Positions 1-64,000 of a stretch of DNA of 64,000 nt are shown in pieces. This DNA comes from Flavobacteriaceae bacterium CRH (GTDB taxonomy: Bacteria; Bacteroidota; Bacteroidia; Flavobacteriales; Flavobacteriaceae): the NCBI GenBank assembly GCA_001507425.1, contig LMAJ01000007.1, positions 186,001 to 250,000 on the forward strand. Reading direction: 5' to 3'. The position numbers were made by a program, and so were the translations under genes. Numbering within the stretch: position 1 is the stretch's first letter; each line of letters opens with the position of its first letter. The notes beneath the pieces were generated by a model. The model searched no databases. It saw only the letters and a list, made by a program, of their open reading frames with translations, and was not told the DNA's origin.

Positions 1-392
1 ATATGGATTGGGGAAATAAAGAAGTTTATACTCACAATGCAGATGGTACAATTACTGTAAAAACATATATTGGAGATTCTAAAACACAAACTCAACTTAA
101 TTCAACAGGAACAGTGAAATTTTCTAATGGAGAAGTAATTGAGATTACTAGTGATGTACAAGATGATCACAGTTATACTTACGATACAAAAAATAATCCT
201 CTTAGAAATGTTTTAGGTTGGAATAAGATCAATTTTATTGATGGTGAGGCAAATGATGTACTTCATAATATGCTTACTGATAAAGTAGGTAGTGAGGTTT
301 GGTACAGCTATACATACACTTATAATGCTGATGGTTATCCTACAAAAAGCGTTGAAAGTGTTGAAGAAGAAACTGTAGAATTGTTCTACTAA
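1..392 (+). CDS. Partial YD-repeat-like lipoprotein (C-terminal part)
   Basis: The reading frame is open at the left window edge and ends at 392; the first visible ATG (position 3) is probably internal. The protein is rich in short Tyr-Thr-Tyr strands (SYTYDTKNNP, YTYTYNADGYPTK) and matches the C-terminal halves of the next two genes, which share the motifs YEYD.KN.P and TYTYNSD.FPTE. I infer it is the first visible member of a tandem family of surface lipoproteins whose signal peptide lies outside the window. The pattern recalls YD/RHS-type repeats, but no RHS core is present. No function can be assigned. A terminator follows directly. Confidence 0.7.
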   Translation, partial: MDWGNKEVYTHNADGTITVKTYIGDSKTQTQLNSTGTVKFSNGEVIEITSDVQDDHSYTYDTKNNPLRNVLGWNKINFIDGEANDVLHNMLTDKVGSEVWYSYTYTYNADGYPTKSVESVEEETVELFY

Positions 393-414
393 CAGTTAAT
401 CTTGAGAAACAAGC

Positions 415-451
415 AAAAAGTCCAATATTGGTAAGATATTGGACTTTTTTT
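415..451 (+). terminator. Rho-independent terminator after the first lipoprotein
   Basis: A hairpin with arms TCCAATAT / ATATTGGA and a 7-nt loop is flanked by A-run and T-run sequence, starting 23 nt after the stop codon. It separates the edge gene from the next two copies. Confidence 0.8.
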
Positions 452-777
452 ATAAGTCAAACTTAGACACAAATAGGCTAACAGTCAAATTATTAATTAG
501 TAGAATTATTGATATTTAAAATAATAAAAAACAGATAAGTTTAGATTTTTTTTGAGAAAAAAGTTACGTGTAATTTTGATTCAAAACATATTTTAGACTT
601 CTGTGAAAAAACCACAATTCGTTGTATAGCTTTGGTTTTTAGTGGATTATGGTTTGATAAATTTCAAAACAGAGAATATCTGTCTTTTTATTGTTAAAAA
701 ATGTTAAAATTTATTAGAAATGTCGATTTCGTTTGCTCTATATTTATTCAAATTTTAAACCTAAAACCTACATCAAA
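452..777. other. AT-rich gap before the second lipoprotein
   Basis: No reading frame of note. A weak second hairpin (AAAAACCA near 606 with TGGTTTTT at 633-640) is visible. I found no convincing TTG-N18-TAnnTTTG promoter; TTCGTTTG at 728-735 is one mismatch from the -7 consensus. Confidence 0.4.
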
Positions 778-1569
778 ATGAAAAAACTTTTACCCTTTTT
801 TGGAGCCTTAGCTCTAATGTTCACATCTTGTTCAAGCGATGATAATGATGCTTCTGCATCGATCAAGCCAAGTAAAATTAACCATATATATCCCGATGCT
901 TCTGATAACTATTTAACGGATGTTAAATATGATGGAAACAAATTAGTTAGTGAAACTGATAGTGATGGTTATAATATTAAATATACGTATACAGGAGATG
1001 TAATTACAAAAAAAGAAGAATTTAATTCTAGTAATCAACTACAAACTACTACAGAATATACGTATGCGAATGGAAAGTTAAGTGCTTCACTTTTAAAACA
1101 GTCCAATAGAGAATTTAAAAGTACGGTAGCATATACTTATTATAAAATAAAATATACCTATAATGCAGATGGTACAGTTTCGTGGGCAGATTTTTATGTT
1201 AATATCTCTACAGGTGAAGAAGAAGCCGGTAATCAGACTGGAAAGTATACGTATAAAGATGGGAATCTAATTACATCTGAAAGTTCTTTTTATAGCCAAA
1301 ATTCTACCTACACATATGAGTATGATGCAAAAAATAATCCATCAAAAAATATAACAGGCGCAAGTCTATTATTGGATTGGGAAGAAACTGCAGCTGCTAA
1401 TAATGTTGTTAAAATTACTCTTACAAGCTCTGGGATTGTAACTAAATCTTCAGATGCAAGTATTTTTAGTACACATACCTACACTTATAACAGCGATAAC
1501 TTTCCAACAGAAGATAAGTCTTATAATAGTGAAGGACAATTAGGAGAAGTAACACAATTTACTTATTAA
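778..1569 (+). CDS. Surface lipoprotein with YTY-type repeats, tandem copy 2
   Basis: The start at 778 is chosen because it opens a lipoprotein signal peptide; an in-frame ATG at 733 would add 15 residues before it. The lipobox is FTSC with Cys18, followed by SSDDND. An acidic run just after the lipid Cys resembles the lipoprotein export signal that sends Bacteroidota lipoproteins to the cell surface, so surface display is inferred. The rest is a series of short Tyr/Thr strands separated by Gly/Asn/Asp turns (KYTYTGD, EYTYANGK, YTYNADGT, YEYDAKNNP), suggesting a repetitive beta structure. The first about 100 nt are nearly identical to the next gene, which begins 18 nt downstream. Function unknown. 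Confidence 0.8.
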   Translation: MKKLLPFFGALALMFTSCSSDDNDASASIKPSKINHIYPDASDNYLTDVKYDGNKLVSETDSDGYNIKYTYTGDVITKKEEFNSSNQLQTTTEYTYANGKLSASLLKQSNREFKSTVAYTYYKIKYTYNADGTVSWADFYVNISTGEEEAGNQTGKYTYKDGNLITSESSFYSQNSTYTYEYDAKNNPSKNITGASLLLDWEETAAANNVVKITLTSSGIVTKSSDASIFSTHTYTYNSDNFPTEDKSYNSEGQLGEVTQFTY

Positions 1570-1587
1570 TAATTAATACAGCCCAAT

Positions 1588-2421
1588 ATGAAAAAACTTT
1601 TACCCTTTTTTGGAGCATTAGCTCTTGTGTTAACATCTTGTTCAAGCGATGATTCTAATGATGCATCTGCATCAATTAAACCAAGTAGAATTACCTATCT
1701 TGACGGAGATAGCGAAACAAGCTATTTTATAGATTACAAATATGACGGAAATAAAATAGTAAGTGAAACAGAAGATGATGGTAGTACTACAAAGTATACC
1801 TATACTGGAGATCTAATAACCAAGAAAGAAGATTTTGGTTCAGATAACCAAGTAGATTACACTACAGAATATACTTACACGAATGGAAAAGTAAGCTCTC
1901 AAATTATGAAATATTCTGAGATCCCAGGTAAAAATTCAAGTTTATCATATTATGATAAACTGAAATATACCTATAATTCAGATAACACCGTTTCTTATGA
2001 AGGATTTTACGTTAGTGCTTCAGCCGGAACAGAAGAAAAGAACGGTTCTTATGGTACACTTACCTTTCAGGATGGTAATTTAATTAAATCTGTAACAACA
2101 GTAAATTATGGTAGTACAGCGACCTACTTTTATGAATATGATACAAAAAACAGTCCTTTTAAAAATGTTACAGGCGGAAGTCTTCTGATTGATAAAGGAT
2201 TTGAGGTTTCAGCTCATAATATTACTAAATATTCCGGAAGTTCAGTATCTGTTGATAAAAAAATCGGATTATCATCTCATGCTGCTAAAAGCGCAGCTTC
2301 AACATCTAATCCGTATATAAATACTTTTACTTATACTTATGATTCCAATGATTTTCCAACTGAAGGAAAATCTTTTGACAGTGATGGAGCATTAAGAGAA
2401 ACTGTAAAGTATACTTATTAA
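1588..2421 (+). CDS. Surface lipoprotein with YTY-type repeats, tandem copy 3
   Basis: The protein has 277 residues with a signal peptide almost identical to the preceding gene: lipobox LTSC, Cys18, then SSDDSND. The same repeat pattern follows (KYTYTGD, EYTYTNGK, YTYNSDNT, YEYDTKNSP, TYTYDSNDFPTE). A Ser/Ala-rich insert near residues 225-250 is absent from copy 2. It lies 18 nt after copy 2 without an obvious promoter, so the two are probably co-transcribed up to the terminator at 2442. The pair looks like a recent tandem duplication in which the N-terminal coding region stayed nearly constant while the body diverged. Function unknown. Confidence 0.8.
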   Translation: MKKLLPFFGALALVLTSCSSDDSNDASASIKPSRITYLDGDSETSYFIDYKYDGNKIVSETEDDGSTTKYTYTGDLITKKEDFGSDNQVDYTTEYTYTNGKVSSQIMKYSEIPGKNSSLSYYDKLKYTYNSDNTVSYEGFYVSASAGTEEKNGSYGTLTFQDGNLIKSVTTVNYGSTATYFYEYDTKNSPFKNVTGGSLLIDKGFEVSAHNITKYSGSSVSVDKKIGLSSHAAKSAASTSNPYINTFTYTYDSNDFPTEGKSFDSDGALRETVKYTY

Positions 2422-2441
2422 GTACCTAAGAATATAATTTT

Positions 2442-2476
2442 AAAAAAAACCAAATACTTCTGTATTTGGTTTTTTT
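2442..2476 (+). terminator. Terminator of the lipoprotein array
   Basis: A-run, then ACCAAATAC / GTATTTGGT with a 4-nt loop, then a run of T. It is a strong intrinsic terminator 20 nt after copy 3. Confidence 0.85.
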
Positions 2477-2518
2477 ATTGGTGAAAATTCGTGAAATTCG
2501 TGTTTAAATAATTAAACC

Positions 2519-3475
2519 ATGCAATTCAGAACCCTAATTCCGCTTTCTAAAACCAATAATCCTATTGATTATACTTCGAAAGTACTTTCTTTTGGTTCCT
2601 GTTTTGCAGAAAATATGGCTGATAAGTTTGATTATTTTAAGTTTCAAAATGAAACAAATCCATTCGGAATTATATTCAATCCGGTTTCGATTGAGAAAAT
2701 AATCGAAAGAACAGTTCTCGAAGAATGGTATACAGAAAAAGATATTTTCTTCTATAACGAGCGCTGGCATTCTTTTGAAACACATTCAGATTTAAGCAAT
2801 TCAGACAGACAAGAATTGCTTGAAACATTAAACAAAGCTATTGAAGTAACCAAAAAGCAGCTAAAACAAGCTACACACATTATTATTACTTACGGCACTT
2901 CCTGGATTTACAGAAATATCGAAAACAATGATATCGTTGCCAATTGTCATAAAGTACCTCAAAAACAATTTTTAAAAGAATTATTACCCGTTGATGTAAT
3001 CCAAAAAAGCATCCAAAATACAATTGATTTAATTCAGGCAATAAATCCGAAAATTAATTTCATTTTCACCATTTCGCCAGTACGTCATATAAAAGACGGT
3101 TTTACAGAAAACCAATTAAGTAAATCACACTTATTTGCCGGATTAGAATCCAATCTGAAATCTAAAATCAATAATCCAAAATCAGAATATTTTCCTTCCT
3201 ACGAAATTATGATGGATGAACTTCGTGACTATCGTTTTTATGCAGAAGATATGCTGCATCCTAATCAGGTAGCAATCGATTATATTTGGTCACGTTTTAG
3301 CGAAAATTATATTTCAGAAAACAGCATTTCAACAATGCAGGAAGTAGACGAAATACAAAAAAGCCTTCGTCACAGAAGCTTCAATCCAGAATCTGAACAG
3401 CATCAGAAATTCTTGGCGAAACTCCAACAAAAAATTGCAGTTATAGGAGAAAAACATTTACATATAAAATTTTAA
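2519..3475 (+). CDS. GSCFA domain-containing protein
   Basis: A 318-residue protein with the family-naming motif GSCFA at residues 26-30 in the context VLSFGSCFAENMA. The C-terminal half carries DMLHPNQVAIDYIW, the Asp/His block expected of an SGNH-type hydrolase fold, and there is a central FIFTISPVRH strand. The GSCFA family is common in Bacteroidota and is thought to be hydrolase-like; the substrate is unknown. There is no signal peptide, so a cytoplasmic location is likely. It starts 98 nt after the previous stop. The segment before it contains AATTCGTGAAATTCGTG, a short direct-repeat stretch. Confidence 0.85.
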   Translation: MQFRTLIPLSKTNNPIDYTSKVLSFGSCFAENMADKFDYFKFQNETNPFGIIFNPVSIEKIIERTVLEEWYTEKDIFFYNERWHSFETHSDLSNSDRQELLETLNKAIEVTKKQLKQATHIIITYGTSWIYRNIENNDIVANCHKVPQKQFLKELLPVDVIQKSIQNTIDLIQAINPKINFIFTISPVRHIKDGFTENQLSKSHLFAGLESNLKSKINNPKSEYFPSYEIMMDELRDYRFYAEDMLHPNQVAIDYIWSRFSENYISENSISTMQEVDEIQKSLRHRSFNPESEQHQKFLAKLQQKIAVIGEKHLHIKF

Positions 3476-3597
3476 TATCTAATTATTTATAAGTAATTTC
3501 TTATATTTTAATATATTTGCTTTTTAATAGAATAATTCATGTTTTGTTTTAATTCCAAACAAGATAAGAAACGAAAGAAGCTAAATTAATTTAAGAA

Positions 3598-4830
3598 ATG
3601 AAACCTTTAAAAGCAAAAACAGGACTGCCCCGTATTATTTATATTGGAAATGATAAACCAGATTTAAAATCAGCACAATTATTTAATTATGAATCTGATG
3701 ATTTAAGCATCCTGTACTTAAAGAATGATAAAAATATTAATAAGCATATTATTGCATTCAATCCGGATTGTATCATAACAACAGGAAATTCTTGTCTTAA
3801 TTATCAAAATCTAATGAACTTATCATTAGATATAAGAAGAAGATGGATAAATTTACCGGATCCCAAAATAGATGAAATTGGAGAAATCGCTTATCGCTGT
3901 GCGATGAATTATATATTATCAACTCAAACGCATGATTTAATTTCCTTTTTCACGCCAATTTATAATACAGGCGAAACTTTGCTCCGAACTTATGAGTCTG
4001 TAAAAAATCAAACCTATCATAATTGGGAATGGGTAATAGTGAACGATTCTAATGATGATGGAAAAACCTTAAAAATTGCCCAGGATTTGGCAGCAAATGA
4101 TGTAAGGATTAAAGTATATGATTTTAAAGAAAAATCAGGAGGACTAATTGGCGAAGTAAAACATCGCGCTGCCTGTATGTGCACCGGAGATTATCTGGCA
4201 GAATTAGATCATGACGATTACCTGCTGCCAGATTGTGCGTTTAATATTATAGAAGCATTTAAAAAATATCCAGAAGTTGGATTTGTATATTCTGATTGTG
4301 CAGAAGTTGACCAAAACTGGAATTCATTAACTTATCCTAACGGATTTGCTTTTGGATACGGAAAGTATGAAAACCAGTTTGTTATGGGAAGATTGATGAA
4401 AGTTTATATTTCCATGAATATTAATCCAAAAACAATCCGCCATATTGTTGGTGTTCCCAATCATATTCGGGTTTGGAGAAAATCAGTCTATCATCAAATC
4501 GGAGGGCATAACAGAAGATTGTCGATTGCCGATGATTATGAATTATTCGTAAGAACTTTTCTTGCGACCAAATTATTAAGAATTCCCAAAATAAGCTATC
4601 TGCAGTTTATTTATTCTAACGAAAATGCTGCAAATACTCACGACGCAGCCCGGGCAGATATACAGCGAAGAGTTAGGACAATTGCTGCCTTTTATAATGA
4701 AAAAATAAAACAGCGTTTTGAAGAAATGGGTGTCACAGACTGGGCTTATGAAGCAAATCCACTACATCCGATAGGAACCCAAAGCAGGTTTGGAAAAGAA
4801 GAAGGCTATGTAAACCTTATCGATAATTAA
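3598..4830 (+). CDS. Family 2 glycosyltransferase
   Basis: A 410-residue protein with a GT-A domain beginning near residue 117 (ISFFTPIYNTGETLLRTYES, then WEWVIVNDSNDDG). The metal/nucleotide-sugar binding block is LAELDHDDYLLPD, with the acidic cluster DHDD at 204-207. About 115 residues precede the GT domain and do not match a family I recognise. There are no transmembrane segments, so it is probably a cytoplasmic or peripheral sugar transferase. No other polysaccharide genes sit beside it, so donor and acceptor are unknown. A -7-like TATATTTG lies at 3512-3519 without a matching -33 TTG. Confidence 0.85.
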   Translation: MKPLKAKTGLPRIIYIGNDKPDLKSAQLFNYESDDLSILYLKNDKNINKHIIAFNPDCIITTGNSCLNYQNLMNLSLDIRRRWINLPDPKIDEIGEIAYRCAMNYILSTQTHDLISFFTPIYNTGETLLRTYESVKNQTYHNWEWVIVNDSNDDGKTLKIAQDLAANDVRIKVYDFKEKSGGLIGEVKHRAACMCTGDYLAELDHDDYLLPDCAFNIIEAFKKYPEVGFVYSDCAEVDQNWNSLTYPNGFAFGYGKYENQFVMGRLMKVYISMNINPKTIRHIVGVPNHIRVWRKSVYHQIGGHNRRLSIADDYELFVRTFLATKLLRIPKISYLQFIYSNENAANTHDAARADIQRRVRTIAAFYNEKIKQRFEEMGVTDWAYEANPLHPIGTQSRFGKEEGYVNLIDN

Positions 4831-5102
4831 TATATTCAGGCATAACCTCAAAATTTTAAAAATAATGCATCTGTAAATATTTTAAATTACGGGAAATTAA
4901 AATATTTACAACTAATTTATCCATCAAATTCAATTAAAAAATCAATATTAACATATAGGAAATTAACTATTCAACAATATAATTTTAGAATAATTGCGCA
5001 TAATTATGTAAATTGTTAAAGCAGAAATGTCAGATTTTTGTAATCTGTATAAGTATGCTTTTTTTGTAAGCATATTTTTAATCTAACGTGTTTTGTTGAC
5101 GT

Positions 5103-8100
5103 ATGAATAAAAAAACAATTCATTTTCTTAAAAAAACACTACGTATACTACTTTGGTGCGTGGGTTCTGTCGTTGCGCTATTATTACTTCTAATTATATT
5201 AATTCAGGTACCGTCAATTCAAAATTATGCTAAGGACAAAGCCGTAAACTACCTTCATAATAAAATTAAAACCAAAGTTTCGCTAGATCATATTTCAATT
5301 AAATTTCCTAAAGATGTAGTTCTTGAAGGTTTTTATTTTGAAGATCAAAACAAAGATACGTTGTTGGCAGGTAAACGATTAGAAGTTGATGTTGATCTTT
5401 TTAAATTGGTTAGCAGCGAACTCGAAATCAATTCAGTTTCGCTGGAAAATGTTAATGCCAATATTTCAAGAAATAAAGATGGCGTTTTCAATTTCGATTA
5501 TATCATAAAAGCTTTCGAATCTAAAGAACCAAAAGTTGTAGATCCTGATAGTAAACCTTTCAAAATATCGGTTGTAAACGTAAATCTTGACAATGTAAAT
5601 TTTAATTTTAAAGATGATTTTGCCAAAAATGATGTAAAGGTAAAATTGACGCATTTTGACACCAAATTCAATAAATTCGATTTAGATAAAATGGATTTCG
5701 ATATTCCGAATATTAATTTAAACGGATTGAAATTGGTTTTGGATCAGGACGCTGTAGAAAAAATTGCTGAAGTTTCTGTTGAAACCGTTGATACCATTTC
5801 GAAACGAAAAGACTTCAAATTAAAATTAGATAAAATAAGTTTATCAAAAATTGATGTTTCTTATGATAATAAAGATTCAAAATTAGATTCAGGAATAAAA
5901 CTGGGGAATTTAGATTTAACAGTAAATGAAATTGATTTAAACAAACAGCTTTTAGATTTTGATTCATTCGAATTAAAAAACTTAAAAGGAAACTTACGTT
6001 TAGGTGCAAAAGACAAAAAACTAAAAACGCCAAGTTTAGATTCTACTTCCATCAAACAAACAGGCTGGAAAGTAAGGCTGAACGATGTTGATATCCAGAA
6101 TATAGCATTCAAATTTGATGATATGCAATCAAAACCAACTCAAAAAGGAATTGATTACAGCCATTTAGATTTGAGCAAATTTAATCTTCAAGCAGATAAA
6201 TTATATTACGGAAACGATACGATTTCAGGAAATATAAAATCGCTTGCCGCAAGTGAAAAACGCGGATTAGAAATACAGTCTTTAAAAACGAATTTCTTTT
6301 ACGGACCTAAAAATGCATCTCTGGAGAATTTATATGTGAGAACGCCTCAAACGCTTTTGCAGAATAAAATAACACTGAAATATGCATCTCTTGCCGCGTT
6401 AAAAAAAGATATTGCAAATCTTGCCATAGACGCCAATTTAAATCAATCAAAAGTTGGGTTTAAAGACATTTTGTTATTTGTTCCGGATTTACAAAACACA
6501 AATCCGTTTAAGGGAAATCCAAATGCGATTTTGTATTTGAATACACGCCTGAACGGCAAAATAAAAGACCTGAATATTCCGTTGTTCGAAATGAGCGGAA
6601 TAGGAACTACAAGAGTTTCCCTTTCGGGGAAAATTACCGGTTTGCCAGATGCCAAAAAAGTGTATTACGATTTAGATATCAAAAAACTTTCAAGCACTTC
6701 AAAAGATGTATATTCTTTTGTGCCGGCAGGAACAATTCCGAAAAACATTCAATTGCCTTCTCAATTTAATTTAATTGGAAAATTTAAAGGTTCGGTTCAG
6801 AATTTTAAAACCAATCTGGCTTTAAACAGTAGTTTCGGAAATGCAAAAGTCGATGCTTTATTTGACCAGCGCGTTAAGAAAAAAGAAAAATACGATGCAA
6901 CAGTTTATTTGCTTGATTTTGATTTAGGAAGGTTGATCAAAAACGATTCTATCGGAAAAATTACGCTTAAAGCGAAAGTTAAAGGAAAAGGTTTAGACCC
7001 GAAAACGGCGCAGGCTGACTTGGACGGAATTGTGCAAAAAGCTGTTTTTAATAAATATACGTACAGAGATTTAGCCTTAAAAGGAAATATCGAAAACGGA
7101 TCTTTTGCCGTAAAATCCGGAATGAAAGACCCTAATTTGAATTTCAATTTAGTAGCGAGCGGAAATACGAAAGACAAATATCCATCAATTAAATTGAAAT
7201 TAAACCTGGATATTGCTGATCTTGAAAAACTAAACCTGCACGCAGGCCCGATGAAATTGCGTGGAAATATCGATGCTGATGTTGCCAACAGTAATCCTAA
7301 TTTTTTAAACGGAAAAGTGTTTCTTTCTAACATTCAGATTTTGCAGGATGCGGAACCAATTGTTTTAGATTCGGTTCGTGTAATTGCTTTTTCAGACAAT
7401 ACGAGAAACAATATCAAAATCTCATCTCAGTTTTTAAAAGCTGAAGTGGACGGAAAATACAAATTGACAACCTTAGTTGCGGCGGTAAAAAAATCGTTGT
7501 CAAAATACATCGACTTAAAAAATCCGAAAGCCAATGGAGAAGCAGACGAACAACGCTTGGCTTTTACATTAACTGTAGATAACGATCCGATTCTGTTTAA
7601 ACTAATTCCGAAACTGACAGGTTTTGAGCCCATTAAAATTACAGGAAAATACAATAATGTTGCCGATTCTTTAGAAATTAAAGGAACGATTCCGAGAATT
7701 ACTTACGGAAATAATACCATTGCAGATGGAAAAATCAATATCGAAGCCAAAGAAAATGCATTAGAATATTTAGTTTCTGTGGCTACAATTGAAAGTGGTT
7801 CATTAAAAGTTCCGTTTACAAGTTTATCCGGAAAAGTCGAAAATAATATACTGACTTACGCGCTTGAAGTTCAGGATGCAAAACAAAAACAACAATATTT
7901 TATTGCCGGAGAATTTAAATCAGAAGACTCTAAAAATATCTTTAAAATAGATGCGGAGAACTTCGTTTTAAATTACGACAAATGGAATGTAGATCCTGAA
8001 AACGCAATTGAATTTGGAGGCAAAAGACTTTATATCAATAAATTTTATTTAGCCAATGGCGGAAACGAATTAAAAATTCAATCGCAAGGCACGCAGGATA

Positions 8101-10190
8101 ATGCGCCTTTGCAAGTTGATTTTGTGAACTTTAAAATTGAGACCATTATGAATATGGTCAAAAAAGATAAATTGTTGATGCAAGGTTTGATCAACGGAAA
8201 TGCCGTGGTCGAAAATGTTATGACAAACCCAACTTTTACATCAGATTTAAAAATAGATGATTTTGCTTTTAGAGGCGAACCCGTTGGTGATATTGCCATA
8301 AAAGTCGATAATAAAACCAATAATTCTCTGGCAGCAAATGTTACGCTTAGCGGAGAAGGAAATGACGTTAACGTAAATGGAAATTACAGAATCAACGACG
8401 GAAATTTAGATTTTAATGTTGATATCAATAAGTTGACGATCAAAAGTATTCAGGGTTTCACAATGGGGAATGTGACCGAAGGAAGCGGAGATTTATCAGG
8501 TAGTTTTAAAATTACAGGAAATGGAAGTGCACCAAAAGTGGCTGGCGAATTAAATTTTAATAATGCAGCTTTTAGAATCAAACAATTGAATTCTTACTTT
8601 AAAACAGATCAGGAAAAAATCACTTTTAATAATGATGTCATAACGTTTGATAAGTTTACACTTAATGACGAAAATGACAATACTTTATATGTTGACGGAA
8701 CTATTCAATCTCCGGATTTTAAAAATTATAATTTCGGTTTAACTGTTGTTGCCAACGATTTTAGAGCCATACATTCTAAAGCAGCAGACAATGATTTATT
8801 TTACGGAGATTTATTTTTAGACACCAAATTAAATATAAAAGGAACATTAGAAAGCCCATTTATTGGTGGAAATATCAAAATAAAAGATGAAACCAAATTC
8901 TCTGTTGTTTTGCCACAATCAGATCCTTCAATCGCTGACAGAGAAGGAATTGTAGAGTTTGTCGATGAAGATAATTTATATCTGAAACAAACGGTTGCGA
9001 TGCAGGAAAAGCTCAATCAATCAGAGTTAAAAGGAATGGATGTAAGTGTTGATATTACAATCGATAAAAATGCAGAACTTACATTAGTTATTGATAAAGG
9101 AAACGGAGATTACCTGAACCTTAAAGGAGAAGCGCAACTTACCGGAGGAATCGATCCTTCTGGAAAAACGACTTTAACGGGTAAATACGAATTTTCAGAA
9201 GGAGCGTATGAAATGAATTTCAATATGATCCGTAGAAAATTCGATATTCAAAAAGGAAGTTATATCATCTGGAATGGCGAACCAACAATGGCAACTTTAA
9301 ATATTACAGCTATTTATAAAGTAGAAACAGCGCCAATCGATTTATTAGGAAATCAATTAGCCGTAAGTCCAACAATTCGAAATACATACAAACAAAAAAT
9401 TCCGTTTCAGACACATTTGAAAATGAAAGGCGAATTGCTGAAACCGGAAATCTCTTTTGATATTGTGCTTCCAGATGGAAATTATGATGTTTCATCAGAT
9501 ATTGTTTCGGCTTCTCAGGCAAAACTAGAGCAATTACGACAAGATCCGGCAGAATTGAACAAACAGGTTTTTGCACTTTTATTATTGAACCGATTTATAG
9601 GTGAAAATCCGTTCGCAAGTGAAAGCGGCGGAACAAGTGCAGAATCATTGGCAAGACAAAGTGTGAGCAAAATATTATCTCAACAATTAAATGATCTTGC
9701 AGGACAATTGGTAAAAGGTGTTGAGTTAGAATTTGACTTAGAATCGACTGATGATTACACGACCGGAACAAGAGAAAACAGAACCGATTTGAATGTTGGT
9801 GTTTCTAAAAAATTGCTTGACGACCGATTAAAAGTAACTGTAGGAAGTAGTTTTGGAGTAGAAGGCCAGGAACGCGCCAACGAAGAAAGCACCAATATTG
9901 CAGGCGACGTTGCGCTGGATTATCAACTTACAAAAGACGGCCGATACATGGTTCGTGCGTATCGTAAAAACGAATATCAGGTTGCGGTAGAAGGACAGGT
10001 TGTTGAGACTGGAGTTGCGTTTATTATTACGATGAGTTACAATAAATTTCGCGAACTTTTTCATCGTAGTGCCGCAGAAAAAGAAATGATTAAAGAAGAA
10101 AAATTGCGCAAAGAAAAACGAAAACTCAAAGAAAAAGAAGAAAAAGAAAAAGAAGAAAATCAAGTTGTTGGAAATGAGCAAAAAACATAA
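5103..10190 (+). CDS. tamB: Translocation and assembly module inner-membrane protein TamB
   Basis: A 1695-residue protein with one N-terminal membrane anchor (about residues 11-33), then a long AsmA-like start (QVPSIQNYAKDKAVNYL) and more than 1300 residues of repetitive beta-strand sequence. It ends in a TamB/DUF490 C-terminal domain (for example SQQLNDLAGQLVKGVELEF and a final barrel-like strand region). The last 45 residues are a Lys/Glu-rich tail (EKEEKEKEE). TamB proteins bridge the periplasm and work with an outer-membrane Omp85 partner in envelope biogenesis. That partner is the next gene, starting about 5 nt after this stop, which supports the call. Two small hairpins (5031-5047 and 5053-5073) precede the start. 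Confidence 0.93.
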   Translation: MNKKTIHFLKKTLRILLWCVGSVVALLLLLIILIQVPSIQNYAKDKAVNYLHNKIKTKVSLDHISIKFPKDVVLEGFYFEDQNKDTLLAGKRLEVDVDLFKLVSSELEINSVSLENVNANISRNKDGVFNFDYIIKAFESKEPKVVDPDSKPFKISVVNVNLDNVNFNFKDDFAKNDVKVKLTHFDTKFNKFDLDKMDFDIPNINLNGLKLVLDQDAVEKIAEVSVETVDTISKRKDFKLKLDKISLSKIDVSYDNKDSKLDSGIKLGNLDLTVNEIDLNKQLLDFDSFELKNLKGNLRLGAKDKKLKTPSLDSTSIKQTGWKVRLNDVDIQNIAFKFDDMQSKPTQKGIDYSHLDLSKFNLQADKLYYGNDTISGNIKSLAASEKRGLEIQSLKTNFFYGPKNASLENLYVRTPQTLLQNKITLKYASLAALKKDIANLAIDANLNQSKVGFKDILLFVPDLQNTNPFKGNPNAILYLNTRLNGKIKDLNIPLFEMSGIGTTRVSLSGKITGLPDAKKVYYDLDIKKLSSTSKDVYSFVPAGTIPKNIQLPSQFNLIGKFKGSVQNFKTNLALNSSFGNAKVDALFDQRVKKKEKYDATVYLLDFDLGRLIKNDSIGKITLKAKVKGKGLDPKTAQADLDGIVQKAVFNKYTYRDLALKGNIENGSFAVKSGMKDPNLNFNLVASGNTKDKYPSIKLKLNLDIADLEKLNLHAGPMKLRGNIDADVANSNPNFLNGKVFLSNIQILQDAEPIVLDSVRVIAFSDNTRNNIKISSQFLKAEVDGKYKLTTLVAAVKKSLSKYIDLKNPKANGEADEQRLAFTLTVDNDPILFKLIPKLTGFEPIKITGKYNNVADSLEIKGTIPRITYGNNTIADGKINIEAKENALEYLVSVATIESGSLKVPFTSLSGKVENNILTYALEVQDAKQKQQYFIAGEFKSEDSKNIFKIDAENFVLNYDKWNVDPENAIEFGGKRLYINKFYLANGGNELKIQSQGTQDNAPLQVDFVNFKIETIMNMVKKDKLLMQGLINGNAVVENVMTNPTFTSDLKIDDFAFRGEPVGDIAIKVDNKTNNSLAANVTLSGEGNDVNVNGNYRINDGNLDFNVDINKLTIKSIQGFTMGNVTEGSGDLSGSFKITGNGSAPKVAGELNFNNAAFRIKQLNSYFKTDQEKITFNNDVITFDKFTLNDENDNTLYVDGTIQSPDFKNYNFGLTVVANDFRAIHSKAADNDLFYGDLFLDTKLNIKGTLESPFIGGNIKIKDETKFSVVLPQSDPSIADREGIVEFVDEDNLYLKQTVAMQEKLNQSELKGMDVSVDITIDKNAELTLVIDKGNGDYLNLKGEAQLTGGIDPSGKTTLTGKYEFSEGAYEMNFNMIRRKFDIQKGSYIIWNGEPTMATLNITAIYKVETAPIDLLGNQLAVSPTIRNTYKQKIPFQTHLKMKGELLKPEISFDIVLPDGNYDVSSDIVSASQAKLEQLRQDPAELNKQVFALLLLNRFIGENPFASESGGTSAESLARQSVSKILSQQLNDLAGQLVKGVELEFDLESTDDYTTGTRENRTDLNVGVSKKLLDDRLKVTVGSSFGVEGQERANEESTNIAGDVALDYQLTKDGRYMVRAYRKNEYQVAVEGQVVETGVAFIITMSYNKFRELFHRSAAEKEMIKEEKLRKEKRKLKEKEEKEKEENQVVGNEQKT

Positions 10191-10194
10191 TATA

Positions 10195-12489
10195 ATGGGA
10201 AACAGATATATAAAATACTTTATAGCGCTATCCTTGTTTTTTGTTTTTGGATGCAGCAATACTAAATATTTGCCTGAAGGCGATTTATTATATGTAGGAT
10301 CCTCCGTTACGGTAAAGGATTCTGTCATTAAAAAGAAAGAACGAAAAGCACTTGAGAAAGAATTAGAAGATTTATTGCGTCCTAAACCAAATAAACAGAT
10401 TTTGGGTTTAAGACCAAAATTATGGATTTATAATATTGCAGGAGAACCAAAAAAACAAAAAGGAATTAGATATTGGCTGCGTAATAAAGTAGGTGAAGAA
10501 CCAGTACTTTTTAGCAAAGTCGATTTAGATTATAATGCATCTGTATTAAGAAATTTTACAGAAAACCGAGGCTATTTTAAAGTTCGTGTAAGTGCAGATT
10601 CTACAGCCAAAAATAAAAGAGCAACTGCAGAATACACCGTTCAGCCAAAAAGACAATATAAAATTAAGAATGTTAAATTTCCCGAAGATTCATCGGCGTT
10701 AGGAAAAGCAATTGCAAGAACCAGCCGCAGAAGTTTATTAAAACCTGGAAATCCTTACGATTTAGATGTTATAAAAGCTGAACGTGAGCGTATTGACGCG
10801 AGATTGAAGGAAAAAGGATATTATTACTTTAATCCGGATTATATTCTCGCACAAGTCGACAGTTCAAAAGGTGATTACGAAGTAAACATCAAACTGAAAA
10901 TAAAAGACGAAACACCTGAAAAAGCGACAATTGCTTATAAAATAGACAAGATCATTGTGTATCCTAATTTTTCGATTTCGAAAGACAGCGTAAAATATAA
11001 AAAGGAAGATATTGTTCAGTACAAAGATTTTACGATTATCGACACCGCAAACACCTTTAACCCGAGAGTTTTTGACCGAACCATTTATTTTAAAAAGGGA
11101 GATTTGTATAATCGAAAAGACCACAATCTTACCTTAAACCGATTTGTAAATTTAGGAACATTTAATTTTGTAAAAAACGAATTTAAAGTTTCAGACAGTC
11201 TCAAAAACACTTTAGATTCGTATTATTATTTAACGCTTTTACCTAAAAAATTTATTCGTGTTGAGGTTTTAGGAAAAACAAATTCAGCCAGTTATACCGG
11301 AACAGAAGTAAACGTAAACTGGAATAACAGAAACTTATTTCGCGGTGCAGAATTGCTAACCGTTTCTGTTTTTGGCGGAGCCGATTTTCAGCTTTCAGGC
11401 ACTAATAACGGAAAAAATATTTATAAACTCGGAGCAGAAACCAGTCTGACATGGCCGAGATTTATTTCGCCATTTAAAATTGGAGGTTCAAGCGAATTTG
11501 TGCCAAGAACAAAAGCGACACTTCGATATGAGTTTCAAAACAGAACACAGCTTTATGCGCTGAATTCTTTTAATGCATCGTTTGGTTATTTATGGAAAGA
11601 AAACATCCGTAAAGAACATCAATTGAATATTGTTGATATTACTTATGTAAGCCCGAATAATGTTACGCCGGAATATCAACAAGATATTTTAGACGATCCG
11701 GCACTTGGAAAAGTAATCGAAAAGCAATTAATTTTCGGTCCAACCTATTCTTTTACGTACACGAATACCATGCAAAAACGTAGAAAAAATACGTTTTATT
11801 TTAATGGAGAATTAGACTTAGCAGGAAATATTACAGGTTTGGCAACAGGCGCAAATGTCAAAAAAAATGATACCATAAAAATATTTGATGTTCCGTTTAG
11901 TCAATATGTAAAAGTGAAAGCAGATTTCAGGCATTATCTGAAATTAAGTAAAGAAAGCGAATTGGCAAGCCGAATTATCGTTGGCGCCGGAATTCCGTAC
12001 GGAAATTCAGGTGCGTTGCCAACTTCAAAACAATTTGTAGTAGGAGGAACCAATAGTATTCGTGCGTTTAGAGCAAGAACACTCGGACCGGGAAGCTATT
12101 TAAATACAGAAACAACCAATTCTTATTTACCGGATCAATCAGGAGATCTAAAATTAGAATTTAGTACAGAATACAGGGCAAAACTTTTTAGTATTGTAAG
12201 AGGCGCACTTTTTGTCGATGCAGGAAATATATGGCTTATGAATGCAGACCCGAATAAACCCGGAGCTGAAATTACCAAAGATTTTATGAAGGACATTGCA
12301 GTTGGCGCCGGAGCAGGATTACGTTTCGATTTATCATTCCTGATTTTAAGAACCGATTTGGCATTTCCGTTAAGAAAACCATATTTGCCTGAAAATGAAA
12401 GATGGGTTATTGACGATATTAACTTTGGAAGCGGCCCGTGGAGAAAAGAAAACCTGATATTGAATATTGCTATTGGATATCCATTTTAA
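10195..12489 (+). CDS. tamL: Lipidated Omp85 outer-membrane assembly protein, TamL type
   Basis: A 764-residue BamA/TamA-family protein. The chosen ATG gives a canonical lipoprotein signal peptide with lipobox VFGC and Cys20, followed by SNTKYLPEGD, the N-terminus typical of Bacteroidota TamL. An in-frame ATG at 10174, overlapping tamB, is the alternative. POTRA-like segments fill residues about 30-370; the C-terminal half is the Omp85 barrel with VVGGTNSIRAFRARTLGPGS, which contains the lid-loop RxF-type motif, and a terminal strand ending in a hydrophobic aromatic residue (IAIGYPF). Together with tamB it forms an envelope-assembly pair. It ends before a bidirectional terminator. Confidence 0.92.
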   Translation: MGNRYIKYFIALSLFFVFGCSNTKYLPEGDLLYVGSSVTVKDSVIKKKERKALEKELEDLLRPKPNKQILGLRPKLWIYNIAGEPKKQKGIRYWLRNKVGEEPVLFSKVDLDYNASVLRNFTENRGYFKVRVSADSTAKNKRATAEYTVQPKRQYKIKNVKFPEDSSALGKAIARTSRRSLLKPGNPYDLDVIKAERERIDARLKEKGYYYFNPDYILAQVDSSKGDYEVNIKLKIKDETPEKATIAYKIDKIIVYPNFSISKDSVKYKKEDIVQYKDFTIIDTANTFNPRVFDRTIYFKKGDLYNRKDHNLTLNRFVNLGTFNFVKNEFKVSDSLKNTLDSYYYLTLLPKKFIRVEVLGKTNSASYTGTEVNVNWNNRNLFRGAELLTVSVFGGADFQLSGTNNGKNIYKLGAETSLTWPRFISPFKIGGSSEFVPRTKATLRYEFQNRTQLYALNSFNASFGYLWKENIRKEHQLNIVDITYVSPNNVTPEYQQDILDDPALGKVIEKQLIFGPTYSFTYTNTMQKRRKNTFYFNGELDLAGNITGLATGANVKKNDTIKIFDVPFSQYVKVKADFRHYLKLSKESELASRIIVGAGIPYGNSGALPTSKQFVVGGTNSIRAFRARTLGPGSYLNTETTNSYLPDQSGDLKLEFSTEYRAKLFSIVRGALFVDAGNIWLMNADPNKPGAEITKDFMKDIAVGAGAGLRFDLSFLILRTDLAFPLRKPYLPENERWVIDDINFGSGPWRKENLILNIAIGYPF

Positions 12490-12501
12490 GGATAAAATTA
12501 T

Positions 12502-12582
12502 AAATAAGAAATTCCAAAAAAGAAATTCCAAATTCCAACCTGAAACTGGAAGATTGAAATTATTTTTTGGAATTTCTTATTT
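12502..12582. repeat. 20-bp perfect inverted repeat (AAATTCC type)
   Basis: Arms at 12502-12521 and 12563-12582 are exact reverse complements (AAATAAGAAATTCCAAAAAA and its complement), separated by 41 nt that also hold AAATTCCAAATTCCAA. Similar GGAATTTGGAATTT words occur at 35536-35573. It probably belongs to a dispersed intergenic repeat family rather than being a terminator, because the arms are AT-rich and a normal terminator follows at 12671. Confidence 0.7.
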
Positions 12583-12670
12583 CAATTATCTCTTATTCAT
12601 TATTTTCCACAGTTTCAACCGTGAGATACGGATTCTGATAATGTATTTTTAGAGTAAAAATAATAAAGAC

Positions 12671-12705
12671 AAAAAAAAGAGACTCAATTAAGAGTCTCTT
12701 TTTTT
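12671..12705. terminator. Bidirectional terminator between convergent genes
   Basis: AAAAAGAGACTC / GAGTCTCTTTTT with a 6-nt loop, flanked by A and T runs on both sides. It serves tamL on the plus strand and the SpoIIAA-like gene on the minus strand. Confidence 0.85.
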
Positions 12706-12738
12706 ACTAATTCAATATATTTAATGTTTAACAAAACC

Positions 12739-13113
12739 TTATTCCAGATCTATTTTTTCTGAAGTCCAGTCAATTGCTAATAAGTAATCTTCTTTTTTGA
12801 ATCCTTTAAATTCACCCGGCATAATTTTATTAAAAACCATAGTGAAATTAATCATTCTCTGGCAATCAGTTACAATTGCAGCACGAGTCCATTTTGAAAG
12901 GTTTTTGATGCTTAAAAGCGATTCATGCAACCAAGCACCCAAACTAAAATCAGTAGGAGAATTATCGAAAAAAAGCAGATAATTTAGTTTTTCGGTGTCA
13001 TCTATTAAAAGTTTAACTTCAGATGTAACGAAGTCTACATCTCCTCTAACGATATGTCCGGCCGTTTTAAAGCCAATCATGTTTGCTGGTAATTCTTTGA
13101 TTTTCTCTATCAT
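12739..13113 (-). CDS. SpoIIAA-like (STAS/SEC14-type) protein
   Basis: A 124-residue soluble protein matching the SpoIIAA-like family: MIEKIKELPANMIGFKTAGH at the start, a central strand YLLFFD, a helix with LSKWTRAAIVTD, and a C-terminal FKKEDYLLAIDW. The family adopts a STAS/SEC14-like fold and occurs as a stand-alone protein of unknown role. No sigma-factor or anti-sigma gene is adjacent, so a sporulation-type partner switch should not be assumed. On the minus strand a perfect -7 element TAAGTTTG (plus-strand 13148-13155) lies 35 nt upstream of the start. Confidence 0.75.
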   Translation of the reverse strand: MIEKIKELPANMIGFKTAGHIVRGDVDFVTSEVKLLIDDTEKLNYLLFFDNSPTDFSLGAWLHESLLSIKNLSKWTRAAIVTDCQRMINFTMVFNKIMPGEFKGFKKEDYLLAIDWTSEKIDLE

Positions 13114-13308
13114 AGCAATTTAAATTTGGGGTTCAAATGAGTTGAGGCAAACTTACCACACAACTACATATTTAATCTTATTTGTGGAACGCTTTGTTTT
13201 ATATAATTCCCATGTTTGCAAATAGTTACAATTTATTTTTCGCAACTCATCGCAACAATGACGGGAGTTTTGTAAAAAAATGCCTAAATTGGCTATATCA
13301 ATTTTATT

Positions 13309-13938
13309 ATGAATATTATGCTTAAAAGAATTATAGCCTTAGTTGGAGTTGTCCTAATAATTGTACTTGCCTTTAAATATTGCGAGTTCAAAAAAGACGA
13401 CGATTCTACAATCGATTATAACACCAATTTAATTCAACAGCAAATTCTAAACGTTGGAAAATTAGTTGTTACTGAAGGACATTTCTCTGAAGTTCTAACG
13501 TATAAAAACCAACAAAAGTATTTGATGGACATGGTTTCTTTTGAGAAAAAAGCGCTAATTGTCGTAAACGCAAATGTTACCGTAGCATACGATTTGCATA
13601 AAATGAAATATGATATTGATGAAAAAAACAAAACCATTACCATTCTAAATATTCCAAAAGAAGAAATAACGATTAATCCGGATATTCAGTTTTATGATGT
13701 AGAACAAAGTAAATTAAATCCGTTTACGGGCGATGATTATAATAAAATCAATAAATCAGTAAAAGCAAATCTGGCGAAAAAAATTGATAAATCTTCCCTA
13801 AAAACAAATGCCCAAAACAGATTAATCAGTGAATTATCGAAGATTTTAATTCTGACGAACACAATGGGTTGGAAATTGCAATACAACGGTAAAACAATTG
13901 AATCTGATACCGATTTGAGTCAGGATTTGAAATTGTAG
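13309..13938 (+). CDS. DUF4230 domain-containing membrane-anchored protein
   Basis: A 209-residue protein with one N-terminal hydrophobic segment (residues 5-22, IIALVGVVLIIVLAF) followed by a soluble domain. The pattern VGKLVVTEGHFSEVLTYKN, then YDIDEKNKTITILNIPKEEITINPDIQFYD, is typical of DUF4230. The anchor suggests a periplasm-facing or cytoplasmic single-pass protein. Function unknown. An in-frame ATG at 13318 would shorten the protein by 3 residues. It is a single-gene unit followed by repeat-rich sequence. Confidence 0.8.
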   Translation: MNIMLKRIIALVGVVLIIVLAFKYCEFKKDDDSTIDYNTNLIQQQILNVGKLVVTEGHFSEVLTYKNQQKYLMDMVSFEKKALIVVNANVTVAYDLHKMKYDIDEKNKTITILNIPKEEITINPDIQFYDVEQSKLNPFTGDDYNKINKSVKANLAKKIDKSSLKTNAQNRLISELSKILILTNTMGWKLQYNGKTIESDTDLSQDLKL

Positions 13939-13990
13939 AAAAAGGTTCAAAGGTTCAAAGGTTCAGAGTGACAAAGGTTCAAAGGTTTTT
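13939..13990. repeat. Short direct repeats of AAAGGTTC
   Basis: The sequence after the DUF4230 stop contains AAAGGTTC repeated four times with small interruptions. It looks like a small slipped-strand or dispersed intergenic repeat with no coding capacity, immediately next to the 30-bp inverted repeat. Confidence 0.6.
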
Positions 13991-13991
13991 A

Positions 13992-14095
13992 TTTGTCATC
14001 CTGAGGAACGAAGGATCACACTAGTGACTCCACAAACAAAATCACCAATCTGTGTCGAGTTTCGAGTGTGATCCTTCGTTCCTCAGGATGACAAA
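13992..14095. repeat. 30-bp perfect inverted repeat (GTCATCCTGAGG type)
   Basis: Arms at 13992-14021 and 14066-14095 are exact reverse complements over 30 nt; the core word is GTCATCCTGAGGAACGAAGG. A 44-nt spacer separates them. The arms are clearly more GC-rich than the surroundings. This word is familiar as an intergenic repeat in Flavobacterium genomes. It lies between convergent genes (DUF4230 and the hydroxylase) and could also act as a bidirectional transcription barrier. Confidence 0.8.
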
Positions 14096-14109
14096 AAAAA
14101 CTTTACGCC

Positions 14110-15876
14110 TTAATGCCTTTGTGGCAAAGAACTATCAAAAATCAAATCCAAACCACCGGAAATCAAATGCGCAATTTCAGGACGTTTTTCTTTTAATTGA
14201 TCAAGATAAACCAGCACTTCCTGTAAAAGTTGTTTCTCCTCTGAATCTTTCAAAAGCTCTGCAATTTCAACAGACAATAACCAATCGTTAGAGTGATTAC
14301 TTTTTAGTTTTTCAAAAACAAATTTCAGTTCTGATTTAGAATCTTTATTTTCCCGAATCATACGAACCGTTTGATAAAGAATTTCTAAATCATCGCGTTC
14401 GTCTGAATGTTTTGCTTTTATAGTGGTCGTTTTCGGAACATTATCAATAAGGTCAAAACTATTTACATCGGCTGGACCGGAAAAAGCAGAAACTACTTTT
14501 TTACCAATTGCCATATCATAATTTCCCCATTCAGGCTGAAACAAAATCGTTTCGCCATGCGTTACCGTACAGTTTCTAAAACTGATTAGAATAATTTCTC
14601 CGTGTAAGTTTCTTGAACCTGTAATAATTTCTCCTTCAACAATAATATTACCTTCAAATTCCAATTTTACCGTTTCGTTTTCGACAATACTATACGCTTG
14701 TAAATCCTTTGGACTCATATCTTCAATCGCTAAATTGAAACCTTTAAGCTTTCCAATCGGACTTCCGAATCCTTCTGGATGCGTTAAAGTGCCGTGACCA
14801 ACCAATTCTTTTTCACGGTATGATAAAGCCGTTTTTCCGGTAGTTTGAATGTAAATTGGTTTTCCTTCTTCTTCAATTACATTCATAAAAACACCTGAGA
14901 TTTGTAAACCTGTACTCAACTCAATTGTCCCTAAAGCATTCGATTGAACCAGTTTTTTAATTCCTGAAAGTCCTCCGGTTCTTAAAGCCATTTTATTGGC
15001 AAATTCTTCCAGAATCAAACTTAAATAAGAAAAATTCGGCGTTACATAAAGTTGAGGTTGTAGTTGTGTAATATCAAAATTTTGATTTGCAGCCGAGATA
15101 TCATAAGGAATTTTCTTTACGTTATCTGTCATGCACCAGGCACTTTCGCCAATCGAAGAAAGCAATCCTGCACCGTATATTTTTGGGTTTTCAACAGTTC
15201 CAATTAAACCGTATTCAACAGTCCACCAATGTAAGTTTCTAATTTGGGCCATTTCAGACAATTCGCCCATATTATTTTGTAAATCGGCAACTGCTTTTTC
15301 GGCTTCGTCTATTTTTTCCTGAGGCGTATCTTCGGCTTCTTTCAAAATCGAAAGCAAACGAATCGCTTCATACATTTGATAATCTTTGTGAGATGAAATT
15401 GCTTTGCAGCCAATTTCACCAAAACGACGCAAATATTCTGCATATTCAGGATTTGCAATAATAGGGGCGTGGCCGGCACCTTCGTGAATAATATCCGGAG
15501 CTGGCGTATATTCAATATGTTCAAGCTGACGAATATCTGAAGCAATAACCAAAACATTATAAGCCTGAAATTCCATAAAAGCATTTGGCGGAATAAATCC
15601 GTCAACGGCAACTGCAGCCCAGCCAATTTCAGTCAGAATACGGTTCATACCGTACATACTCGGAATAGAATCAATTTCGATTCCCGTTTTTTTCAAACCA
15701 TCCAGATAAGAATGATGTGCAACTTTAGATAAATAATCTACGTTTTTGCGCATTACATACCGCCAAACCGCCTGATTAATTGGCGTATAATCGCTATAAT
15801 CCTGAGGTTTAATAAATTGCTTTAAGTGCTTAGGCAATCGCTCTAATAACGGATTTGTTTCAATAGTTGCGTTCAT
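14110..15876 (-). CDS. Aromatic amino acid hydroxylase (phenylalanine 4-monooxygenase-like)
   Basis: A 588-residue protein with the biopterin-dependent hydroxylase catalytic domain in its N-terminal half. PAPDIIHEGAGHAP supplies iron ligands His131 and His136, and WWTVEYGL supplies Glu221, matching the 2-His-1-Glu facial triad of phenylalanine hydroxylases. Bacterial enzymes are usually 260-300 residues without extension. This one has no N-terminal ACT domain but carries about 290 extra C-terminal residues, including a beta-rich part (VENETVKLEFEGNIIVEGEI) and a helical tail. It probably converts phenylalanine to tyrosine; tryptophan or a secondary substrate cannot be excluded. No pterin-recycling gene is next to it. 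Confidence 0.88.
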   Translation of the reverse strand: MNATIETNPLLERLPKHLKQFIKPQDYSDYTPINQAVWRYVMRKNVDYLSKVAHHSYLDGLKKTGIEIDSIPSMYGMNRILTEIGWAAVAVDGFIPPNAFMEFQAYNVLVIASDIRQLEHIEYTPAPDIIHEGAGHAPIIANPEYAEYLRRFGEIGCKAISSHKDYQMYEAIRLLSILKEAEDTPQEKIDEAEKAVADLQNNMGELSEMAQIRNLHWWTVEYGLIGTVENPKIYGAGLLSSIGESAWCMTDNVKKIPYDISAANQNFDITQLQPQLYVTPNFSYLSLILEEFANKMALRTGGLSGIKKLVQSNALGTIELSTGLQISGVFMNVIEEEGKPIYIQTTGKTALSYREKELVGHGTLTHPEGFGSPIGKLKGFNLAIEDMSPKDLQAYSIVENETVKLEFEGNIIVEGEIITGSRNLHGEIILISFRNCTVTHGETILFQPEWGNYDMAIGKKVVSAFSGPADVNSFDLIDNVPKTTTIKAKHSDERDDLEILYQTVRMIRENKDSKSELKFVFEKLKSNHSNDWLLSVEIAELLKDSEEKQLLQEVLVYLDQLKEKRPEIAHLISGGLDLIFDSSLPQRH

Positions 15877-16111
15877 GTCGAAAACGTTGGAGATTAAGAA
15901 TGTAAAATTACGAATTTAGAGCGCTAAAATAATTTTTTTTAATAGAGATTTTTAGTATTAAGATCGTTTTATTACACAATCTTTAATTTATTTCTTTTCG
16001 ACTGAAATCATATTTTAGTCTTTTTTTGTTTTTTAAAATAAAATGCAACAATTAGGATACAATTAAAAATTAGTTAGTTTTACAAATACTATTATTTAGA
16101 ATCACAGAAAC

Positions 16112-17194
16112 ATGAAAGTTTTATTTATCGTTTTATCAATAATTATTTTAGGTTTTTTAGGGGTTAGGTTTTTTCTATTTAAAATAGGAGAACCTGTAAA
16201 CTTAAAAGTGTCAAACTCATATTTTCATCATTACAGAAAAAATCTAATTGTTTATTCACCAATGGGGAATTGGTTTGAGTTAGGTTATTTTGAATCTAAT
16301 GCAGATGTTACCACTTTTGAACCCATTAATGAAGATTTTGGAAAAGATAAAACAAATGTTTTCTGGAAAGGAAAAAAGCAATTAGTTGATTATGATACTT
16401 TTAAAATTAATGATTTTGTTATTAAAGATAAAAATCATGTATACAGTATTAATAGCAAGAAATTTGACGAACTGGGAATTGTTGACGGTGCAGATCCAAA
16501 AACGTATCAGTTATTAGATCCGTCAATTAAAGATTACCGACGTAATTATTGGTTTAAAGATGCTAGTGCTGTTTATTTTAAGAATAAAAAAGTTGAAGGT
16601 AATCCCGAGACTTTCAAACCTTTAAACGATGCAATTGCTGTTGATGCCAATTTTATTTACGCAATTATTAATTACAGAGGTGAAGGAATAGAAACATTGG
16701 AAGTAGATGAGGTTATTCGAAAACATAAAAGGATCGATGGCGAAATTCATCCTATAAATGAAACATATGTTCAGATTGGTAATTCAGTAGTTTCTGCTTT
16801 TACAAAGGCTGAATTTGAACTTAATAATTTCGATTCTATTACAACAGTAAAAAAAATAGATTATTGGACAATAATTGTTGATAATGTTTTGATCAATAAA
16901 GGGATTGTGCTTCCTGCAATAGATGTGAAATCTTTTGAAGTATTAGATTATAATTTTTCAAAAGATAAAAACAGTATTTATTATGATTGCGAAAAAATCA
17001 ATGAAGTGGAGTATTCAAGTTTCAAAATTATTTCAAATGAATATTCTAAAGATGCTAAACACGTTTATTTTAAAACTGCAATTTTAAAAGGAGCAAATCC
17101 TGAAGCTTTTAAATCAACATCAGAATATGGTATCTGGCAAGATGGGCAGCATCAATACAAAAATGGACAAATCATATCTTCATCAAAAAAATAG
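16112..17194 (+). CDS. DKNYY-family repeat protein
   Basis: A 360-residue protein with an N-terminal hydrophobic segment (residues 2-25), probably a signal anchor, followed by repeats of the DKNYY type: FGKDKTNVFWKGK, IKDKNHVYSINSKKF, FKDASAVYFKNKKVEGNPETF, FSKDKNSIYYDCEKI and YSKDAKHVYFKTAILKGANPEAF. The pattern (Lys-Asp-x-x-x-Val-Tyr-x-x-x followed by ADP.TF) is diagnostic of the family, which is found in envelope proteins of many bacteria without a known function. Likely periplasmic. It is monocistronic and divergent from the hydroxylase. Confidence 0.82.
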   Translation: MKVLFIVLSIIILGFLGVRFFLFKIGEPVNLKVSNSYFHHYRKNLIVYSPMGNWFELGYFESNADVTTFEPINEDFGKDKTNVFWKGKKQLVDYDTFKINDFVIKDKNHVYSINSKKFDELGIVDGADPKTYQLLDPSIKDYRRNYWFKDASAVYFKNKKVEGNPETFKPLNDAIAVDANFIYAIINYRGEGIETLEVDEVIRKHKRIDGEIHPINETYVQIGNSVVSAFTKAEFELNNFDSITTVKKIDYWTIIVDNVLINKGIVLPAIDVKSFEVLDYNFSKDKNSIYYDCEKINEVEYSSFKIISNEYSKDAKHVYFKTAILKGANPEAFKSTSEYGIWQDGQHQYKNGQIISSSKK

Positions 17195-17199
17195 AAAAA

Positions 17200-17583
17200 T
17201 TATTTTTCCAAATTTCTGAAATAGTCAATTTTATGATTGAACATATACGCCATATTGGTTGCTCTCATTTTTGCTTCTTCGGTAATTGGCCCTGAAAACT
17301 GGGCGTCAATTGAAGTATTAAAAAGTTCAATCCAGCGATCAAAATGTGTTTTATCTACCGGTAATTGTTTGTGCGGCGGAAAAGGAGTTCCTGAATACGC
17401 GCGAACATCAAATAAAATAGTTTGCCAAAAACCATACATCTTTTGTAAATGTGCAGGCCAGCGATCCTGTAATTTATCATTAAAAATGGGACCAAGTAGG
17501 TCATCTTTTCTAACATTATCATAAAAACTATTAACCATTTGTTTTATGTCTTCTATGTTAGAAATATCTTTAAGAGTTGTCAT
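17200..17583 (-). CDS. Group III truncated hemoglobin
   Basis: A 127-residue 2-on-2 globin. The pattern fits group III: SFYDNVRKDDLLGPIF near the N-terminus with B10-type Tyr21, MYGFWQTILF, PPHKQLPVDKTHFDRW with proximal His71, and the conserved Trp84 in the following helix. By analogy with Campylobacter Ctb, a role in oxygen or nitric-oxide chemistry is possible, but the physiological role is unproven. It is monocistronic and convergent with the DKNYY gene, with a 5-nt gap. A perfect -7 element TATTTTTG lies on the minus strand at 17606-17613. Confidence 0.9.
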   Translation of the reverse strand: MTTLKDISNIEDIKQMVNSFYDNVRKDDLLGPIFNDKLQDRWPAHLQKMYGFWQTILFDVRAYSGTPFPPHKQLPVDKTHFDRWIELFNTSIDAQFSGPITEEAKMRATNMAYMFNHKIDYFRNLEK

Positions 17584-17950
17584 GTTTGTCTATATAAATG
17601 AATTACAAAAATACGACTTAACTTTTTTTATACTGGCTGATATTTATCATTTGTAATTATTAATTTGAATAAATTATAGAATAATTGAACTCATTTTGTG
17701 TTTTAAAGTTTTGATAGGTAATTAGTTATGGTTAAAATAAGATTTTTGTTATTTTTTATGACTTAATGAGTTGATAAACAATAATTTGATGAAAAATTTG
17801 ATGAGTTTTTATAAGGTTTGGATTTCAAAATGATGGGTTTTTGTAAAGTTTAATAATTGCTGTTTTAATTATTTTTGACATAATATTGATGTGAATTAAT
17901 AATATTAATCTTAAAAAATGAGAAAAATCTAATTATTAAAAATCAATAAG
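17584..17950. other. AT-rich gap upstream of the GH30 gene
   Basis: There is no plausible gene. Apart from the -7 element of the globin (17606-17613, minus strand), I see only AT-rich sequence and a near-match TAATATTG downstream of TTTTGACA around 17873-17890 that might belong to the GH30 promoter. Confidence 0.4.
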
Positions 17951-20095
17951 ATGAACAAAACTACCCAATCACCAAAAAACCGAATGAAGTTTACCTTAAT
18001 AATGTTTATTGTTATAATTTCTTCGTTTATTGCTAATGCTCAAATTGTTACGCCTTGGGTAACATCAGGAGATCAGACAAAATTATTGCAGCAACAAGCT
18101 ACTGTTAGTTTTGCAGCAAATTCAGGAACAAATCCTTCTACAGTTAATATTAATGCAGAAACAACATATCAGACCATGGATGGCTTTGGTTATACACTTA
18201 CCGAAGGAAGCTGCGAAGTAATTAGCGGTATGGCTGCAACGCAACAAAATCAATTATTAAATGATTTGTATAATCCAACTACCGGATTAAATGCAAATGT
18301 AGTCCGAATTAGTATTGGAGCTTCTGATTTAAGTAGTTCTTCGTATAGTTATAACGAAACTTCGGGAGATGTTAATATGAATAATTTCAGTCTTAACGGA
18401 CCAGATTTGACTTATTTAGTTCCAATTTTAAAAAAGGTTTTACTAATTAATCCAAATATAAAAATACTGGCAACGCCATGGTCGGCACCACGCTGGATGA
18501 AAACTAATAACTCGTGGATTGGCGGAAGTTTGCAAACTCAATATTATGCTGCCTACGCAAGATATTTTGTAAAATATTTTGCAGCGATGCAGGCACAGGG
18601 AATTTCTATTTGGGGAATTACACCTCAAAATGAACCAGAAAACCCTAATAACGAACCAAGTATGTTAATGAATGCTACAGAACAAAAGAACTTTATCAAT
18701 CAACAACTTGGGCCACAAATGGCAACTGCAGGTTACGGAAATATAAAAATTATAGCTTTTGATCATAATTGCGATAATACAGCGTATCCTATTGATGTTT
18801 TAAATAACAGCGGTTATGTTGATGGCGCAGCTTTTCATTTGTATTTAGGAAATATTTCCGCAATGTCGACAGTACGAAATGCAACCAATAAAAACGTCTA
18901 TTTTACCGAACAATATACAGGTTCAGGAGGAAGTTTTAGCGGCGATTTTGGCTGGCACATGCAAAATGTAGTGATTGGAAGTACAAACAATTGGGCAAAA
19001 ACAGTCTTAGAATGGAATGCCGCAAATAATTCAAGTCTGGGACCTCGCACGCCAGGCGGATGCACAACTTGTTTAGGTGCAATTACGGTTAACAATAGTA
19101 CAAGTTATACTAAAAATGTAGCGTATTATATTATTGGGCAAATCTCAAAATTTGTAAAACCAGGTGCTGTAAGAGTTTCATCTTCAAGTACAAGCGGAAC
19201 TATTTTTTCTGCCGGATTTAAAAACCCTGACGGATCAATTGCGCTTGTTGTTTATAATTCGGGAGGATCGGCAAATACAATTAAAGTGGTTTCAGGATCG
19301 TCTGCGTTTAATTATTCAGTTCCTGCTTCATCTGCGGTTACATTTAATTGGGGAGCGGGAAATCCACCGGTTGTTGAGACTTTTCCGGGATATTACAATA
19401 TCATTTCCAGAAATAGCAATAAAGGATTAGACGTTGCTGATAATTCGACGACGAGTGGAGGCAGAATTCAACAATATGATGTTACAAATGGCGGAGGAAA
19501 TAACCAGCGTTGGAAGTTTGTTCCTGACGGAAGCGGGAATTTCTATATCATCGTAAAATCGACCGGAATGTATTTGGCGACTGAAAATAATAGTACTGCT
19601 GATGGAATAAAAGTGCAGCAAAAAACATTTGCAGCTTCAAATGAATTCAAATGGACTGTTACAAGTCTTGGTGGAGGTTATTATAAAATTATCAATGCAA
19701 ACAGCGGAAAATCATTAGATGTTGAAAATGTTTCTACAGCAAACGGAGCCAATATTCAGGTTTGGGCGTATACAGGAAATTTAAACCAACAATGGCAATT
19801 GGTGCAGGTTGAATCTACAGCTAAAAAGGTTGGTGTTGCAGAACCAGTTAATGCATTAGATTTTTCTCTTTATATAAATGCAACCAATGATTATCTAAAA
19901 ATTAATACGCCAAATTCAGGCTCAGGCCATGTTGAAATTTATTCGGCTTCTGGTCAAAGCGTGCTAAAAAGAACGGTCGATTTTGTACATGGAAATGAAG
20001 CTGAAATAGAAATTTCGAAATTGCCAAAAGGGCTTTATGTAGTTAAAGTAAATGACAGTAAAAGATCCTATTCTAAAAAAGTGCTCAAGCAATAA
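17951..20095 (+). CDS. Secreted GH30 glycosidase with ricin-type lectin domain and T9SS tail
   Basis: A 714-residue protein. Signal peptide to about residue 30 (FIANAQ). The GH30 (beta/alpha)8 catalytic domain runs to about 455: MDGFGYTLTEGSC, TPWSAPRWMK, WGITPQNEPENP with acid/base Glu228, and VYFTEQY with nucleophile Glu320. A ricin B-like beta-trefoil follows (about 465-620) with repeated QxW-like units (NNQRWKFV, LNQQWQLV). The last 75 residues form a type A T9SS sorting domain ending in LPKGLYVVKVND...KKVLKQ. Substrate is probably a beta-glucan or glucosyl conjugate (glucosylceramidase/beta-1,6-glucanase group); the sequence does not decide. Exported through the type IX secretion system. 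Confidence 0.92.
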   Translation: MNKTTQSPKNRMKFTLIMFIVIISSFIANAQIVTPWVTSGDQTKLLQQQATVSFAANSGTNPSTVNINAETTYQTMDGFGYTLTEGSCEVISGMAATQQNQLLNDLYNPTTGLNANVVRISIGASDLSSSSYSYNETSGDVNMNNFSLNGPDLTYLVPILKKVLLINPNIKILATPWSAPRWMKTNNSWIGGSLQTQYYAAYARYFVKYFAAMQAQGISIWGITPQNEPENPNNEPSMLMNATEQKNFINQQLGPQMATAGYGNIKIIAFDHNCDNTAYPIDVLNNSGYVDGAAFHLYLGNISAMSTVRNATNKNVYFTEQYTGSGGSFSGDFGWHMQNVVIGSTNNWAKTVLEWNAANNSSLGPRTPGGCTTCLGAITVNNSTSYTKNVAYYIIGQISKFVKPGAVRVSSSSTSGTIFSAGFKNPDGSIALVVYNSGGSANTIKVVSGSSAFNYSVPASSAVTFNWGAGNPPVVETFPGYYNIISRNSNKGLDVADNSTTSGGRIQQYDVTNGGGNNQRWKFVPDGSGNFYIIVKSTGMYLATENNSTADGIKVQQKTFAASNEFKWTVTSLGGGYYKIINANSGKSLDVENVSTANGANIQVWAYTGNLNQQWQLVQVESTAKKVGVAEPVNALDFSLYINATNDYLKINTPNSGSGHVEIYSASGQSVLKRTVDFVHGNEAEIEISKLPKGLYVVKVNDSKRSYSKKVLKQ

Positions 20096-20137
20096 TAAAA
20101 AATTGGAAATTTAATTAGTAATTTTATTTTTGATTTT

Positions 20138-20170
20138 AAAAGGCTGTGTGATACGTCACGCAGCCTTTTT
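20138..20170. terminator. Terminator between GH30 gene and ilvA
   Basis: AAAAGGCTGTGTGA / TCACGCAGCCTTTT with a TACG tetraloop, A-run before and T-run after. It can terminate both convergent genes. Confidence 0.85.
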
Positions 20171-20178
20171 ATTTCAAA

Positions 20179-21423
20179 TTATCCGATTAATTGAGTAAAC
20201 AAATCCTGATTGTCATTTAAATATTGAAACTCAAAACCATTTTTGGTCATATTCAATTTGATCGCCATAATATCGCTTTTGTTTTTTAATTCTAAACCGA
20301 CCACTACAGATCCAACTTCGCGGCTGTTTTTCTTCGCAAACTGAAAATATGTGATATCGTCATCCGGCCCTAAAATATTATTTACAAATTCCTTTAAAGC
20401 TCCCGGACGTTGTGGAAACTGAATCATGAAATAATGCATTAAGCCTTCATAAAGTAACGAACGTTCTTTTATTTCAGCAGTTCTTTCGATGTCATTATTA
20501 CTTCCGCTAACAATGCAAACCACATTTTTGCCTTTTATTTTATCCTTGTAAAAATCTAAAGCCGCAATCGTCAAAGCTCCTGCAGGTTCTACAACCATAG
20601 CTTCTTCATTGTATAAACGTAAAATAGTGGTACAAACTTTTCCTTCGGGAACCAGAACAATATCTTCAAGATTGTACCGGCAAATTTCAAAGGTTTTGTC
20701 ACCAACTTGTTTTACTGCAGCTCCATCTACAAATTTGTCGATCGTACTTAAAGCCGTGTTTTTATTTTCTTCAATAGAAGTTTTCATCGAAGGCGCACCT
20801 TTTGGCTCAACGCCAATAATCTTAGTGTTTGGGCTCAAGTGTTTAAAAACTTCAGATAATCCGGAAGCCAGTCCGCCGCCGCCAATTGGAACAAAAACAT
20901 AATCGATTGGTTCTTTAAAACTTTCTAAAATTTCCAGACCAACAGTTCCTTGCCCTGCAATTACTTTTTCATCATCAAAAGGATGAATAAATATTTTATG
21001 ATTTTTGGTGGCGTCTGCCGTTGCAGAGGCGTAAGCATCATCAAACGTATCTCCAATAAGGACAATTTCAACAAATGACTTTCCAAATAATTGCACTTGT
21101 TTTACTTTTTGTTTTGGAGTTGTTTTCGGCATATAAATTTTGCCTCTTATTTGTAAAAGATTGCAGGAATAAGCAACTCCTTGTGCGTGGTTTCCGGCGC
21201 TTGCGCAAACAATTCCGGTTGCTTTTTCTTTTTCATTTAACGAAGAAATCTTGTTGTAAGCGCCTCTGATTTTATACGAACGAACAATTTGTAAATCTTC
21301 CCGTTTCAATAAAATAGTCGATTGAAACTCTTCTGAAAGGTTTAAATTTTGTGTGAGTGGCGTAGCGGCAACTACATTTTCGAGCTGCTTTTTGGCAGCA
21401 ATTACTTCGTTAAATAGATCCAT
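20179..21423 (-). CDS. ilvA: Threonine ammonia-lyase (threonine deaminase) IlvA
   Basis: A 414-residue PLP enzyme that makes 2-oxobutanoate from threonine, the first committed step to isoleucine. The ATG at 21423 is chosen over an upstream in-frame GTG at 21447. PLP-binding Lys51 lies in VRSYKIRGAYN; CASAGNHAQGVA and the glycine-rich PIGGGGLASG complete the cofactor site. A C-terminal ACT-like regulatory region (FMIQFPQRPGALKEFVNNIL) is present, so allosteric control by isoleucine is expected. The gene is preceded on the same strand by an Ile-rich leader peptide and terminator (21521-21674), which implies attenuation as well. No other ilv gene is adjacent. Confidence 0.94.
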   Translation of the reverse strand: MDLFNEVIAAKKQLENVVAATPLTQNLNLSEEFQSTILLKREDLQIVRSYKIRGAYNKISSLNEKEKATGIVCASAGNHAQGVAYSCNLLQIRGKIYMPKTTPKQKVKQVQLFGKSFVEIVLIGDTFDDAYASATADATKNHKIFIHPFDDEKVIAGQGTVGLEILESFKEPIDYVFVPIGGGGLASGLSEVFKHLSPNTKIIGVEPKGAPSMKTSIEENKNTALSTIDKFVDGAAVKQVGDKTFEICRYNLEDIVLVPEGKVCTTILRLYNEEAMVVEPAGALTIAALDFYKDKIKGKNVVCIVSGSNNDIERTAEIKERSLLYEGLMHYFMIQFPQRPGALKEFVNNILGPDDDITYFQFAKKNSREVGSVVVGLELKNKSDIMAIKLNMTKNGFEFQYLNDNQDLFTQLIG

Positions 21424-21520
21424 ATTGTTTGTTTTTATTTTTGCCACAGATTAAATTATTAAAAAGATTTAAATTGTGAACGTCTGAAATCTTTGGCAAA
21501 AAAGCATTTGTTTTAAAATA

Positions 21521-21545
21521 AAAAACCTCCCGATTTGGGAGGTTT
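21521..21545 (-). terminator. Attenuator terminator of ilvA
   Basis: Read on the minus strand: AAACCTCCC, loop AAATC, GGGAGGTTT, then TTTATTTT. The 9-bp stem with six G-C pairs and a U-rich tail lies 98 nt before the ilvA start and 44 nt after the leader-peptide stop. Its 5' arm (ACCTC) can also pair with GAGGT at 21580-21584. It might instead merely terminate the DUF4136 gene, but a promoter and leader frame lie between them. Confidence 0.8.
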
Positions 21546-21579
21546 CATAAAATTGTATTTGTTTACTTATTTATATAAC

Positions 21580-21584
21580 ACCTC
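21580..21584 (-). promoter_or_regulatory. Predicted antiterminator segment of the ilvA leader
   Basis: GAGGT on the minus strand begins 4 nt after the leader-peptide stop and is complementary to ACCTC in the 5' arm of the terminator at 21521-21545. It would be covered by a ribosome that reaches the stop codon and exposed when the ribosome stalls in the isoleucine codons. The pairing is short (5 bp core plus flanking A-U pairs), so this is an inference. Confidence 0.5.
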
Positions 21585-21588
21585 GCCA

Positions 21589-21648
21589 TTATTGCTCAAT
21601 TGCAATAATGTTAATAATAGCGATAATAATGTTATTTAAATTTGTCAT
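21589..21648 (-). CDS. Isoleucine-rich leader peptide upstream of ilvA
   Basis: A 19-codon frame reading MTNLNNIIIAIINIIAIEQ then TAA. Eight of 19 residues are isoleucine, in runs of three, two, two and one. It sits 43 nt upstream of a strong terminator and 165 nt upstream of ilvA, which makes the isoleucine precursor. No alternative function is suggested by its sequence other than a short hydrophobic peptide. The composition, position and downstream hairpin together match classical ribosome-mediated attenuation leaders. A perfect -7 promoter element lies 19-26 nt upstream of the ATG. There is no Shine-Dalgarno, as usual in this group. Confidence 0.75.
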   Translation of the reverse strand: MTNLNNIIIAIINIIAIEQ

Positions 21649-21666
21649 TTTTTCTCTGTTGAAAAA

Positions 21667-21674
21667 CAAATGTA
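21667..21674 (-). promoter_or_regulatory. -7 promoter element of the ilvA leader
   Basis: TACATTTG on the minus strand is an exact match to the Bacteroidota -7 consensus TAnnTTTG. Transcription would begin around 21660, leaving about 12 nt before the leader-peptide ATG. No clear -33 TTG is present at the usual distance. It starts 5 nt after the DUF4136 stop. Confidence 0.6.
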
Positions 21675-21678
21675 TCAA

Positions 21679-22218
21679 TTATTTTTTAACCGGAGGATAT
21701 TGCGCCAAAACTTTGTTTACAATTTCTTGTACTCTTGCGTCTTTTTTATCGACGTTTTTAGTTAAAGTTGCAACACCTTCGCCTTGCCAGATCATTTCTT
21801 TCTTTTTGGCATCGATTAAATCAATAAATAAAGTTCCTTCTGTAGATGTCGAAACCGTAGTTTGGTTTCCTCCATACATCATATACGGATTCCATCCCCA
21901 ACCCCAACCGTAGCCCCATCCGGCGCTAAATTGATTTACGTTTACTTGTTCTCTCGATTTAGTAAAAATGTTTACTAATAAATCAGGATTTTCGCTTTTG
22001 GTAAAACCTTTGGCTTGTAATTCAGTGTCTATGGCGTGAAGAATTCTTCTTTTATCCAAATCAGAAATTTCGACTTTATCAATTCCCGGCTTAAAAAAAG
22101 CATACGTTTTATAAGGCGTAAAATCTACGTTTTTGTCGTAATCAGAATAAACACTAACAGTGCTGCAAGAGGCTAGTATCAAAAGCAAAAAAACGGGTAC
22201 TAATTTGAATGTTTTCAT
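21679..22218 (-). CDS. DUF4136 domain lipoprotein
   Basis: A 179-residue protein. The start at 22218 opens a lipoprotein signal peptide with lipobox LASC (FLLLILASCSTVSVY); an upstream in-frame start at 22257 would add 13 residues before it. The sequence VYSDYDKNVDFTPYKTYAF and the C-terminal LFIDLIDAKKKEMIWQGEGVATL are typical of DUF4136 proteins. A Gly/Trp-rich loop (GWGYGWGWGWNPYMMYGG) occupies the middle. Envelope location is expected; function unknown. It is followed directly by the promoter of the ilvA leader. Confidence 0.85.
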   Translation of the reverse strand: MKTFKLVPVFLLLILASCSTVSVYSDYDKNVDFTPYKTYAFFKPGIDKVEISDLDKRRILHAIDTELQAKGFTKSENPDLLVNIFTKSREQVNVNQFSAGWGYGWGWGWNPYMMYGGNQTTVSTSTEGTLFIDLIDAKKKEMIWQGEGVATLTKNVDKKDARVQEIVNKVLAQYPPVKK

Positions 22219-22264
22219 ATTTATAAATGTTAAATGTTCTTGGTTCTTTGATGACAATTGTGTA

Positions 22265-24241
22265 CTAAAATAAACTTTCGTCTACCATATTAGGTAAAGT
22301 TACTTTTAATAAAGGCTGAACTTCCATCGCCCTTTTTATAGCAAAAATAGCTTCGTCATTTCTGGCCCAGCTTCGTCTTGAAATTCCGTTGTTTACATCC
22401 CAGAAAAGCATTGACGCTAAACGCTTTGAAGCCTCTTTAGAACCATCAAGAACCATACCAAAACCACCGTTAATTACCTCTCCCCAGCCAACTCCTCCGC
22501 CATTATGAATGGATACCCAGGTTGCACCTCTAAAACTGTCTCCAATGACGTTTTGAATCGCCATATCTGCCGTAAAACGAGATCCGTCATAAATGTTAGA
22601 AGTCTCTCTGTAAGGAGAATCAGTTCCCGAAACGTCATGGTGATCGCGGCCTAAAACTACAGTTCCAATTTCACCTTTTGCAATCGCTTGGTTAAAAGCT
22701 TCGGCAATTTTAATTCTTCCTTCTGCATCGGCATAAAGAATTCTGGCTTGCGAACCTACAACCAATTTATTTTCCTGTGCGCCTTTTATCCATTTGATAT
22801 TGTCCTGCATTTGCTGTTGAATTTCATTTGGAGCTGTTTTTGCCAATTCTTCTAAAACCTGACTTGCAATAGTATCTGTTTTTTGTAAATCTTCCGGTTT
22901 CCCAGAGGTACAAACCCATCTAAAAGGTCCAAAACCGTAATCGAAACACATTGGCCCCATAATATCCTGAACATAACTCGGATATTTAAAATCGATATTA
23001 TTTTCTGCCATTACATCCGCACCGGCGCGTGAAGCTTCGAGTAAAAATGCATTTCCGTAATCGAAAAAGTAAGTTCCTTTTGCCGTATGTTTATTAATTG
23101 CTTTGGCTTGTCGACGTAAAGATTCCTGAACTTTTTCTTTAAATAATTCCGGATTATTGGCCATCATTTCATTGGCTTCTTCAAAAGAAATTCCAACCGG
23201 ATAATAACCTCCAGCCCAAGGATTATGAAGCGAAGTCTGATCTGAACCTAAATCAATTTTGATGTTTTCTTTGTCGAAACATTCCCAAACATCAACCACA
23301 TTTCCTAAATAAGCAATCGAAACAACTTCTTTATTGGCTTTCGCCGAATGGACTCTCTTAACCAATTCTTCTGTCGAAGTCACGATTTCATTAATCCAGC
23401 CTTGTTCGTGACGAATTTTAGTGATTTTCGGATTTACTTCGGCGCAGACCGTAATACAACCGGCAATATTTCCGGCTTTTGGCTGTGCGCCTGACATTCC
23501 GCCAAGACCTGAAGTTACGAATAAATTCCCTTCAGGATTTAATTTTATTTTTCTGAAACCATTCAAAACCGTGATCGTAGTTCCGTGTACAATTCCCTGT
23601 GGGCCAATATACATATAACTTCCTGCCGTCATTTGTCCGTATTGAGAAACGCCTAAAGCATTCATTTTTTCCCAATCGTCCGGTTTGGAATAATTTGGGA
23701 TTACCATTCCGTTGGTAACCACAACTCTTGGCGCTTCAGAATGCGAAGGAAATAATCCCATCGGATGTCCAGAATACATCGTTAAAGTCTGCTCATCTGT
23801 CATTTCAGACAAATATTGCATCGTTAATAAATATTGTGCCCAGTTCTGAAAAACAGCGCCGTTTCCGCCATAGGTAATCAATTCATGCGGATGCTGCGCC
23901 ACGGCATAATCCAGATTGTTCTGAATCATATGCATAATCGCTTTTGCCTGCACTGATTTTCCCGGATATTCGTCAATTGGTCGTGCGTACATTTTGTAAT
24001 CAGGACGCAAACGGTACATATAAATACGACCGTAAGTTTCTAATTCTTCTGAAAATTCTTTAATTAATTCCGCGTGATGTTTGGCTTCGAAATAACGTAA
24101 TGCATTTTTTAAAGCCAGTTTTTTTTCTTCTGCCGAAAGAATTTCTTTTCGTTTTGGCGCGTGGTTAATCGCTAAATCGTATGCTGCCTTTGGAGGCAAT
24201 GTTGATGGGATTCCTTGTTGTATTTGTTCTTTGAAAGTCAT
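22265..24241 (-). CDS. hutU: Urocanate hydratase
   Basis: A 658-residue enzyme converting urocanate to imidazolone propionate in histidine degradation, using bound NAD+. Family blocks are clear: HELITYGGNGAVFQNWAQ, YSGHPMGLFPSH, MTAGSYMYIGPQGIVHGT, TSGLGGMSGAQPKA and VGRDHHDVSGTDSPYRET-like sequence near residue 540. The classical enzyme has about 555 residues; this is the longer form with about 100 extra residues, mainly N-terminal and internal. No hutH, hutI or hutG gene is adjacent, so the pathway is split in this genome or incomplete. The gene is separated from DUF4136 by 46 nt and might form a unit with it. Confidence 0.95.
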   Translation of the reverse strand: MTFKEQIQQGIPSTLPPKAAYDLAINHAPKRKEILSAEEKKLALKNALRYFEAKHHAELIKEFSEELETYGRIYMYRLRPDYKMYARPIDEYPGKSVQAKAIMHMIQNNLDYAVAQHPHELITYGGNGAVFQNWAQYLLTMQYLSEMTDEQTLTMYSGHPMGLFPSHSEAPRVVVTNGMVIPNYSKPDDWEKMNALGVSQYGQMTAGSYMYIGPQGIVHGTTITVLNGFRKIKLNPEGNLFVTSGLGGMSGAQPKAGNIAGCITVCAEVNPKITKIRHEQGWINEIVTSTEELVKRVHSAKANKEVVSIAYLGNVVDVWECFDKENIKIDLGSDQTSLHNPWAGGYYPVGISFEEANEMMANNPELFKEKVQESLRRQAKAINKHTAKGTYFFDYGNAFLLEASRAGADVMAENNIDFKYPSYVQDIMGPMCFDYGFGPFRWVCTSGKPEDLQKTDTIASQVLEELAKTAPNEIQQQMQDNIKWIKGAQENKLVVGSQARILYADAEGRIKIAEAFNQAIAKGEIGTVVLGRDHHDVSGTDSPYRETSNIYDGSRFTADMAIQNVIGDSFRGATWVSIHNGGGVGWGEVINGGFGMVLDGSKEASKRLASMLFWDVNNGISRRSWARNDEAIFAIKRAMEVQPLLKVTLPNMVDESLF

Positions 24242-24571
24242 TTTTTTTAGATTTTAGATTTTAGATTGTTAGACTTCTTAGATTTTTTCTGAAGATTAAT
24301 AATCCAATATCAGTTGCAATTAAAAGTTAGTTTAGTAAAGTTTGGTTGAAAATAAATTATCTCATTTTCAAATTGACACATTTCTAATTAAATAACTACG
24401 GATAACGGATATCCGACCTGTGATAGGATTTGTGGATTTTAATCCTAAATTTTCTTGAGCGAATATCCATTTATAATTTTAGATTTTAGATTGAATTTGG
24501 AATTTAAAAATTGTTTTGATTTTATAGACAACGAAAGATCTAATAGTCTAAAAATCTAACATCTAAGAAGT
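24242..24571. repeat. Repeat-rich gap with TAGATTTT words and 15-bp inverted arms
   Basis: There is no gene. TTAGACTTCTTAGAT at 24269-24283 is the exact reverse complement of 24561-24575, which includes the stop codon of the next gene. TAGATTTTAGATT words occur at 24248-24267 and 24478-24492. A 10-bp palindrome CGGATATCCG lies near 24407. Similar TCTAAAATCTAA sequence occurs at 28212-28248 and 58143-58191, so this is a dispersed family. Confidence 0.65.
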
Positions 24572-25546
24572 CTAAATATAAACTTCCTCATTCACACAAA
24601 ACGGCATTTTTTTATTTTCAAAAAGCGCTATAATATTTTGTGCAGCACAAACTGCCATTCCGTTTCGGGCTTCGTATGTTGCTGAACCAATGTGGGGCAA
24701 AATACAACAATTTGGCAACTCTAATAACGGGTTGTCCTGCTTCATGGGTTCCGGATTTGTAACGTCGAGTCCTGCTCCCCAGATTATATCGTTTGTCAGG
24801 GCATGAAACAAATCGTCTTCATTATGGAATTTTCCTCTTGCTGTATTGATAAAAATAGCATTGCGTTTCATTTTGGCAAAAGTACCTTTATTGAAAAGTT
24901 CGTTATTTTCTTCAGAGTAATTAGAATGAATACTTAAAACATCACTTTCAGAAAGCAATGTTTCAAAATCTACAAATTTGGCGTCAAGTTCTTTTTCGGC
25001 ATCTTCATTATGAGAACGATTATGATAGATGATATTCATTCCGAATGCAGTTTTGCATTTCTGGGCCATTTCGAAACCAATTCTTCCCAAACCGAATATT
25101 CCCAATGTTTTGCCGTAGAGTTCTTGTCCTAAATTTGCTAATGCATTAAAACTGCCCCATTCTCCGTTTGTAATTCTTTTATGATTATAAAAAGACTTTC
25201 TGGCCACGCTTTGCATCAGTAAAAAAGCAACATCTGAGGTTGCTCTGCTTAAAACATCAGGCGTATTTCCAACAGGAATTTTTCGACTATTAGCCGATGG
25301 AATATTGACAGAATCAAATCCAACAGAAAATAAAGCAATACCTTTTAAATTGGGGCATTGCTGAAAAAAATCTTCATCTAAATTATTGGCTCCAACGTTA
25401 ATAAGAGCATCGTTTTCCTGACAGATTTTGATAAATTCACTTCTTGATAATATATTCTCTGTTAGATTAATCGTAAGATTGATGCCTTTTTCCTGAAGTA
25501 ATGAAATGCCTGCTTCGGGTATATTTTTATTTATAAAAACGTTCAT
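24572..25546 (-). CDS. D-2-hydroxyacid dehydrogenase (glyoxylate/hydroxypyruvate reductase-like)
   Basis: A 324-residue NAD(P)-dependent reductase. The ATG at 25546 is preferred; in-frame sequence upstream encodes an unlikely Phe-rich extension. The Rossmann motif is GLGRIG (152-157). The catalytic triad is visible: Arg237 in INTARGKF, Glu266 in DVTNPEP and His285 in LPHIGSAT. The order and spacing fit the glycerate/hydroxypyruvate reductase branch more than D-lactate dehydrogenase. The TAG stop lies within an intergenic inverted repeat arm. No partner pathway genes are adjacent, so the physiological substrate is uncertain. Confidence 0.87.
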   Translation of the reverse strand: MNVFINKNIPEAGISLLQEKGINLTINLTENILSRSEFIKICQENDALINVGANNLDEDFFQQCPNLKGIALFSVGFDSVNIPSANSRKIPVGNTPDVLSRATSDVAFLLMQSVARKSFYNHKRITNGEWGSFNALANLGQELYGKTLGIFGLGRIGFEMAQKCKTAFGMNIIYHNRSHNEDAEKELDAKFVDFETLLSESDVLSIHSNYSEENNELFNKGTFAKMKRNAIFINTARGKFHNEDDLFHALTNDIIWGAGLDVTNPEPMKQDNPLLELPNCCILPHIGSATYEARNGMAVCAAQNIIALFENKKMPFCVNEEVYI

Positions 25547-25577
25547 TTTTGTTTTGTTTGTAATTGTGAAAAATAAT

Positions 25578-25721
25578 AAACACATAGAAACATAGAATTT
25601 TTTATGTCTAAATAAGAAGACAAAAAAGAAACATATTTCTCTCACATAGTTGTTTATGTGTATTTTAAATAAAGTGAAACGCCTTTTTTTAAAGGTAATG
25701 AATCTATGTTTCTATGTGTTT
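25578..25721. repeat. 19-bp inverted repeat (CACATAGAAACATAGA type)
   Basis: Arms at 25578-25596 and 25703-25721 are exact reverse complements (AAACACATAGAAACATAGA), enclosing 106 nt that also hold CACATAGTTGTTTATGTG. The element fills most of the gap between two minus-strand genes and encodes nothing. It resembles a dispersed flavobacterial intergenic repeat. Confidence 0.7.
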
Positions 25722-25745
25722 AAAATAATTGCGCAATGTGTTTCT

Positions 25746-25958
<213 letters not shown>

Positions 25959-26042
25959 TTAAAAATCAAAAATAAATAATTGATTATGATTTTAATGAAA
26001 TCTTATAATTTTATATCTACAAATTTATAAACTTTACAGCCA

Positions 26043-26378
26043 ATGTTTCTGATTGTTGCTAAATATTTAATTCCGAAAGGATATCGCGGAATGGCTGTAT
26101 TTCCGTTTGTTTTAATGAAATATGATTTTGATAAAGCAAACACAATTTTCGTAAATCATGAAAAAATCCATTTGAAACAACAAAAAGAAATGTTGGTTTT
26201 TCCTTTTTTTATTTGGTATTTTTTGGAATATTTAGTTCGTTTAATTCAATATAAAAACAAGGATTTAGCGTATCGAAATATCAGTTTTGAAAGAGAAGCT
26301 TACGCGAAAGAAACCGATTTGAATTATTTGAAAAACCGATCTTTTTTTGAGTTTTTAAAATACATTACATTAAAATAA
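26043..26378 (+). CDS. Small membrane protein with HEXXH motif (possible mini-metallopeptidase)
   Basis: A 111-residue protein with a zinc-peptidase-like motif HEKIH (His39, Glu40, His43) in the context FVNHEKIHLKQQKE. A membrane segment follows (about residues 52-70, FPFFIWYFLEYLVRL), and then SFEREAYAKE near residue 85, which could provide a third Glu ligand as in gluzincins. No family name is clear to me. The small size makes protease activity uncertain; the motif could also be structural. It ends 8 nt before the next gene, with which it is likely co-transcribed. Confidence 0.7.
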   Translation: MFLIVAKYLIPKGYRGMAVFPFVLMKYDFDKANTIFVNHEKIHLKQQKEMLVFPFFIWYFLEYLVRLIQYKNKDLAYRNISFEREAYAKETDLNYLKNRSFFEFLKYITLK

Positions 26379-26386
26379 AAACAATT

Positions 26387-27283
26387 TTGAACCAAAACAT
26401 TCATATCAATTTTCCGAACGATATTTCTTTGACAATTAAACGTGAAGATTTAAATCATCCGTTTATTTCAGGAAATAAACTAAGAAAATTAAAATACAAT
26501 TTACTTCAGGCGAAAGCCGAAAATCATAAAACGATATTAACCTTTGGAGGCGCTTTTTCGAATCATATTGCAGCTGTTGCTTTTGCAGGAAAGGAACAAG
26601 GTTTTAAAACGATTGGAATAATTCGGGGCGATGAACTTTTTGATAAAATTGAAGAAAATCCAACTTTGAAATTTGCTCAGCAAAACGGAATGGAATTTGA
26701 ATTTGTTTCGCGAGAAGATTATCGTAATAAAAGTGAAATTTCCTTTATAGAAAAACTAAAAGAAAAGTTTGGCGATTTTTATTTAGTTCCCGAAGGAGGT
26801 ACAAATGAATTGGCAGTAAAAGGTTGTGAAGAGATTTTAACCGACCAAGATGCTGTTTTTAATTATGTTTGCTGCGCTGTAGGAACCGGAGGAACTATTT
26901 CGGGATTAATTAATAGTGCATTGCCAAATCAGAAAATTTTAGGGTTTCCGGCGTTAAAAGGTGACTTTTTAAAGGATGAAATTCGTATTTTTGCAAAAAA
27001 AGATAACTGGGATTTAATTTCCGACTATCATTTTGGAGGTTATGGCAAGATAAATTTAGAATTAATTGAATTTATCAATGCTTTTTTTGAAGAAAATAAA
27101 GTGCCTTTAGATCCAATTTATACAGGAAAGATGGTTTTCGGCGTTATAGATTTAATCTGTAAGAACTATTTTCCTGCGCATTCAAAAATTTTACTCATTC
27201 ACACAGGCGGATTACAAGGGATTGAAGGAATGAATATGAAGTTGAAGCAGAAAAAATTACCAACACTCAAAAGCAATGTTTAA
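26387..27283 (+). CDS. ACC deaminase / D-cysteine desulfhydrase family PLP enzyme
   Basis: A 298-residue fold-type II PLP enzyme. The start is TTG; no ATG lies in the conserved N-terminal region, so the alternative start is accepted. The cofactor Lys31 lies in FISGNKLRKLKYN, TFGGAFSNHIAA carries the substrate-binding Ser/Asn, and CCAVGTGGTISG is the phosphate-binding loop. Members cleave 1-aminocyclopropane-1-carboxylate or D-cysteine; the sequence does not decide, and in a bacterium of this type D-cysteine desulfhydrase-like activity is as plausible. It overlaps the next gene by 8 nt. Confidence 0.85.
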   Translation: MNQNIHINFPNDISLTIKREDLNHPFISGNKLRKLKYNLLQAKAENHKTILTFGGAFSNHIAAVAFAGKEQGFKTIGIIRGDELFDKIEENPTLKFAQQNGMEFEFVSREDYRNKSEISFIEKLKEKFGDFYLVPEGGTNELAVKGCEEILTDQDAVFNYVCCAVGTGGTISGLINSALPNQKILGFPALKGDFLKDEIRIFAKKDNWDLISDYHFGGYGKINLELIEFINAFFEENKVPLDPIYTGKMVFGVIDLICKNYFPAHSKILLIHTGGLQGIEGMNMKLKQKKLPTLKSNV

Positions 27284-28178
27284 AAAAATTATAATACTTT
27301 TCATAATTGCAACCCTGGCAAGTTGTTCTTCTGGTAAACCGGCTATTGCTACAACCAAAAAGACGGCGGCAGTTCAGAAGCCAAGAGTAGCAACGACCAA
27401 AAAGGCGACTAATTCTAAGCCAATTGCTAATAAATATCCATCTACAAATAATACAACTGAGGTTATTCAATCTACATCTAAAACAGTTGTAACCAGTAAC
27501 GTTATCACAGATTATGTTTTGCAATACAAAGATATTGCAATGGGAAATATGCAGAAATACGGTATTCCGGCAAGTATAATTCTGGCTCAGGGAATTTTAG
27601 AATCCGGGGCAGGAAAAGGAGATTTAGCAATGGAAGCCAATAATCATTTCGGAATTAAATGCCATAGTGATTGGTTGGGAGAAAGTGTTCGCCATGACGA
27701 TGATGCTGCTCAGGAATGTTTTAGAAAATACACAGAAGCTTCAGAATCATATCGGGATCATGCGTTATTTTTAGTGGGGAAAAAGAGATATGCTAATTTA
27801 TTTACTTTCGAAAAAGATGATTATAAAGCCTGGGCAAAAGGTTTAAGAGCTGCAGGTTATGCCACAGATCCTAATTATCCGGACAAATTAATTAGTTATA
27901 TCGAACGCTATAATTTGCATCAATATGATTGTCTGGTTACGGGTAAAGATTATAAACCTTTTGAGAAATCAGGTTCAAATTCAACAAAAACAACAAGTCC
28001 AACTAAAAGTTCTAATTCTAATTCAAATTCGAACGATCCTAATTTATACGAAGTTCAACAAGGAGATACATTATATTCTATTTCAAAAAAATTCAATGTA
28101 TTAGTTGATGATTTGAAGAGAAAAAATAATCTTTTGGATAATTCAATTTCAATAGGACAGAAGTTGAAAGTTAAATAA
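27276..28178 (+). CDS. Glucosaminidase-LysM peptidoglycan hydrolase lipoprotein
   Basis: A 300-residue lipoprotein: lipobox LASC with Cys17 (FIIATLASCSSG), a Thr/Lys/Ser-rich linker (20-75), a glucosaminidase domain (about 80-220) with catalytic Glu109 in LAQGILESGAGKGDLA and NNHFGIKCH, a Ser/Asn linker and a C-terminal LysM domain (257-300: YEVQQGDTLYSISKKFNV and SIGQKLKVK). It should cut beta-1,4 bonds next to N-acetylglucosamine in peptidoglycan, held to the wall by LysM. It overlaps the preceding enzyme gene by 8 nt, indicating one transcript. Confidence 0.92.
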   Translation: MFKKIIILFIIATLASCSSGKPAIATTKKTAAVQKPRVATTKKATNSKPIANKYPSTNNTTEVIQSTSKTVVTSNVITDYVLQYKDIAMGNMQKYGIPASIILAQGILESGAGKGDLAMEANNHFGIKCHSDWLGESVRHDDDAAQECFRKYTEASESYRDHALFLVGKKRYANLFTFEKDDYKAWAKGLRAAGYATDPNYPDKLISYIERYNLHQYDCLVTGKDYKPFEKSGSNSTKTTSPTKSSNSNSNSNDPNLYEVQQGDTLYSISKKFNVLVDDLKRKNNLLDNSISIGQKLKVK

Positions 28179-28251
28179 GTTTTCAGTCGTAGTTTCAGTT
28201 TTCAGTTTGAAAACAATCTAAAAATCTAAAATCAGAAATCTAAAATATAAG

Positions 28252-29538
28252 ATGTTATATAAAAGAAGTAGTCAGCTTTTTGCTGAAGCAGAAAAAGTAA
28301 TTCCGGGAGGAGTAAATTCACCAGTAAGAGCCTTTAAAGCGGTTGGTGGAACTCCTATTTTTGTAAAAAGTGCTAAAGGTGCTTATTTATATGATGAAGA
28401 CGGAAATAAATTAATAGATTATATTAACTCTTGGGGACCGATGGTTTTAGGTCATGCGTATGAGCCGGTTGTTGATGCTGTAATCGAAAAAGCAAAGCTG
28501 GGAACTTCTTTTGGAATGCCAACAGAATTGGAAACTCAAATCGCTGCTTTAGCCGTTTCTATGGTTCCGAATATTGACAAAATAAGATTTGTAAATTCAG
28601 GTACAGAAGCTTGTATGAGCGCGATTCGTTTGGCCCGCGGTTTTACAAAAAGAGATAAAATCATCAAATTTGCAGGTTGTTACCACGGACATTCTGATTC
28701 GTTTTTGATTCAGGCTGGGAGTGGAGCCGTAACTTTTGGTTCGCCAAATAGTCCGGGCGTTACAGAAGGAACAGCAAAAGATACTTTGTTGGCAAAATAC
28801 AATGATTTAGAGAATGTAAAAACGTTGATCGAAGCCAATAAAAATGAAATTGCAGCCATTATTATCGAAGCAGTTGCTGGAAATATGGGTTGTATTCCAC
28901 CTCAAAAAGGTTTCTTAGAAGGTTTAAGAGAACTGTGTACTGCAAACGGAATTTTATTAATTTTTGATGAAGTAATGACTGGCTTCCGTTTAGCTCGTGG
29001 AGGTGTTCAGGAATTGTACAATGTTAATGCTGATATTGTTACTTTCGGAAAAGTAATTGGCGGAGGTTTACCTGTTGGTGCTTTTGCTGCACGCGAAGAA
29101 ATCATGAATTATTTAGCGCCGCTTGGTCCGGTTTATCAGGCAGGAACACTTTCCGGAAATCCGTTAGCGATGGCTGCAGGTTTAGCAATGTTGCAATCGT
29201 TAGATAATGACCGTGAAATTTTTACACGTTTAGAAGAAAAAACAGCTTATTTAGAAGCAGGAATTGACAGGGTTTTAAAAGCAAATAATGTTGTCTTTAC
29301 GATCAATAGAGTTGGTTCTATGATTTCTGTTCATTTTGATGCAAATCCGGTTGTAGATTTTCAAACGGCTGCAAAAGGAGATAACGAAACGTTCAAGAAA
29401 TTCTTTCACGGATTATTGCAGGAAGGCATTTATATTGCGCCATCAGCATACGAAACATGGTTTATTACTGATGCATTAACTTACGAAGATTTAGATTTTA
29501 CCATTAATGCTATTGATAAGGTTTCGAAGACATTTTAG
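28252..29538 (+). CDS. hemL: Glutamate-1-semialdehyde 2,1-aminomutase
   Basis: A 428-residue PLP enzyme that forms 5-aminolevulinate for heme synthesis (C5 pathway). Diagnostic parts: [17 protein letters not shown] at the N-terminus, [32 protein letters not shown] and the PLP Lys267 in [15 protein letters not shown]. Length equals the family norm. It follows the glucosaminidase gene by 73 nt of TCTAAAATCTAAA-type repeat sequence, so it may have its own promoter. A strong terminator follows. Confidence 0.96.
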
Positions 29539-29569
29539 ATCTTAAAATTTAAAATATATTATTCAATTT

Positions 29570-29606
29570 AAGGTTCAGCTTTTTTTACGAAAGCTGAACC
29601 TTTTTT
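29570..29606 (+). terminator. Terminator after hemL
   Basis: AAGGTTCAGCT / AGCTGAACCTT with an 11-nt loop, followed by a T-run. Confidence 0.85.
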
Positions 29607-29659
29607 ATTTTTAAACCTGATTCTATTCGTTAATGAAATGTTAATATGATGTTTTTTTC

Positions 29660-29688
29660 TTGTAAATTTAGAATAAAAATTATTTTTG
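29660..29688 (+). promoter_or_regulatory. Promoter of the metzincin gene
   Basis: TTG (29660-29662), an 18-nt spacer and TATTTTTG (29681-29688) match the Bacteroidota consensus TTG-N17-23-TAnnTTTG. The -7 element lies 30 nt upstream of the ATG. Confidence 0.7.
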
Positions 29689-29718
29689 TTTATTAAATAA
29701 CTACTAAACCTACAGTAA

Positions 29719-32193
29719 ATGAATAAATTTTTCATTTTTATTATGATGGCAGTTTTTATGCTGTTTTCAACCAACCAATTTGCTCAGTCTAACAAGAAAA
29801 AATCTAAAAATGGCGAACCCGAAGTTGCGCCACCAGAAAAAAAATCAGAATCGACAATTAAAGATTACAGTAAAGTAATTACTAAAGATGCTGTTTCTGA
29901 CCAGGGACTTTTTACTGTTCATAAAGTCGATAAAAAATACTACTTCGAAATTCCAAATAAATATTTAAACAAAGACATGCTTTTAGTGAGCAGGCTTTCT
30001 AAATTACCCTCTAATTTAGGTGGCGGATATGTGAACGCAGGTTCTGAAACCAATGAGCAATTAATTGTCTGGCAGCGTTTTCAGGATAAAATTCTCATCA
30101 AATCAAAATCATATAATGCTGTTGCAAATGATACTTTGCCTATTAGTATTTCGGTAAAAGCAAATAATTACGACCCAACATTATTTGCATTTGATATTGT
30201 AGCTTTTAGCAAAGATTCTGCGAACACCGTTATTGATGTAACGAAATTTTACAGTACAGATGTTAAAGCAATCAGCGGAATATCTGCAGAAATGCGCGAA
30301 ACTTATAAAGTAAAAGGACTTGATGATTCGAGAAGTTTTATTAATACGATTAAAAGTTTTCCGATGAATATCGAAGTAATTCAGGATATGACTTATAATG
30401 CTTCTAAACCTTCTATGTTAGAAGAAAGCGAATCGATAAGTGTCCAAATGAATCAGTCTATGGTTCTGTTGCCGGAAGTGCCAATGAAACCAAGATTAGC
30501 AGACCCAAGAGTAGGATGGTTCACAGTAAGTCAGTACGATTACGGAAGCAATGAATTAAAATCGGACCTTAAAACTTATATTCGTCGTTGGAGATTAGAG
30601 CCAAAAGACCCTGAAGCATATAAAAGAGGAGAATTGGTTGAACCAATAAAACCTATTGTTTATTACTTAGATCCTGCAACGCCGGAAAAGTTAAAGAAAT
30701 ACATCAAACAAGGAATTGAAGAGTGGCAGAAACCTTTTGAAGCCGCTGGTTTCAAAAATGCCATTATTGCAAAAGATGCGCCAACAAAAGAAGAAGATCC
30801 CGATTTTAGCCCGGAAGATGTTCGTTATTCAGTAATTCGTTACGTAGCAAGTACTACCCGAAATGCTGTTGGACCAAGTGTTTCAGATCCCAGAACGGGA
30901 GAAATTATCGAAAGTGATGTTATTTGGTACCACAATCATTTGCGTTCGTACAGAAACCGATATTTGTTAGAAACCGGAGCAGCAAATCCTTCTGCCAGAA
31001 CGCTGCAAACGAGCGACGAAGAAATGGGAGAAATGATGCGAATGGTAATTGCTCATGAAGTTGGACACGCGCTAGGATTTCCTCATAATATGGGCGCAAG
31101 TTGTGCGTATGATGTAGAGAGTTACAGAAATGGTGATTTTACCCAACAAAACGGAATTTCGGCAAGTATAATGGATTATGCACGTTTTAATTATATCGCA
31201 CAACCTGGAGATAAAAATATTCGTTTTGTTCGTAAAATGGGTACATATGATCAGTATGCTGTGAATTGGGGATACAGAGTGATTCCAAATGTAAAATCTC
31301 CTCAGGAAGAAATACCAACTTTAGACAAGTGGATTCTGGAGAAAGCAGGAAATCCGTTGTATAAATTCGGAAAACAAAGTAGTGCATTTGATCCTACAAC
31401 GCAAACAGAAGATATTGGAAATAATTCGATGAAAGCAAGTTCTTACGGACTTAAAAATTTAGAATATGTTGCAGCCCATTTAAACGAATGGACTAGTAAT
31501 GTAACTAATGATTACGGAGATTTAGATGAATTATATAAAGAAATGCTAGACGTTTGGAGCAGATATGTAGGGCATGTGGTAACGAATGTTGGCGGAGTTT
31601 ATGAAAATACAAAAAAGCCAAACCAACCCGGAAATATTTATGAAGTCGTACCAAAAGCAAAGCAGATAGAAGCAATGAACTGGCTGCAAACGAATGCTTT
31701 TGCTTCGCCAACATGGATTGTAAATATCAATACCTTAAAAAATACCGATGTTGCAGGCTATACCGAAAAGTTTAGAAGTTTGCAGGTTCGACATTTAAAT
31801 AATTTATTGAGTATTGGTCGCATTGGCCGCTTAATGGATAATGAAATTCTTGGAGCAGATACTTATAAAGCTTTAGATTTATTTAGGGATACACGAAAAG
31901 GAATCTGGAAAGAAGCTGCTGCACCAGCGAATGTAACAATATACCGAAGAAATTTGCAACGCGGCTATATTGACAGAATGGGAGCTTTAATGACCGAAGA
32001 AATTAAACCAACAGACAGATCTGTAATTTATTATAATGTAGCACAATCTGATGTTAGGGCTTTAGTTCGCGGAGAATTAACGGCATTAAAAAGTACACTT
32101 TTGACAGCAAAAGCAGGGCTGGTAAACACAGAAACAAAATATCATTATGAAGATTGTATTAAAAGAATTGATTTAATTCTTAATCCGAAATAG
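29719..32193 (+). CDS. Zinc-dependent metalloprotease (metzincin, DUF5117/DUF5118 type)
   Basis: An 824-residue protein with a cleavable signal peptide (residues 1-23, ending FAQS). The zinc site is HEVGHALGFPH with His446, His450 and His456 and catalytic Glu447; the Met-turn is SIMDYARF with Met485. This spacing is that of metzincins. The N-terminal part (DQGLFTVHKVDKKYYFEIP, LLVSRLSKLPSNLGGGYV) matches the DUF5118/DUF5117 region associated with such proteases in Bacteroidota. It is exported; whether it stays periplasmic or is surface-attached cannot be seen, and there is no T9SS tail. Single-gene unit with a clear promoter. Confidence 0.92.
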   Translation: MNKFFIFIMMAVFMLFSTNQFAQSNKKKSKNGEPEVAPPEKKSESTIKDYSKVITKDAVSDQGLFTVHKVDKKYYFEIPNKYLNKDMLLVSRLSKLPSNLGGGYVNAGSETNEQLIVWQRFQDKILIKSKSYNAVANDTLPISISVKANNYDPTLFAFDIVAFSKDSANTVIDVTKFYSTDVKAISGISAEMRETYKVKGLDDSRSFINTIKSFPMNIEVIQDMTYNASKPSMLEESESISVQMNQSMVLLPEVPMKPRLADPRVGWFTVSQYDYGSNELKSDLKTYIRRWRLEPKDPEAYKRGELVEPIKPIVYYLDPATPEKLKKYIKQGIEEWQKPFEAAGFKNAIIAKDAPTKEEDPDFSPEDVRYSVIRYVASTTRNAVGPSVSDPRTGEIIESDVIWYHNHLRSYRNRYLLETGAANPSARTLQTSDEEMGEMMRMVIAHEVGHALGFPHNMGASCAYDVESYRNGDFTQQNGISASIMDYARFNYIAQPGDKNIRFVRKMGTYDQYAVNWGYRVIPNVKSPQEEIPTLDKWILEKAGNPLYKFGKQSSAFDPTTQTEDIGNNSMKASSYGLKNLEYVAAHLNEWTSNVTNDYGDLDELYKEMLDVWSRYVGHVVTNVGGVYENTKKPNQPGNIYEVVPKAKQIEAMNWLQTNAFASPTWIVNINTLKNTDVAGYTEKFRSLQVRHLNNLLSIGRIGRLMDNEILGADTYKALDLFRDTRKGIWKEAAAPANVTIYRRNLQRGYIDRMGALMTEEIKPTDRSVIYYNVAQSDVRALVRGELTALKSTLLTAKAGLVNTETKYHYEDCIKRIDLILNPK

Positions 32194-32208
32194 GATATTT
32201 ATAAAAAC

Positions 32209-32236
32209 AAAAAAGAGGCTTTTTAAAGCCTCTTTT
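32209..32236. terminator. Bidirectional terminator between convergent genes
   Basis: AAAAAGAGGCTTT / AAAGCCTCTTTTT, A-run before and T-run after, shared by the metalloprotease and the minus-strand DUF4890-like gene. Confidence 0.85.
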
Positions 32237-32248
32237 TTTTGATCTCAA

Positions 32249-32986
32249 TTACATTTTATCTTTTCGGTGATCTTTCATTTTGTCTTTGTGCTCTTTTTGA
32301 ATCGCTGTCCATTTTTTATATTGATCGGCAGTCAAAATAGATTTCATTTTTGCATCATTTGCTTTATGATCTTCTTTCATTTGTTTTTTCATGGCTTTCT
32401 TTTCAGCATCAGTTGGTTTTACATCACCTCTGCTTTTTTTAAGCATTGCCATTTTTGTGCTTCTGTCAGATAAAAGTTCACTAACTTTCTTTTGTTGGTC
32501 GGCATTTAAATTTAAATCCGTTGTTAGTTTTTGCAAATGTGCCTGATCGCGTTCTTGTGGCGTTTTATAATCTCCATGTCCTTTATGGTGCTCTCCTTTT
32601 TCTTTATGATCTTTCTTTAAGGCAGTCCATTTTGTGTATTGATCAGCATTTAAAATTGATTTCATTTTCGCATCTGTAGCATCTTTCTCCGCTTTCATTT
32701 GTTTTTTAAAGGCTTCTTTTTCTGCATCAGTAGGTTTTGATTTACTGTCTTTTCGAGAATCTTTAAATTTTTCTGCCTTGGCATTTCTTTCTACTAAAAG
32801 TTGTTTTACCTGTTCTTGTTGTTTTTTGTCTAAACTCAAATCAGAAGTCAGTTTTTGTAAATGTTTTTCATTACGCTGTTCAGGAGTTAATTTTTCTTTT
32901 TGATCGCGTGTTGATTTCTGATTAATGTCTTGTGCAAAACTTACTACTCCAACGAATAATAAAGCTGCAATAAATAATTTTTTCAT
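32249..32986 (-). CDS. Two-domain DUF4890-like periplasmic protein
   Basis: A 245-residue exported protein with a signal peptide ending VSFAQ. The mature part is a tandem duplication: LTPEQRNEKHLQKLTSDLSLDKKQQEQV...LNADQYTKW (about 33-125) and TPQERDQAHLQKLTTDLNLNADQQKKV...LTADQYKKW (about 142-232). It is Lys-rich and helical. The layout recalls CpxP/Spy-type LTxxQ proteins, some of which act as periplasmic chaperones or stress sensors, but homology is not certain. The next minus-strand gene upstream is a one-domain paralogue with a nearly identical signal peptide. Confidence 0.78.
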   Translation of the reverse strand: MKKLFIAALLFVGVVSFAQDINQKSTRDQKEKLTPEQRNEKHLQKLTSDLSLDKKQQEQVKQLLVERNAKAEKFKDSRKDSKSKPTDAEKEAFKKQMKAEKDATDAKMKSILNADQYTKWTALKKDHKEKGEHHKGHGDYKTPQERDQAHLQKLTTDLNLNADQQKKVSELLSDRSTKMAMLKKSRGDVKPTDAEKKAMKKQMKEDHKANDAKMKSILTADQYKKWTAIQKEHKDKMKDHRKDKM

Positions 32987-33112
32987 AATTCGTTTTTTTT
33001 TAATGATTATACCATTTAGACTTCAATAAGTTTGCTAAGTTTAATGGCATTGTCAGGTTTATCTTTTATTTAACAGAAAGTATTAATGAAAACATAAATG
33101 ATTTTTGAAAAT

Positions 33113-33137
33113 AAAAAAGAGGCTAAAATGCCTCTTT
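33113..33137 (-). terminator. Terminator of the one-domain DUF4890-like gene
   Basis: Read on the minus strand: AAAGAGGC / GCCTCTTT with a 6-nt loop, then TTTATTTTC. It starts 14 nt after the stop. Confidence 0.8.
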
Positions 33138-33150
33138 CTGTAAACGATAT

Positions 33151-33591
33151 TTAGTTGTTTTCGTTTTTGTATTCTTTTACTTTTTCTCTGATTTTTTCTT
33201 TATTTTTTTCTTGTAAAGAATGCCATTTTGTGTATTGGTCAGCCGTTAAAATAGATTTCATTTTAGCATCGTTAGCCTCTTTTTCGGCTAACATTTCTTT
33301 TTTAAACGCCTCTCTTTCTTCTGCAGTTGGTTTTGTGTCGCTGTCTTTTTTGTCTTTTCTTGCTTCTCTTAATTTTTCTGCTTTAGCACTTCTTTCTGCC
33401 AGTAATTGTTTTACTTTAACTTGTTGATTAGCATCTAAACTCAATTCAGAAGTCAATTTTTGCAATTGTTTTTCATTACGTTGTTCCGGAGTTAATCGTT
33501 CTTTTTGATCACGTGCCGGTTTTTGATCGATGTCTTGTGCAAAACTTGCTACTCCAACGAATAACAAAGCTGCGATAAATAATTTTTTCAT
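33151..33591 (-). CDS. One-domain DUF4890-like periplasmic protein
   Basis: A 146-residue exported protein with a signal peptide identical over most residues to that of the two-domain neighbour (MKKLFIAALLFVGVASFAQD). It has one LTPEQRNEKQLQKLTSELSLDANQQVKV...LTADQYTKW unit. Even the upstream regions are alike (TTTAGACTT following ATTATA-type sequence about 20-30 nt before the ATG), so the duplication included the leader region. The two genes are in the same direction and separated by a terminator, so they are separate units, perhaps under the same control. Function unknown; a Spy/CpxP-like role is a guess. Confidence 0.78.
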   Translation of the reverse strand: MKKLFIAALLFVGVASFAQDIDQKPARDQKERLTPEQRNEKQLQKLTSELSLDANQQVKVKQLLAERSAKAEKLREARKDKKDSDTKPTAEEREAFKKEMLAEKEANDAKMKSILTADQYTKWHSLQEKNKEKIREKVKEYKNENN

Positions 33592-33752
33592 GAGGTACGT
33601 TTTTTAATTGTTATATCGATTTAGACTTTATTAAATTCAATAGGTTTAATTTAGTTGTAAGAATTATAGTTTATTTAACTAAACGGAAAGTAGCTTGTTA
33701 AAATTGCTTAACTTGGTAAAACTATAAGTTGTCAACCCAAAACAGATGGATT

Positions 33753-34778
33753 ATGAGTTTAGATACTATATTAAGCAACAATAAAATTGCTTTTTTCTCG
33801 ACACAACCTTACGATAAAGTTTTCTTTAATAAATACAATTCAGAGTTTGGTTTTGAACTTGACTTTTTTGAAACACAGTTAAATCCTCAAACCGTAATTT
33901 TAATTGAAAGTGCTGCAATTGTTTGTGTCTTTGTAAATGATATTGTAAACGAAGCAGTAATTAAACAACTGGCAGAAAAAAATGTAAAAATTATTGCATT
34001 GCGTTGTGCAGGTTTTAATAATGTCGATTTAGAAGCAGCTAAAAAATACCAGATAAAAGTCTGTCGTGTTCCGGCCTATTCGCCACAAGCAGTTGCAGAA
34101 CATGCGATGGCCATGATTTTAACCTTAAACAGAAAAACGCACAAAGCCTACAACAGGGTTCGCGAACAAAATTTTTCGCTAAATGGCTTATTAGGTTTTG
34201 ATTTATTCGGAAAAACAATTGGAATCATCGGAACCGGAAATATAGGGAAAGCTTTTGCAAAAATTGCTTTAGGTTTTGGTTGCAAAGTTTTGGCTTATGA
34301 TATTGTAACAAATCCCGAAATGGAAAAAGACGGAGTAGAGTTTGTGTCTTTAGAAACCATTTTTAAATCGAGTGATATTATTTCTTTGCATTGCCCATTA
34401 AACGATCAAACCAAACATATTATTAATTCAGATTCTATTGCTTCGATGAAAGATAGCGTCATGATCATCAACACAAGTCGAGGTGGATTAATAGAAACTT
34501 CCTGTGTTATTGAAGGTTTAAAAGAAGGTAAAATTGGCTATCTGGGAATTGATGTTTATGAACAGGAAGAAAAATTATTCTTCAGGGATTTATCAGCAGA
34601 TATTATTCAGGACGACGCCATTCAGCGTTTAATGAGTTTTCCGAATGTTTTGGTCACGGCACATCAGGCCTTTTTTACGAATGAAGCTTTAACCCAGATT
34701 GCTTTGGTTACGTTTAATAATATAAAATCGTTGTTGGTAAATAATGATATTGAAAATAAAGCGGCTCTTTTGGTGTAA
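33753..34778 (+). CDS. D-lactate dehydrogenase / 2-hydroxyacid dehydrogenase
   Basis: A 341-residue NAD-dependent enzyme. The ATG at 33753 is preferred to an in-frame TTG at 33729. The Rossmann motif is GTGNIG (160-165). Catalytic residues are Arg243 (INTSRGGLIET), Glu272 (DVYEQEE) and His304 (VTAHQAFFT). ALRCAGFNNVDLEAA and VPAYSPQAVAEHAMA match the D-lactate dehydrogenase LdhA branch, distinct from the glycerate-type enzyme at 24572-25546. It is likely to reduce pyruvate to D-lactate in low oxygen. Divergent from the DUF4890-like gene. Confidence 0.9.
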   Translation: MSLDTILSNNKIAFFSTQPYDKVFFNKYNSEFGFELDFFETQLNPQTVILIESAAIVCVFVNDIVNEAVIKQLAEKNVKIIALRCAGFNNVDLEAAKKYQIKVCRVPAYSPQAVAEHAMAMILTLNRKTHKAYNRVREQNFSLNGLLGFDLFGKTIGIIGTGNIGKAFAKIALGFGCKVLAYDIVTNPEMEKDGVEFVSLETIFKSSDIISLHCPLNDQTKHIINSDSIASMKDSVMIINTSRGGLIETSCVIEGLKEGKIGYLGIDVYEQEEKLFFRDLSADIIQDDAIQRLMSFPNVLVTAHQAFFTNEALTQIALVTFNNIKSLLVNNDIENKAALLV

Positions 34779-34809
34779 AAATCAAATGGATAATTTAAAT
34801 CAGATTGGC

Positions 34810-34842
34810 AAACCCGACAAGTTTTAAAAACCTGTCGGGTTT
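34810..34842. repeat. CCCGACAGG-type inverted repeat, copy 1
   Basis: AAACCCGACA...TGTCGGGTTT with a 13-nt centre. A close variant lies at 35492-35524, on the other side of the intervening lipoprotein gene. Poor T-run, so termination is secondary. Confidence 0.7.
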
Positions 34843-34878
34843 AGGAAACGTAAAGTTGAGAACTTTAAAATATGAATT

Positions 34879-35484
34879 ATGAAAAATAAAATTTTAATTA
34901 TCCTGGGAGTAATAGTAATGTATTCTTGTCAGGACAAACAAAAAACCGAACAAGACAATATCATTAAAACAATTGCCGAAGATACTTTATCAAAAACAGT
35001 TGCAGGAACTGCCGATGTAAGCGATGCATCTCCAAAAGAAGATAAAGCAGTAGAATTGATTCGTAAGCAGTTAAATGTCCTCTTGAAAAAAGATTTACCT
35101 GCAATCACAAAAGAATATCGATTCTTTTATTATGAAGCTTTCGATCTGAATAATGATAAAAAAGACGAATATTTTGTTGGTTTCTCTAATCCATATTTCT
35201 GCGGAAGTAGAGGCTGTTCAGGATATATTTTAAATAATGACGGAAGCTTAATCAACTCTTTTACCGTAACTGATTTTCCAATATATGTAACTACTTCAAC
35301 ATCTGGAAAATTCTATGATCTTTTAATGAAAAGTGGAGGAGTATTTCATCATGTAAAAATGAAAAATGGAAAGTATCCATCAAATCCTTCTGCTCAGAAA
35401 GTTTGGAAAGGTGATAATATTACGAAAGAAGGTACTTCTGTTTTATATATTGATGGGAACAATAGAGGGAAATATTCATTTTAA
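34879..35484 (+). CDS. Lipoprotein of unknown function
   Basis: A 201-residue protein with a lipoprotein signal peptide (ILGVIVMYSC, Cys17) and a disordered-looking N-terminal part (20-55) rich in Lys/Thr/Asp. The mature domain has the striking segment YYEAFDLNNDKKDEYFVGF, an Asp-rich DxNxDxxDE loop like FG-GAP or EF-hand calcium loops, followed by NPYFCGSRGCSGYIL with two Cys separated by four residues. I do not recognise a family. It stands alone and is bounded by CCCGACAGG inverted repeats on both sides. Confidence 0.75.
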   Translation: MKNKILIILGVIVMYSCQDKQKTEQDNIIKTIAEDTLSKTVAGTADVSDASPKEDKAVELIRKQLNVLLKKDLPAITKEYRFFYYEAFDLNNDKKDEYFVGFSNPYFCGSRGCSGYILNNDGSLINSFTVTDFPIYVTTSTSGKFYDLLMKSGGVFHHVKMKNGKYPSNPSAQKVWKGDNITKEGTSVLYIDGNNRGKYSF

Positions 35485-35491
35485 AAAAGCG

Positions 35492-35524
35492 AAACCCGAC
35501 AGGTTTTTAAAAACTGTCGGGTTT
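35492..35524. repeat. CCCGACAGG-type inverted repeat, copy 2
   Basis: AAACCCGACAGGTTTT / AAAACTGTCGGGTTT. Near-identical to copy 1 at 34810-34842. It starts 8 nt after the lipoprotein stop and may also act as a terminator for that gene. Confidence 0.7.
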
Positions 35525-35581
35525 GAATGTTATGGATCAATTTTGGAATTTGGAATTTCCAAATTGGAATTTAAATAAAAA

Positions 35582-37285
35582 CTATCCCACCAATTCAACC
35601 ATCTTAAAATCGCCTTCAACGGCAACTTTAGTCAAACCATGTTTAGATAAGTTTTTCATAGACGCATCCCATTTTTTACCGCTTAAATTTGCTGTAATTT
35701 TTAATTGCTGAAGATCCATTTTATTTTCATTTCCTTTCAATAAATCTACTATGAATTTCTCTTCATCAGATAATTCGATCTGAGCTTGTTTTTTCTCCGG
35801 ACGCATTTGCGGGAACAATAAAACTTCCTGAATCGAAGCATTGTTCGTTAAATACATAATCAAACGATCCATACCAATTCCCATTCCGGAAGTTGGAGGC
35901 ATTCCGTATTCAAGTGCTCTTAAGAAATCTTCATCAATAATTCCGTTTGCTTCATCATCACCTTTTTCAGACAAACGCATTTGATCTTCAAAACGCTCAC
36001 GCTGGTCAATTGGGTCATTCAATTCAGAATAAGCATTTGCAATTTCTTTACCACAAACCATCAATTCAAAACGCTCCGTAAGCTCAGGATTGTCACGGTG
36101 TTCTTTGCAAAGAGGCGACATTTCTTTTGGATAATCAGTAATAAAAGTTGGCTGAATATAATTTCCTTCGCATTTAGCACCAAAAATTTCATCAATCAAT
36201 TTTCCTTTACCCATTGTTTTATCCACATCAATTCCCATTCCTCTGGCAGCTTCAAACAATTCTTCTTCATTTTTTCCTGAAATATCAAATCCGGTAAAAT
36301 GTTTGATAGAATCTGTCATTGTTACACGAGCGTAAGGCGCTTTAAAGTTAATTTGATGTTCACCAAAAGTAACTTCACTGGTTCCGTTTACGGCAATGGC
36401 ACAATGCTCAAGTAAACCTTCGGCAAATTCCATCATCCAGTTGTAGTCTTTGTAGGCTACATATATTTCCATAGCGGTAAATTCAGGATTATGTGTTCTG
36501 TCCATACCTTCATTTCTAAAGTTTTTAGAGAACTCATAAACACCTTCAAATCCACCAACAATTAATCTTTTTAAATACAATTCGTTCGCAATACGCATGT
36601 ATAGCGGAATATCAAGCGAATTATGATGCGTAATAAACGGACGTGCTGCAGCACCACCCGCAATAGGCTGTAAAACCGGAGTTTCAACTTCAAGATAACC
36701 AGCATCATTAAAATAACCACGCATAGCGGTAAATAACTTTGTACGCTTGATGAAGTTTTCTTTAACTTGTGGATTAACCGTTAAATCTACATAACGCATT
36801 CTGTAACGTAACTCAGGATCATTAAATGCATCGTGTACATTTCCTTCTTCGTCTACTTTTGGTAAAGGCAACGGGCGAAGTGTTTTACTTAAAAAAGTAA
36901 ATCCGTCAACACGAATACATTGTGCACCAACTTTCGTTGTAAACAATTCTCCTTCGATACCAATAAAATCTCCTAAATCAGTTAATTTTTTAAAAACCGT
37001 ATTGTATAAAGTTTTATCATCACCTTCACACAAAACATCACGATTCACGTACAATTGCAAACGTCCTTCACTATCCTGCAATTCAGCAAAACAAGCTTTT
37101 CCCTGATCTCTAACACTCATCAAACGCCCGGCAACAATTACCTTCTTACCTTCTTCAAAAGATTCCTTTATCTGCTTTGAAGTATGATTTACAGGAAAAA
37201 GATTAGCTGGATAAGGATTGATTCCTAAGGTGCGTAAGTTTTGAAGTTTTTCTCTTCGGATGATTTCTTGTTCTGATAATGCCAT
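35582..37285 (-). CDS. lysS: Lysyl-tRNA synthetase (class II)
   Basis: A 567-residue class II aminoacyl-tRNA synthetase. An OB-fold anticodon-binding domain opens the protein (VIVAGRLMSVRDQGKACF). Motif 2 is FRNEGMDRTHNPEFTAME, and motif 3 is GMGIGMDRLIM. Typical bacterial enzymes end soon after motif 3 at about 500 residues. This one continues for about 65 residues past FPQMRPE (EEKFIVDLLKGNENKMDLQQ...), a helical domain seen in some Bacteroidota. A perfect -7 element TATCTTTG lies on the minus strand at 37308-37315, 23 nt before the start. Confidence 0.96.
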   Translation of the reverse strand: MALSEQEIIRREKLQNLRTLGINPYPANLFPVNHTSKQIKESFEEGKKVIVAGRLMSVRDQGKACFAELQDSEGRLQLYVNRDVLCEGDDKTLYNTVFKKLTDLGDFIGIEGELFTTKVGAQCIRVDGFTFLSKTLRPLPLPKVDEEGNVHDAFNDPELRYRMRYVDLTVNPQVKENFIKRTKLFTAMRGYFNDAGYLEVETPVLQPIAGGAAARPFITHHNSLDIPLYMRIANELYLKRLIVGGFEGVYEFSKNFRNEGMDRTHNPEFTAMEIYVAYKDYNWMMEFAEGLLEHCAIAVNGTSEVTFGEHQINFKAPYARVTMTDSIKHFTGFDISGKNEEELFEAARGMGIDVDKTMGKGKLIDEIFGAKCEGNYIQPTFITDYPKEMSPLCKEHRDNPELTERFELMVCGKEIANAYSELNDPIDQRERFEDQMRLSEKGDDEANGIIDEDFLRALEYGMPPTSGMGIGMDRLIMYLTNNASIQEVLLFPQMRPEKKQAQIELSDEEKFIVDLLKGNENKMDLQQLKITANLSGKKWDASMKNLSKHGLTKVAVEGDFKMVELVG

Positions 37286-37307
37286 TTTGTGCTCTTTTTT
37301 AAGTGTG

Positions 37308-37315
37308 CAAAGATA
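37308..37315 (-). promoter_or_regulatory. -7 element of lysS
   Basis: TATCTTTG on the minus strand matches TAnnTTTG exactly, 23 nt before the start codon. No TTG is found at the usual -33 distance. Confidence 0.5.
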
Positions 37316-37392
37316 AAGAAAAGAATGCAGATTTTAGAACGCAGCTTTTAGATTTTTTGTAGCAGTAATTTTCATGTTTTCAATCGCGTTTT

Positions 37393-37457
37393 GTCCCGCT
37401 ATCCGCTTTATCTTTTTTGCAGAAAAAGCAAAAAAGGATACCGCTTCTATCGGGGCT
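37393..37457. repeat. Hairpin-forming intergenic repeat (CTTTTTTGC core)
   Basis: CTTTTTTGC / GCAAAAAAG with a 7-nt AGAAAAA loop forms a perfect 9-bp inner stem. Outer imperfect pairing joins CCCGCTATCCGC with ACCGCTTCTATCGGGG. I recognise this type of sequence as recurring between genes in flavobacteria. It lies between lysS and the next plus-strand gene and has no coding capacity. Confidence 0.7.
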
Positions 37458-37517
37458 AGATTAGAAATTTTAGTTTTCAAAAGACCTTTTAGGTTGGAGT
37501 GGTTTGTTTTTTCGGAG

Positions 37518-37556
37518 TTTTTGTGTCATTTCGACCGAAGGGAGAAATCACACAAA
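37518..37556. repeat. GTGTCATTTCGACC-type inverted repeat
   Basis: TTTGTGTCATTTC and GAAATCACACAAA form imperfect arms (one mismatch) around GACCGAAGGGA. It is the second, distinct GC-richer repeat in this gap and lies inside the upstream in-frame extension of the next gene, which is why that extension is not accepted as coding. Confidence 0.65.
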
Positions 37557-37642
37557 CGCCGATAAAATGTTATTTGATTAAAATAAAAACCGAAATAAAT
37601 CTAATTATCTTAGCAGTTCGAAACCTCAGAACCTCCCAAAAA

Positions 37643-38368
37643 ATGAAATATTTAAAAGTCTTTGCACTCTTAATTTTAGCATCAAGCTGCCAAGTTACCG
37701 AAACCATAAAAATAAACGCAGATGGAAGTGGAAGTATTGAAGTCGTTCGGCTTCGTGACGAAAACAGCTATATGCAATTGGCGGGCGAGCGCTATTCTCA
37801 CGAAGAAGTTTTTAAGGATACAACCTATGTTTTTAAAGAATATATAGAAAAGTATAAAGAGAATTTTTTAAAATATACTGCCGAAGAGCAAAAGTTAATG
37901 AAAAAAAATTCGAGCGTAAAAGTGTATAAGAAAGAAAGCTCTTTTGAAAAAGAATTTAAAAGTGTATTTTCATTAGATTTTAATAAAGTCTCAGAAATTC
38001 CGGATTTATACAAAACTGAAGATTATGCAAATGATATAAAATATAATTACGCATTAACTGCCGAAAATCATTATTATAAAATAGATTATGATTTTGATGG
38101 AAAAGTTTTTAAGCGTTTAGTTACCATTACAAATCCAGCCGAACTTCAAAAAACAAAAGATGAATTTAAGAAAGCGTATTCTAAATATGCTTCTTTAAAA
38201 CTAACACAAACTTACACGTTGCTATACCATTTTCCAAGAAAAATAAAATCGGTTTCAAATGAAAAGGCAGCTATAAGTTCAGATAAAAAAACAATAACAG
38301 TTGAAATTCAACTTTCTGAATGTTTACAAAATCCCGAAATGACAAGTCTTGAAGTTGTTTTAGAATAG
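37643..38368 (+). CDS. Lipoprotein of unknown function, paralogue A
   Basis: A 241-residue lipoprotein. The ATG at 37643 opens the signal peptide MKYLKVFALLILASSCQV with lipobox ASSC and Cys16; the upstream open frame crosses repeats and is rejected. The mature N-terminus (TETIKINADGSGSIEVVRL) is a beta hairpin with an Asn/Asp-Gly-Ser-Gly turn shared by the next gene (TENIYVNDNGTGKFSLDM). The C-terminal part YHFPRKIKSVSN...ISSDKKTIT is also shared. I do not recognise a domain. It is followed by paralogue B after 134 nt. Confidence 0.8.
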   Translation: MKYLKVFALLILASSCQVTETIKINADGSGSIEVVRLRDENSYMQLAGERYSHEEVFKDTTYVFKEYIEKYKENFLKYTAEEQKLMKKNSSVKVYKKESSFEKEFKSVFSLDFNKVSEIPDLYKTEDYANDIKYNYALTAENHYYKIDYDFDGKVFKRLVTITNPAELQKTKDEFKKAYSKYASLKLTQTYTLLYHFPRKIKSVSNEKAAISSDKKTITVEIQLSECLQNPEMTSLEVVLE

Positions 38369-38477
38369 AATTTATTTGTTATATAATAATGACAAAAATT
38401 AAACAATCATAAATAAAACCAATTCCAGGATTAAACAAATCAACAACTAAACGGTTCAACAATATAAATAGAGTTCG

Positions 38478-38485
38478 TATATTTG
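38478..38485 (+). promoter_or_regulatory. -7 element before paralogue B
   Basis: TATATTTG matches TAnnTTTG exactly, 17 nt before the ATG at 38503. The expected -33 position reads TTC rather than TTG. Confidence 0.45.
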
Positions 38486-38502
38486 ATCAAAAATTATCTA
38501 CA

Positions 38503-39255
38503 ATGAAATTATACAAATTACTTAGTTTTTCTTTTTTATTAGCAACGCTTACAAGTTGCACTTTTACTGAAAATATTTATGTAAACGATAACGGAACCGG
38601 AAAATTTTCTCTAGATATGGATGGTTCAGCATTGATGGAAATGGCTGGAGATCAAATCGGAACTCAAATGGGAGCTGAAGCTAAAAAAGATATCGATTCT
38701 ACTTTTACCTTCAAACAATTATTTGAAGAAAAAAAAGACAGCATTGCTAAACTTTCTCCTGAAGCTCAAAAAGAACTTAAAAAACTCGAAAATTTTGTTG
38801 TAAACACTAAAATGAGCACGGAAAAAAAACAGTTTTTAATGAATTTGTCGACAGATTTTAAAAAGGTAAATGAACTGCAAGACGTTTTACAGGCTGCGAG
38901 TACAATTCAAAAATTAGAAGGTACAGCAAGTCAGGCAAATCCTTTAGGTAATAGTTTCGACAATAATAGTAAACTAAGTTACAGTTATGACGGAAAAAAA
39001 TTCAACAGAAAAGCAGTAATTGAAAAACCAAAAGGTGACGAAAAAGCGGCAGCTTCGGGTGCTGATATGTCTAAAATGGTTTTTGCTTCGTCGAGTTACA
39101 TTGTGAAGTATCATTTTCCAAAAAAAATAAAAAAAGTTTCAAATCCGAATGCTTTGTTTAGCGACGATAGAAAATCAATTACAATTCAATACCCTTTCAC
39201 GGATTATATGGAGAATCCTGACAAACTCAATTTTGATATTGAGTTTGAAAAATAA
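38503..39255 (+). CDS. Lipoprotein of unknown function, paralogue B
   Basis: A 250-residue lipoprotein with signal peptide MKLYKLLSFSFLLATLTSC (Cys19). The first mature strands (CTFTENIYVNDNGTGKFSL) and the C-terminal strands (YIVKYHFPKKIKKVSNPNALFSDDRKSITI...NPDKLNF) match paralogue A. The middle is helical and Lys/Glu-rich (LSPEAQKELKKLENF). Likely periplasmic or outer-membrane anchored. Function unknown. It is 5 nt upstream of lipB and probably co-transcribed, although a functional link to lipoyl transfer is not evident. Confidence 0.8.
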   Translation: MKLYKLLSFSFLLATLTSCTFTENIYVNDNGTGKFSLDMDGSALMEMAGDQIGTQMGAEAKKDIDSTFTFKQLFEEKKDSIAKLSPEAQKELKKLENFVVNTKMSTEKKQFLMNLSTDFKKVNELQDVLQAASTIQKLEGTASQANPLGNSFDNNSKLSYSYDGKKFNRKAVIEKPKGDEKAAASGADMSKMVFASSSYIVKYHFPKKIKKVSNPNALFSDDRKSITIQYPFTDYMENPDKLNFDIEFEK

Positions 39256-39260
39256 TTAAA

Positions 39261-39959
39261 ATGAATAAAAAAATTCAACTTCAAGATTTAGGAAGTAAAG
39301 ATTATAAATCGACCTGGGAATATCAGGAAGAACTTTTTAAGGACATAGTCGACTTAAAAATCAAAAACAGAAGAGAAGAACTCGATTTACCAACGCCCAA
39401 CTATTTGCTTTTTGTAGAGCATCCGCATGTATATACTTTGGGTAAAAGTGGCGATTTAGAGAACTTACTGTTAAACGAAAAACAACTCGAAGCCAAAGGA
39501 GCAACTTTTTATAAAATAAATCGTGGCGGTGATATTACCTATCACGGGCCGGGACAAATTGTAGGTTATCCTATTCTGGATTTAGAAAATTTCTTTACTG
39601 ATATTCATAAATACTTACGTTTTCTGGAAGAATCAATCATTCTTACATTGAATGAATATGGTTTAGAATGCGGAAGAAGCGAAGGCGAAACAGGAGTTTG
39701 GCTTGGCGTTGGAACTCCGTTTGCACGAAAAATATGTGCACTTGGTGTACGCGCTTCACGTTGGGTAACCATGCATGGATTTGCCTTAAATGTAAATGTC
39801 GATTTAGGCTATTTTGATAATATTATTCCGTGTGGAATTCGCGGTAAAAGCGTTACTTCTTTACATGTTGAACTGGGCGTAGAAAAAGTTGATGAAGCTG
39901 AAGTTAAAGCTAAAATCATAAAACATTTGACTAATTTATTTGAAGCTGAATTTGTTTAA
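39261..39959 (+). CDS. lipB: Octanoyltransferase (lipoate-protein ligase B)
   Basis: A 232-residue enzyme that moves octanoyl groups from acyl carrier protein to lipoyl domains. The family signature RGGDITYHGPGQ spans residues 88-99. Lys157 in RKICALGV and the catalytic Cys191 in IIPCGIRGKSVTSL form the expected Cys/Lys dyad. Length equals the family norm. Starts 5 nt after the preceding lipoprotein. A hairpin terminator follows at 39997. Confidence 0.96.
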   Translation: MNKKIQLQDLGSKDYKSTWEYQEELFKDIVDLKIKNRREELDLPTPNYLLFVEHPHVYTLGKSGDLENLLLNEKQLEAKGATFYKINRGGDITYHGPGQIVGYPILDLENFFTDIHKYLRFLEESIILTLNEYGLECGRSEGETGVWLGVGTPFARKICALGVRASRWVTMHGFALNVNVDLGYFDNIIPCGIRGKSVTSLHVELGVEKVDEAEVKAKIIKHLTNLFEAEFV

Positions 39960-39996
39960 TTAAGCTAAAATATAATTGTCTCACGAACTTATAGCG

Positions 39997-40026
39997 AAAG
40001 CCAACTAATTAGTTGGCTTTTCGTTT
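39997..40026 (+). terminator. Terminator after lipB
   Basis: AAAGCCAACT / AGTTGGCTTT, 10-bp perfect stem with AATT loop, followed by TTCGTTTTC. Confidence 0.75.
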
Positions 40027-40034
40027 TCTTACAA

Positions 40035-40063
40035 TTGCGAGTAAACCTTGCATTCTACATTTG
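40035..40063 (+). promoter_or_regulatory. Promoter of the flavodoxin-like oxidoreductase
   Basis: TTG (40035-40037), 18-nt spacer, TACATTTG (40056-40063): a full match to the Bacteroidota promoter consensus, 27 nt upstream of the ATG. Confidence 0.7.
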
Positions 40064-40090
40064 TCATGTTCAATCTTAAAAATAGAAAAC

Positions 40091-40687
40091 ATGAAAAATT
40101 TAATTATTTATGCGCATCCAAATTCAGCAAGTCTAAATCATTTTTTTAAACAAACGGTTGTTGAAAGTTTACAAAAATCAGGTCAGGAAATTGTGGTTAG
40201 GGATTTAAATGAAATCAGTTTTAATCCGGTTCTTTCTCTGGAGGATATACAAGGGCAAAGAATTGGACAAGTTGCAGAAGATGTTAAAACAGAACAGGAT
40301 TTTATTTCCTGGTCAGATCAGATTATTTTTATTTACCCAATTTGGTGGACAGGAATGCCTGCAATTATGAAAGGTTATATTGATCGTGTATTTAGTTACG
40401 GATTTGCATACCGATACGATCAGGGAGTTCAGAAAGGATTACTGACAGGAAAACAAACCATCATTATCAATTCTCATGGAAAATCAAATGCAGAATATGA
40501 AGCAATGGGAATGGATAAAGCTTTAAAATTAACTTCTGATACAGGAATTTTTACTTATTCAGGATTAGAAATTAAGAACCACTTTTACTTTGATAAAGCG
40601 GACAGTGCTTCTCTCGAAAATATTGCAGAATGGCAAGACCAACTTATTTCTGTTTTAGGAGAAAATCAATTAATAGAAAAAAATTAA
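40091..40687 (+). CDS. NAD(P)H-dependent oxidoreductase, flavodoxin-like fold
   Basis: A 198-residue protein of the NQO1/KefF-like group. The start is the ATG at 40091 ([19 protein letters not shown]). [12 protein letters not shown] is the FMN/FAD phosphate loop, and [27 protein letters not shown] is the typical flavin- and dimer-contact block. The enzyme probably reduces quinones or similar compounds by a two-electron step using NAD(P)H; the substrate is unknown. No KefC-type channel gene lies nearby. Its stop codon overlaps that of rnhB on the other strand. Confidence 0.88.
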
Positions 40688-41343
40688 AATTCTAATTCGA
40701 GTTGATCAGGCAAAAGTCTGAAACTCATTCGGTGGTATTTTGTCGTGCCGTATTTTCTGATGGCTTCCCGGTGTTCTTTGGTTGGATATCCTTTATTTTG
40801 TTTCCAATTGTACATCGGGAATTCTTCATGAATCTGATCCATATATTCATCTCGATATGTTTTGGCTAAAACAGAAGCTGCGGCAATATTAAGAAATTTG
40901 GCATCTCCTTTTATAATGCTTTGATTTGGAATTGATTTTAATAATTCGATTTCCTCAGTAGAAAATTGTCTTCCAAAAGTATTCTTCAAACCCAATTTTG
41001 CATTTAGGGCCCGATTTCCATCCACAATAATAAATTCAGGTTTCTGATGTAGTTTTAATATGCATTCCTGCATTCCTTTCATTGAAGCATTTAAAATGTT
41101 TATTTCGTCAATTTCATCGGGAAATAAATGTGTTACTGCAAAGCAAACGGCATGTTGCTCAATAATTGGTTTTAATAATGCTCTGGTTTTTTCAGACAGT
41201 TGTTTACTGTCATTTAAAATTTCGTGCTCAAAATCAGCGGGCAAAATTATGGCGGCAGCGGTTACGGGGCCCGCTAAGCAACCACGACCGGCTTCGTCAG
41301 TTCCTGTTTCAAAAATAAAACCGGAGAAATTCTTTTCAAGCAT
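40684..41343 (-). CDS. rnhB: Ribonuclease HII
   Basis: A 219-residue enzyme that removes RNA from RNA-DNA hybrids and incorporated ribonucleotides. [14 protein letters not shown] carries Asp16 and Glu17, IIVDGNRAL contains the next acidic residue, and the conserved block [12 protein letters not shown] follows. The C-terminal [21 protein letters not shown] is characteristic. Length normal. The gene is convergent with the oxidoreductase, with overlapping stop codons at 40684-40687 and no terminator between them. Confidence 0.96.
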
Positions 41344-41687
41344 TTATTTCAATTTTAAAAGGCAAATATTGTAAATTTTTCTAAAATAATTCCTTTTTTG
41401 TGTGATTTAAAGCTTGAATTTATATATTAAACAGCATTGATCTTTGTTTTTAGGAGATAAATAAGTGTGTCTGGTTCTGAGTTAAATAAGTGTTAATATA
41501 ACATTTGATTATTGTTTAAATTTTTAACAATAAAATAAGTAAAAAGCTATTAAAATTTATTAAGTTAACTGTTTAAGTCTTTTGTTTGCAGAATATTCAG
41601 TGATTTTAATTAAAATTATGTTAATTTATTTTGGCATTTTAATAAATAATTAAGATGTTTGCCACATACTAATCAAAATATATTCAA
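41344..41687. other. AT-rich region upstream of susC
   Basis: No gene. TTG at 41631-41633 and GATGTTTG at 41654-41661 (20-nt spacer, one mismatch in the -7 element) form a possible promoter 26 nt before the SusC start. No hairpin or operator was recognised. Confidence 0.4.
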
Positions 41688-44600
41688 ATGAAATTAAAAT
41701 TACAATGGATCTTTACGCTATTAGTAGCGTTATCTATTCAGTTCTCTCACGCTCAAGAGAGGACTGTTACAGGTATTGTTTCTGGAGATACGGGAGTTAT
41801 TCCAGGGGTAAATGTTGTTGTTAAAGGCAGTAAAGTTAGTGCGCAAACAGACTTTGATGGAAGTTACTCTATTAAAGCTAAAACGGGTGACGTTCTTGTT
41901 TTTTCTTATGTTGGTATGGACAATTTAACGGCTGTTGTAGGACCTGCTGCAACTGTCAATGTAAAATTGAAAGATTCAGGAAAGGTTCTGGAAGAAGTTG
42001 TTGTAGTTGCTTACGGTAACGCAAAAAAGAGTTCTTACACAGGTTCTGCTGTCTCAATTAAGGGAGAAGCTTTTGCAAATAGAGCTGTAAGTAACGTTCT
42101 TTCTACAATTGAAGGTGCTTCTGCAGGTGTTCAAATACAAAGTGCAGCGGGACAACCAGGTTCAGCTCCGGCTATTAGAATTCGTGGGTTTAGTTCTATT
42201 AATGGTTCCAATACTCCTTTATACATTGTAGACGGAGTTCCTTTTGCTGGAGATATAAGTAACTTAAGTTCTAATGATATTGAAAGTTTAACGGTGTTAA
42301 AAGATGCGTCATCGACTTCTCTTTATGGTTCTAAAGCTGCCAATGGTGTGATTATTATTACCACCAAAACAGGTAAGTCATCAAAAGATAAATTTTCACT
42401 AAATGTAAGTCAGGGTTTAACTTCAAGATTAATTAAAGAATACGATCGTGTAAATGTTTATGATTATTATCCTTTAGAGTGGGAAGCAATTAGAAATAGC
42501 CGTCCTATGGCAAACCAAACTCAAATCGATGCTGCAAATACGTATGCATCTGGTAGAGTTCCCGTAGAATTGGTAACCAATCCATTCAATGTTCCAAACG
42601 GTCAAATTGTGGGTACAGATGGAAAATTAAATCCAAATGCACAACTTTTATATCCGGATGATTTAGATTGGACTAAGGAATTGGAAAGATCTGGAGTTCG
42701 TCAGACTGCTGATTTTTCTTATCAGGGAAAATCAGAAAAATCGAATTATTTTGCCTCTTTAGGATATCTTAATGAAGAAGGATATGTTCAGAAATCTGAT
42801 TATGAAAGAATTTCAGCTCGTTTAAATCTTAATACATCATTAAATAAGTCTATTAAAACTGGACTTAACTTATCTGGAACTACTACAGATTCTAATTTGG
42901 CTGTTAACGGAGTAGATAATACTAGTTCTTTCAATAATCCATTTAGAACAATCAGATACATGGGACCTATTTATCCTATTTATAATCATACTGCAACTGG
43001 AGAATATGTATTAGATCCGGTTACTGGTGAGAAAGTTTACTCAACGGCAAGAGGAAGTGGAGCATCAAACGGTAGAAACATTGTTTATGAAACATTAAAT
43101 AATACAGATAATCAAAAAGGATTGGCTTTATCTGCCAGAACTTACATTGAAGTTAAATTTTTAAAAGATTTTAAATTTACAGCAAATGCATCTTTAGATA
43201 AATCATATTATAACAGAACTTATACTTATAATACCGAAATTGGTGATGGTGCTCCAACGGGATTAGCATCTAGAGAAAACAGAGTTTTAACAGGAGTTAC
43301 TTATAATCAATTATTAGATTATACTAAAGAAATTGGAAATCATAGTATTTCTGTTTTAGTAGGTCATGAAAGTTTTGATTATGAAAGAGAATGGCTTACT
43401 GGTACTAAAACGGGTCAGGTTTCTCCTGATAATCCAGAATTTATTAATTATTCTACAGCAACTGATTTAACTTCTTATACAAGAAATTATGCTACAGAAT
43501 CTTATTTTTCTAGAGTAGGGTATGATTATTTGGATAAATATATCTTATCAGGGTCTTTTAGAAGAGATGGTTCTTCAAAATTTGCAAAAGACAATCGTTG
43601 GGGTAACTTCTGGTCAGTTGGAGGTGCCTGGGTTATTTCAAAAGAAAATTTCTTATCAGATAGTTCTTGGATAAATGATTTAAAATTAAGAGCTTCTATT
43701 GGTCAGGTTGGTAATGATTCTCATATTAGTAATGATGACCTGAACTTTTATGTTAGTCAGTCAACATTTAGTTTAGGGTTCGATAATGGAAGTGAAGGTG
43801 GTGTAATTACCAATGCTAAAGGTGCTACTGAACTAAAATGGGAAAAAAATACTCAAAAAGATCTTGCTATCGAATTTGGATTGTTTAAAAACAGACTTAG
43901 AGGTAGTGTAGAATATTACAACAGAAATACTGATGATTTGATATTTTCAGTGCCAAATCCGTTATCTTCAGGACTTGATAATAGAGTTGAAAATATTGGT
44001 TCTATGTACAACAGAGGTTTTGAGTTTTCATTAGATGCTACCATTGTAAAAACAAATGATTTTTCATGGGGATTAAACGTTAATGCTTCAACAGTTCAAA
44101 ATGAAATTACAAAATTACCTCAAAAGGAAATTATCAGTGGAACTAAAAAATTAACTGTTGGAAGTTCAATGTATGACTATTGGTTAAGAGACTGGTATGG
44201 TGTTGATCCAAATGATGGTTATGCTTTGTATGTTTCTGATCCAGCTTTAATAGTTGCGGGCGATGCTACTCAAAGAGTGGTGAATGGAGTAAATGTAACA
44301 ACAGACCAAAATAAGGCACTATATCATTATGCAGATTCATCAATTCCTGATTTATATGGAAGTTTTGGAACTAATGTAGAATTTAAAGGTTTGAAATTAG
44401 AAGTTTTATTTGCTTATCAATTTGGTGGAATGATGTACGATACTAATTATCAGGCGCTAATGCATACAGGTAATAACTACGGATCTGCATTAAGTGTGGA
44501 TGCTCTTGACAGATGGCAAAAACCTGGTGATATTACAGATGTACCTAGAATGGATGTGAGCAGAAATACTCAATCTAACGCAGCTTCTGACAGATGGTTA

Positions 44601-44831
44601 ATAAGCTCTGATTATTTATCTTTGAGACAAGTTAATTTATCATATAAAATGCCTACAGAACTAATTTCAAAATTAGGTGTAGATGCTGCTACTTTATATG
44701 TAAATGGTGAAAATTTATTATTATTCACTAAACGTCAGGGATTAGATCCAAGTCAAACTTTTAATGGAACAACTCAAAACAGATATACTCCTTCTAGAGT
44801 TATTTCATTGGGTTTAAACTTAAACTTTTAA
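41688..44831 (+). CDS. SusC/RagA-type TonB-dependent outer-membrane transporter
   Basis: A 1047-residue protein. Signal peptide 1-22 (FSHAQE), then a carboxypeptidase-regulatory-like domain (about 24-95: VTGIVSGDTGVIPGVNVVVKG), a TonB-box-like EEVVVVAYG, a plug domain with SusC signatures (IRIRGFSSINGSNTPLYIVDG, LKDASSTSLYGSKAANGVI) and a large barrel ending in SLGLNLNF. It works with the following SusD to import large nutrients. No sugar hydrolase, sigma/anti-sigma pair or regulator lies next to it, so the nutrient (glycan, peptide or other) is not predictable. Confidence 0.96.
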   Translation: MKLKLQWIFTLLVALSIQFSHAQERTVTGIVSGDTGVIPGVNVVVKGSKVSAQTDFDGSYSIKAKTGDVLVFSYVGMDNLTAVVGPAATVNVKLKDSGKVLEEVVVVAYGNAKKSSYTGSAVSIKGEAFANRAVSNVLSTIEGASAGVQIQSAAGQPGSAPAIRIRGFSSINGSNTPLYIVDGVPFAGDISNLSSNDIESLTVLKDASSTSLYGSKAANGVIIITTKTGKSSKDKFSLNVSQGLTSRLIKEYDRVNVYDYYPLEWEAIRNSRPMANQTQIDAANTYASGRVPVELVTNPFNVPNGQIVGTDGKLNPNAQLLYPDDLDWTKELERSGVRQTADFSYQGKSEKSNYFASLGYLNEEGYVQKSDYERISARLNLNTSLNKSIKTGLNLSGTTTDSNLAVNGVDNTSSFNNPFRTIRYMGPIYPIYNHTATGEYVLDPVTGEKVYSTARGSGASNGRNIVYETLNNTDNQKGLALSARTYIEVKFLKDFKFTANASLDKSYYNRTYTYNTEIGDGAPTGLASRENRVLTGVTYNQLLDYTKEIGNHSISVLVGHESFDYEREWLTGTKTGQVSPDNPEFINYSTATDLTSYTRNYATESYFSRVGYDYLDKYILSGSFRRDGSSKFAKDNRWGNFWSVGGAWVISKENFLSDSSWINDLKLRASIGQVGNDSHISNDDLNFYVSQSTFSLGFDNGSEGGVITNAKGATELKWEKNTQKDLAIEFGLFKNRLRGSVEYYNRNTDDLIFSVPNPLSSGLDNRVENIGSMYNRGFEFSLDATIVKTNDFSWGLNVNASTVQNEITKLPQKEIISGTKKLTVGSSMYDYWLRDWYGVDPNDGYALYVSDPALIVAGDATQRVVNGVNVTTDQNKALYHYADSSIPDLYGSFGTNVEFKGLKLEVLFAYQFGGMMYDTNYQALMHTGNNYGSALSVDALDRWQKPGDITDVPRMDVSRNTQSNAASDRWLISSDYLSLRQVNLSYKMPTELISKLGVDAATLYVNGENLLLFTKRQGLDPSQTFNGTTQNRYTPSRVISLGLNLNF

Positions 44832-44842
44832 AAAATAATATT

Positions 44843-46318
44843 ATGAAATCAAATTATATAAAACAGATATTCTTTGCAATATCGATGTTAGTACTCACTT
44901 CTTGTTCGGATGATTTTTTAGATAAAACACCTACTGAATTTGTTGATTATGAAGGTGCTACTAAAACTACTGAAAATTTAATGACCCTTTTAAATGGTAT
45001 ACACAGATCATTGTATATTAGATATGAGTCTAACCAAAATGAAAATGGATTAGGAAGTTTAATGGAACAAGTGGATATTGCAGGAGATGATCTTGTATAT
45101 CCTGTTTCAAATGCATGGTTTTTGCAAGTTTACAACTGGAATGGTATAGCTAATGAAAATTCTCAGGATATAAGATTTCCTTACAGAACGTATTACAGAA
45201 TAATAAGAAATGCTAATACGATATTAGAAACTGTTGATGCTGCTACCGGTTCTGATGCTGATAAAAAGATATTGAAAGGTCAGGCTTTGCTTTACAGAGC
45301 TTTTTGCCATTATCAATTAGTTCAGTTATTTGGAAAAAGATATGTTAATGGTGTAGATAATACACAATTAGGAGTGCCTTTAATTTTGACAGTTGGTAAT
45401 GAACAATTTCCTCGTTCTACAGTTGAAGAAGTGTATACTCAAATTAATAAGGATATAGACGAAGCAAATATTTTATTAGTAGGTTATACAAAACCAAACA
45501 ATTCTCATTTAGGTTTAAAAGTTGGCCAAGGTTTAAAAGCTAGAGTAGCGCTAACACAAGGGAATTGGGCTATTGCTGCAGATTATGCTGCGCAGGCTAA
45601 AGCAGGAATAGCATTAATGACTGTAGAACAGTACAAAAAAGGTTTTAATGACTTTACTGCAGCAGAATGGATGTGGGGAAGCCATATTAATGAAGTACAA
45701 ACAGATTACTTTGGTAATTTCGGAGCATACATGTCTAGAAATTATAATTCAACTGTTATTCGTTCTTGTCCAAAAGCAATTAACAGCAAGCTTTATAACC
45801 TGATTCCAACAACTGATGTACGTTCAACTTTATTTGATAAAACAGGTCTTCATACTGCATTGAATCTTCCTTCAAATTATTCTAAATATCCTTACACAAG
45901 TCAGAAATTTTTATCAATAAGTACTGGAGATAGTAGATGTGATGTTCCTTATATGCGTGTTGCAGAAATGTATCTTATAGAAGCAGAAGCTAAAGCAAGA
46001 TTAGGATTAGCAGATGCAAATACAATTCTTTTTACTTTAGTATCAGCAAGAAATCCTTCTTATGTATTGTCTGCAAATACAGGACAAGCATTAGTGGATG
46101 AGATTTGGTTTCAAAGAAGAATTGAATTATGGGGAGAAGGATTTAGATTCTATGACTTAAAGAGAACTAATTCTCCTCTTGACAGAACTGGAGCTAATCA
46201 TAATTCAACAATTACAAACGGAGTTTTAAGTGTTCCTGCAACAGATAAAAGATGGCAATGGTTAATTCCTAGAGCTGAAATTAATGCTAACCCATTAGTT
46301 GTTCAAAATGAGCTTTAG
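44843..46318 (+). CDS. SusD/RagB-family outer-membrane lipoprotein
   Basis: A 491-residue lipoprotein with lipobox LTSC and Cys21, followed by SDDFLDKTPTEF, the canonical SusD start. Helical TPR-like region RAFCHYQLVQLFGKRYV, and the C-terminal FWFQRRIELWGEGFRFYDLKR-like block (residues about 415-440), typify SusD. The acidic SDD after Cys fits surface export. It acts as the substrate-binding lid over SusC. Separated from susC by 11 nt, followed by a terminator, so the two form a two-gene operon. Confidence 0.95.
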   Translation: MKSNYIKQIFFAISMLVLTSCSDDFLDKTPTEFVDYEGATKTTENLMTLLNGIHRSLYIRYESNQNENGLGSLMEQVDIAGDDLVYPVSNAWFLQVYNWNGIANENSQDIRFPYRTYYRIIRNANTILETVDAATGSDADKKILKGQALLYRAFCHYQLVQLFGKRYVNGVDNTQLGVPLILTVGNEQFPRSTVEEVYTQINKDIDEANILLVGYTKPNNSHLGLKVGQGLKARVALTQGNWAIAADYAAQAKAGIALMTVEQYKKGFNDFTAAEWMWGSHINEVQTDYFGNFGAYMSRNYNSTVIRSCPKAINSKLYNLIPTTDVRSTLFDKTGLHTALNLPSNYSKYPYTSQKFLSISTGDSRCDVPYMRVAEMYLIEAEAKARLGLADANTILFTLVSARNPSYVLSANTGQALVDEIWFQRRIELWGEGFRFYDLKRTNSPLDRTGANHNSTITNGVLSVPATDKRWQWLIPRAEINANPLVVQNEL

Positions 46319-46341
46319 TAATTTTTGCTAAAATAATACAG

Positions 46342-46372
46342 AAACTGCCCAAAATATTGGGCAGTTTTTTTA
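46342..46372 (+). terminator. Terminator of the susCD operon
   Basis: AAACTGCCC / GGGCAGTTT with an 8-nt loop, then a T-run. Confidence 0.9.
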
Positions 46373-46434
46373 TGTTCTATTTTGAAATTTTCCCAACTAC
46401 GAATTGAAGTGTTTTTTTATACGTTTTTATCTTT

Positions 46435-46442
46435 TACCTTTG
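46435..46442 (+). promoter_or_regulatory. -7 element of the putative porin
   Basis: TACCTTTG matches TAnnTTTG exactly, 42 nt before the ATG; the expected -33 site reads TTT. Confidence 0.45.
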
Positions 46443-46484
46443 CGAGACAAATTTTGCCAAAATAACTATATATAAAGCTATCAA

Positions 46485-48452
46485 ATGAGAATATTCTTTT
46501 TTCTATATCTATTAGTCGTACCTACTTTATTGTTTTCTCAAGAAAAAAAAGCGCCTAAGGACAATTTAGATATGAACACAAAATATTCAAGTATTACCGA
46601 TACATTGAAAAAGAAAAAAGCGCTAATAGCAAAGATTGAACAGTATCAAAAATATACATTAGAACACGACACAACGTATGCTGATACTTCATTAACGCTT
46701 AAAAGTTCTTACAGACAAAACTATCTCCGCAAGGATAATTTCGGACTTTTGCCTTTTGCAAATATTGGGCAAACATATAATACTTTACAATATAGTTTAA
46801 CAGATTTTTCGCCTTATCCGGAAATTGGTTTTAAAGCAAAACATTTTAATTTTCTCGAAGCCAATCAAATTCAGTATTATTCTGTTGCAACACCTCTAAC
46901 CGAATTATTTTTTAATACAACCATAAACAAAGGGCAAAACGTAGATTCTTTTATTACCCTAAATACTTCAAAAAATCTTAATTTTTCTATTGCCTACAGA
47001 GGTTTGCGCTCTGAAGGTAATTATATAAATCAATTAGTTAGTTCAGGAAATTTAAGAATGACCACAAGTTATTTTACAACAGATAAAAGATATATTTTAA
47101 ATGCTCATTTTACTTCTCAGGATATTTCAAACGAAGAAAACGGTGGAATAACAACGCCAGAAGATTTTGAAAGTGGAGATCCGGATTTTAAAAACCGTCA
47201 AAGATTACAGGTATATCTAACAGATGCAAAATCGTTTTTAAAAGGAAGACGTTTATTTTTTGATCATGCTTTCAGAGTAAATCCAACAGAAGGAAACAAT
47301 AATTTATATGTAACGCACCAATTTAATTACGAAAGCAAATTTTTCGAATACAATCAGCCAACAGTTATTTCGACAGTAGATGGCGCGGCTGTTGACAGAT
47401 TTGGAGAATCGTATGTTACAAGTGGAATAAATGATCAGACACGTTTTGAAAAATTATATAATAAAGCCGGTGTTGCTTATGAAAACTCGCTTTTAGGTAA
47501 GTTCAATTTTTTTATAGATGATTACAGATCTAACTATAAATACAACCGAATTGTATTTAAAGAAGATGGCAGTATGATCCCAGACAATTTATATCTTCAA
47601 ATTAATAATGTTGGAGGGCAATATGAGTATCAAAAAAATAAATGGAACGGTCGATTTTTATATACCAGATCAATTACAAATCAGTCACTGTCTGATTTAG
47701 ATGCAAAATTGAGATATAATTTAAACGATAAAATCCAATTCGACTTTAGATACCGAAACATCAATAAATTACCTAATAATAACTATAATTTGTACCAAAG
47801 CAGTTATATAGAATATAATTGGTCAAACAATTTTAAAAACGAAAAAATCAATTTAATAAGCGCCAATATTTATACACCTTGGTTAAATGCAGAAGTTCAA
47901 TATACTGTTTTAAAAGACCATTTGTATTTTGAAGATGTTTCTACGGATGCACAAATAACAGCCAAAACTCAAATTATAAATCCCGCGCAATACGGTAATG
48001 CAATAAATTATTTATCAGTAAAAGCAAATAAAGAGTTTAAATTTGGATCTTTTGGTTTAGATAATACTTTATTGTATCAAAAAGTAGATCAATCAGATTT
48101 AATTTTAAATCTTCCTGATTTCGTAACCAGAAATACGCTTTACTATTCAAGTTACTTTTTTAAGAAAGCACTTTTCATGCAAACAGGATTGACATTCAAT
48201 TATTTTACTGAATATTATGGTAATGATTACAACCCGGTTATTGGAGAGCTTTTTGTTCAGCAGGACAAGAAAATCGGTAATTATGCCAATTTTGATTACT
48301 TCATAAATTTTAGAATTAGACAAACCAGATTTTACTTTAAGGCAGAACATTTTAATGCTGCTTTTTCCGGAAACAATTATTATTCAGCGCCTAATAACCC
48401 ATATCGCGATTTCACCATCCGATTTGGTTTAGTGTGGAATTTCTTCCAATAA
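46485..48452 (+). CDS. Putative porin (outer-membrane beta-barrel)
   Basis: A 655-residue protein with a signal peptide (1-19, ending LLFSQ) and many alternating amphipathic strands, ending in a barrel strand DFTIRFGLVWNFFQ with C-terminal aromatics. Tyr/Asn-rich loops (YGNDYNPVIG, SGNNYYSAPNNPYRDF) are typical. It matches the Bacteroidota putative porin group (Porin_10-like). Solute specificity is unknown. It lies 36 nt before the cystathionine synthase gene but is separated from susCD by a terminator, so a transport link is not implied. Confidence 0.85.
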   Translation: MRIFFFLYLLVVPTLLFSQEKKAPKDNLDMNTKYSSITDTLKKKKALIAKIEQYQKYTLEHDTTYADTSLTLKSSYRQNYLRKDNFGLLPFANIGQTYNTLQYSLTDFSPYPEIGFKAKHFNFLEANQIQYYSVATPLTELFFNTTINKGQNVDSFITLNTSKNLNFSIAYRGLRSEGNYINQLVSSGNLRMTTSYFTTDKRYILNAHFTSQDISNEENGGITTPEDFESGDPDFKNRQRLQVYLTDAKSFLKGRRLFFDHAFRVNPTEGNNNLYVTHQFNYESKFFEYNQPTVISTVDGAAVDRFGESYVTSGINDQTRFEKLYNKAGVAYENSLLGKFNFFIDDYRSNYKYNRIVFKEDGSMIPDNLYLQINNVGGQYEYQKNKWNGRFLYTRSITNQSLSDLDAKLRYNLNDKIQFDFRYRNINKLPNNNYNLYQSSYIEYNWSNNFKNEKINLISANIYTPWLNAEVQYTVLKDHLYFEDVSTDAQITAKTQIINPAQYGNAINYLSVKANKEFKFGSFGLDNTLLYQKVDQSDLILNLPDFVTRNTLYYSSYFFKKALFMQTGLTFNYFTEYYGNDYNPVIGELFVQQDKKIGNYANFDYFINFRIRQTRFYFKAEHFNAAFSGNNYYSAPNNPYRDFTIRFGLVWNFFQ

Positions 48453-48488
48453 AATTATTTAAAACCAAATAAATTAAATTCATATAAA

Positions 48489-49850
48489 ATGGACTTTTCA
48501 AATAACATTTTAGAAACAATTGGTAATACACCATTAGTAAAACTCAACAAAATTGTTGCTGAAATTGATGCGTTAGTATTAGCAAAAGTCGAAACGTTTA
48601 ATCCTGGAAATTCTGTAAAAGACAGAATGGCCGTAAAAATGATTGCAGACGCAGAGGCTGATGGTCGTTTAAAACCAGGAGGAACTATTATCGAAGGAAC
48701 TTCAGGAAATACAGGAATGGGATTGGCGCTTGTAGCGATCATTAAAGGATACAAATTAATTTGTGTAATATCAGACAAACAATCTAAAGAGAAAATGGAT
48801 ATTTTGCGTGCCGTTGGTGCCAAAGTAGTCGTTTGCCCTACCGATGTTGAACCTACGGATCCTCGTTCGTACTATTCTGTTTCAAAACGTCTTGCCGAAG
48901 AGACACCAAATTCATGGTATGTTAATCAATACGATAATATGTCAAATTCTTTGGCACATTACGAACAAACCGGTCCGGAAATCTGGAAACAAACAGATGG
49001 AAAAATCACTCATTTTGTTGTTGGAGTAGGAACGGGAGGAACGATTTCAGGAGTTGGAAAATATTTAAAAGAGAAAAATCCGAATATCAAAATTTGGGGA
49101 ATCGATACGTATGGTTCTGTTTTTAAGAAATACCACGAAACAGGAATTTTTGATGAAAACGAAATTTACTCGTATATAACAGAAGGAATTGGAGAAGATA
49201 TTTTACCTAAAAACGTTGACTTTTCTTTAATTGACGGATTTACAAAAGTAACAGATAAAGATGCTGCGGTTTACACCAGAAAAATTGCTCTTGAAGAAGC
49301 TATTTTTGTTGGAAATTCAGCCGGAGCTTGTATAAAAGGTTTGTTACAACTAAAAGAACATTTTAAACCTGAAGATGTTGTTGTTGTACTTTTTCATGAT
49401 TCAGGAAGCCGTTACGTAGGTAAAATGTTCAATGATGACTGGATGCGTGAACGTGGATTTCTTGAAGAAAACGTAACCAAAGCCGAAGATGTCATTAAAG
49501 ATCATATTGATAAGGAATTGATCGTTGTGCGTACAGAGGAATTAGTTTCTCACGCGATTGAACGTATGCGTAAATACAAAATTTCACAAATTCCCGTAGT
49601 AGACATCAATGGATTTGTTGGTTCTGTAGATGAAACAGATTTATTCAGAAGTTATGTTGCTGATAAAAATGTTGCCGAAAAACCAATTAAGGAGGTTATG
49701 GGTAAACCTTTCCCAATTGTTAAATTAGGAACAACAATCGAAGAAGTTTCGAAATTATTTACCAAAGAAAACGATGCTGTTTTAGTAGATCTTGGAAATG
49801 GGAAACATCATATCATTACAAAATATGATATTATCGGAGCAATAAAATAA
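48489..49850 (+). CDS. Cystathionine beta-synthase-like PLP enzyme with CBS domains
   Basis: A 453-residue fold-type II PLP enzyme. PLP-binding Lys44 lies in NPGNSVKDRMA. EGTSGNTGMGLA, VGVGTGGTISGVG and GNSAGACIKGL complete the catalytic domain (to about residue 320). Two CBS domains follow (about 330-453: VVRTEELVSHAIERMRKYKISQIPVV and TTIEEVSKLFTKENDAVLV). This layout is that of cystathionine beta-synthases rather than simple cysteine synthases, although some members have cysteine synthase activity. The CBS pair suggests nucleotide- or SAM-type regulation. Tight spacing (36 nt) after the porin. Confidence 0.9.
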   Translation: MDFSNNILETIGNTPLVKLNKIVAEIDALVLAKVETFNPGNSVKDRMAVKMIADAEADGRLKPGGTIIEGTSGNTGMGLALVAIIKGYKLICVISDKQSKEKMDILRAVGAKVVVCPTDVEPTDPRSYYSVSKRLAEETPNSWYVNQYDNMSNSLAHYEQTGPEIWKQTDGKITHFVVGVGTGGTISGVGKYLKEKNPNIKIWGIDTYGSVFKKYHETGIFDENEIYSYITEGIGEDILPKNVDFSLIDGFTKVTDKDAAVYTRKIALEEAIFVGNSAGACIKGLLQLKEHFKPEDVVVVLFHDSGSRYVGKMFNDDWMRERGFLEENVTKAEDVIKDHIDKELIVVRTEELVSHAIERMRKYKISQIPVVDINGFVGSVDETDLFRSYVADKNVAEKPIKEVMGKPFPIVKLGTTIEEVSKLFTKENDAVLVDLGNGKHHIITKYDIIGAIK

Positions 49851-49870
49851 GACAATTTTAATAATTTTAT

Positions 49871-49914
49871 AAATCCATAAATCTAGTTTTACAACAATTA
49901 GATTTATGGATTTT
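49871..49914 (+). terminator. Terminator after the CBS gene
   Basis: AAATCCATAAATCTA / TAGATTTATGGATTT, 15-bp perfect stem, 13-nt loop, then T-run. Confidence 0.85.
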
Positions 49915-49936
49915 TTTAGCTTAAATAGATGTAATA

Positions 49937-50419
49937 ATGAACTTTACTGCTATAGATTTTGAAACCGCTACCGGATATCATCCGTGTTCTGTTGGAATTG
50001 TTACCGTCGAAAATGGTATAATTGTAGATGAGTTTGTTACATTAATTAAGCCGCCTAACAACGAATACAACTATTTTACGATTCAGGTTCATGGCATTTA
50101 TCCAAAAGATACAGTAAATGCAAAATCATTTAAGCAAGTTTTTCCTGAAATCGAAAAGCGTTTAAAAAATAGAGTTGTTGTGGCTCATAACGAAAGTTTT
50201 GATCGTAATGTACTAATGAAATCAATGGCACTTCACGGTTTGCAATATGAAGATTTAAATATTGCTTCAAAATGGGAATGCACGGTTAAGATATATAAAG
50301 CAAAAGGTTTAAAACCAACAAAGTTAAGTGATTGTTGCCGTGAGATGAAAATTCAACTAAACCATCATGAGGCCTTATCTGATGCAAGAGCTTGCGCCAA
50401 ATTATATATCTTGCGATAA
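49937..50419 (+). CDS. DEDDh 3'-5' exonuclease (DnaQ-like)
   Basis: A 160-residue exonuclease. Exo I is FTAIDFET with Asp7 and Glu9; Exo II is VVVAHNESFDRNVL; Exo III is HHEALSDARACA with the DEDDh His and Asp. TIQVHGIYPKDT is also typical of DNA polymerase III epsilon-type proofreading domains. As a stand-alone enzyme it may act in DNA repair or RNA/DNA end trimming. It starts 23 nt after the terminator, so the promoter must overlap the end of the terminator region. Confidence 0.9.
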   Translation: MNFTAIDFETATGYHPCSVGIVTVENGIIVDEFVTLIKPPNNEYNYFTIQVHGIYPKDTVNAKSFKQVFPEIEKRLKNRVVVAHNESFDRNVLMKSMALHGLQYEDLNIASKWECTVKIYKAKGLKPTKLSDCCREMKIQLNHHEALSDARACAKLYILR

Positions 50420-50499
50420 TTATAGCGATTTTATTTTGTAAGATTAGTATTATTTTATTTAATTTAGGCTTTTGTAAATTTTAATTTAAAAGCCAATAA

Positions 50500-51771
50500 A
50501 TGAAAGAAGATTTTCTTCATTATCTATGGAGATTCAAAAAGTTTGAAACACTCAATTTAAGAACTACTCAAAATGAACCAATCACCATTATTAAAACAGG
50601 TGATTATTTAGAACTTGCCGGCCCGGATTTTTTTAATGCACAAATTAGAATCGGAGAACAAAAATGGGCGGGAAATGTCGAAATCCATTTAAAATCTTCA
50701 GATTGGTATGTTCATGGGCATGAAAGAGATACTGCTTATGATAATGTTATTTTGCATGTAGTTTGGAAACATGATACAGAAATTTTTAGGGAGAATAATT
50801 CTGAAATTCCAGTTTTGGTTTTAAAAGATTATGTTTCATCAGAAATAATAAACAATTACCATTCCTTAGTAACTCCAAAATCATGGATATCTTGCGAAAA
50901 ACAGATTGCCCAAATTGATGATTTTGTTTTTAAAAACTGGCAGGAACGATTGTTTTTCGAGCGATTAGAGCGTAAATCAAAGTTTATATATGATTTACTC
51001 AAAGAAACAAATCAGGATTGGGAAGCCGTTCTGTTTTGTCTTTTAGCGAAGAATTTTGGATTAAATACAAATGGAAACCCTTTCTTGCAAATTGCCAAAT
51101 CAATTCCGTTTTCAATTATTAGAAAAGAAAGTTTTGAAGTCGAAAATCTCGAAGCTTTACTTTTAGGAACTTCCGGTTTATTAGATCATGATAAAGAAGA
51201 TGTTTACTTTAAAGATTTGAAGTTTAGGTATTTTTACCTCTTACATAAATATCAATTAGATAAAGTATATGCCGATCCTGTTGAATTTTTTAAACATCGT
51301 CCGGATAATTTCCCTACAATTCGACTTTCGCAATTAGCGAGTTTATATAGCACACATCAAAACTTGTTTTCTAAAATTATACACTTAAAATCAGTTAAAG
51401 AAGTGTACAAATTATTAGATGTTTCGGCAAGTTTATATTGGCAAAACCATTATCAGTTTGATAAAGAAAGTCCGAAGAAGTCAAAATCTTTATCGAAATC
51501 ATTTATAGATTTATTGGTTTTAAATACAATTATACCAATCCAGTTTGCGTATTCAGATATTATGGGAGAATCTAATTCTGAGGATTTAATAGAACTAATG
51601 AATCAGGTTGCGCCAGAAAAAAATTCAATCATTTATAAATTTGAGTCTTTTGGAATTTCATCAAAAAACGCATTTGATACACAAGCACTGTTACAACTTA
51701 AAAATGAATACTGTAATCATAAATCTTGCTTAAAATGCGGAATAGGAATGGAGTTGCTAAAGAATAATTAA
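50500..51771 (+). CDS. DUF2851 family protein
   Basis: A 423-residue protein. The N-terminus MKEDFLHYLWRFKKFETLNL and the block LAGPDFFNAQIRIGEQKWAGNVEIHLKSSDWYVHGHE are diagnostic of DUF2851. The latter resembles a nuclease-like core (AGNVEIH-x-SSDW), and the C-terminus has CNHKSCLKCGIGM, a possible metal-binding Cys cluster. The family is almost limited to Bacteroidota and its function is unknown. Single-gene unit in the same direction as its neighbours. Confidence 0.87.
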   Translation: MKEDFLHYLWRFKKFETLNLRTTQNEPITIIKTGDYLELAGPDFFNAQIRIGEQKWAGNVEIHLKSSDWYVHGHERDTAYDNVILHVVWKHDTEIFRENNSEIPVLVLKDYVSSEIINNYHSLVTPKSWISCEKQIAQIDDFVFKNWQERLFFERLERKSKFIYDLLKETNQDWEAVLFCLLAKNFGLNTNGNPFLQIAKSIPFSIIRKESFEVENLEALLLGTSGLLDHDKEDVYFKDLKFRYFYLLHKYQLDKVYADPVEFFKHRPDNFPTIRLSQLASLYSTHQNLFSKIIHLKSVKEVYKLLDVSASLYWQNHYQFDKESPKKSKSLSKSFIDLLVLNTIIPIQFAYSDIMGESNSEDLIELMNQVAPEKNSIIYKFESFGISSKNAFDTQALLQLKNEYCNHKSCLKCGIGMELLKNN

Positions 51772-51846
51772 TTAGAAAATGTAGACATAAGATAAATTTG
51801 TACTTTTGTAATCCTGAGTTAGTCTAAGAATAAATCTAAAATAAAT

Positions 51847-52074
51847 ATGTCAGCTATTTTAAGGCTTAAATTTTTTTTCGAAAAATACGGATTTCACGTT
51901 TCATCGCGATTAGCAGATAAACTAGGAATGCGTGTTACGAGTGTTCGCTTATTTTTTATTTATATTTCCTTTGTCACTGCAGGTTTAGGTTTTGGAATTT
52001 ACCTAACGCTAGCTTTCTGGATTCGTCTTAAAGACTTAATTCGTGCCAAACGAACTTCTGTTTTTGATTTATAA
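51847..52074 (+). CDS. PspC-domain small membrane protein
   Basis: A 75-residue protein. GFHVSSRLADKLGMRVTSVRLFFIYISF is the PspC domain, followed by one membrane segment (VTAGLGFGIYLTLAFWI). PspC proteins participate in envelope stress responses in other bacteria; this short form has no PspA or PspB neighbour, so a stress role is inferred only from the family. Two perfect -7-like words (TAAATTTG 51793-51800 and TACTTTTG 51801-51808) lie upstream. Confidence 0.82.
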   Translation: MSAILRLKFFFEKYGFHVSSRLADKLGMRVTSVRLFFIYISFVTAGLGFGIYLTLAFWIRLKDLIRAKRTSVFDL

Positions 52075-52090
52075 AAGTAATTTAAAGCAT

Positions 52091-52135
52091 AAAAAAAGGG
52101 ATCATAAAGTAATTTACTTCATGATCCCTTTTTAT
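52091..52135. terminator. Bidirectional terminator
   Basis: AAAAAGGGATCAT / ATGATCCCTTTTT, A- and T-runs on both sides, between the PspC gene and the convergent permease gene. Confidence 0.85.
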
Positions 52136-52148
52136 TTTATATAGAAAA

Positions 52149-53639
52149 CTATTGTTCCGGATTATTCAATTTACTGTGTTTTTTACCATAAGTAAAATAG
52201 AAAATAACTCCTATGGCCATCCATGCAAAAAGTCTTAACCAGTTTGTCCATCCTAAACCGTACATCATAGCGCAACATACAGCAACACCTAAAATAGGTA
52301 CCAATGGAACAAATGGAGTTTTAAATTCTCTAACCATATTTGGCTCTTTTTTACGAAGAATAATAACTGAAATACATACAAGAACAAAAGCAAATAAAGT
52401 TCCAATACTAGTCATGTCTCCTACAATATCACCAGGAATAAAAGCTGCAAATGCACCAACAATTATTAAAATGGCAAGATTTGCTTTGTATGGAGTTTTG
52501 TATTTTGGATGCACATCGCTGAAAGCTTTTGGAAGCAAACCATCTTTACCCATAGCATAAAATACTCTTGATTGTCCTAATAACATCACTAAGATTACAG
52601 AAGAAAAACCTGCAAGAATAGCAACAGTTACCATTTGTCCCAACCATTCATATCCTATCATATATTTATTGATTGCAAAAGCTACAGAAGCTTCTTTACC
52701 ACCAGTTCTAAAATCTTCAACAGTTGCAACACCAGTTAAAACGTGTGCAAAAAGAATATACAAAAGAGTACAAACAGCTAATGATCCTAAAATACCAATT
52801 GGCATTGCTTTTTTAGGATTTTTTGTTTCCTGAGCAGCTGTACTTACAGCATCAAAACCAATAAAGGCAAAGAAAACAGTTCCAGCAGCTCCTAGAATTC
52901 CCATAATACCACCATAACTATGTCCAACTCCGTGTTCATCTGTGAAAATTGAGGATGGCGGGATATAAGGTGTATGATTTGCCGGATTTACGAAATTCCA
53001 ACCAATTACAATTATTAAGATAACAATAGCTACTTTAACAATTACAATGATTCCGTTAACAAAAGCAGATTCCTGTATACCTTTAATCAATAATAAACTA
53101 ATCACACTAACAATAAAAAGTGCAGGAAGATTTATGATTCCATGTGTAACTTGCTGTGTTACCGGATCAACTATTTTTTGAAAAGGAGAGTGTGAAAACT
53201 CAAACGGGATCGGACTGACATGAAAGACATTGACCAGCAGATTATTGAGATATTCACTCCACGCAATTCCTACTGTTGCCGCTCCTACAGCATATTCAAG
53301 AATTAAATCCCAACCAATAATCCAGGCAAGGAATTCTCCCATAGTGGCATAAGTGTAAGTGTAAGCACTACCTGAAATTGGAATAGAAGAAGAGAGTTCT
53401 GCATAGCATAATCCAGCTAATGCACAACCTATAGCAGCTATAATAAATGCAATTGTTACTGATGGACCGGCATTTTGCGCAGCGGCGGTAGCAGTTCTAA
53501 CAAATAATCCTGCACCAATGATGGCGCCAATACCTAAGGCTATTAATGACCAAGCGGTCAAAGTTCTTTTTAATCCTTTTTCAGAATCAGCAGCTTCTGC
53601 TAAAAGCTGTGCTAATGGTTTTCTTTTCCAAATTGACAT
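52149..53639 (-). CDS. APC-family amino acid permease
   Basis: A 496-residue integral membrane protein with about 12 hydrophobic segments. The N-terminal LTAWSLIALGIGAIIGAGLFV is the APC glycine-rich TM1 motif. YAELSSSIPISGSAYTYTYATMGEFLAWIIGWDLILEY and FIGFDAVSTAAQETKNPKKAMPIGI are typical of cationic amino acid transporters. Likely proton-coupled uptake of amino acids; specificity cannot be read from sequence. A -7 element TACATTTG (plus-strand 53671-53678) and a possible TTG at 53702-53704, with a 23-nt spacer, precede it. Confidence 0.92.
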   Translation of the reverse strand: MSIWKRKPLAQLLAEAADSEKGLKRTLTAWSLIALGIGAIIGAGLFVRTATAAAQNAGPSVTIAFIIAAIGCALAGLCYAELSSSIPISGSAYTYTYATMGEFLAWIIGWDLILEYAVGAATVGIAWSEYLNNLLVNVFHVSPIPFEFSHSPFQKIVDPVTQQVTHGIINLPALFIVSVISLLLIKGIQESAFVNGIIVIVKVAIVILIIVIGWNFVNPANHTPYIPPSSIFTDEHGVGHSYGGIMGILGAAGTVFFAFIGFDAVSTAAQETKNPKKAMPIGILGSLAVCTLLYILFAHVLTGVATVEDFRTGGKEASVAFAINKYMIGYEWLGQMVTVAILAGFSSVILVMLLGQSRVFYAMGKDGLLPKAFSDVHPKYKTPYKANLAILIIVGAFAAFIPGDIVGDMTSIGTLFAFVLVCISVIILRKKEPNMVREFKTPFVPLVPILGVAVCCAMMYGLGWTNWLRLFAWMAIGVIFYFTYGKKHSKLNNPEQ

Positions 53640-53670
53640 ATTATAATAGTGGTTTATTGTTATTAAGCTC

Positions 53671-53704
53671 CAAATGTATCGTTTTTTATAAAAAATAAAA
53701 ACAA
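53671..53704 (-). promoter_or_regulatory. Promoter of the amino acid permease
   Basis: On the minus strand TTG (53702-53704), 23-nt spacer, TACATTTG (53671-53678); start codon 31 nt downstream. Confidence 0.55.
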
Positions 53705-53843
53705 TTATGTAATTTTAAGTTATAAAATGTTTAAAATTTATAATCTATCAACTACAAAATAGGCTTTTAGTAGTGTATTTCATCAACTTAATTTAACATA
53801 AAAACAAAAATATATATTTATTTAATATTTTTTAATATTTTTC

Positions 53844-53872
53844 TTGTTAAATAATTTCTTTGCTTAATTTTG
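53844..53872 (+). promoter_or_regulatory. Promoter of the HhH gene
   Basis: TTG (53844-53846), 18-nt spacer and TAATTTTG (53865-53872), a full match to the Bacteroidota consensus. The ATG is at 53895. Confidence 0.7.
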
Positions 53873-53894
53873 ATGTTATAAAAGAATTTATTGA

Positions 53895-54788
53895 ATGATT
53901 AATTTAAAGGCCTTAGCGCCATATTTTAAGTTTACAAATAAACAACGTACCGGTATCGTTTTACTGTTTAGTATAATTATCATTTTACAAATGGTCTATT
54001 TTTTTGCCAATTTTGTAAATCCTGAAAAAAGTTCTGCTAAAAAAGAGCAGGAATGGATGTTTTTACAATCTGAAATTGATTCGATGAAGTTGGCAAAATA
54101 TGATGCTAAACCGAAAACGTATTCCTTTAACCCAAATTTTATCTCAGATTATAAAGGTTATAAACTTGGTATGTCTGTTCAGGAAATAGATCGTCTAATG
54201 GCTTTTAGAAAGGAGAATAAATACGTTAATTCAGCTGAAGAGTTTCAAAAAGTAACTAAAATATCTGATTCTTTATTAAATGTTATTTCTCCTCTTTTCA
54301 AATTTCCAAGCTGGATTCACAATGAAAAGAAATTTAAAGAAGATAAAAAAGAATTTGTTCAAAATGCATATCCAAAAAAAGAAAAAATAGTAACTTTAGA
54401 TATAAATGAAGCTACTCAGGAGGATTTCATGAAAATCTTTGGAATTGGTGAAGCATTATCTTTGCGGATATTAAAACAAAAAGAAATTTTGGGAGGTTTT
54501 GTATCTATGGAACAAATTAAAGAGGTTTGGGGACTTTCGCCAGAAGTTATTTTTGAATTAAATGCACATTTTAAAATTTATACGTTGCCAAATTTTAAAA
54601 AGATTGCTGTAAATGATGCTTCGTTAAAAGAATTATCCCAATTCCCATATTTTAGATATGCTTTGGCAAAACAAATTGTGACATATCGAAGTATGAACGG
54701 AAATTTTAAAAATATTGAGGATTTGTCAAAAATTAAAGATTTTCCTGTTGAAAAAGCAAAAATAATTAGTTTATATTTGGAGTTCTAA
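53895..54788 (+). CDS. Helix-hairpin-helix protein, ComEA-like
   Basis: A 297-residue protein with one N-terminal membrane segment (about 19-38, IVLLFSIIIILQMVYFFANF). Three helix-hairpin-helix-like units follow: YKLGMSVQEIDRLMAFRKENKYVNSAEEF, LDINEATQEDFMKIFGIGEALSLRILKQKEILGGF and LKELSQFPYFRYALAKQIVTYRSMNGNFKNIEDL. The units resemble ComEA-type DNA-binding modules. It is anchored in the inner membrane and faces the periplasm if oriented like ComEA, which would fit DNA uptake, but this is an inference. Followed by acyl-CoA dehydrogenase after 17 nt, probably on the same transcript. Confidence 0.82.
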   Translation: MINLKALAPYFKFTNKQRTGIVLLFSIIIILQMVYFFANFVNPEKSSAKKEQEWMFLQSEIDSMKLAKYDAKPKTYSFNPNFISDYKGYKLGMSVQEIDRLMAFRKENKYVNSAEEFQKVTKISDSLLNVISPLFKFPSWIHNEKKFKEDKKEFVQNAYPKKEKIVTLDINEATQEDFMKIFGIGEALSLRILKQKEILGGFVSMEQIKEVWGLSPEVIFELNAHFKIYTLPNFKKIAVNDASLKELSQFPYFRYALAKQIVTYRSMNGNFKNIEDLSKIKDFPVEKAKIISLYLEF

Positions 54789-54805
54789 AAAAATACCGAC
54801 TAACA

Positions 54806-55948
54806 ATGAATTTTGATTATAACGAAACACAATTAATGATTGCGCAATCTATAAAAGATTTTGCAGAGAAAAATATCAGGCCAAATATTATGGAATGGGA
54901 TGAAGCTCAGACTTTTCCTGTCTCTCTATTTAAAAAATTAGGAGAAATGGGTTTTATGGGGGTTTTAGTGCCGGAAGAATATGGAGGGTCAGGTTTAGGT
55001 TACCACGAATATATCACCGTTGTTGAAGAAATATCAAAAGTAGATCCTTCAATCGGTTTATCTGTAGCAGCTCATAATTCGTTATGTACCAATCATATTT
55101 TAACTTTTGGAAATGAAGAGCAAAAGAAAAAATGGTTGCCAAAATTAGCTACAGCTGAATTTATTGGAGCGTGGGGTTTAACCGAACATAATACAGGTTC
55201 TGACGCTGGCGGAATGAATACAACCGCTATAAAAGATGGTGATTTCTGGATTGTAAACGGTGCAAAAAACTTTATAACACACGCTATTTCCGGAGATATT
55301 GCAGTTGTAATTGTTCGTACTGGAGAAAAAGGAGATTCAAAAGGAATGACAGCTTTTGTTTTTGAGAAAGGAATGACAGGATTTACATCAGGAAAAAAAG
55401 AAAATAAATTAGGAATGCGTGCCAGTGAAACAGCAGAATTGGTTTTTGATAATTGTCGTGTTCCGGATGCTAATAGATTAGGAGAAGTTGGGCAAGGTTT
55501 TGTTCAGGCAATGAAAATATTAGACGGAGGAAGGATTTCAATTGGTGCTTTATCATTAGGAATCTCAAAAGGGGCTTATGAAGCAGCTTTAAAATATTCT
55601 AAAGAAAGACATCAGTTTGGGCAGCCAATTAGCAGTTTTCAGGGAATTTCATTTAAATTGGCTGATATGGCAACAGAAATTGAGGCTTCAGAATTGTTAT
55701 TGCATAAAGCAGCTTTTTTAAAGCAACAACATAAACCAGTGACAACGCTTGGAGCTATGGCAAAAATGTATGCTTCTGAAGCGTGTGTAAAGATTGCAAA
55801 CGAAGCAGTTCAAATTCATGGTGGTTATGGTTATACAAAAGATTTTCCTGTTGAGAAATTCTATAGAGACTCTAAATTATGTACAATTGGAGAAGGGACT
55901 ACTGAAATTCAAAAATTAGTTATCTCAAGAAATTTGTTGAAAGAGTAA
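54806..55948 (+). CDS. Acyl-CoA dehydrogenase
   Basis: A 380-residue flavoenzyme that oxidises acyl-CoA in fatty-acid or branched-chain amino acid breakdown. WGLTEHNTGSDAGG is the FAD/substrate loop, RHQFGQPISSFQGISFKLADM the central helix, and CTIGEGTTEIQKL contains the catalytic base Glu363. Its size and motifs fit the short/medium-chain type. The last codons (AAA GAG TAA) are also the start of the (AAAGAGT) tandem array, so the coding end is built from the repeat unit. An electron-transfer flavoprotein gene is not in this window. Confidence 0.94.
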   Translation: MNFDYNETQLMIAQSIKDFAEKNIRPNIMEWDEAQTFPVSLFKKLGEMGFMGVLVPEEYGGSGLGYHEYITVVEEISKVDPSIGLSVAAHNSLCTNHILTFGNEEQKKKWLPKLATAEFIGAWGLTEHNTGSDAGGMNTTAIKDGDFWIVNGAKNFITHAISGDIAVVIVRTGEKGDSKGMTAFVFEKGMTGFTSGKKENKLGMRASETAELVFDNCRVPDANRLGEVGQGFVQAMKILDGGRISIGALSLGISKGAYEAALKYSKERHQFGQPISSFQGISFKLADMATEIEASELLLHKAAFLKQQHKPVTTLGAMAKMYASEACVKIANEAVQIHGGYGYTKDFPVEKFYRDSKLCTIGEGTTEIQKLVISRNLLKE

Positions 55949-56100
55949 AGAGTAAAGAGTAAAGAGTAAAGAGTAAAGAGTAAAGAGTAAAGAGTAAAGA
56001 GTAAAGAGTAAAGAGTAAAGAGTAAAGAGTAAAGAGTAAAGAGTAAAGAGTAAAGAGTAAAGAGTAAAGAGTAAAGAGTAAAGAGTAAAGAGTAAAGAGT
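55940..56100. repeat. Tandem array of 23 exact copies of AAAGAGT
   Basis: 161 nt from 55940 to 56100 are exactly 23 perfect 7-nt units, without a single mismatch. The first unit contains the last two codons of the acyl-CoA dehydrogenase, and the stop TAA straddles into unit 2. Since 7 is not a multiple of 3, copy number does not alter the stop, which is fixed by unit 1. The array is strand-asymmetric (no C) and a candidate for rapid length change. Confidence 0.97.
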
Positions 56101-56220
56101 AGTTGTTATATATGACTATTAAAGTAGTTTAGTCTTGCATCTTTTTTCTATTTTCTATATTCTGTTTTCTTTTTAAAAAAATAATTCACAATTCATAACT
56201 CATAATTCATAATTAATACA

Positions 56221-56228
56221 TACTTTTG
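56221..56228 (+). promoter_or_regulatory. -7 element of rpsU
   Basis: TACTTTTG matches TAnnTTTG exactly, 29 nt before the ATG. No clear -33 TTG. Confidence 0.55.
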
Positions 56229-56241
56229 CAGCCTTAACGAG

Positions 56242-56249
56242 AGGAGGTG
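56242..56249 (+). promoter_or_regulatory. Strong Shine-Dalgarno of rpsU
   Basis: AGGAGGTG lies 8 nt before the rpsU ATG and is fully complementary to the 3' end of 16S rRNA (CACCUCCU). Such strong sites are rare in Bacteroidota, where most genes in this window have none. It probably makes rpsU responsive to the availability of the anti-Shine-Dalgarno. Confidence 0.85.
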
Positions 56250-56257
56250 TCTATATT

Positions 56258-56452
56258 ATGTTAATTATACCAATTAAAGACGGAGAAAATATCGATAGAG
56301 CATTAAAGCGCTATAAAAGAAAATTTGATAAAACAGGAACTGTTCGTCAATTAAGAGCACGTACTGCTTTTATTAAACCTTCTGTAATCAAAAGAGCTCA
56401 AATTCAAAAAGCTGCTTACATTCAAAACATGAGAGATGGTTTAGAAAGTTAG
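56258..56452 (+). CDS. rpsU: 30S ribosomal protein bS21
   Basis: A 64-residue basic protein: MLIIPIKDGENIDRALKRYKRKFDKTGTVRQLRAR is the bS21 sequence. In Bacteroidota bS21 sits near the 16S 3' end, and published ribosome work in Flavobacterium links it to occlusion of the anti-Shine-Dalgarno. The strong AGGAGGTG site upstream therefore fits autoregulation: when bS21 is scarce, ribosomes lacking it would favour this mRNA. The gene is monocistronic and ends before a terminator. Confidence 0.96.
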   Translation: MLIIPIKDGENIDRALKRYKRKFDKTGTVRQLRARTAFIKPSVIKRAQIQKAAYIQNMRDGLES

Positions 56453-56475
56453 TATTACGCTTTTCAAAAATAATT

Positions 56476-56514
56476 ACCGTTAGTTGTCAAGATTTTGATG
56501 CTAACGGTTTTTTT
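56476..56514 (+). terminator. Terminator after rpsU
   Basis: ACCGTTAG / CTAACGGT with a 17-nt loop and TTTTTTT. Confidence 0.8.
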
Positions 56515-56589
56515 ATGCTTAATTTTGAGATAATAAGATTGGATATATGGGTGGTTAAGGCTGTTCTATGTAAAATAAAGTTTATTTAT

Positions 56590-57483
56590 ATGAAATCAAA
56601 TAAAGAAGCGTTTCGTGATTATCTTCAATTAGAGAAAAAATATTCTCCTCATACGGTTAATGCTTATTTAAATGATATCGCATTTTTTGAAGCGTTTAAC
56701 AAAGCTAATTTTGATCAGGATAATATAGAGAAAGTGAATTATGGACAGATTAGAAGTTGGATTGTTTCTTTAGTTGATGAAAATATTTCCAACGTATCTG
56801 TAAATAGAAAAATGGCTTCCTTAAAAAGCTTTTATAAATTTCTATTAAAAACAAAGCAAATAGAAGTCAGTCCAATGCTGAAGCATAAAGCATTGAAAAC
56901 ACCTAAAATTATTCAGATCCCGTTTTCTGAAAAAGAACTTACAGATTTAATCCGGCAAATCGATGATCCTGTCGGTTTTGAGGAAATTCGGGACAAACTT
57001 ATTGTTGAGATGTTTTATACAACGGGAATGAGAAGGGCGGAGTTGATACATTTAATGTTGCGAAATGTAGATTTGTCTTCAAATGTTATTAAGGTTTTAG
57101 GGAAAAGAAATAAGGAGCGTATTATTCCTGTTTTGCCTGTTATTGTTGAGCAGCTTCGTTTATATTTAAATGAACGTGCTTCTGTAGAAAATATAGTTGA
57201 TGATGATTTTTTCTTTATTTCAAAAAAAGGGTTAAAATTGAGCGAATCTTTTGTGTATCGATTAATAAATTCTTACTTTAGTAAAGTCTCTGAAAAGGTA
57301 AAGAAAAGTCCTCATGTGCTTCGGCATACTTTTGCGACCCATTTGCTAAATAACGGAGCAGATTTAAATTCAGTTAAAGAATTATTAGGGCATTCGAGTT
57401 TGGCGTCTACGCAAGTTTATACTCATAATAGTTTAGCAGAGCTTAAAAAGGTGTACAGTGACGCACATCCAAGAAATAAATAA
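56590..57483 (+). CDS. Tyrosine recombinase, XerC/XerD family
   Basis: A 297-residue recombinase. The ATG at 56590 fits the family N-terminus (FRDYLQLEKKYSPHTVNAYLNDI); the upstream in-frame extension begins in the terminator and is rejected. N-terminal SAM-like DNA-binding domain to about 105, then the catalytic domain with Arg148 (TTGMRRAEL), Lys172 (GKRNKER), His242 and Arg245 (HVLRHTFATHLL), His268 (LGHSSL) and nucleophile Tyr277 (QVYTH). Its length and its location among housekeeping genes favour a chromosome dimer resolvase rather than a phage integrase. It is followed after 34 nt by hpf. Confidence 0.9.
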   Translation: MKSNKEAFRDYLQLEKKYSPHTVNAYLNDIAFFEAFNKANFDQDNIEKVNYGQIRSWIVSLVDENISNVSVNRKMASLKSFYKFLLKTKQIEVSPMLKHKALKTPKIIQIPFSEKELTDLIRQIDDPVGFEEIRDKLIVEMFYTTGMRRAELIHLMLRNVDLSSNVIKVLGKRNKERIIPVLPVIVEQLRLYLNERASVENIVDDDFFFISKKGLKLSESFVYRLINSYFSKVSEKVKKSPHVLRHTFATHLLNNGADLNSVKELLGHSSLASTQVYTHNSLAELKKVYSDAHPRNK

Positions 57484-57517
57484 TAATTCTGAAATGTTTA
57501 ACCCTAAAATTAGTATT

Positions 57518-57820
57518 ATGAAGGTAGATGTTCATGCCGTTAACTTTACTGTTGACAGAAAGTTGGTAGATTTTATTCAGGAAAGAATGGATAAATTGGA
57601 AAAATATTACGATCGAGTTGTCTCGGCTGACGTTTTTTTAAAAGTTGAAAGAACAAGTGATAAAGAGAATAAAGCGGTTGAGATTAAGATTAATGTTCCT
57701 GGAGATGATTTTTTGGTTAAAAAACAATGTAAAACATTCGAAGAAGCAGTAGAACTTTCGGCAGAATCTTTAGAGCGTGTATTGGTAAAAAGGAAAGAAA
57801 AAATAAGAACACATATATAA
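57518..57820 (+). CDS. hpf: Ribosome hibernation-promoting factor (HPF/RaiA family)
   Basis: A 100-residue protein with the start at 57518 (MKVDVHAVNFTVDRKLVDFI). DKLEKYYDRVVSADVFLKVER, EIKINVPGDDFLVKKQ and TFEEAVELSAESLERVLVKRKEK give the HPF/YfiA fold: two helices and a four-stranded sheet. The short form without a C-terminal dimerisation domain binds in the 30S decoding region during stationary phase. Directly after the recombinase and followed by the promoter of the tRNA-tuf operon. Confidence 0.9.
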   Translation: MKVDVHAVNFTVDRKLVDFIQERMDKLEKYYDRVVSADVFLKVERTSDKENKAVEIKINVPGDDFLVKKQCKTFEEAVELSAESLERVLVKRKEKIRTHI

Positions 57821-57844
57821 TTGAAATTTTTTTCAAAAAATGTT

Positions 57845-57873
57845 TTGATTCAAAGATAAAATAGCTACATTTG
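57845..57873 (+). promoter_or_regulatory. Promoter of the tRNA-tuf operon
   Basis: TTG (57845-57847), 18-nt spacer, TACATTTG (57866-57873). A full consensus match, 38 nt upstream of the first tRNA. Confidence 0.75.
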
Positions 57874-57874
57874 C

Positions 57875-57901
57875 AGTCCGTTAGAAATAGCGGGCTTTTT
57901 T
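57875..57901 (+). terminator. Terminator-like hairpin in the tRNA-tuf leader
   Basis: AGTCCG / CGGGCT with a 10-nt loop and a T-run begins 2 nt after the -7 element and ends 10 nt before tRNA-Thr. It is too close to the promoter to terminate an upstream gene only; it could be an attenuator-like element, a processing site or the hpf terminator overlapping a promoter. Confidence 0.5.
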
Positions 57902-57910
57902 ATTGATATT

Positions 57911-57984
57911 GCCAGCGTAGCTCAGTTGGCTAGAGCAGCTGATTTGTAATCAGCAGGTCGTGGGTTCGAGTCCCTCCGCCGGCT
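57911..57984 (+). tRNA. tRNA-Thr (anticodon TGT)
   Basis: Cloverleaf of 74 nt: acceptor GCCAGCG / CGCCGGC (one A-C mismatch at position 4), anticodon arm CTGAT-TTTGTAA-ATCAG with TGT, T-arm GGGTTCGAGTCCC. CCA is not encoded. Confidence 0.95.
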
Positions 57985-58037
57985 CAAAATATTTCAAATT
58001 CGATTTGAAATTGTTCATGCAATTATTGATAAAAAAA

Positions 58038-58118
58038 GGGGAGATACTCAAGCGGCCAACGAGGGCAGACTGTAAATCTGCTGTGTGAACTTCGCAGGTT
58101 CGAATCCTGCTCTCCCCA
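58038..58118 (+). tRNA. tRNA-Tyr (anticodon GTA)
   Basis: Class II tRNA of 81 nt with long variable arm: acceptor GGGGAGA / TCTCCCC, anticodon arm GCAGA-CTGTAAA-TCTGC with GTA. CCA not encoded. Confidence 0.95.
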
Positions 58119-58142
58119 CAAAAAAAAGAAGTTGAGATTTCG

Positions 58143-58191
58143 GATTTTAGATTGTTAAAAATCTGAAAGCTAAATTCAAAAATCTAAAATC
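58143..58191. repeat. TAGATTTT-type inverted repeat between tRNA-Tyr and tRNA-Thr
   Basis: GATTTTAGATT (58143-58153) and AATCTAAAATC (58181-58191) are perfect arms. In E. coli the corresponding position (thrU-tyrU-glyT-thrT-tufB) holds tRNA-Gly. The repeat belongs to the same family as those at 24248 and 28212. Confidence 0.65.
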
Positions 58192-58201
58192 AGAACTCTC
58201 T

Positions 58202-58273
58202 GCCGGTGTAGCTCAGGGGTAGAGTGCTTCCTTGGTAAGGAAGAGGTCTCGGGTTCAATTCCCGACATTGGCT
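58202..58273 (+). tRNA. tRNA-Thr (anticodon GGT)
   Basis: Cloverleaf of 72 nt: acceptor GCCGGTG / CATTGGC, anticodon arm CTTCC-TTGGTAA-GGAAG with GGT, T-arm GGGTTCAATTCCC. CCA not encoded. Confidence 0.93.
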
Positions 58274-58327
58274 CAAGTAAGTAGGAAATTGAAATTAATA
58301 TATAACTAAGATTAAAAATTAAGTAAA

Positions 58328-59515
58328 ATGGCAAAGGAGAATTTTAATCGTTCCAAACCGCACTTAAACATAGGTACAATTGGACACGTGGATCACGGAA
58401 AAACTACATTAACTGCTGCAATTACAAAAGTATTGTCTGATGCAGGTTACTGTCAAGCAAAATCGTTTGATCAAATCGATAACGCTCCAGAGGAGAAAGA
58501 AAGAGGTATTACTATTAATACATCACACGTAGAGTATGAAACAGCTAACCGTCACTACGCTCACGTTGACTGTCCAGGTCACGCGGATTATGTAAAGAAC
58601 ATGGTTACTGGTGCTGCTCAAATGGACGGAGCTATCTTAGTAGTTGCTGCTACAGATGGTCCAATGCCACAAACTCGTGAGCACATCCTTTTAGGTCGCC
58701 AGGTTGGTATTCCTAGAATGGTAGTTTTCATGAACAAAGTAGACATGGTTGATGACGCTGAGTTATTAGAGCTTGTTGAAATGGAAATCAGAGATTTATT
58801 ATCTTTCTACGAATATGATGGAGATAATGGTCCTGTAGTTCAAGGTTCAGCTTTAGGAGGATTGAATAATGATCCTGCTTGGGTTCCTAAAATCATTGAA
58901 TTAATGGAAGCTGTTGATAATTGGATCGAAGAACCAATTCGTGATACTGCAAAACCATTCTTGATGCCAGTTGAGGATGTATTTACAATTACTGGTCGTG
59001 GAACTGTTGCTACAGGTCGTATCGAAACTGGTATTGCTAATACAGGTGATGCTGTTGAAATCATTGGTATGGGAGCTGATAAATTGACTTCTACTATTAC
59101 AGGAGTTGAGATGTTCCGTAAAATCCTTGATAGAGGTGAAGCTGGAGATAACGTAGGTTTATTGTTAAGAGGTGTTGATAAAGAATCTATCAAAAGAGGA
59201 ATGGTTATCATTAAGCCAGGATCAGTAAAACCACACGCTACTTTCAAAGCTGAGGTTTATATCTTGAAAAAAGAAGAAGGTGGACGTCATACTCCATTCC
59301 ATAATAACTACCGTCCACAGTTCTACGTACGTACAACTGACGTAACAGGAGTTATTACTTTACCAGAAGGAGTAGAGATGGTAATGCCAGGAGATAACTT
59401 AACTATCAATGTATCTTTATTAAGCCCAATCGCAATGAGCGTAGGTTTACGTTTCGCTATCCGTGAAGGTGGTAGAACTGTAGGTGCAGGTCAGGTTACT
59501 GAAATCGTAGGATAA
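58328..59515 (+). CDS. tuf: Elongation factor Tu
   Basis: A 395-residue GTPase that delivers aminoacyl-tRNA to the ribosome. G1 motif GHVDHGKT spans 19-26, [12 protein letters not shown] is G3, NKVDMVD is G4 and GSALGG is G5. [19 protein letters not shown] opens domain 2. Full length and typical. Codon use is strongly biased to preferred codons compared with flanking genes, as expected of a highly expressed gene. Downstream of three tRNAs and upstream of tRNA-Trp. Confidence 0.98.
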
Positions 59516-59531
59516 TCCTATAAATATTATA

Positions 59532-59571
59532 AAAAGCCAGTTGATTTTCTTAACTGAAATCACTGGCTTTT
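59532..59571 (+). terminator. Terminator or attenuator after tuf
   Basis: AAAAGCCAGT / ACTGGCTTTT, 10-bp perfect stem with 20-nt internal region; short T-run. Lies between tuf and tRNA-Trp and could reduce read-through into secE. Confidence 0.65.
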
Positions 59572-59575
59572 AATT

Positions 59576-59646
59576 ACGGGCGTAGTTCAAGGGTAGAATA
59601 GCGGTCTCCAAAACCGTTGATGGGGGTTCGAATCCCTCCGCCCGTG
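59576..59646 (+). tRNA. tRNA-Trp (anticodon CCA)
   Basis: Cloverleaf of 71 nt: acceptor ACGGGCG / CGCCCGT, anticodon arm GCGGT-CTCCAAA-ACCGT with CCA, T-arm GGGGTTCGAATCCCT. Discriminator G; the terminal CCA is not encoded. The upstream hairpin (59532-59571) ends 4 nt before it. Confidence 0.95.
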
Positions 59647-59664
59647 CAATAAAAAATATATCAA

Positions 59665-59862
59665 ATGACAAAAGTTACGAATTATTTATCAGAGGCTTTC
59701 GAAGAGTTAAAGTCAAATGTTACTTGGCCTGCTTGGGCTGAGGTTCAAAAATTGACAATTGTTGTAGCTGTATTTTCGGTTTTATTCGCTTTGGCAACAT
59801 GGGGAGTAGACGAATTTTTTGCAAAAGCTTTGGCTGGATTTTTTAACTGGTTAAAAGGATAA
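59665..59862 (+). CDS. secE: Preprotein translocase subunit SecE
   Basis: A 65-residue single-pass membrane protein: amphipathic N-terminal helix LSEAFEELKSNVTWPAWAEVQK, then one transmembrane helix LTIVVAVFSVLFALATWGV. This is the minimal bacterial SecE, which stabilises the SecY channel. Located in the standard secE-nusG order, 10 nt before nusG. Confidence 0.95.
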   Translation: MTKVTNYLSEAFEELKSNVTWPAWAEVQKLTIVVAVFSVLFALATWGVDEFFAKALAGFFNWLKG

Positions 59863-59872
59863 TTTTTTTGTG

Positions 59873-60424
59873 ATGGCAGATAATAATGTGAAAAAATGGT
59901 ATGTAGTTAGAGCTGTAAGCGGACAAGAAAATAAAGTCAAAGCTTACATCGAAACTGAGATTGCCAGATTAGGTATGGGTGATTATGTTTCCCAAGTTTT
60001 AGTGCCTACAGAAAAAGTAGTTACTGTAAAAGAAGGAAAGAAAATGTCTAAGGATAAAGTTTATTTCCCTGGATATGTTATGATCGAAGCCAATTTAGTT
60101 GGTGAGATACCTCATATTATTAAGTCTATTACTAGTGTAATTGGATTTTTAGGTGAGATCAAGGGCGGAGAGCCTGTTCCTTTGAGACTTTCTGAAGTAA
60201 ATAGAATGTTAGGTAAAGTTGATGAGTTAGCTGTAAATACAGATACTCGTTCTATTCCTTTCAACTTAGGTGAAACTGTTAAAGTGATCGATGGTCCATT
60301 TAACGGATTCAACGGAACGGTTGAAAAAATCAATGAAGAAAAGCGTAAACTTGAAGTAATGGTTAAAATTTTCGGAAGAAAAACGCCATTAGAATTAAGC
60401 TTTATGCAAGTTGAAAAAGTATAA
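59873..60424 (+). CDS. nusG: Transcription termination/antitermination protein NusG
   Basis: A 183-residue protein. The ATG at 59873 is chosen over the GTG at 59870. NGN domain: KKWYVVRAVSGQENKVKAYIE and FPGYVMIEANL; C-terminal KOW domain: LGETVKVIDGPFNGFNGTVEKIN. It binds RNA polymerase and links it to Rho or to the ribosome. Directly downstream of secE. Confidence 0.96.
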   Translation: MADNNVKKWYVVRAVSGQENKVKAYIETEIARLGMGDYVSQVLVPTEKVVTVKEGKKMSKDKVYFPGYVMIEANLVGEIPHIIKSITSVIGFLGEIKGGEPVPLRLSEVNRMLGKVDELAVNTDTRSIPFNLGETVKVIDGPFNGFNGTVEKINEEKRKLEVMVKIFGRKTPLELSFMQVEKV

Positions 60425-60446
60425 TTTTTGTTACATCTATAATAAC

Positions 60447-60475
60447 CACTGTAATCGCTTCCAATGATTACGGTG
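60447..60475 (+). promoter_or_regulatory. Hairpin in the leader of rplK
   Basis: CACTGTAATC / GATTACGGTG with a 9-nt loop (one G-U pair), 16 nt before the rplK ATG, followed by TTAAATTTTTT. It could be a ribosomal protein L1 autoregulatory site or a weak terminator; the sequence alone does not decide. Confidence 0.5.
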
Positions 60476-60491
60476 TTAAATTTTTTAAAAA

Positions 60492-60929
60492 ATGGCTAAA
60501 GAAATTAGTAAGGTAGTTAAACTACAAGTTAAGGGAGGTGCTGCGAATCCGTCGCCACCGGTTGGACCTGCTTTAGGAGCTGCTGGGGTTAATATCATGG
60601 AGTTCTGTAAGCAATTCAATGCTAGAACACAAGATAAACCTGGCAAAATATGCCCAGTACAAATTACTGTGTATAAAGACAAATCATTTGATTTTGTTGT
60701 AAAAACTCCTCCAGCTGCTGTCCAATTATTGGAAGCTGCAAAGCTAAAGTCTGGATCAGGTGAACCAAATCGTAAAAAAGTAGCTAGCGTTACTTGGGAC
60801 GTTATCAAAGCAATTGCTGAAGATAAAATGGTAGATCTAAATGCATTCACAATCGAATCTGCAATGAGCATGATCGCTGGAACTGCTAGATCTATGGGTA
60901 TAACTGTATCAGGAGATGCTCCTTTTTAA
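60492..60929 (+). CDS. rplK: 50S ribosomal protein L11
   Basis: A 145-residue protein: [32 protein letters not shown] is the conserved N-terminal domain, with the proline-switch [10 protein letters not shown], and [17 protein letters not shown]-like sequence is the RNA-binding C-terminal domain. It binds the GTPase-associated region of 23S rRNA. Second hairpin-led operon segment, 13 nt before rplA. Confidence 0.97.
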
Positions 60930-60942
60930 TTAAGAGAAAGAA

Positions 60943-61632
60943 ATGGCAAAATTAACAAAAAAGCAAAAAGAGGCTGCTTCAAAAATTGAAAAGAATAAAC
61001 TATACTCTTTAAAAGATGCTGCTGCATTAATTAAAGTTATAGCTTCTGCAAAATTTGATGAGTCTGTTGATATCGCAGTTCGTTTGGGTGTAGATCCAAG
61101 AAAAGCGAATCAAATGGTTAGAGGTGTGGTTACATTACCTCATGGAACTGGTAAAGACGTTAAAGTATTAGCATTAGTTACTCCAGATAAAGAAGCGGAA
61201 GCTAAAGAAGCTGGAGCTGATTATGTAGGTCTTGATGATTACTTACAAAAAATTAAAGATGGTTGGACAGATGTTGATGTTATCATCACGATGCCGGCTG
61301 TTATGGGTAAATTAGGTCCATTAGGTCGTATTTTAGGACCTAGAGGTTTAATGCCAAACCCTAAAACAGGTACTGTAACTATGGATGTTGCAAAAGCTGT
61401 TGCAGAGGTTAAAGCTGGTAAAATTGACTTTAAAGTTGATAAAACTGGTATCGTACATGCAGGAATTGGTAAAGTTTCTTTTGGAGCTGAGCAAATTTAT
61501 GACAATGCACACGAAATTATTCAAACATTAATCAAACTTAAACCAACTGCTGCTAAAGGTACCTACATTAAAGGTATTCACCTTACAAGCACTATGAGTC
61601 CTGCAATTGCATTGGACCCTAAAGCAGTATAA
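60943..61632 (+). CDS. rplA: 50S ribosomal protein L1
   Basis: A 229-residue protein with the L1 signature [32 protein letters not shown] and a split alpha/beta fold. It binds the L1 stalk of 23S rRNA and in many bacteria represses the L11-L1 mRNA. The hairpin before rplK would be the candidate operator. Spacing 13 nt after rplK and 22 nt before rplJ. Confidence 0.97.
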
Positions 61633-61654
61633 TTGGTAGTTAATAATTTTTAGT

Positions 61655-62155
61655 ATGACTAGAGAAGAAAAATCAATCGCGATTGAAGATTTAACTGCAC
61701 AGTTAGCTGGTACAAATATTATTTATGTATCTGATATTTCTGGATTAAACGCAGAAACAACTTCAAACTTGAGAAGAGCTTGTTTTAAAGCAGGTATTAA
61801 ATTAGAGGTTGTGAAAAATACTTTGCTTGCAAAAGCAATGGAAGCTTCTGCTAATGACTATGGTGATTTACCTTCAGTATTGACTGGTAATAGTGCTATA
61901 TTTATTTCAGATGTTGCAAATGCACCTGGAAAAATAATTAAAGATTTCAGAAAAAAATCGGCTAAACCTTTATTAAAAGGAGCTTATATTAACTCTGAAA
62001 TTTATATTGGAGATGATCAATTAGATGCATTAGCAACTATTAAATCTAAAGAAGAACTTCTTGGAGAACTTATTGGGTTATTGCAGTCACCAGCACAAAG
62101 AGTTATCTCTGCTTTACAAAATCAATTCGCAAACAGCGAAGAGACAGAAGCATAA
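61655..62155 (+). CDS. rplJ: 50S ribosomal protein L10
   Basis: A 166-residue protein: MTREEKSIAIEDLTAQLAG at the N-terminus, FKAGIKLEVVKNTLLAKAM in the rRNA-binding part, and a C-terminal helix (LIGLLQSPAQRVISALQNQF) that carries the L7/L12 dimers. Only 22 nt separate it from rplA, too few for the long L10 leader seen in Gammaproteobacteria. Confidence 0.96.
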   Translation: MTREEKSIAIEDLTAQLAGTNIIYVSDISGLNAETTSNLRRACFKAGIKLEVVKNTLLAKAMEASANDYGDLPSVLTGNSAIFISDVANAPGKIIKDFRKKSAKPLLKGAYINSEIYIGDDQLDALATIKSKEELLGELIGLLQSPAQRVISALQNQFANSEETEA

Positions 62156-62246
62156 TAACAAATGCAGGGAATTCGATTTCCTTGCTGCTTAATTAGCGCA
62201 CAATAAATAAATTATATTTTACAAATCATTTTAAACGATAGAAAAA

Positions 62247-62618
62247 ATGGCAGATTTGAAACAATTCGCAGAACAATTAGTTAACTTAACAGTTAAAGAA
62301 GTTAACGAATTAGCAACAATATTAAAAGACGAGTATGGTATCGAGCCTGCTGCTGCAGCTGTAGTAGTTGCTGCTGGTGGTGGAGAAGGTGCTGCTGAAG
62401 AAGCACAAACTGAATTTACAGTTGTATTAAAAGAAGCTGGAGCTTCTAAATTAGCAGTTGTAAAATTAGTAAAAGAACTTACAGGTTTAGGTTTGAAAGA
62501 AGCTAAAGATGTAGTTGACGGTGCTCCAAGTAACGTTAAAGAAGGTGTTTCTAAAGAAGAGGCTGAAGGTCTTAAAAAATCATTAGAAGAAGCTGGAGCT
62601 GTAGTTGAATTAAAATAA
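62247..62618 (+). CDS. rplL: 50S ribosomal protein L7/L12
   Basis: A 123-residue protein: an N-terminal dimerisation helix, an Ala/Gly hinge ([17 protein letters not shown]) and the C-terminal domain [36 protein letters not shown]. It recruits translational GTPases to the ribosome. Separated from rplJ by 91 nt, and followed by a hairpin before rpoB. Confidence 0.97.
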
Positions 62619-62640
62619 TTCAACTCGGTTTTAAGAACTA

Positions 62641-62684
62641 GGTTTAGGTCCTGAGTGAACACTCAAAGGCCTAAACCATTTTTC
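62641..62684 (+). terminator. Terminator or attenuator between rplL and rpoB
   Basis: GGTTTAGG / CCTAAACC (outer 8 bp) with an inner GAGT / ACTC hairpin and a short ATTTTTC tail. The position agrees with partial termination between rplL and rpoB known from other bacteria. Confidence 0.7.
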
Positions 62685-62881
62685 GTATAATAAAATATAT
62701 CAAGTTTTATTATCAAATAGTTTAAAATACGAAAAAGTTTTTGATCAATACGAAGAAAAAAAATTGAACTTACTTTTGGTTTATTTTTAAAGATGTATTG
62801 ATTATAATAAGAAAGTATAGATTAAACAGTGTGTTTTTACACAAAAAAATTACTTTTTTTTAATCAAAATTTTGTCCATTG

Positions 62882-64000
62882 ATGATAACAAATCAGACTG
62901 AAAGATTGAATTTTGCCTCTACAAAAAATATTCCTGACTATCCAGATTTTCTAGATGTTCAGGTTAAATCTTTTAAAGATTTCTTTCAATTAGAAACGAA
63001 ATCTGACGAAAGAGGCAACGAAGGGTTATACAACACCTTCATGGAAAACTTCCCAATTACAGATACAAGAAATAACTTTGTATTGGAATTCCTAGATTAT
63101 TTTGTTGATCCGCCACGTTATACAATTCAAGAATGTATAGAGAGAGGTCTTACTTATAGTGTGCCTTTAAAAGCCAGGTTAAAACTATATTGTACAGATC
63201 CAGAACACGAAGATTTTGAAACTATTGTACAAGATGTTTATCTTGGAACAATACCTTACATGACTCCAAGCGGTACTTTTGTTATCAATGGTGCTGAGCG
63301 TGTAGTAGTATCTCAACTACACCGTTCTCCTGGGGTTTTCTTTGGTCAATCATTCCACGCAAATGGAACAAAACTTTATTCTGCCAGAGTAATTCCTTTT
63401 AAAGGTTCTTGGATAGAATTTTCTACAGATATCAACAGCGTAATGTATGCTTATATCGATAGAAAGAAAAAATTACCGGTTACAACTTTATTCCGTGCTA
63501 TTGGATTCGAAAGAGATAAGGATATCCTTGAAATTTTCGACCTTGCTGAAGAAATTAAAGTATCTAAAACAGGTATTAAAAAATATATTGGAAGAAGACT
63601 TGCTGCACGTGTATTGAACACTTGGCACGAGGATTTCGTTGATGAAGATACCGGTGAGGTAGTTTCTATTGAACGTAACGAGATCATCCTTGATAGAGAT
63701 ACTATTATCGACAAAGATAATGTTGAAGAAATCATCGATTCTAACGTTAAATCTATTTTGTTACATAAAGAGGATAATAACCAGGCAGATTATGCTATTA
63801 TCCACAATACATTACAAAAAGATCCAACAAACTCTGAAAAAGAAGCTGTTGAGCATATTTACAGACAATTGCGTAATGCAGAACCGCCTGATGAAGAAAC
63901 TGCTCGTGGTATTATAGATAAATTGTTCTTCTCTGATCAACGTTATAACTTAGGTGAAGTTGGTCGTTACAGAATGAACAAAAAACTTGGTTTAGATATC
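62882..64000 (+). CDS. rpoB: DNA-directed RNA polymerase subunit beta (N-terminal part)
   Basis: The frame starts at ATG 62882 and is open to the window end, giving 373 residues. [31 protein letters not shown] is the Bacteroidota RpoB N-terminus; [19 protein letters not shown] and [19 protein letters not shown] follow, and the visible end is [16 protein letters not shown]. Full RpoB of this group has about 1270 residues, so the rest, including the rifampicin region, lies outside. A 263-nt gap with a hairpin separates it from rplL. Confidence 0.97.

Follow-up and report, generated by a model that had tools for sequence, protein, structure and literature searches.

Leader-peptide attenuation is a textbook control device, and the ilvGMEDA, trp and his operons of Escherichia coli are governed by attenuators of this kind. 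Little of it has been described in the phylum considered here; a comparative study by Lopatovskaya et al. from 2010, cited in PMC4833913, may cover Bacteroidetes. The ilvB-II motif of Corynebacterium and the ilvB-OMG motif contain an upstream frame rich in branched-chain codons for which attenuation has been proposed, and the ilvB-II motif has been studied with reporters (PMC10272879). Within Flavobacterium itself, one sentence of a 2021 study of F. psychrophilum reads structured 5' regions as leader-peptide attenuators and reports 'strong clues' for such control upstream of amino-acid operons (PMC9723704); the main text of that paper contains no word starting with 'ilv'. The 5' UTRs of B. thetaiotaomicron include small frames described as reminiscent of leader peptides (PMC7366714), and the Bacteroid-trp RNA (RF01692; PMC2864571) is another cis-regulatory RNA of Bacteroidetes, which its name links to tryptophan genes. 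Among the matches listed from open-licence PMC papers, we found none that describes a leader at a Flavobacterium ilvA gene.

The leader described here lies ahead of ilvA, is conserved across the genus and, judging from sequence comparison, is very probably a transcription attenuator of the ribosome-mediated type, sensing how much charged Ile-tRNA is available. It shares with the E. coli ilvGMEDA, trp and his leaders a frame of end-product codons, mutually exclusive helices and an intrinsic terminator ahead of the first structural gene. Compared with ilvGMEDA, a likeness of organization rather than of aligned sequence, Flavobacterium differs in having an Ile-only leader for ilvA alone and a separate Ile/Val leader before ilvD-B-N-C, and in a putative leader promoter of the Bacteroidota type. 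The ilvB-II and ilvB-OMG motifs differ in their mixed branched-chain codons and in their position ahead of ilvB (PMC10272879). The parts of the leader are given below by their positions in the window, by which we mean the whole 64,000-nucleotide stretch of DNA that was analysed.

21667..21674, minus strand: -7 promoter element TACATTTG, consensus TAnnTTTG
21589..21648, minus strand: leader frame MTNLNNIIIAIINIIAIEQ with its stop codon, 19 codons of which 8 are Ile
21602..21634, minus strand: region 1, the Asn and Ile codons, which form the 5' side of the hairpin in the leader (RNAalifold consensus)
21564..21595, minus strand: region 2, the last leader codon, the stop codon and GGCGAGGUGUUAUAUAAAU with its continuation
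21587-21569, minus strand: motif GGCGAGGUGUUAUAUAAAU
21584-21580, minus strand: GAGGU, 4 nt past the leader stop
21539..21557, minus strand: region 3, the 3' side of the antiterminator, with ACCUC at its end
21520..21545, minus strand: intrinsic terminator (3:4), AAACCUCCC-AAAUC-GGGAGGUUU-UUU
21545-21537 and 21531-21523, minus strand: terminator stem arms AAACCUCCC and GGGAGGUUU, followed by a U run
20182..21423, minus strand: ilvA, biosynthetic threonine ammonia-lyase, the presumed regulated gene (stop codon at 20179-20181)

The frame runs on the minus strand from an ATG at 21648 to a TAA at 21591-21589, the terminator stem starts 43 nt past that stop, and the whole block spans 251 to 97 nt ahead of the ilvA ATG (21423), with a probable transcript start near 21662. 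An initial annotation of this DNA had pointed out the -7 element, the 19-codon frame with its 8 Ile codons, the GAGGU 4 nt and the terminator 43 nt beyond the stop, and a threonine deaminase gene downstream; every one of these parts is present as it had described them, confirmed at base level. The enzyme is biosynthetic threonine ammonia-lyase by HMM, with 629 bits to NCBIfam NF006390 (cut-off 421) and 615 bits to TIGR02079 (cut-off 441), Pfam domains PALP and Thr_dehydrat_C, and no second close copy in its own genome, where the next match has 25% identity. The window has 519 ATG frames that are 12-30 codons long, and of these the leader frame ranks first in Ile count, the runner-up having 7. 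The leader RNA is predicted to fold into two main hairpins, one joining the leader codons to region 2 and the other the terminator, at -35.9 kcal/mol compared with -16.6 +/- 3.2 in shuffles (z = -6.1); the terminator by itself reaches -15.5 kcal/mol (z = -4.9). In the spacer between terminator and ilvA lies an imperfect palindrome, TTTTTTGCCAAAGATTT ... AATCTGTGGCAAAAA (window 21503-21438, minus strand); elements ending in GCCAC/GTGGC like it occur by a crude pattern in 52 of 85 such spacers, are absent from the others and resemble a mobile repeat.

Regions 1 to 4 form a set of mutually exclusive predicted pairings (1:2, 2:3 and 3:4). With RNAalifold on 53 diverse sequences (alignment A1), the whole RNA yields the leader hairpin and the terminator, and the RNA without the 3' arm of the terminator yields the antiterminator between regions 2 and 3; region 2 can thus pair with either region 1 or region 3, and region 3 overlaps the 5' arm of the terminator. 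These structures derive from the same sequences that are used in the counts below, and the shuffles with which the counts are compared do not preserve the relatedness of the sequences. In the 1:2 hairpin, 94.0% of cells are paired and there are 15 double-change cells (shuffle mean 4.0), but further pair types are no more numerous than shuffles give (21 and 20.6), and 9-12 of the 53 sequences break the pairing at four of its pairs. The 2:3 antiterminator has 93.6% of cells paired over 14 pairs, a figure that falls to 35-55% when one side is slid by 1-3 columns. Its covariation does not exceed shuffles, at 4 double-change cells compared with 2.8 (142 of 500 shuffles reach it), because GAGGU and ACCUC hardly vary, so the case for 2:3 rests on the paired cells, the slide control and the switch model described below. 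The terminator has 99.0% of cells paired and, with little variation and one double-change cell, also shows no covariation above shuffles. In divergent species, as read from the alignment, region 2 has GGAG instead, which would shift the register of the pairing by one base. As to the covariation of frame and terminator/antiterminator that the initial annotation had proposed to look for, the leader hairpin has double changes, whereas the antiterminator is nearly invariant and has none beyond shuffles. The GAGGU/ACCUC pairing it had noticed is indeed present, but as the base of the predicted 14-pair antiterminator, the rest of which it had left out, and a third structure, in which the leader codons pair with region 2, lies beyond its account.

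These pairings suggest the following switch. Transcription would start just upstream, and a ribosome would begin the 19-codon leader. With Ile-tRNA plentiful, the ribosome would reach the stop codon and cover GGCGAGGU, leaving region 3 to fold with region 4, and transcription would halt ahead of ilvA. When Ile-tRNA is short, the ribosome would stall on an Ile codon and open 1:2, and the freed region 2 could pair with region 3 as it emerges, so that no terminator forms and ilvA is transcribed. Were the leader not translated at all, 1:2 and 3:4 would form together and transcription would again stop. We examined this geometry with a model in which the ribosome covers the RNA to 15 nt past the first P-site base (an assumed footprint) and the free RNA is folded to the end of region 3, a calculation of geometry and free energy rather than of kinetics. 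Across 85 ilvA leaders, 2:3 forms in a fraction of 0.99-1.00 wherever the A site lies between the third codon and the codon two short of the stop. That share drops to 6% when the A site is one codon short of the stop and to 0 of 85 when it holds the stop codon; in the fold free of ribosomes, 1:2 and the terminator form in 85 of 85. The last Ile of the common leaders stands three codons before the stop. In the model, then, the Ile codons are placed such that stalling there, and not at the stop, would free region 2. From these features we infer a translated leader on which ribosomes stall, a polymerase coupled to the ribosome, and a response to isoleucine.

The distribution of the leader in the genus follows the context of the gene. 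IlvA protein matches at E <= 1e-80 occur in 54 of 121 Flavobacterium genomes, 50 of which were covered (G116, G104, G031 and G118 being left out). An Ile-rich leader lies at most 500 nt upstream of ilvA at 33 of these 50 loci and farther upstream, ahead of one extra reading frame, at four more (L034, L035, L116, L118). At nine of the remaining 13, ilvA sits behind a gene taken to be ilvC (from an HMM check in L125 and L131, from C-termini in the others) with no leader directly upstream; at L032 it sits behind ilvB-ilvN, again with no leader directly upstream, and L126 is at a contig end. With these loci set aside, there are 39 ilvA copies that belong to no ilv operon and are uncut by contig ends; 37 of them have the leader, which in L122 is degenerate. 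The real exceptions are L009, which has no leader, and L120, in which the frame is gone and the terminator directly follows the lipoprotein gene; F. araucananum, apparently one genome represented by both L009 and L039, has neither leader nor terminator. Among 80 named loci, a set that shares genomes with the 50, the leader is found within 500 nt at 77 and farther upstream at L107, while L100 is cut by a contig end and L039 is without it. It is also present in F. johnsoniae strain CI04 (L057). In three of the loci with Ile leaders (L034, L118 and L189), ilvA comes next after a small protein resembling the regulatory subunit of acetolactate synthase, and such a protein also follows the leader in L202; the likeness is by Pfam in L034 (below cut-off) and L202 and by eye in L118 and L189, and the extra frame at the matching place in L035 matched no Pfam family.

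Comparison with relatives, on which the initial annotation had in part staked its reading, finds the frame, the 2:3 pairing, the terminator and the -7 element all kept across the genus. The block from leader to terminator is held while the spacer from terminator to ilvA varies from 11 to 223 nt (85 loci). TAnnTTTG, the consensus placed at -12 to -5 in PMC9723704, starts 24-30 nt ahead of the leader ATG in all 85 distinct leaders, compared with 1.5% of shuffled upstream 45-mers. We did not find a good -33 element: 24 of the 85 leaders have TTG at the spacing expected for it, versus 11% in shuffles, and in PMC6847099 too this element is called 'much less evident'. An A at -3, which favours initiation in F. 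johnsoniae (PMC6847099), is found in 74% of leaders; A at -6, -12 and -13 occurs in 29, 38 and 29%, below the 41% background.

The peptide appears to be under selection as a peptide. Among the 85 leaders distinct in DNA there are 51 distinct peptides, and 653 of the 1489 residues after Met1 are Ile, a composition that is biased because each leader was chosen as the most Ile-rich frame with at least 5 Ile. The ratio pN/pS is 0.31 in frame for 36 distinct 19-codon leaders (7.1 and 0.51 in the other two frames) and 0.42 in frame for 26 distinct 18-codon leaders (1.3 and 0.94 in the other two); these are raw pairwise proportions that ignore kinship, taken from loci with IlvA identity >88% only, and pairing constraints also shape them. 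Of the eight Ile codons in the 19-codon leaders, three (codons 7, 8 and 12) show synonymous change; at codon 12, 24 of 49 leaders have ATT and 22 have ATC, with Ile kept in 46. Codons 9, 11, 14, 15 and 17 show none; codon 9 is ATC in 49 of 49, and its C pairs within the leader hairpin.

IlvA serves the synthesis of isoleucine only, while IlvD, IlvB, IlvN and IlvC serve both isoleucine and valine, and the codons of the leaders divide in the same way. Within the genus, 85 ilvA leaders have 653 Ile to 8 Val and 28 ilvD leaders have 147 Ile to 135 Val, every one of the 28 with at least 3 Val, though some of these peptides are identical. A Fisher value on this comparison ignores relatedness, so our argument rests neither on it nor on the composition of leaders picked for Ile. 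The gene ilvD is present in all 38 genomes asked, and 38 loci from 37 genomes were examined (G014, at a contig edge, being left out). A leader stands directly ahead of ilvD at 28 of the 38; at nine of the other ten an ilvE-like gene precedes ilvD (confirmed by HMM in L328 only), and at L327 we found no leader at ilvD. Eight of the nine ilvE loci have leader-terminator units ahead of ilvE, L333 having none. In the footprint model, 27 ilvD leaders leave the antiterminator free in at least 96% until the ribosome is eight codons from the stop, in 85% at seven, in 37% at six and in none at the stop. The genome that carries the window has such a leader of its own (L166), the Ile/Val-rich MQISIIITSVVVVNVFSTSAQGMV at 8826-8752 on the minus strand, with a terminator, ahead of an HMM-checked ilvD; the genes that come after ilvD look, by eye, like ilvB, ilvN and ilvC. 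These comparisons suggest that leader codon content follows the end products of the downstream genes, and this, together with the conservation and the biosynthetic nature of IlvA, supports the reading as an attenuator that the initial annotation had put forward.

The leader might instead be regulatory with no stalling at Ile codons, for example if UGUUAUAUAAAUAAGU were a site for a protein or if the frame acted in another way. Region 2 and its A/U-rich continuation look, in an alignment inspected by eye, more conserved than pairing would need; another action of the frame is suspected for the ilvB and leuA leaders of Actinobacteria; and in Streptomyces coelicolor, replacement of the candidate codons of a similar-looking ilvB leader left regulation unchanged, as reported in PMC1262725. 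Set against this, much of the conserved stretch serves two competing pairings, the terminator is unmistakable and codon identity tracks the product of the pathway, so that we regard this alternative as improbable. A second alternative, to which we give still less weight, is that the hairpin merely terminates the upstream lipoprotein gene (21679-22257) and that the Ile-rich frame arose by chance in AT-rich DNA. The terminator does follow the lipoprotein gene on the same strand, AUU codons may come cheaply in such DNA, and L120 keeps a terminator there with its frame lost; however, the frame, region 2 and the -7 element are kept between the gene and the terminator in 85 distinct sequences, the leader accompanies 37 of 39 ilvA genes outside operons, and ahead of ilvD the codons shift to Ile plus Val. 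Control of ilvA by a T-box, a riboswitch or another described RNA family is hardly credible, as no Rfam family reaches its gathering score in 21000-22300, where the top score is 28.6 bits for Phe_leader; the sub-threshold matches also include Thr_leader at 21.9 (gathering 55), and these two families are themselves leader-peptide attenuators. The Bacteroid-trp RNA goes unmatched in this region even with E allowed up to 5.

Outside Flavobacterium, a covariance model built on the ilvA leader (R1) picks up Ile/Val leaders that precede ilvD or ilvE; they occur in other genera and, at L190-L192, in a second family of the order. A loose search with R1 matches 214 of 299 genomes at E <= 0.1, which is not a count of leaders. 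Thirty loci taken from it include 24 with a branched-chain leader ahead of ilvD or ilvE, two ilvA leaders (G000, G060), two Asn leaders, one Met/Cys leader (L162) and one locus, L164, with no leader; their genes were named by eye from N-termini, with HMM checks for L166, L328, L170, L171, L185 and L294. Among further loci, L194 and L196-L201 have no recognisable leader. Two weak R1 matches in the window itself, at 46258-46371 and 2394-2476, look like plain terminators and were discarded. Twenty-nine genomes from outside the genus were selected for an ilv leader or ilvE already located in them. In 28, ilvA is 5.8-7.5 kb farther downstream with contig and strand unchanged, and in G199 it is on another contig. 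The operon form therefore looks the commoner one outside this Flavobacterium clade, and the lone ilvA with its own Ile-only leader looks derived, a polarity read from these counts rather than from a tree.

In some of these genomes the units are stacked. Serial leader-terminator units occur at 14 ilvD/ilvE loci: at five of the nine Flavobacterium ilvE loci (L328, with three units, L329, L330, L335 and L336), at L147, L173, L175, L176 and L181 by detector among 30 loci outside (one of which, L195, is a pheA locus), at L156 by eye, and at L338, L339 and L341 of five others. The four ilvA loci with an extra frame (L034, L035, L116, L118) have serial units as well. In five of the 14 serial ilvD/ilvE loci (L328, L330, L176, L338 and L341), the downstream units are without any Val codon, and L328, L176 and L338 have three units ahead of ilvE, a mixed Ile/Val unit and then two without Val. 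We had expected Ile-only second units to accompany ilvA in the operon, an expectation that holds only in part, at least two units being found at just 5 of the 30 detector loci. The closest described parallel is the Salmonella mgtCBR leader, where tandem attenuators respond to ATP and proline signals and which PMC3641672 calls a 'singular example'; it resembles the serial ilv units of these relatives in having two leader frames in series for different signals, and it differs from the ilvA leader of the window, which is single. The least ordinary parts of the system are these serial attenuators and the way codon content tracks the location of ilvA.

Leaders rich in other codons were seen along the way. 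The genome of the window has a His-rich leader MISIQLHHHHFHYCSQAMC with a terminator about 318 nt ahead of a HisG match (L211), and leaders with at least 4 His occur at 16 of 17 hisG loci. Around its met gene cluster (L294) are three Met/Cys-containing leader candidates with terminators, at 3673, 4009 and 7452 on the plus strand, for example MKTVANKMMVCCMMQMCIPNLLLPKVKE ahead of O-acetylhomoserine sulfhydrylase, in a region that also contains a SAM riboswitch (8084-8192). In other genera, L185 and L162 have Met-rich leaders, MKKVMYNMSMMMWKISAEDSIV and MKKQTTNMACMMCKEIYAKAIIV (minus strand), with terminators, followed by an O-acetylhomoserine sulfhydrylase gene in L185 (HMM-checked) and by a similar one, by eye, in L162. 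Asn-rich leaders with a terminator, such as MINNNNNNNFNNPNF, occur in L153, L160 and L171, that of L171 ahead of gatC- and gatA-like genes (GatC just over the Pfam cut-off, GatA at 435 bits, under the NCBIfam cut-off of 481). We know of no Met- or Asn-codon attenuators from elsewhere. Phe/Tyr-rich leaders with terminators stand ahead of pheA in L170, L195, L222, L226, L232, L233 and L235-L237; the detector finds such a leader at 7 of 17 pheA loci and finds none at the pheA locus of the window's own genome (L225), nor any Thr leader ahead of thrA in eight loci. Rfam run on eight other loci reports SAM and SAM-II riboswitches only.

We lean, by a narrow margin of belief, towards a broader reading in which Flavobacteriales use ribosome-mediated attenuation as a modular sensor of amino-acid supply, with units of Ile codons at ilvA, Ile/Val at ilvD or ilvE, His at hisG, Phe/Tyr at pheA, Met/Cys at sulfhydrylases of methionine synthesis and Asn at gatC- and gatA-like genes. 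The modules would be stacked in some ilv operons, where read-through would need stalling in every unit because they stand in series, and when ilvA left the operon in one Flavobacterium clade, it would have come to be accompanied by an Ile-only unit. Were this so, it would imply tight coupling of transcription and translation in a phylum whose translation initiation is not that of the textbook.

The interest of the leader lies in its phylum, in codon content that tracks gene content and in the serial units of relatives. Ile-only leaders at ilvA and Ile/Val leaders at the shared enzymes amount to a natural experiment on what leaders sense. Ribosomes of this class are reported not to recognise Shine-Dalgarno sequences (PMC9976891), and RNA-seq and ribosome profiling have been published for F. 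johnsoniae (PMC6847099). A conserved leader of this kind in Flavobacterium would offer a direct test of ribosome-polymerase coupling in that class.
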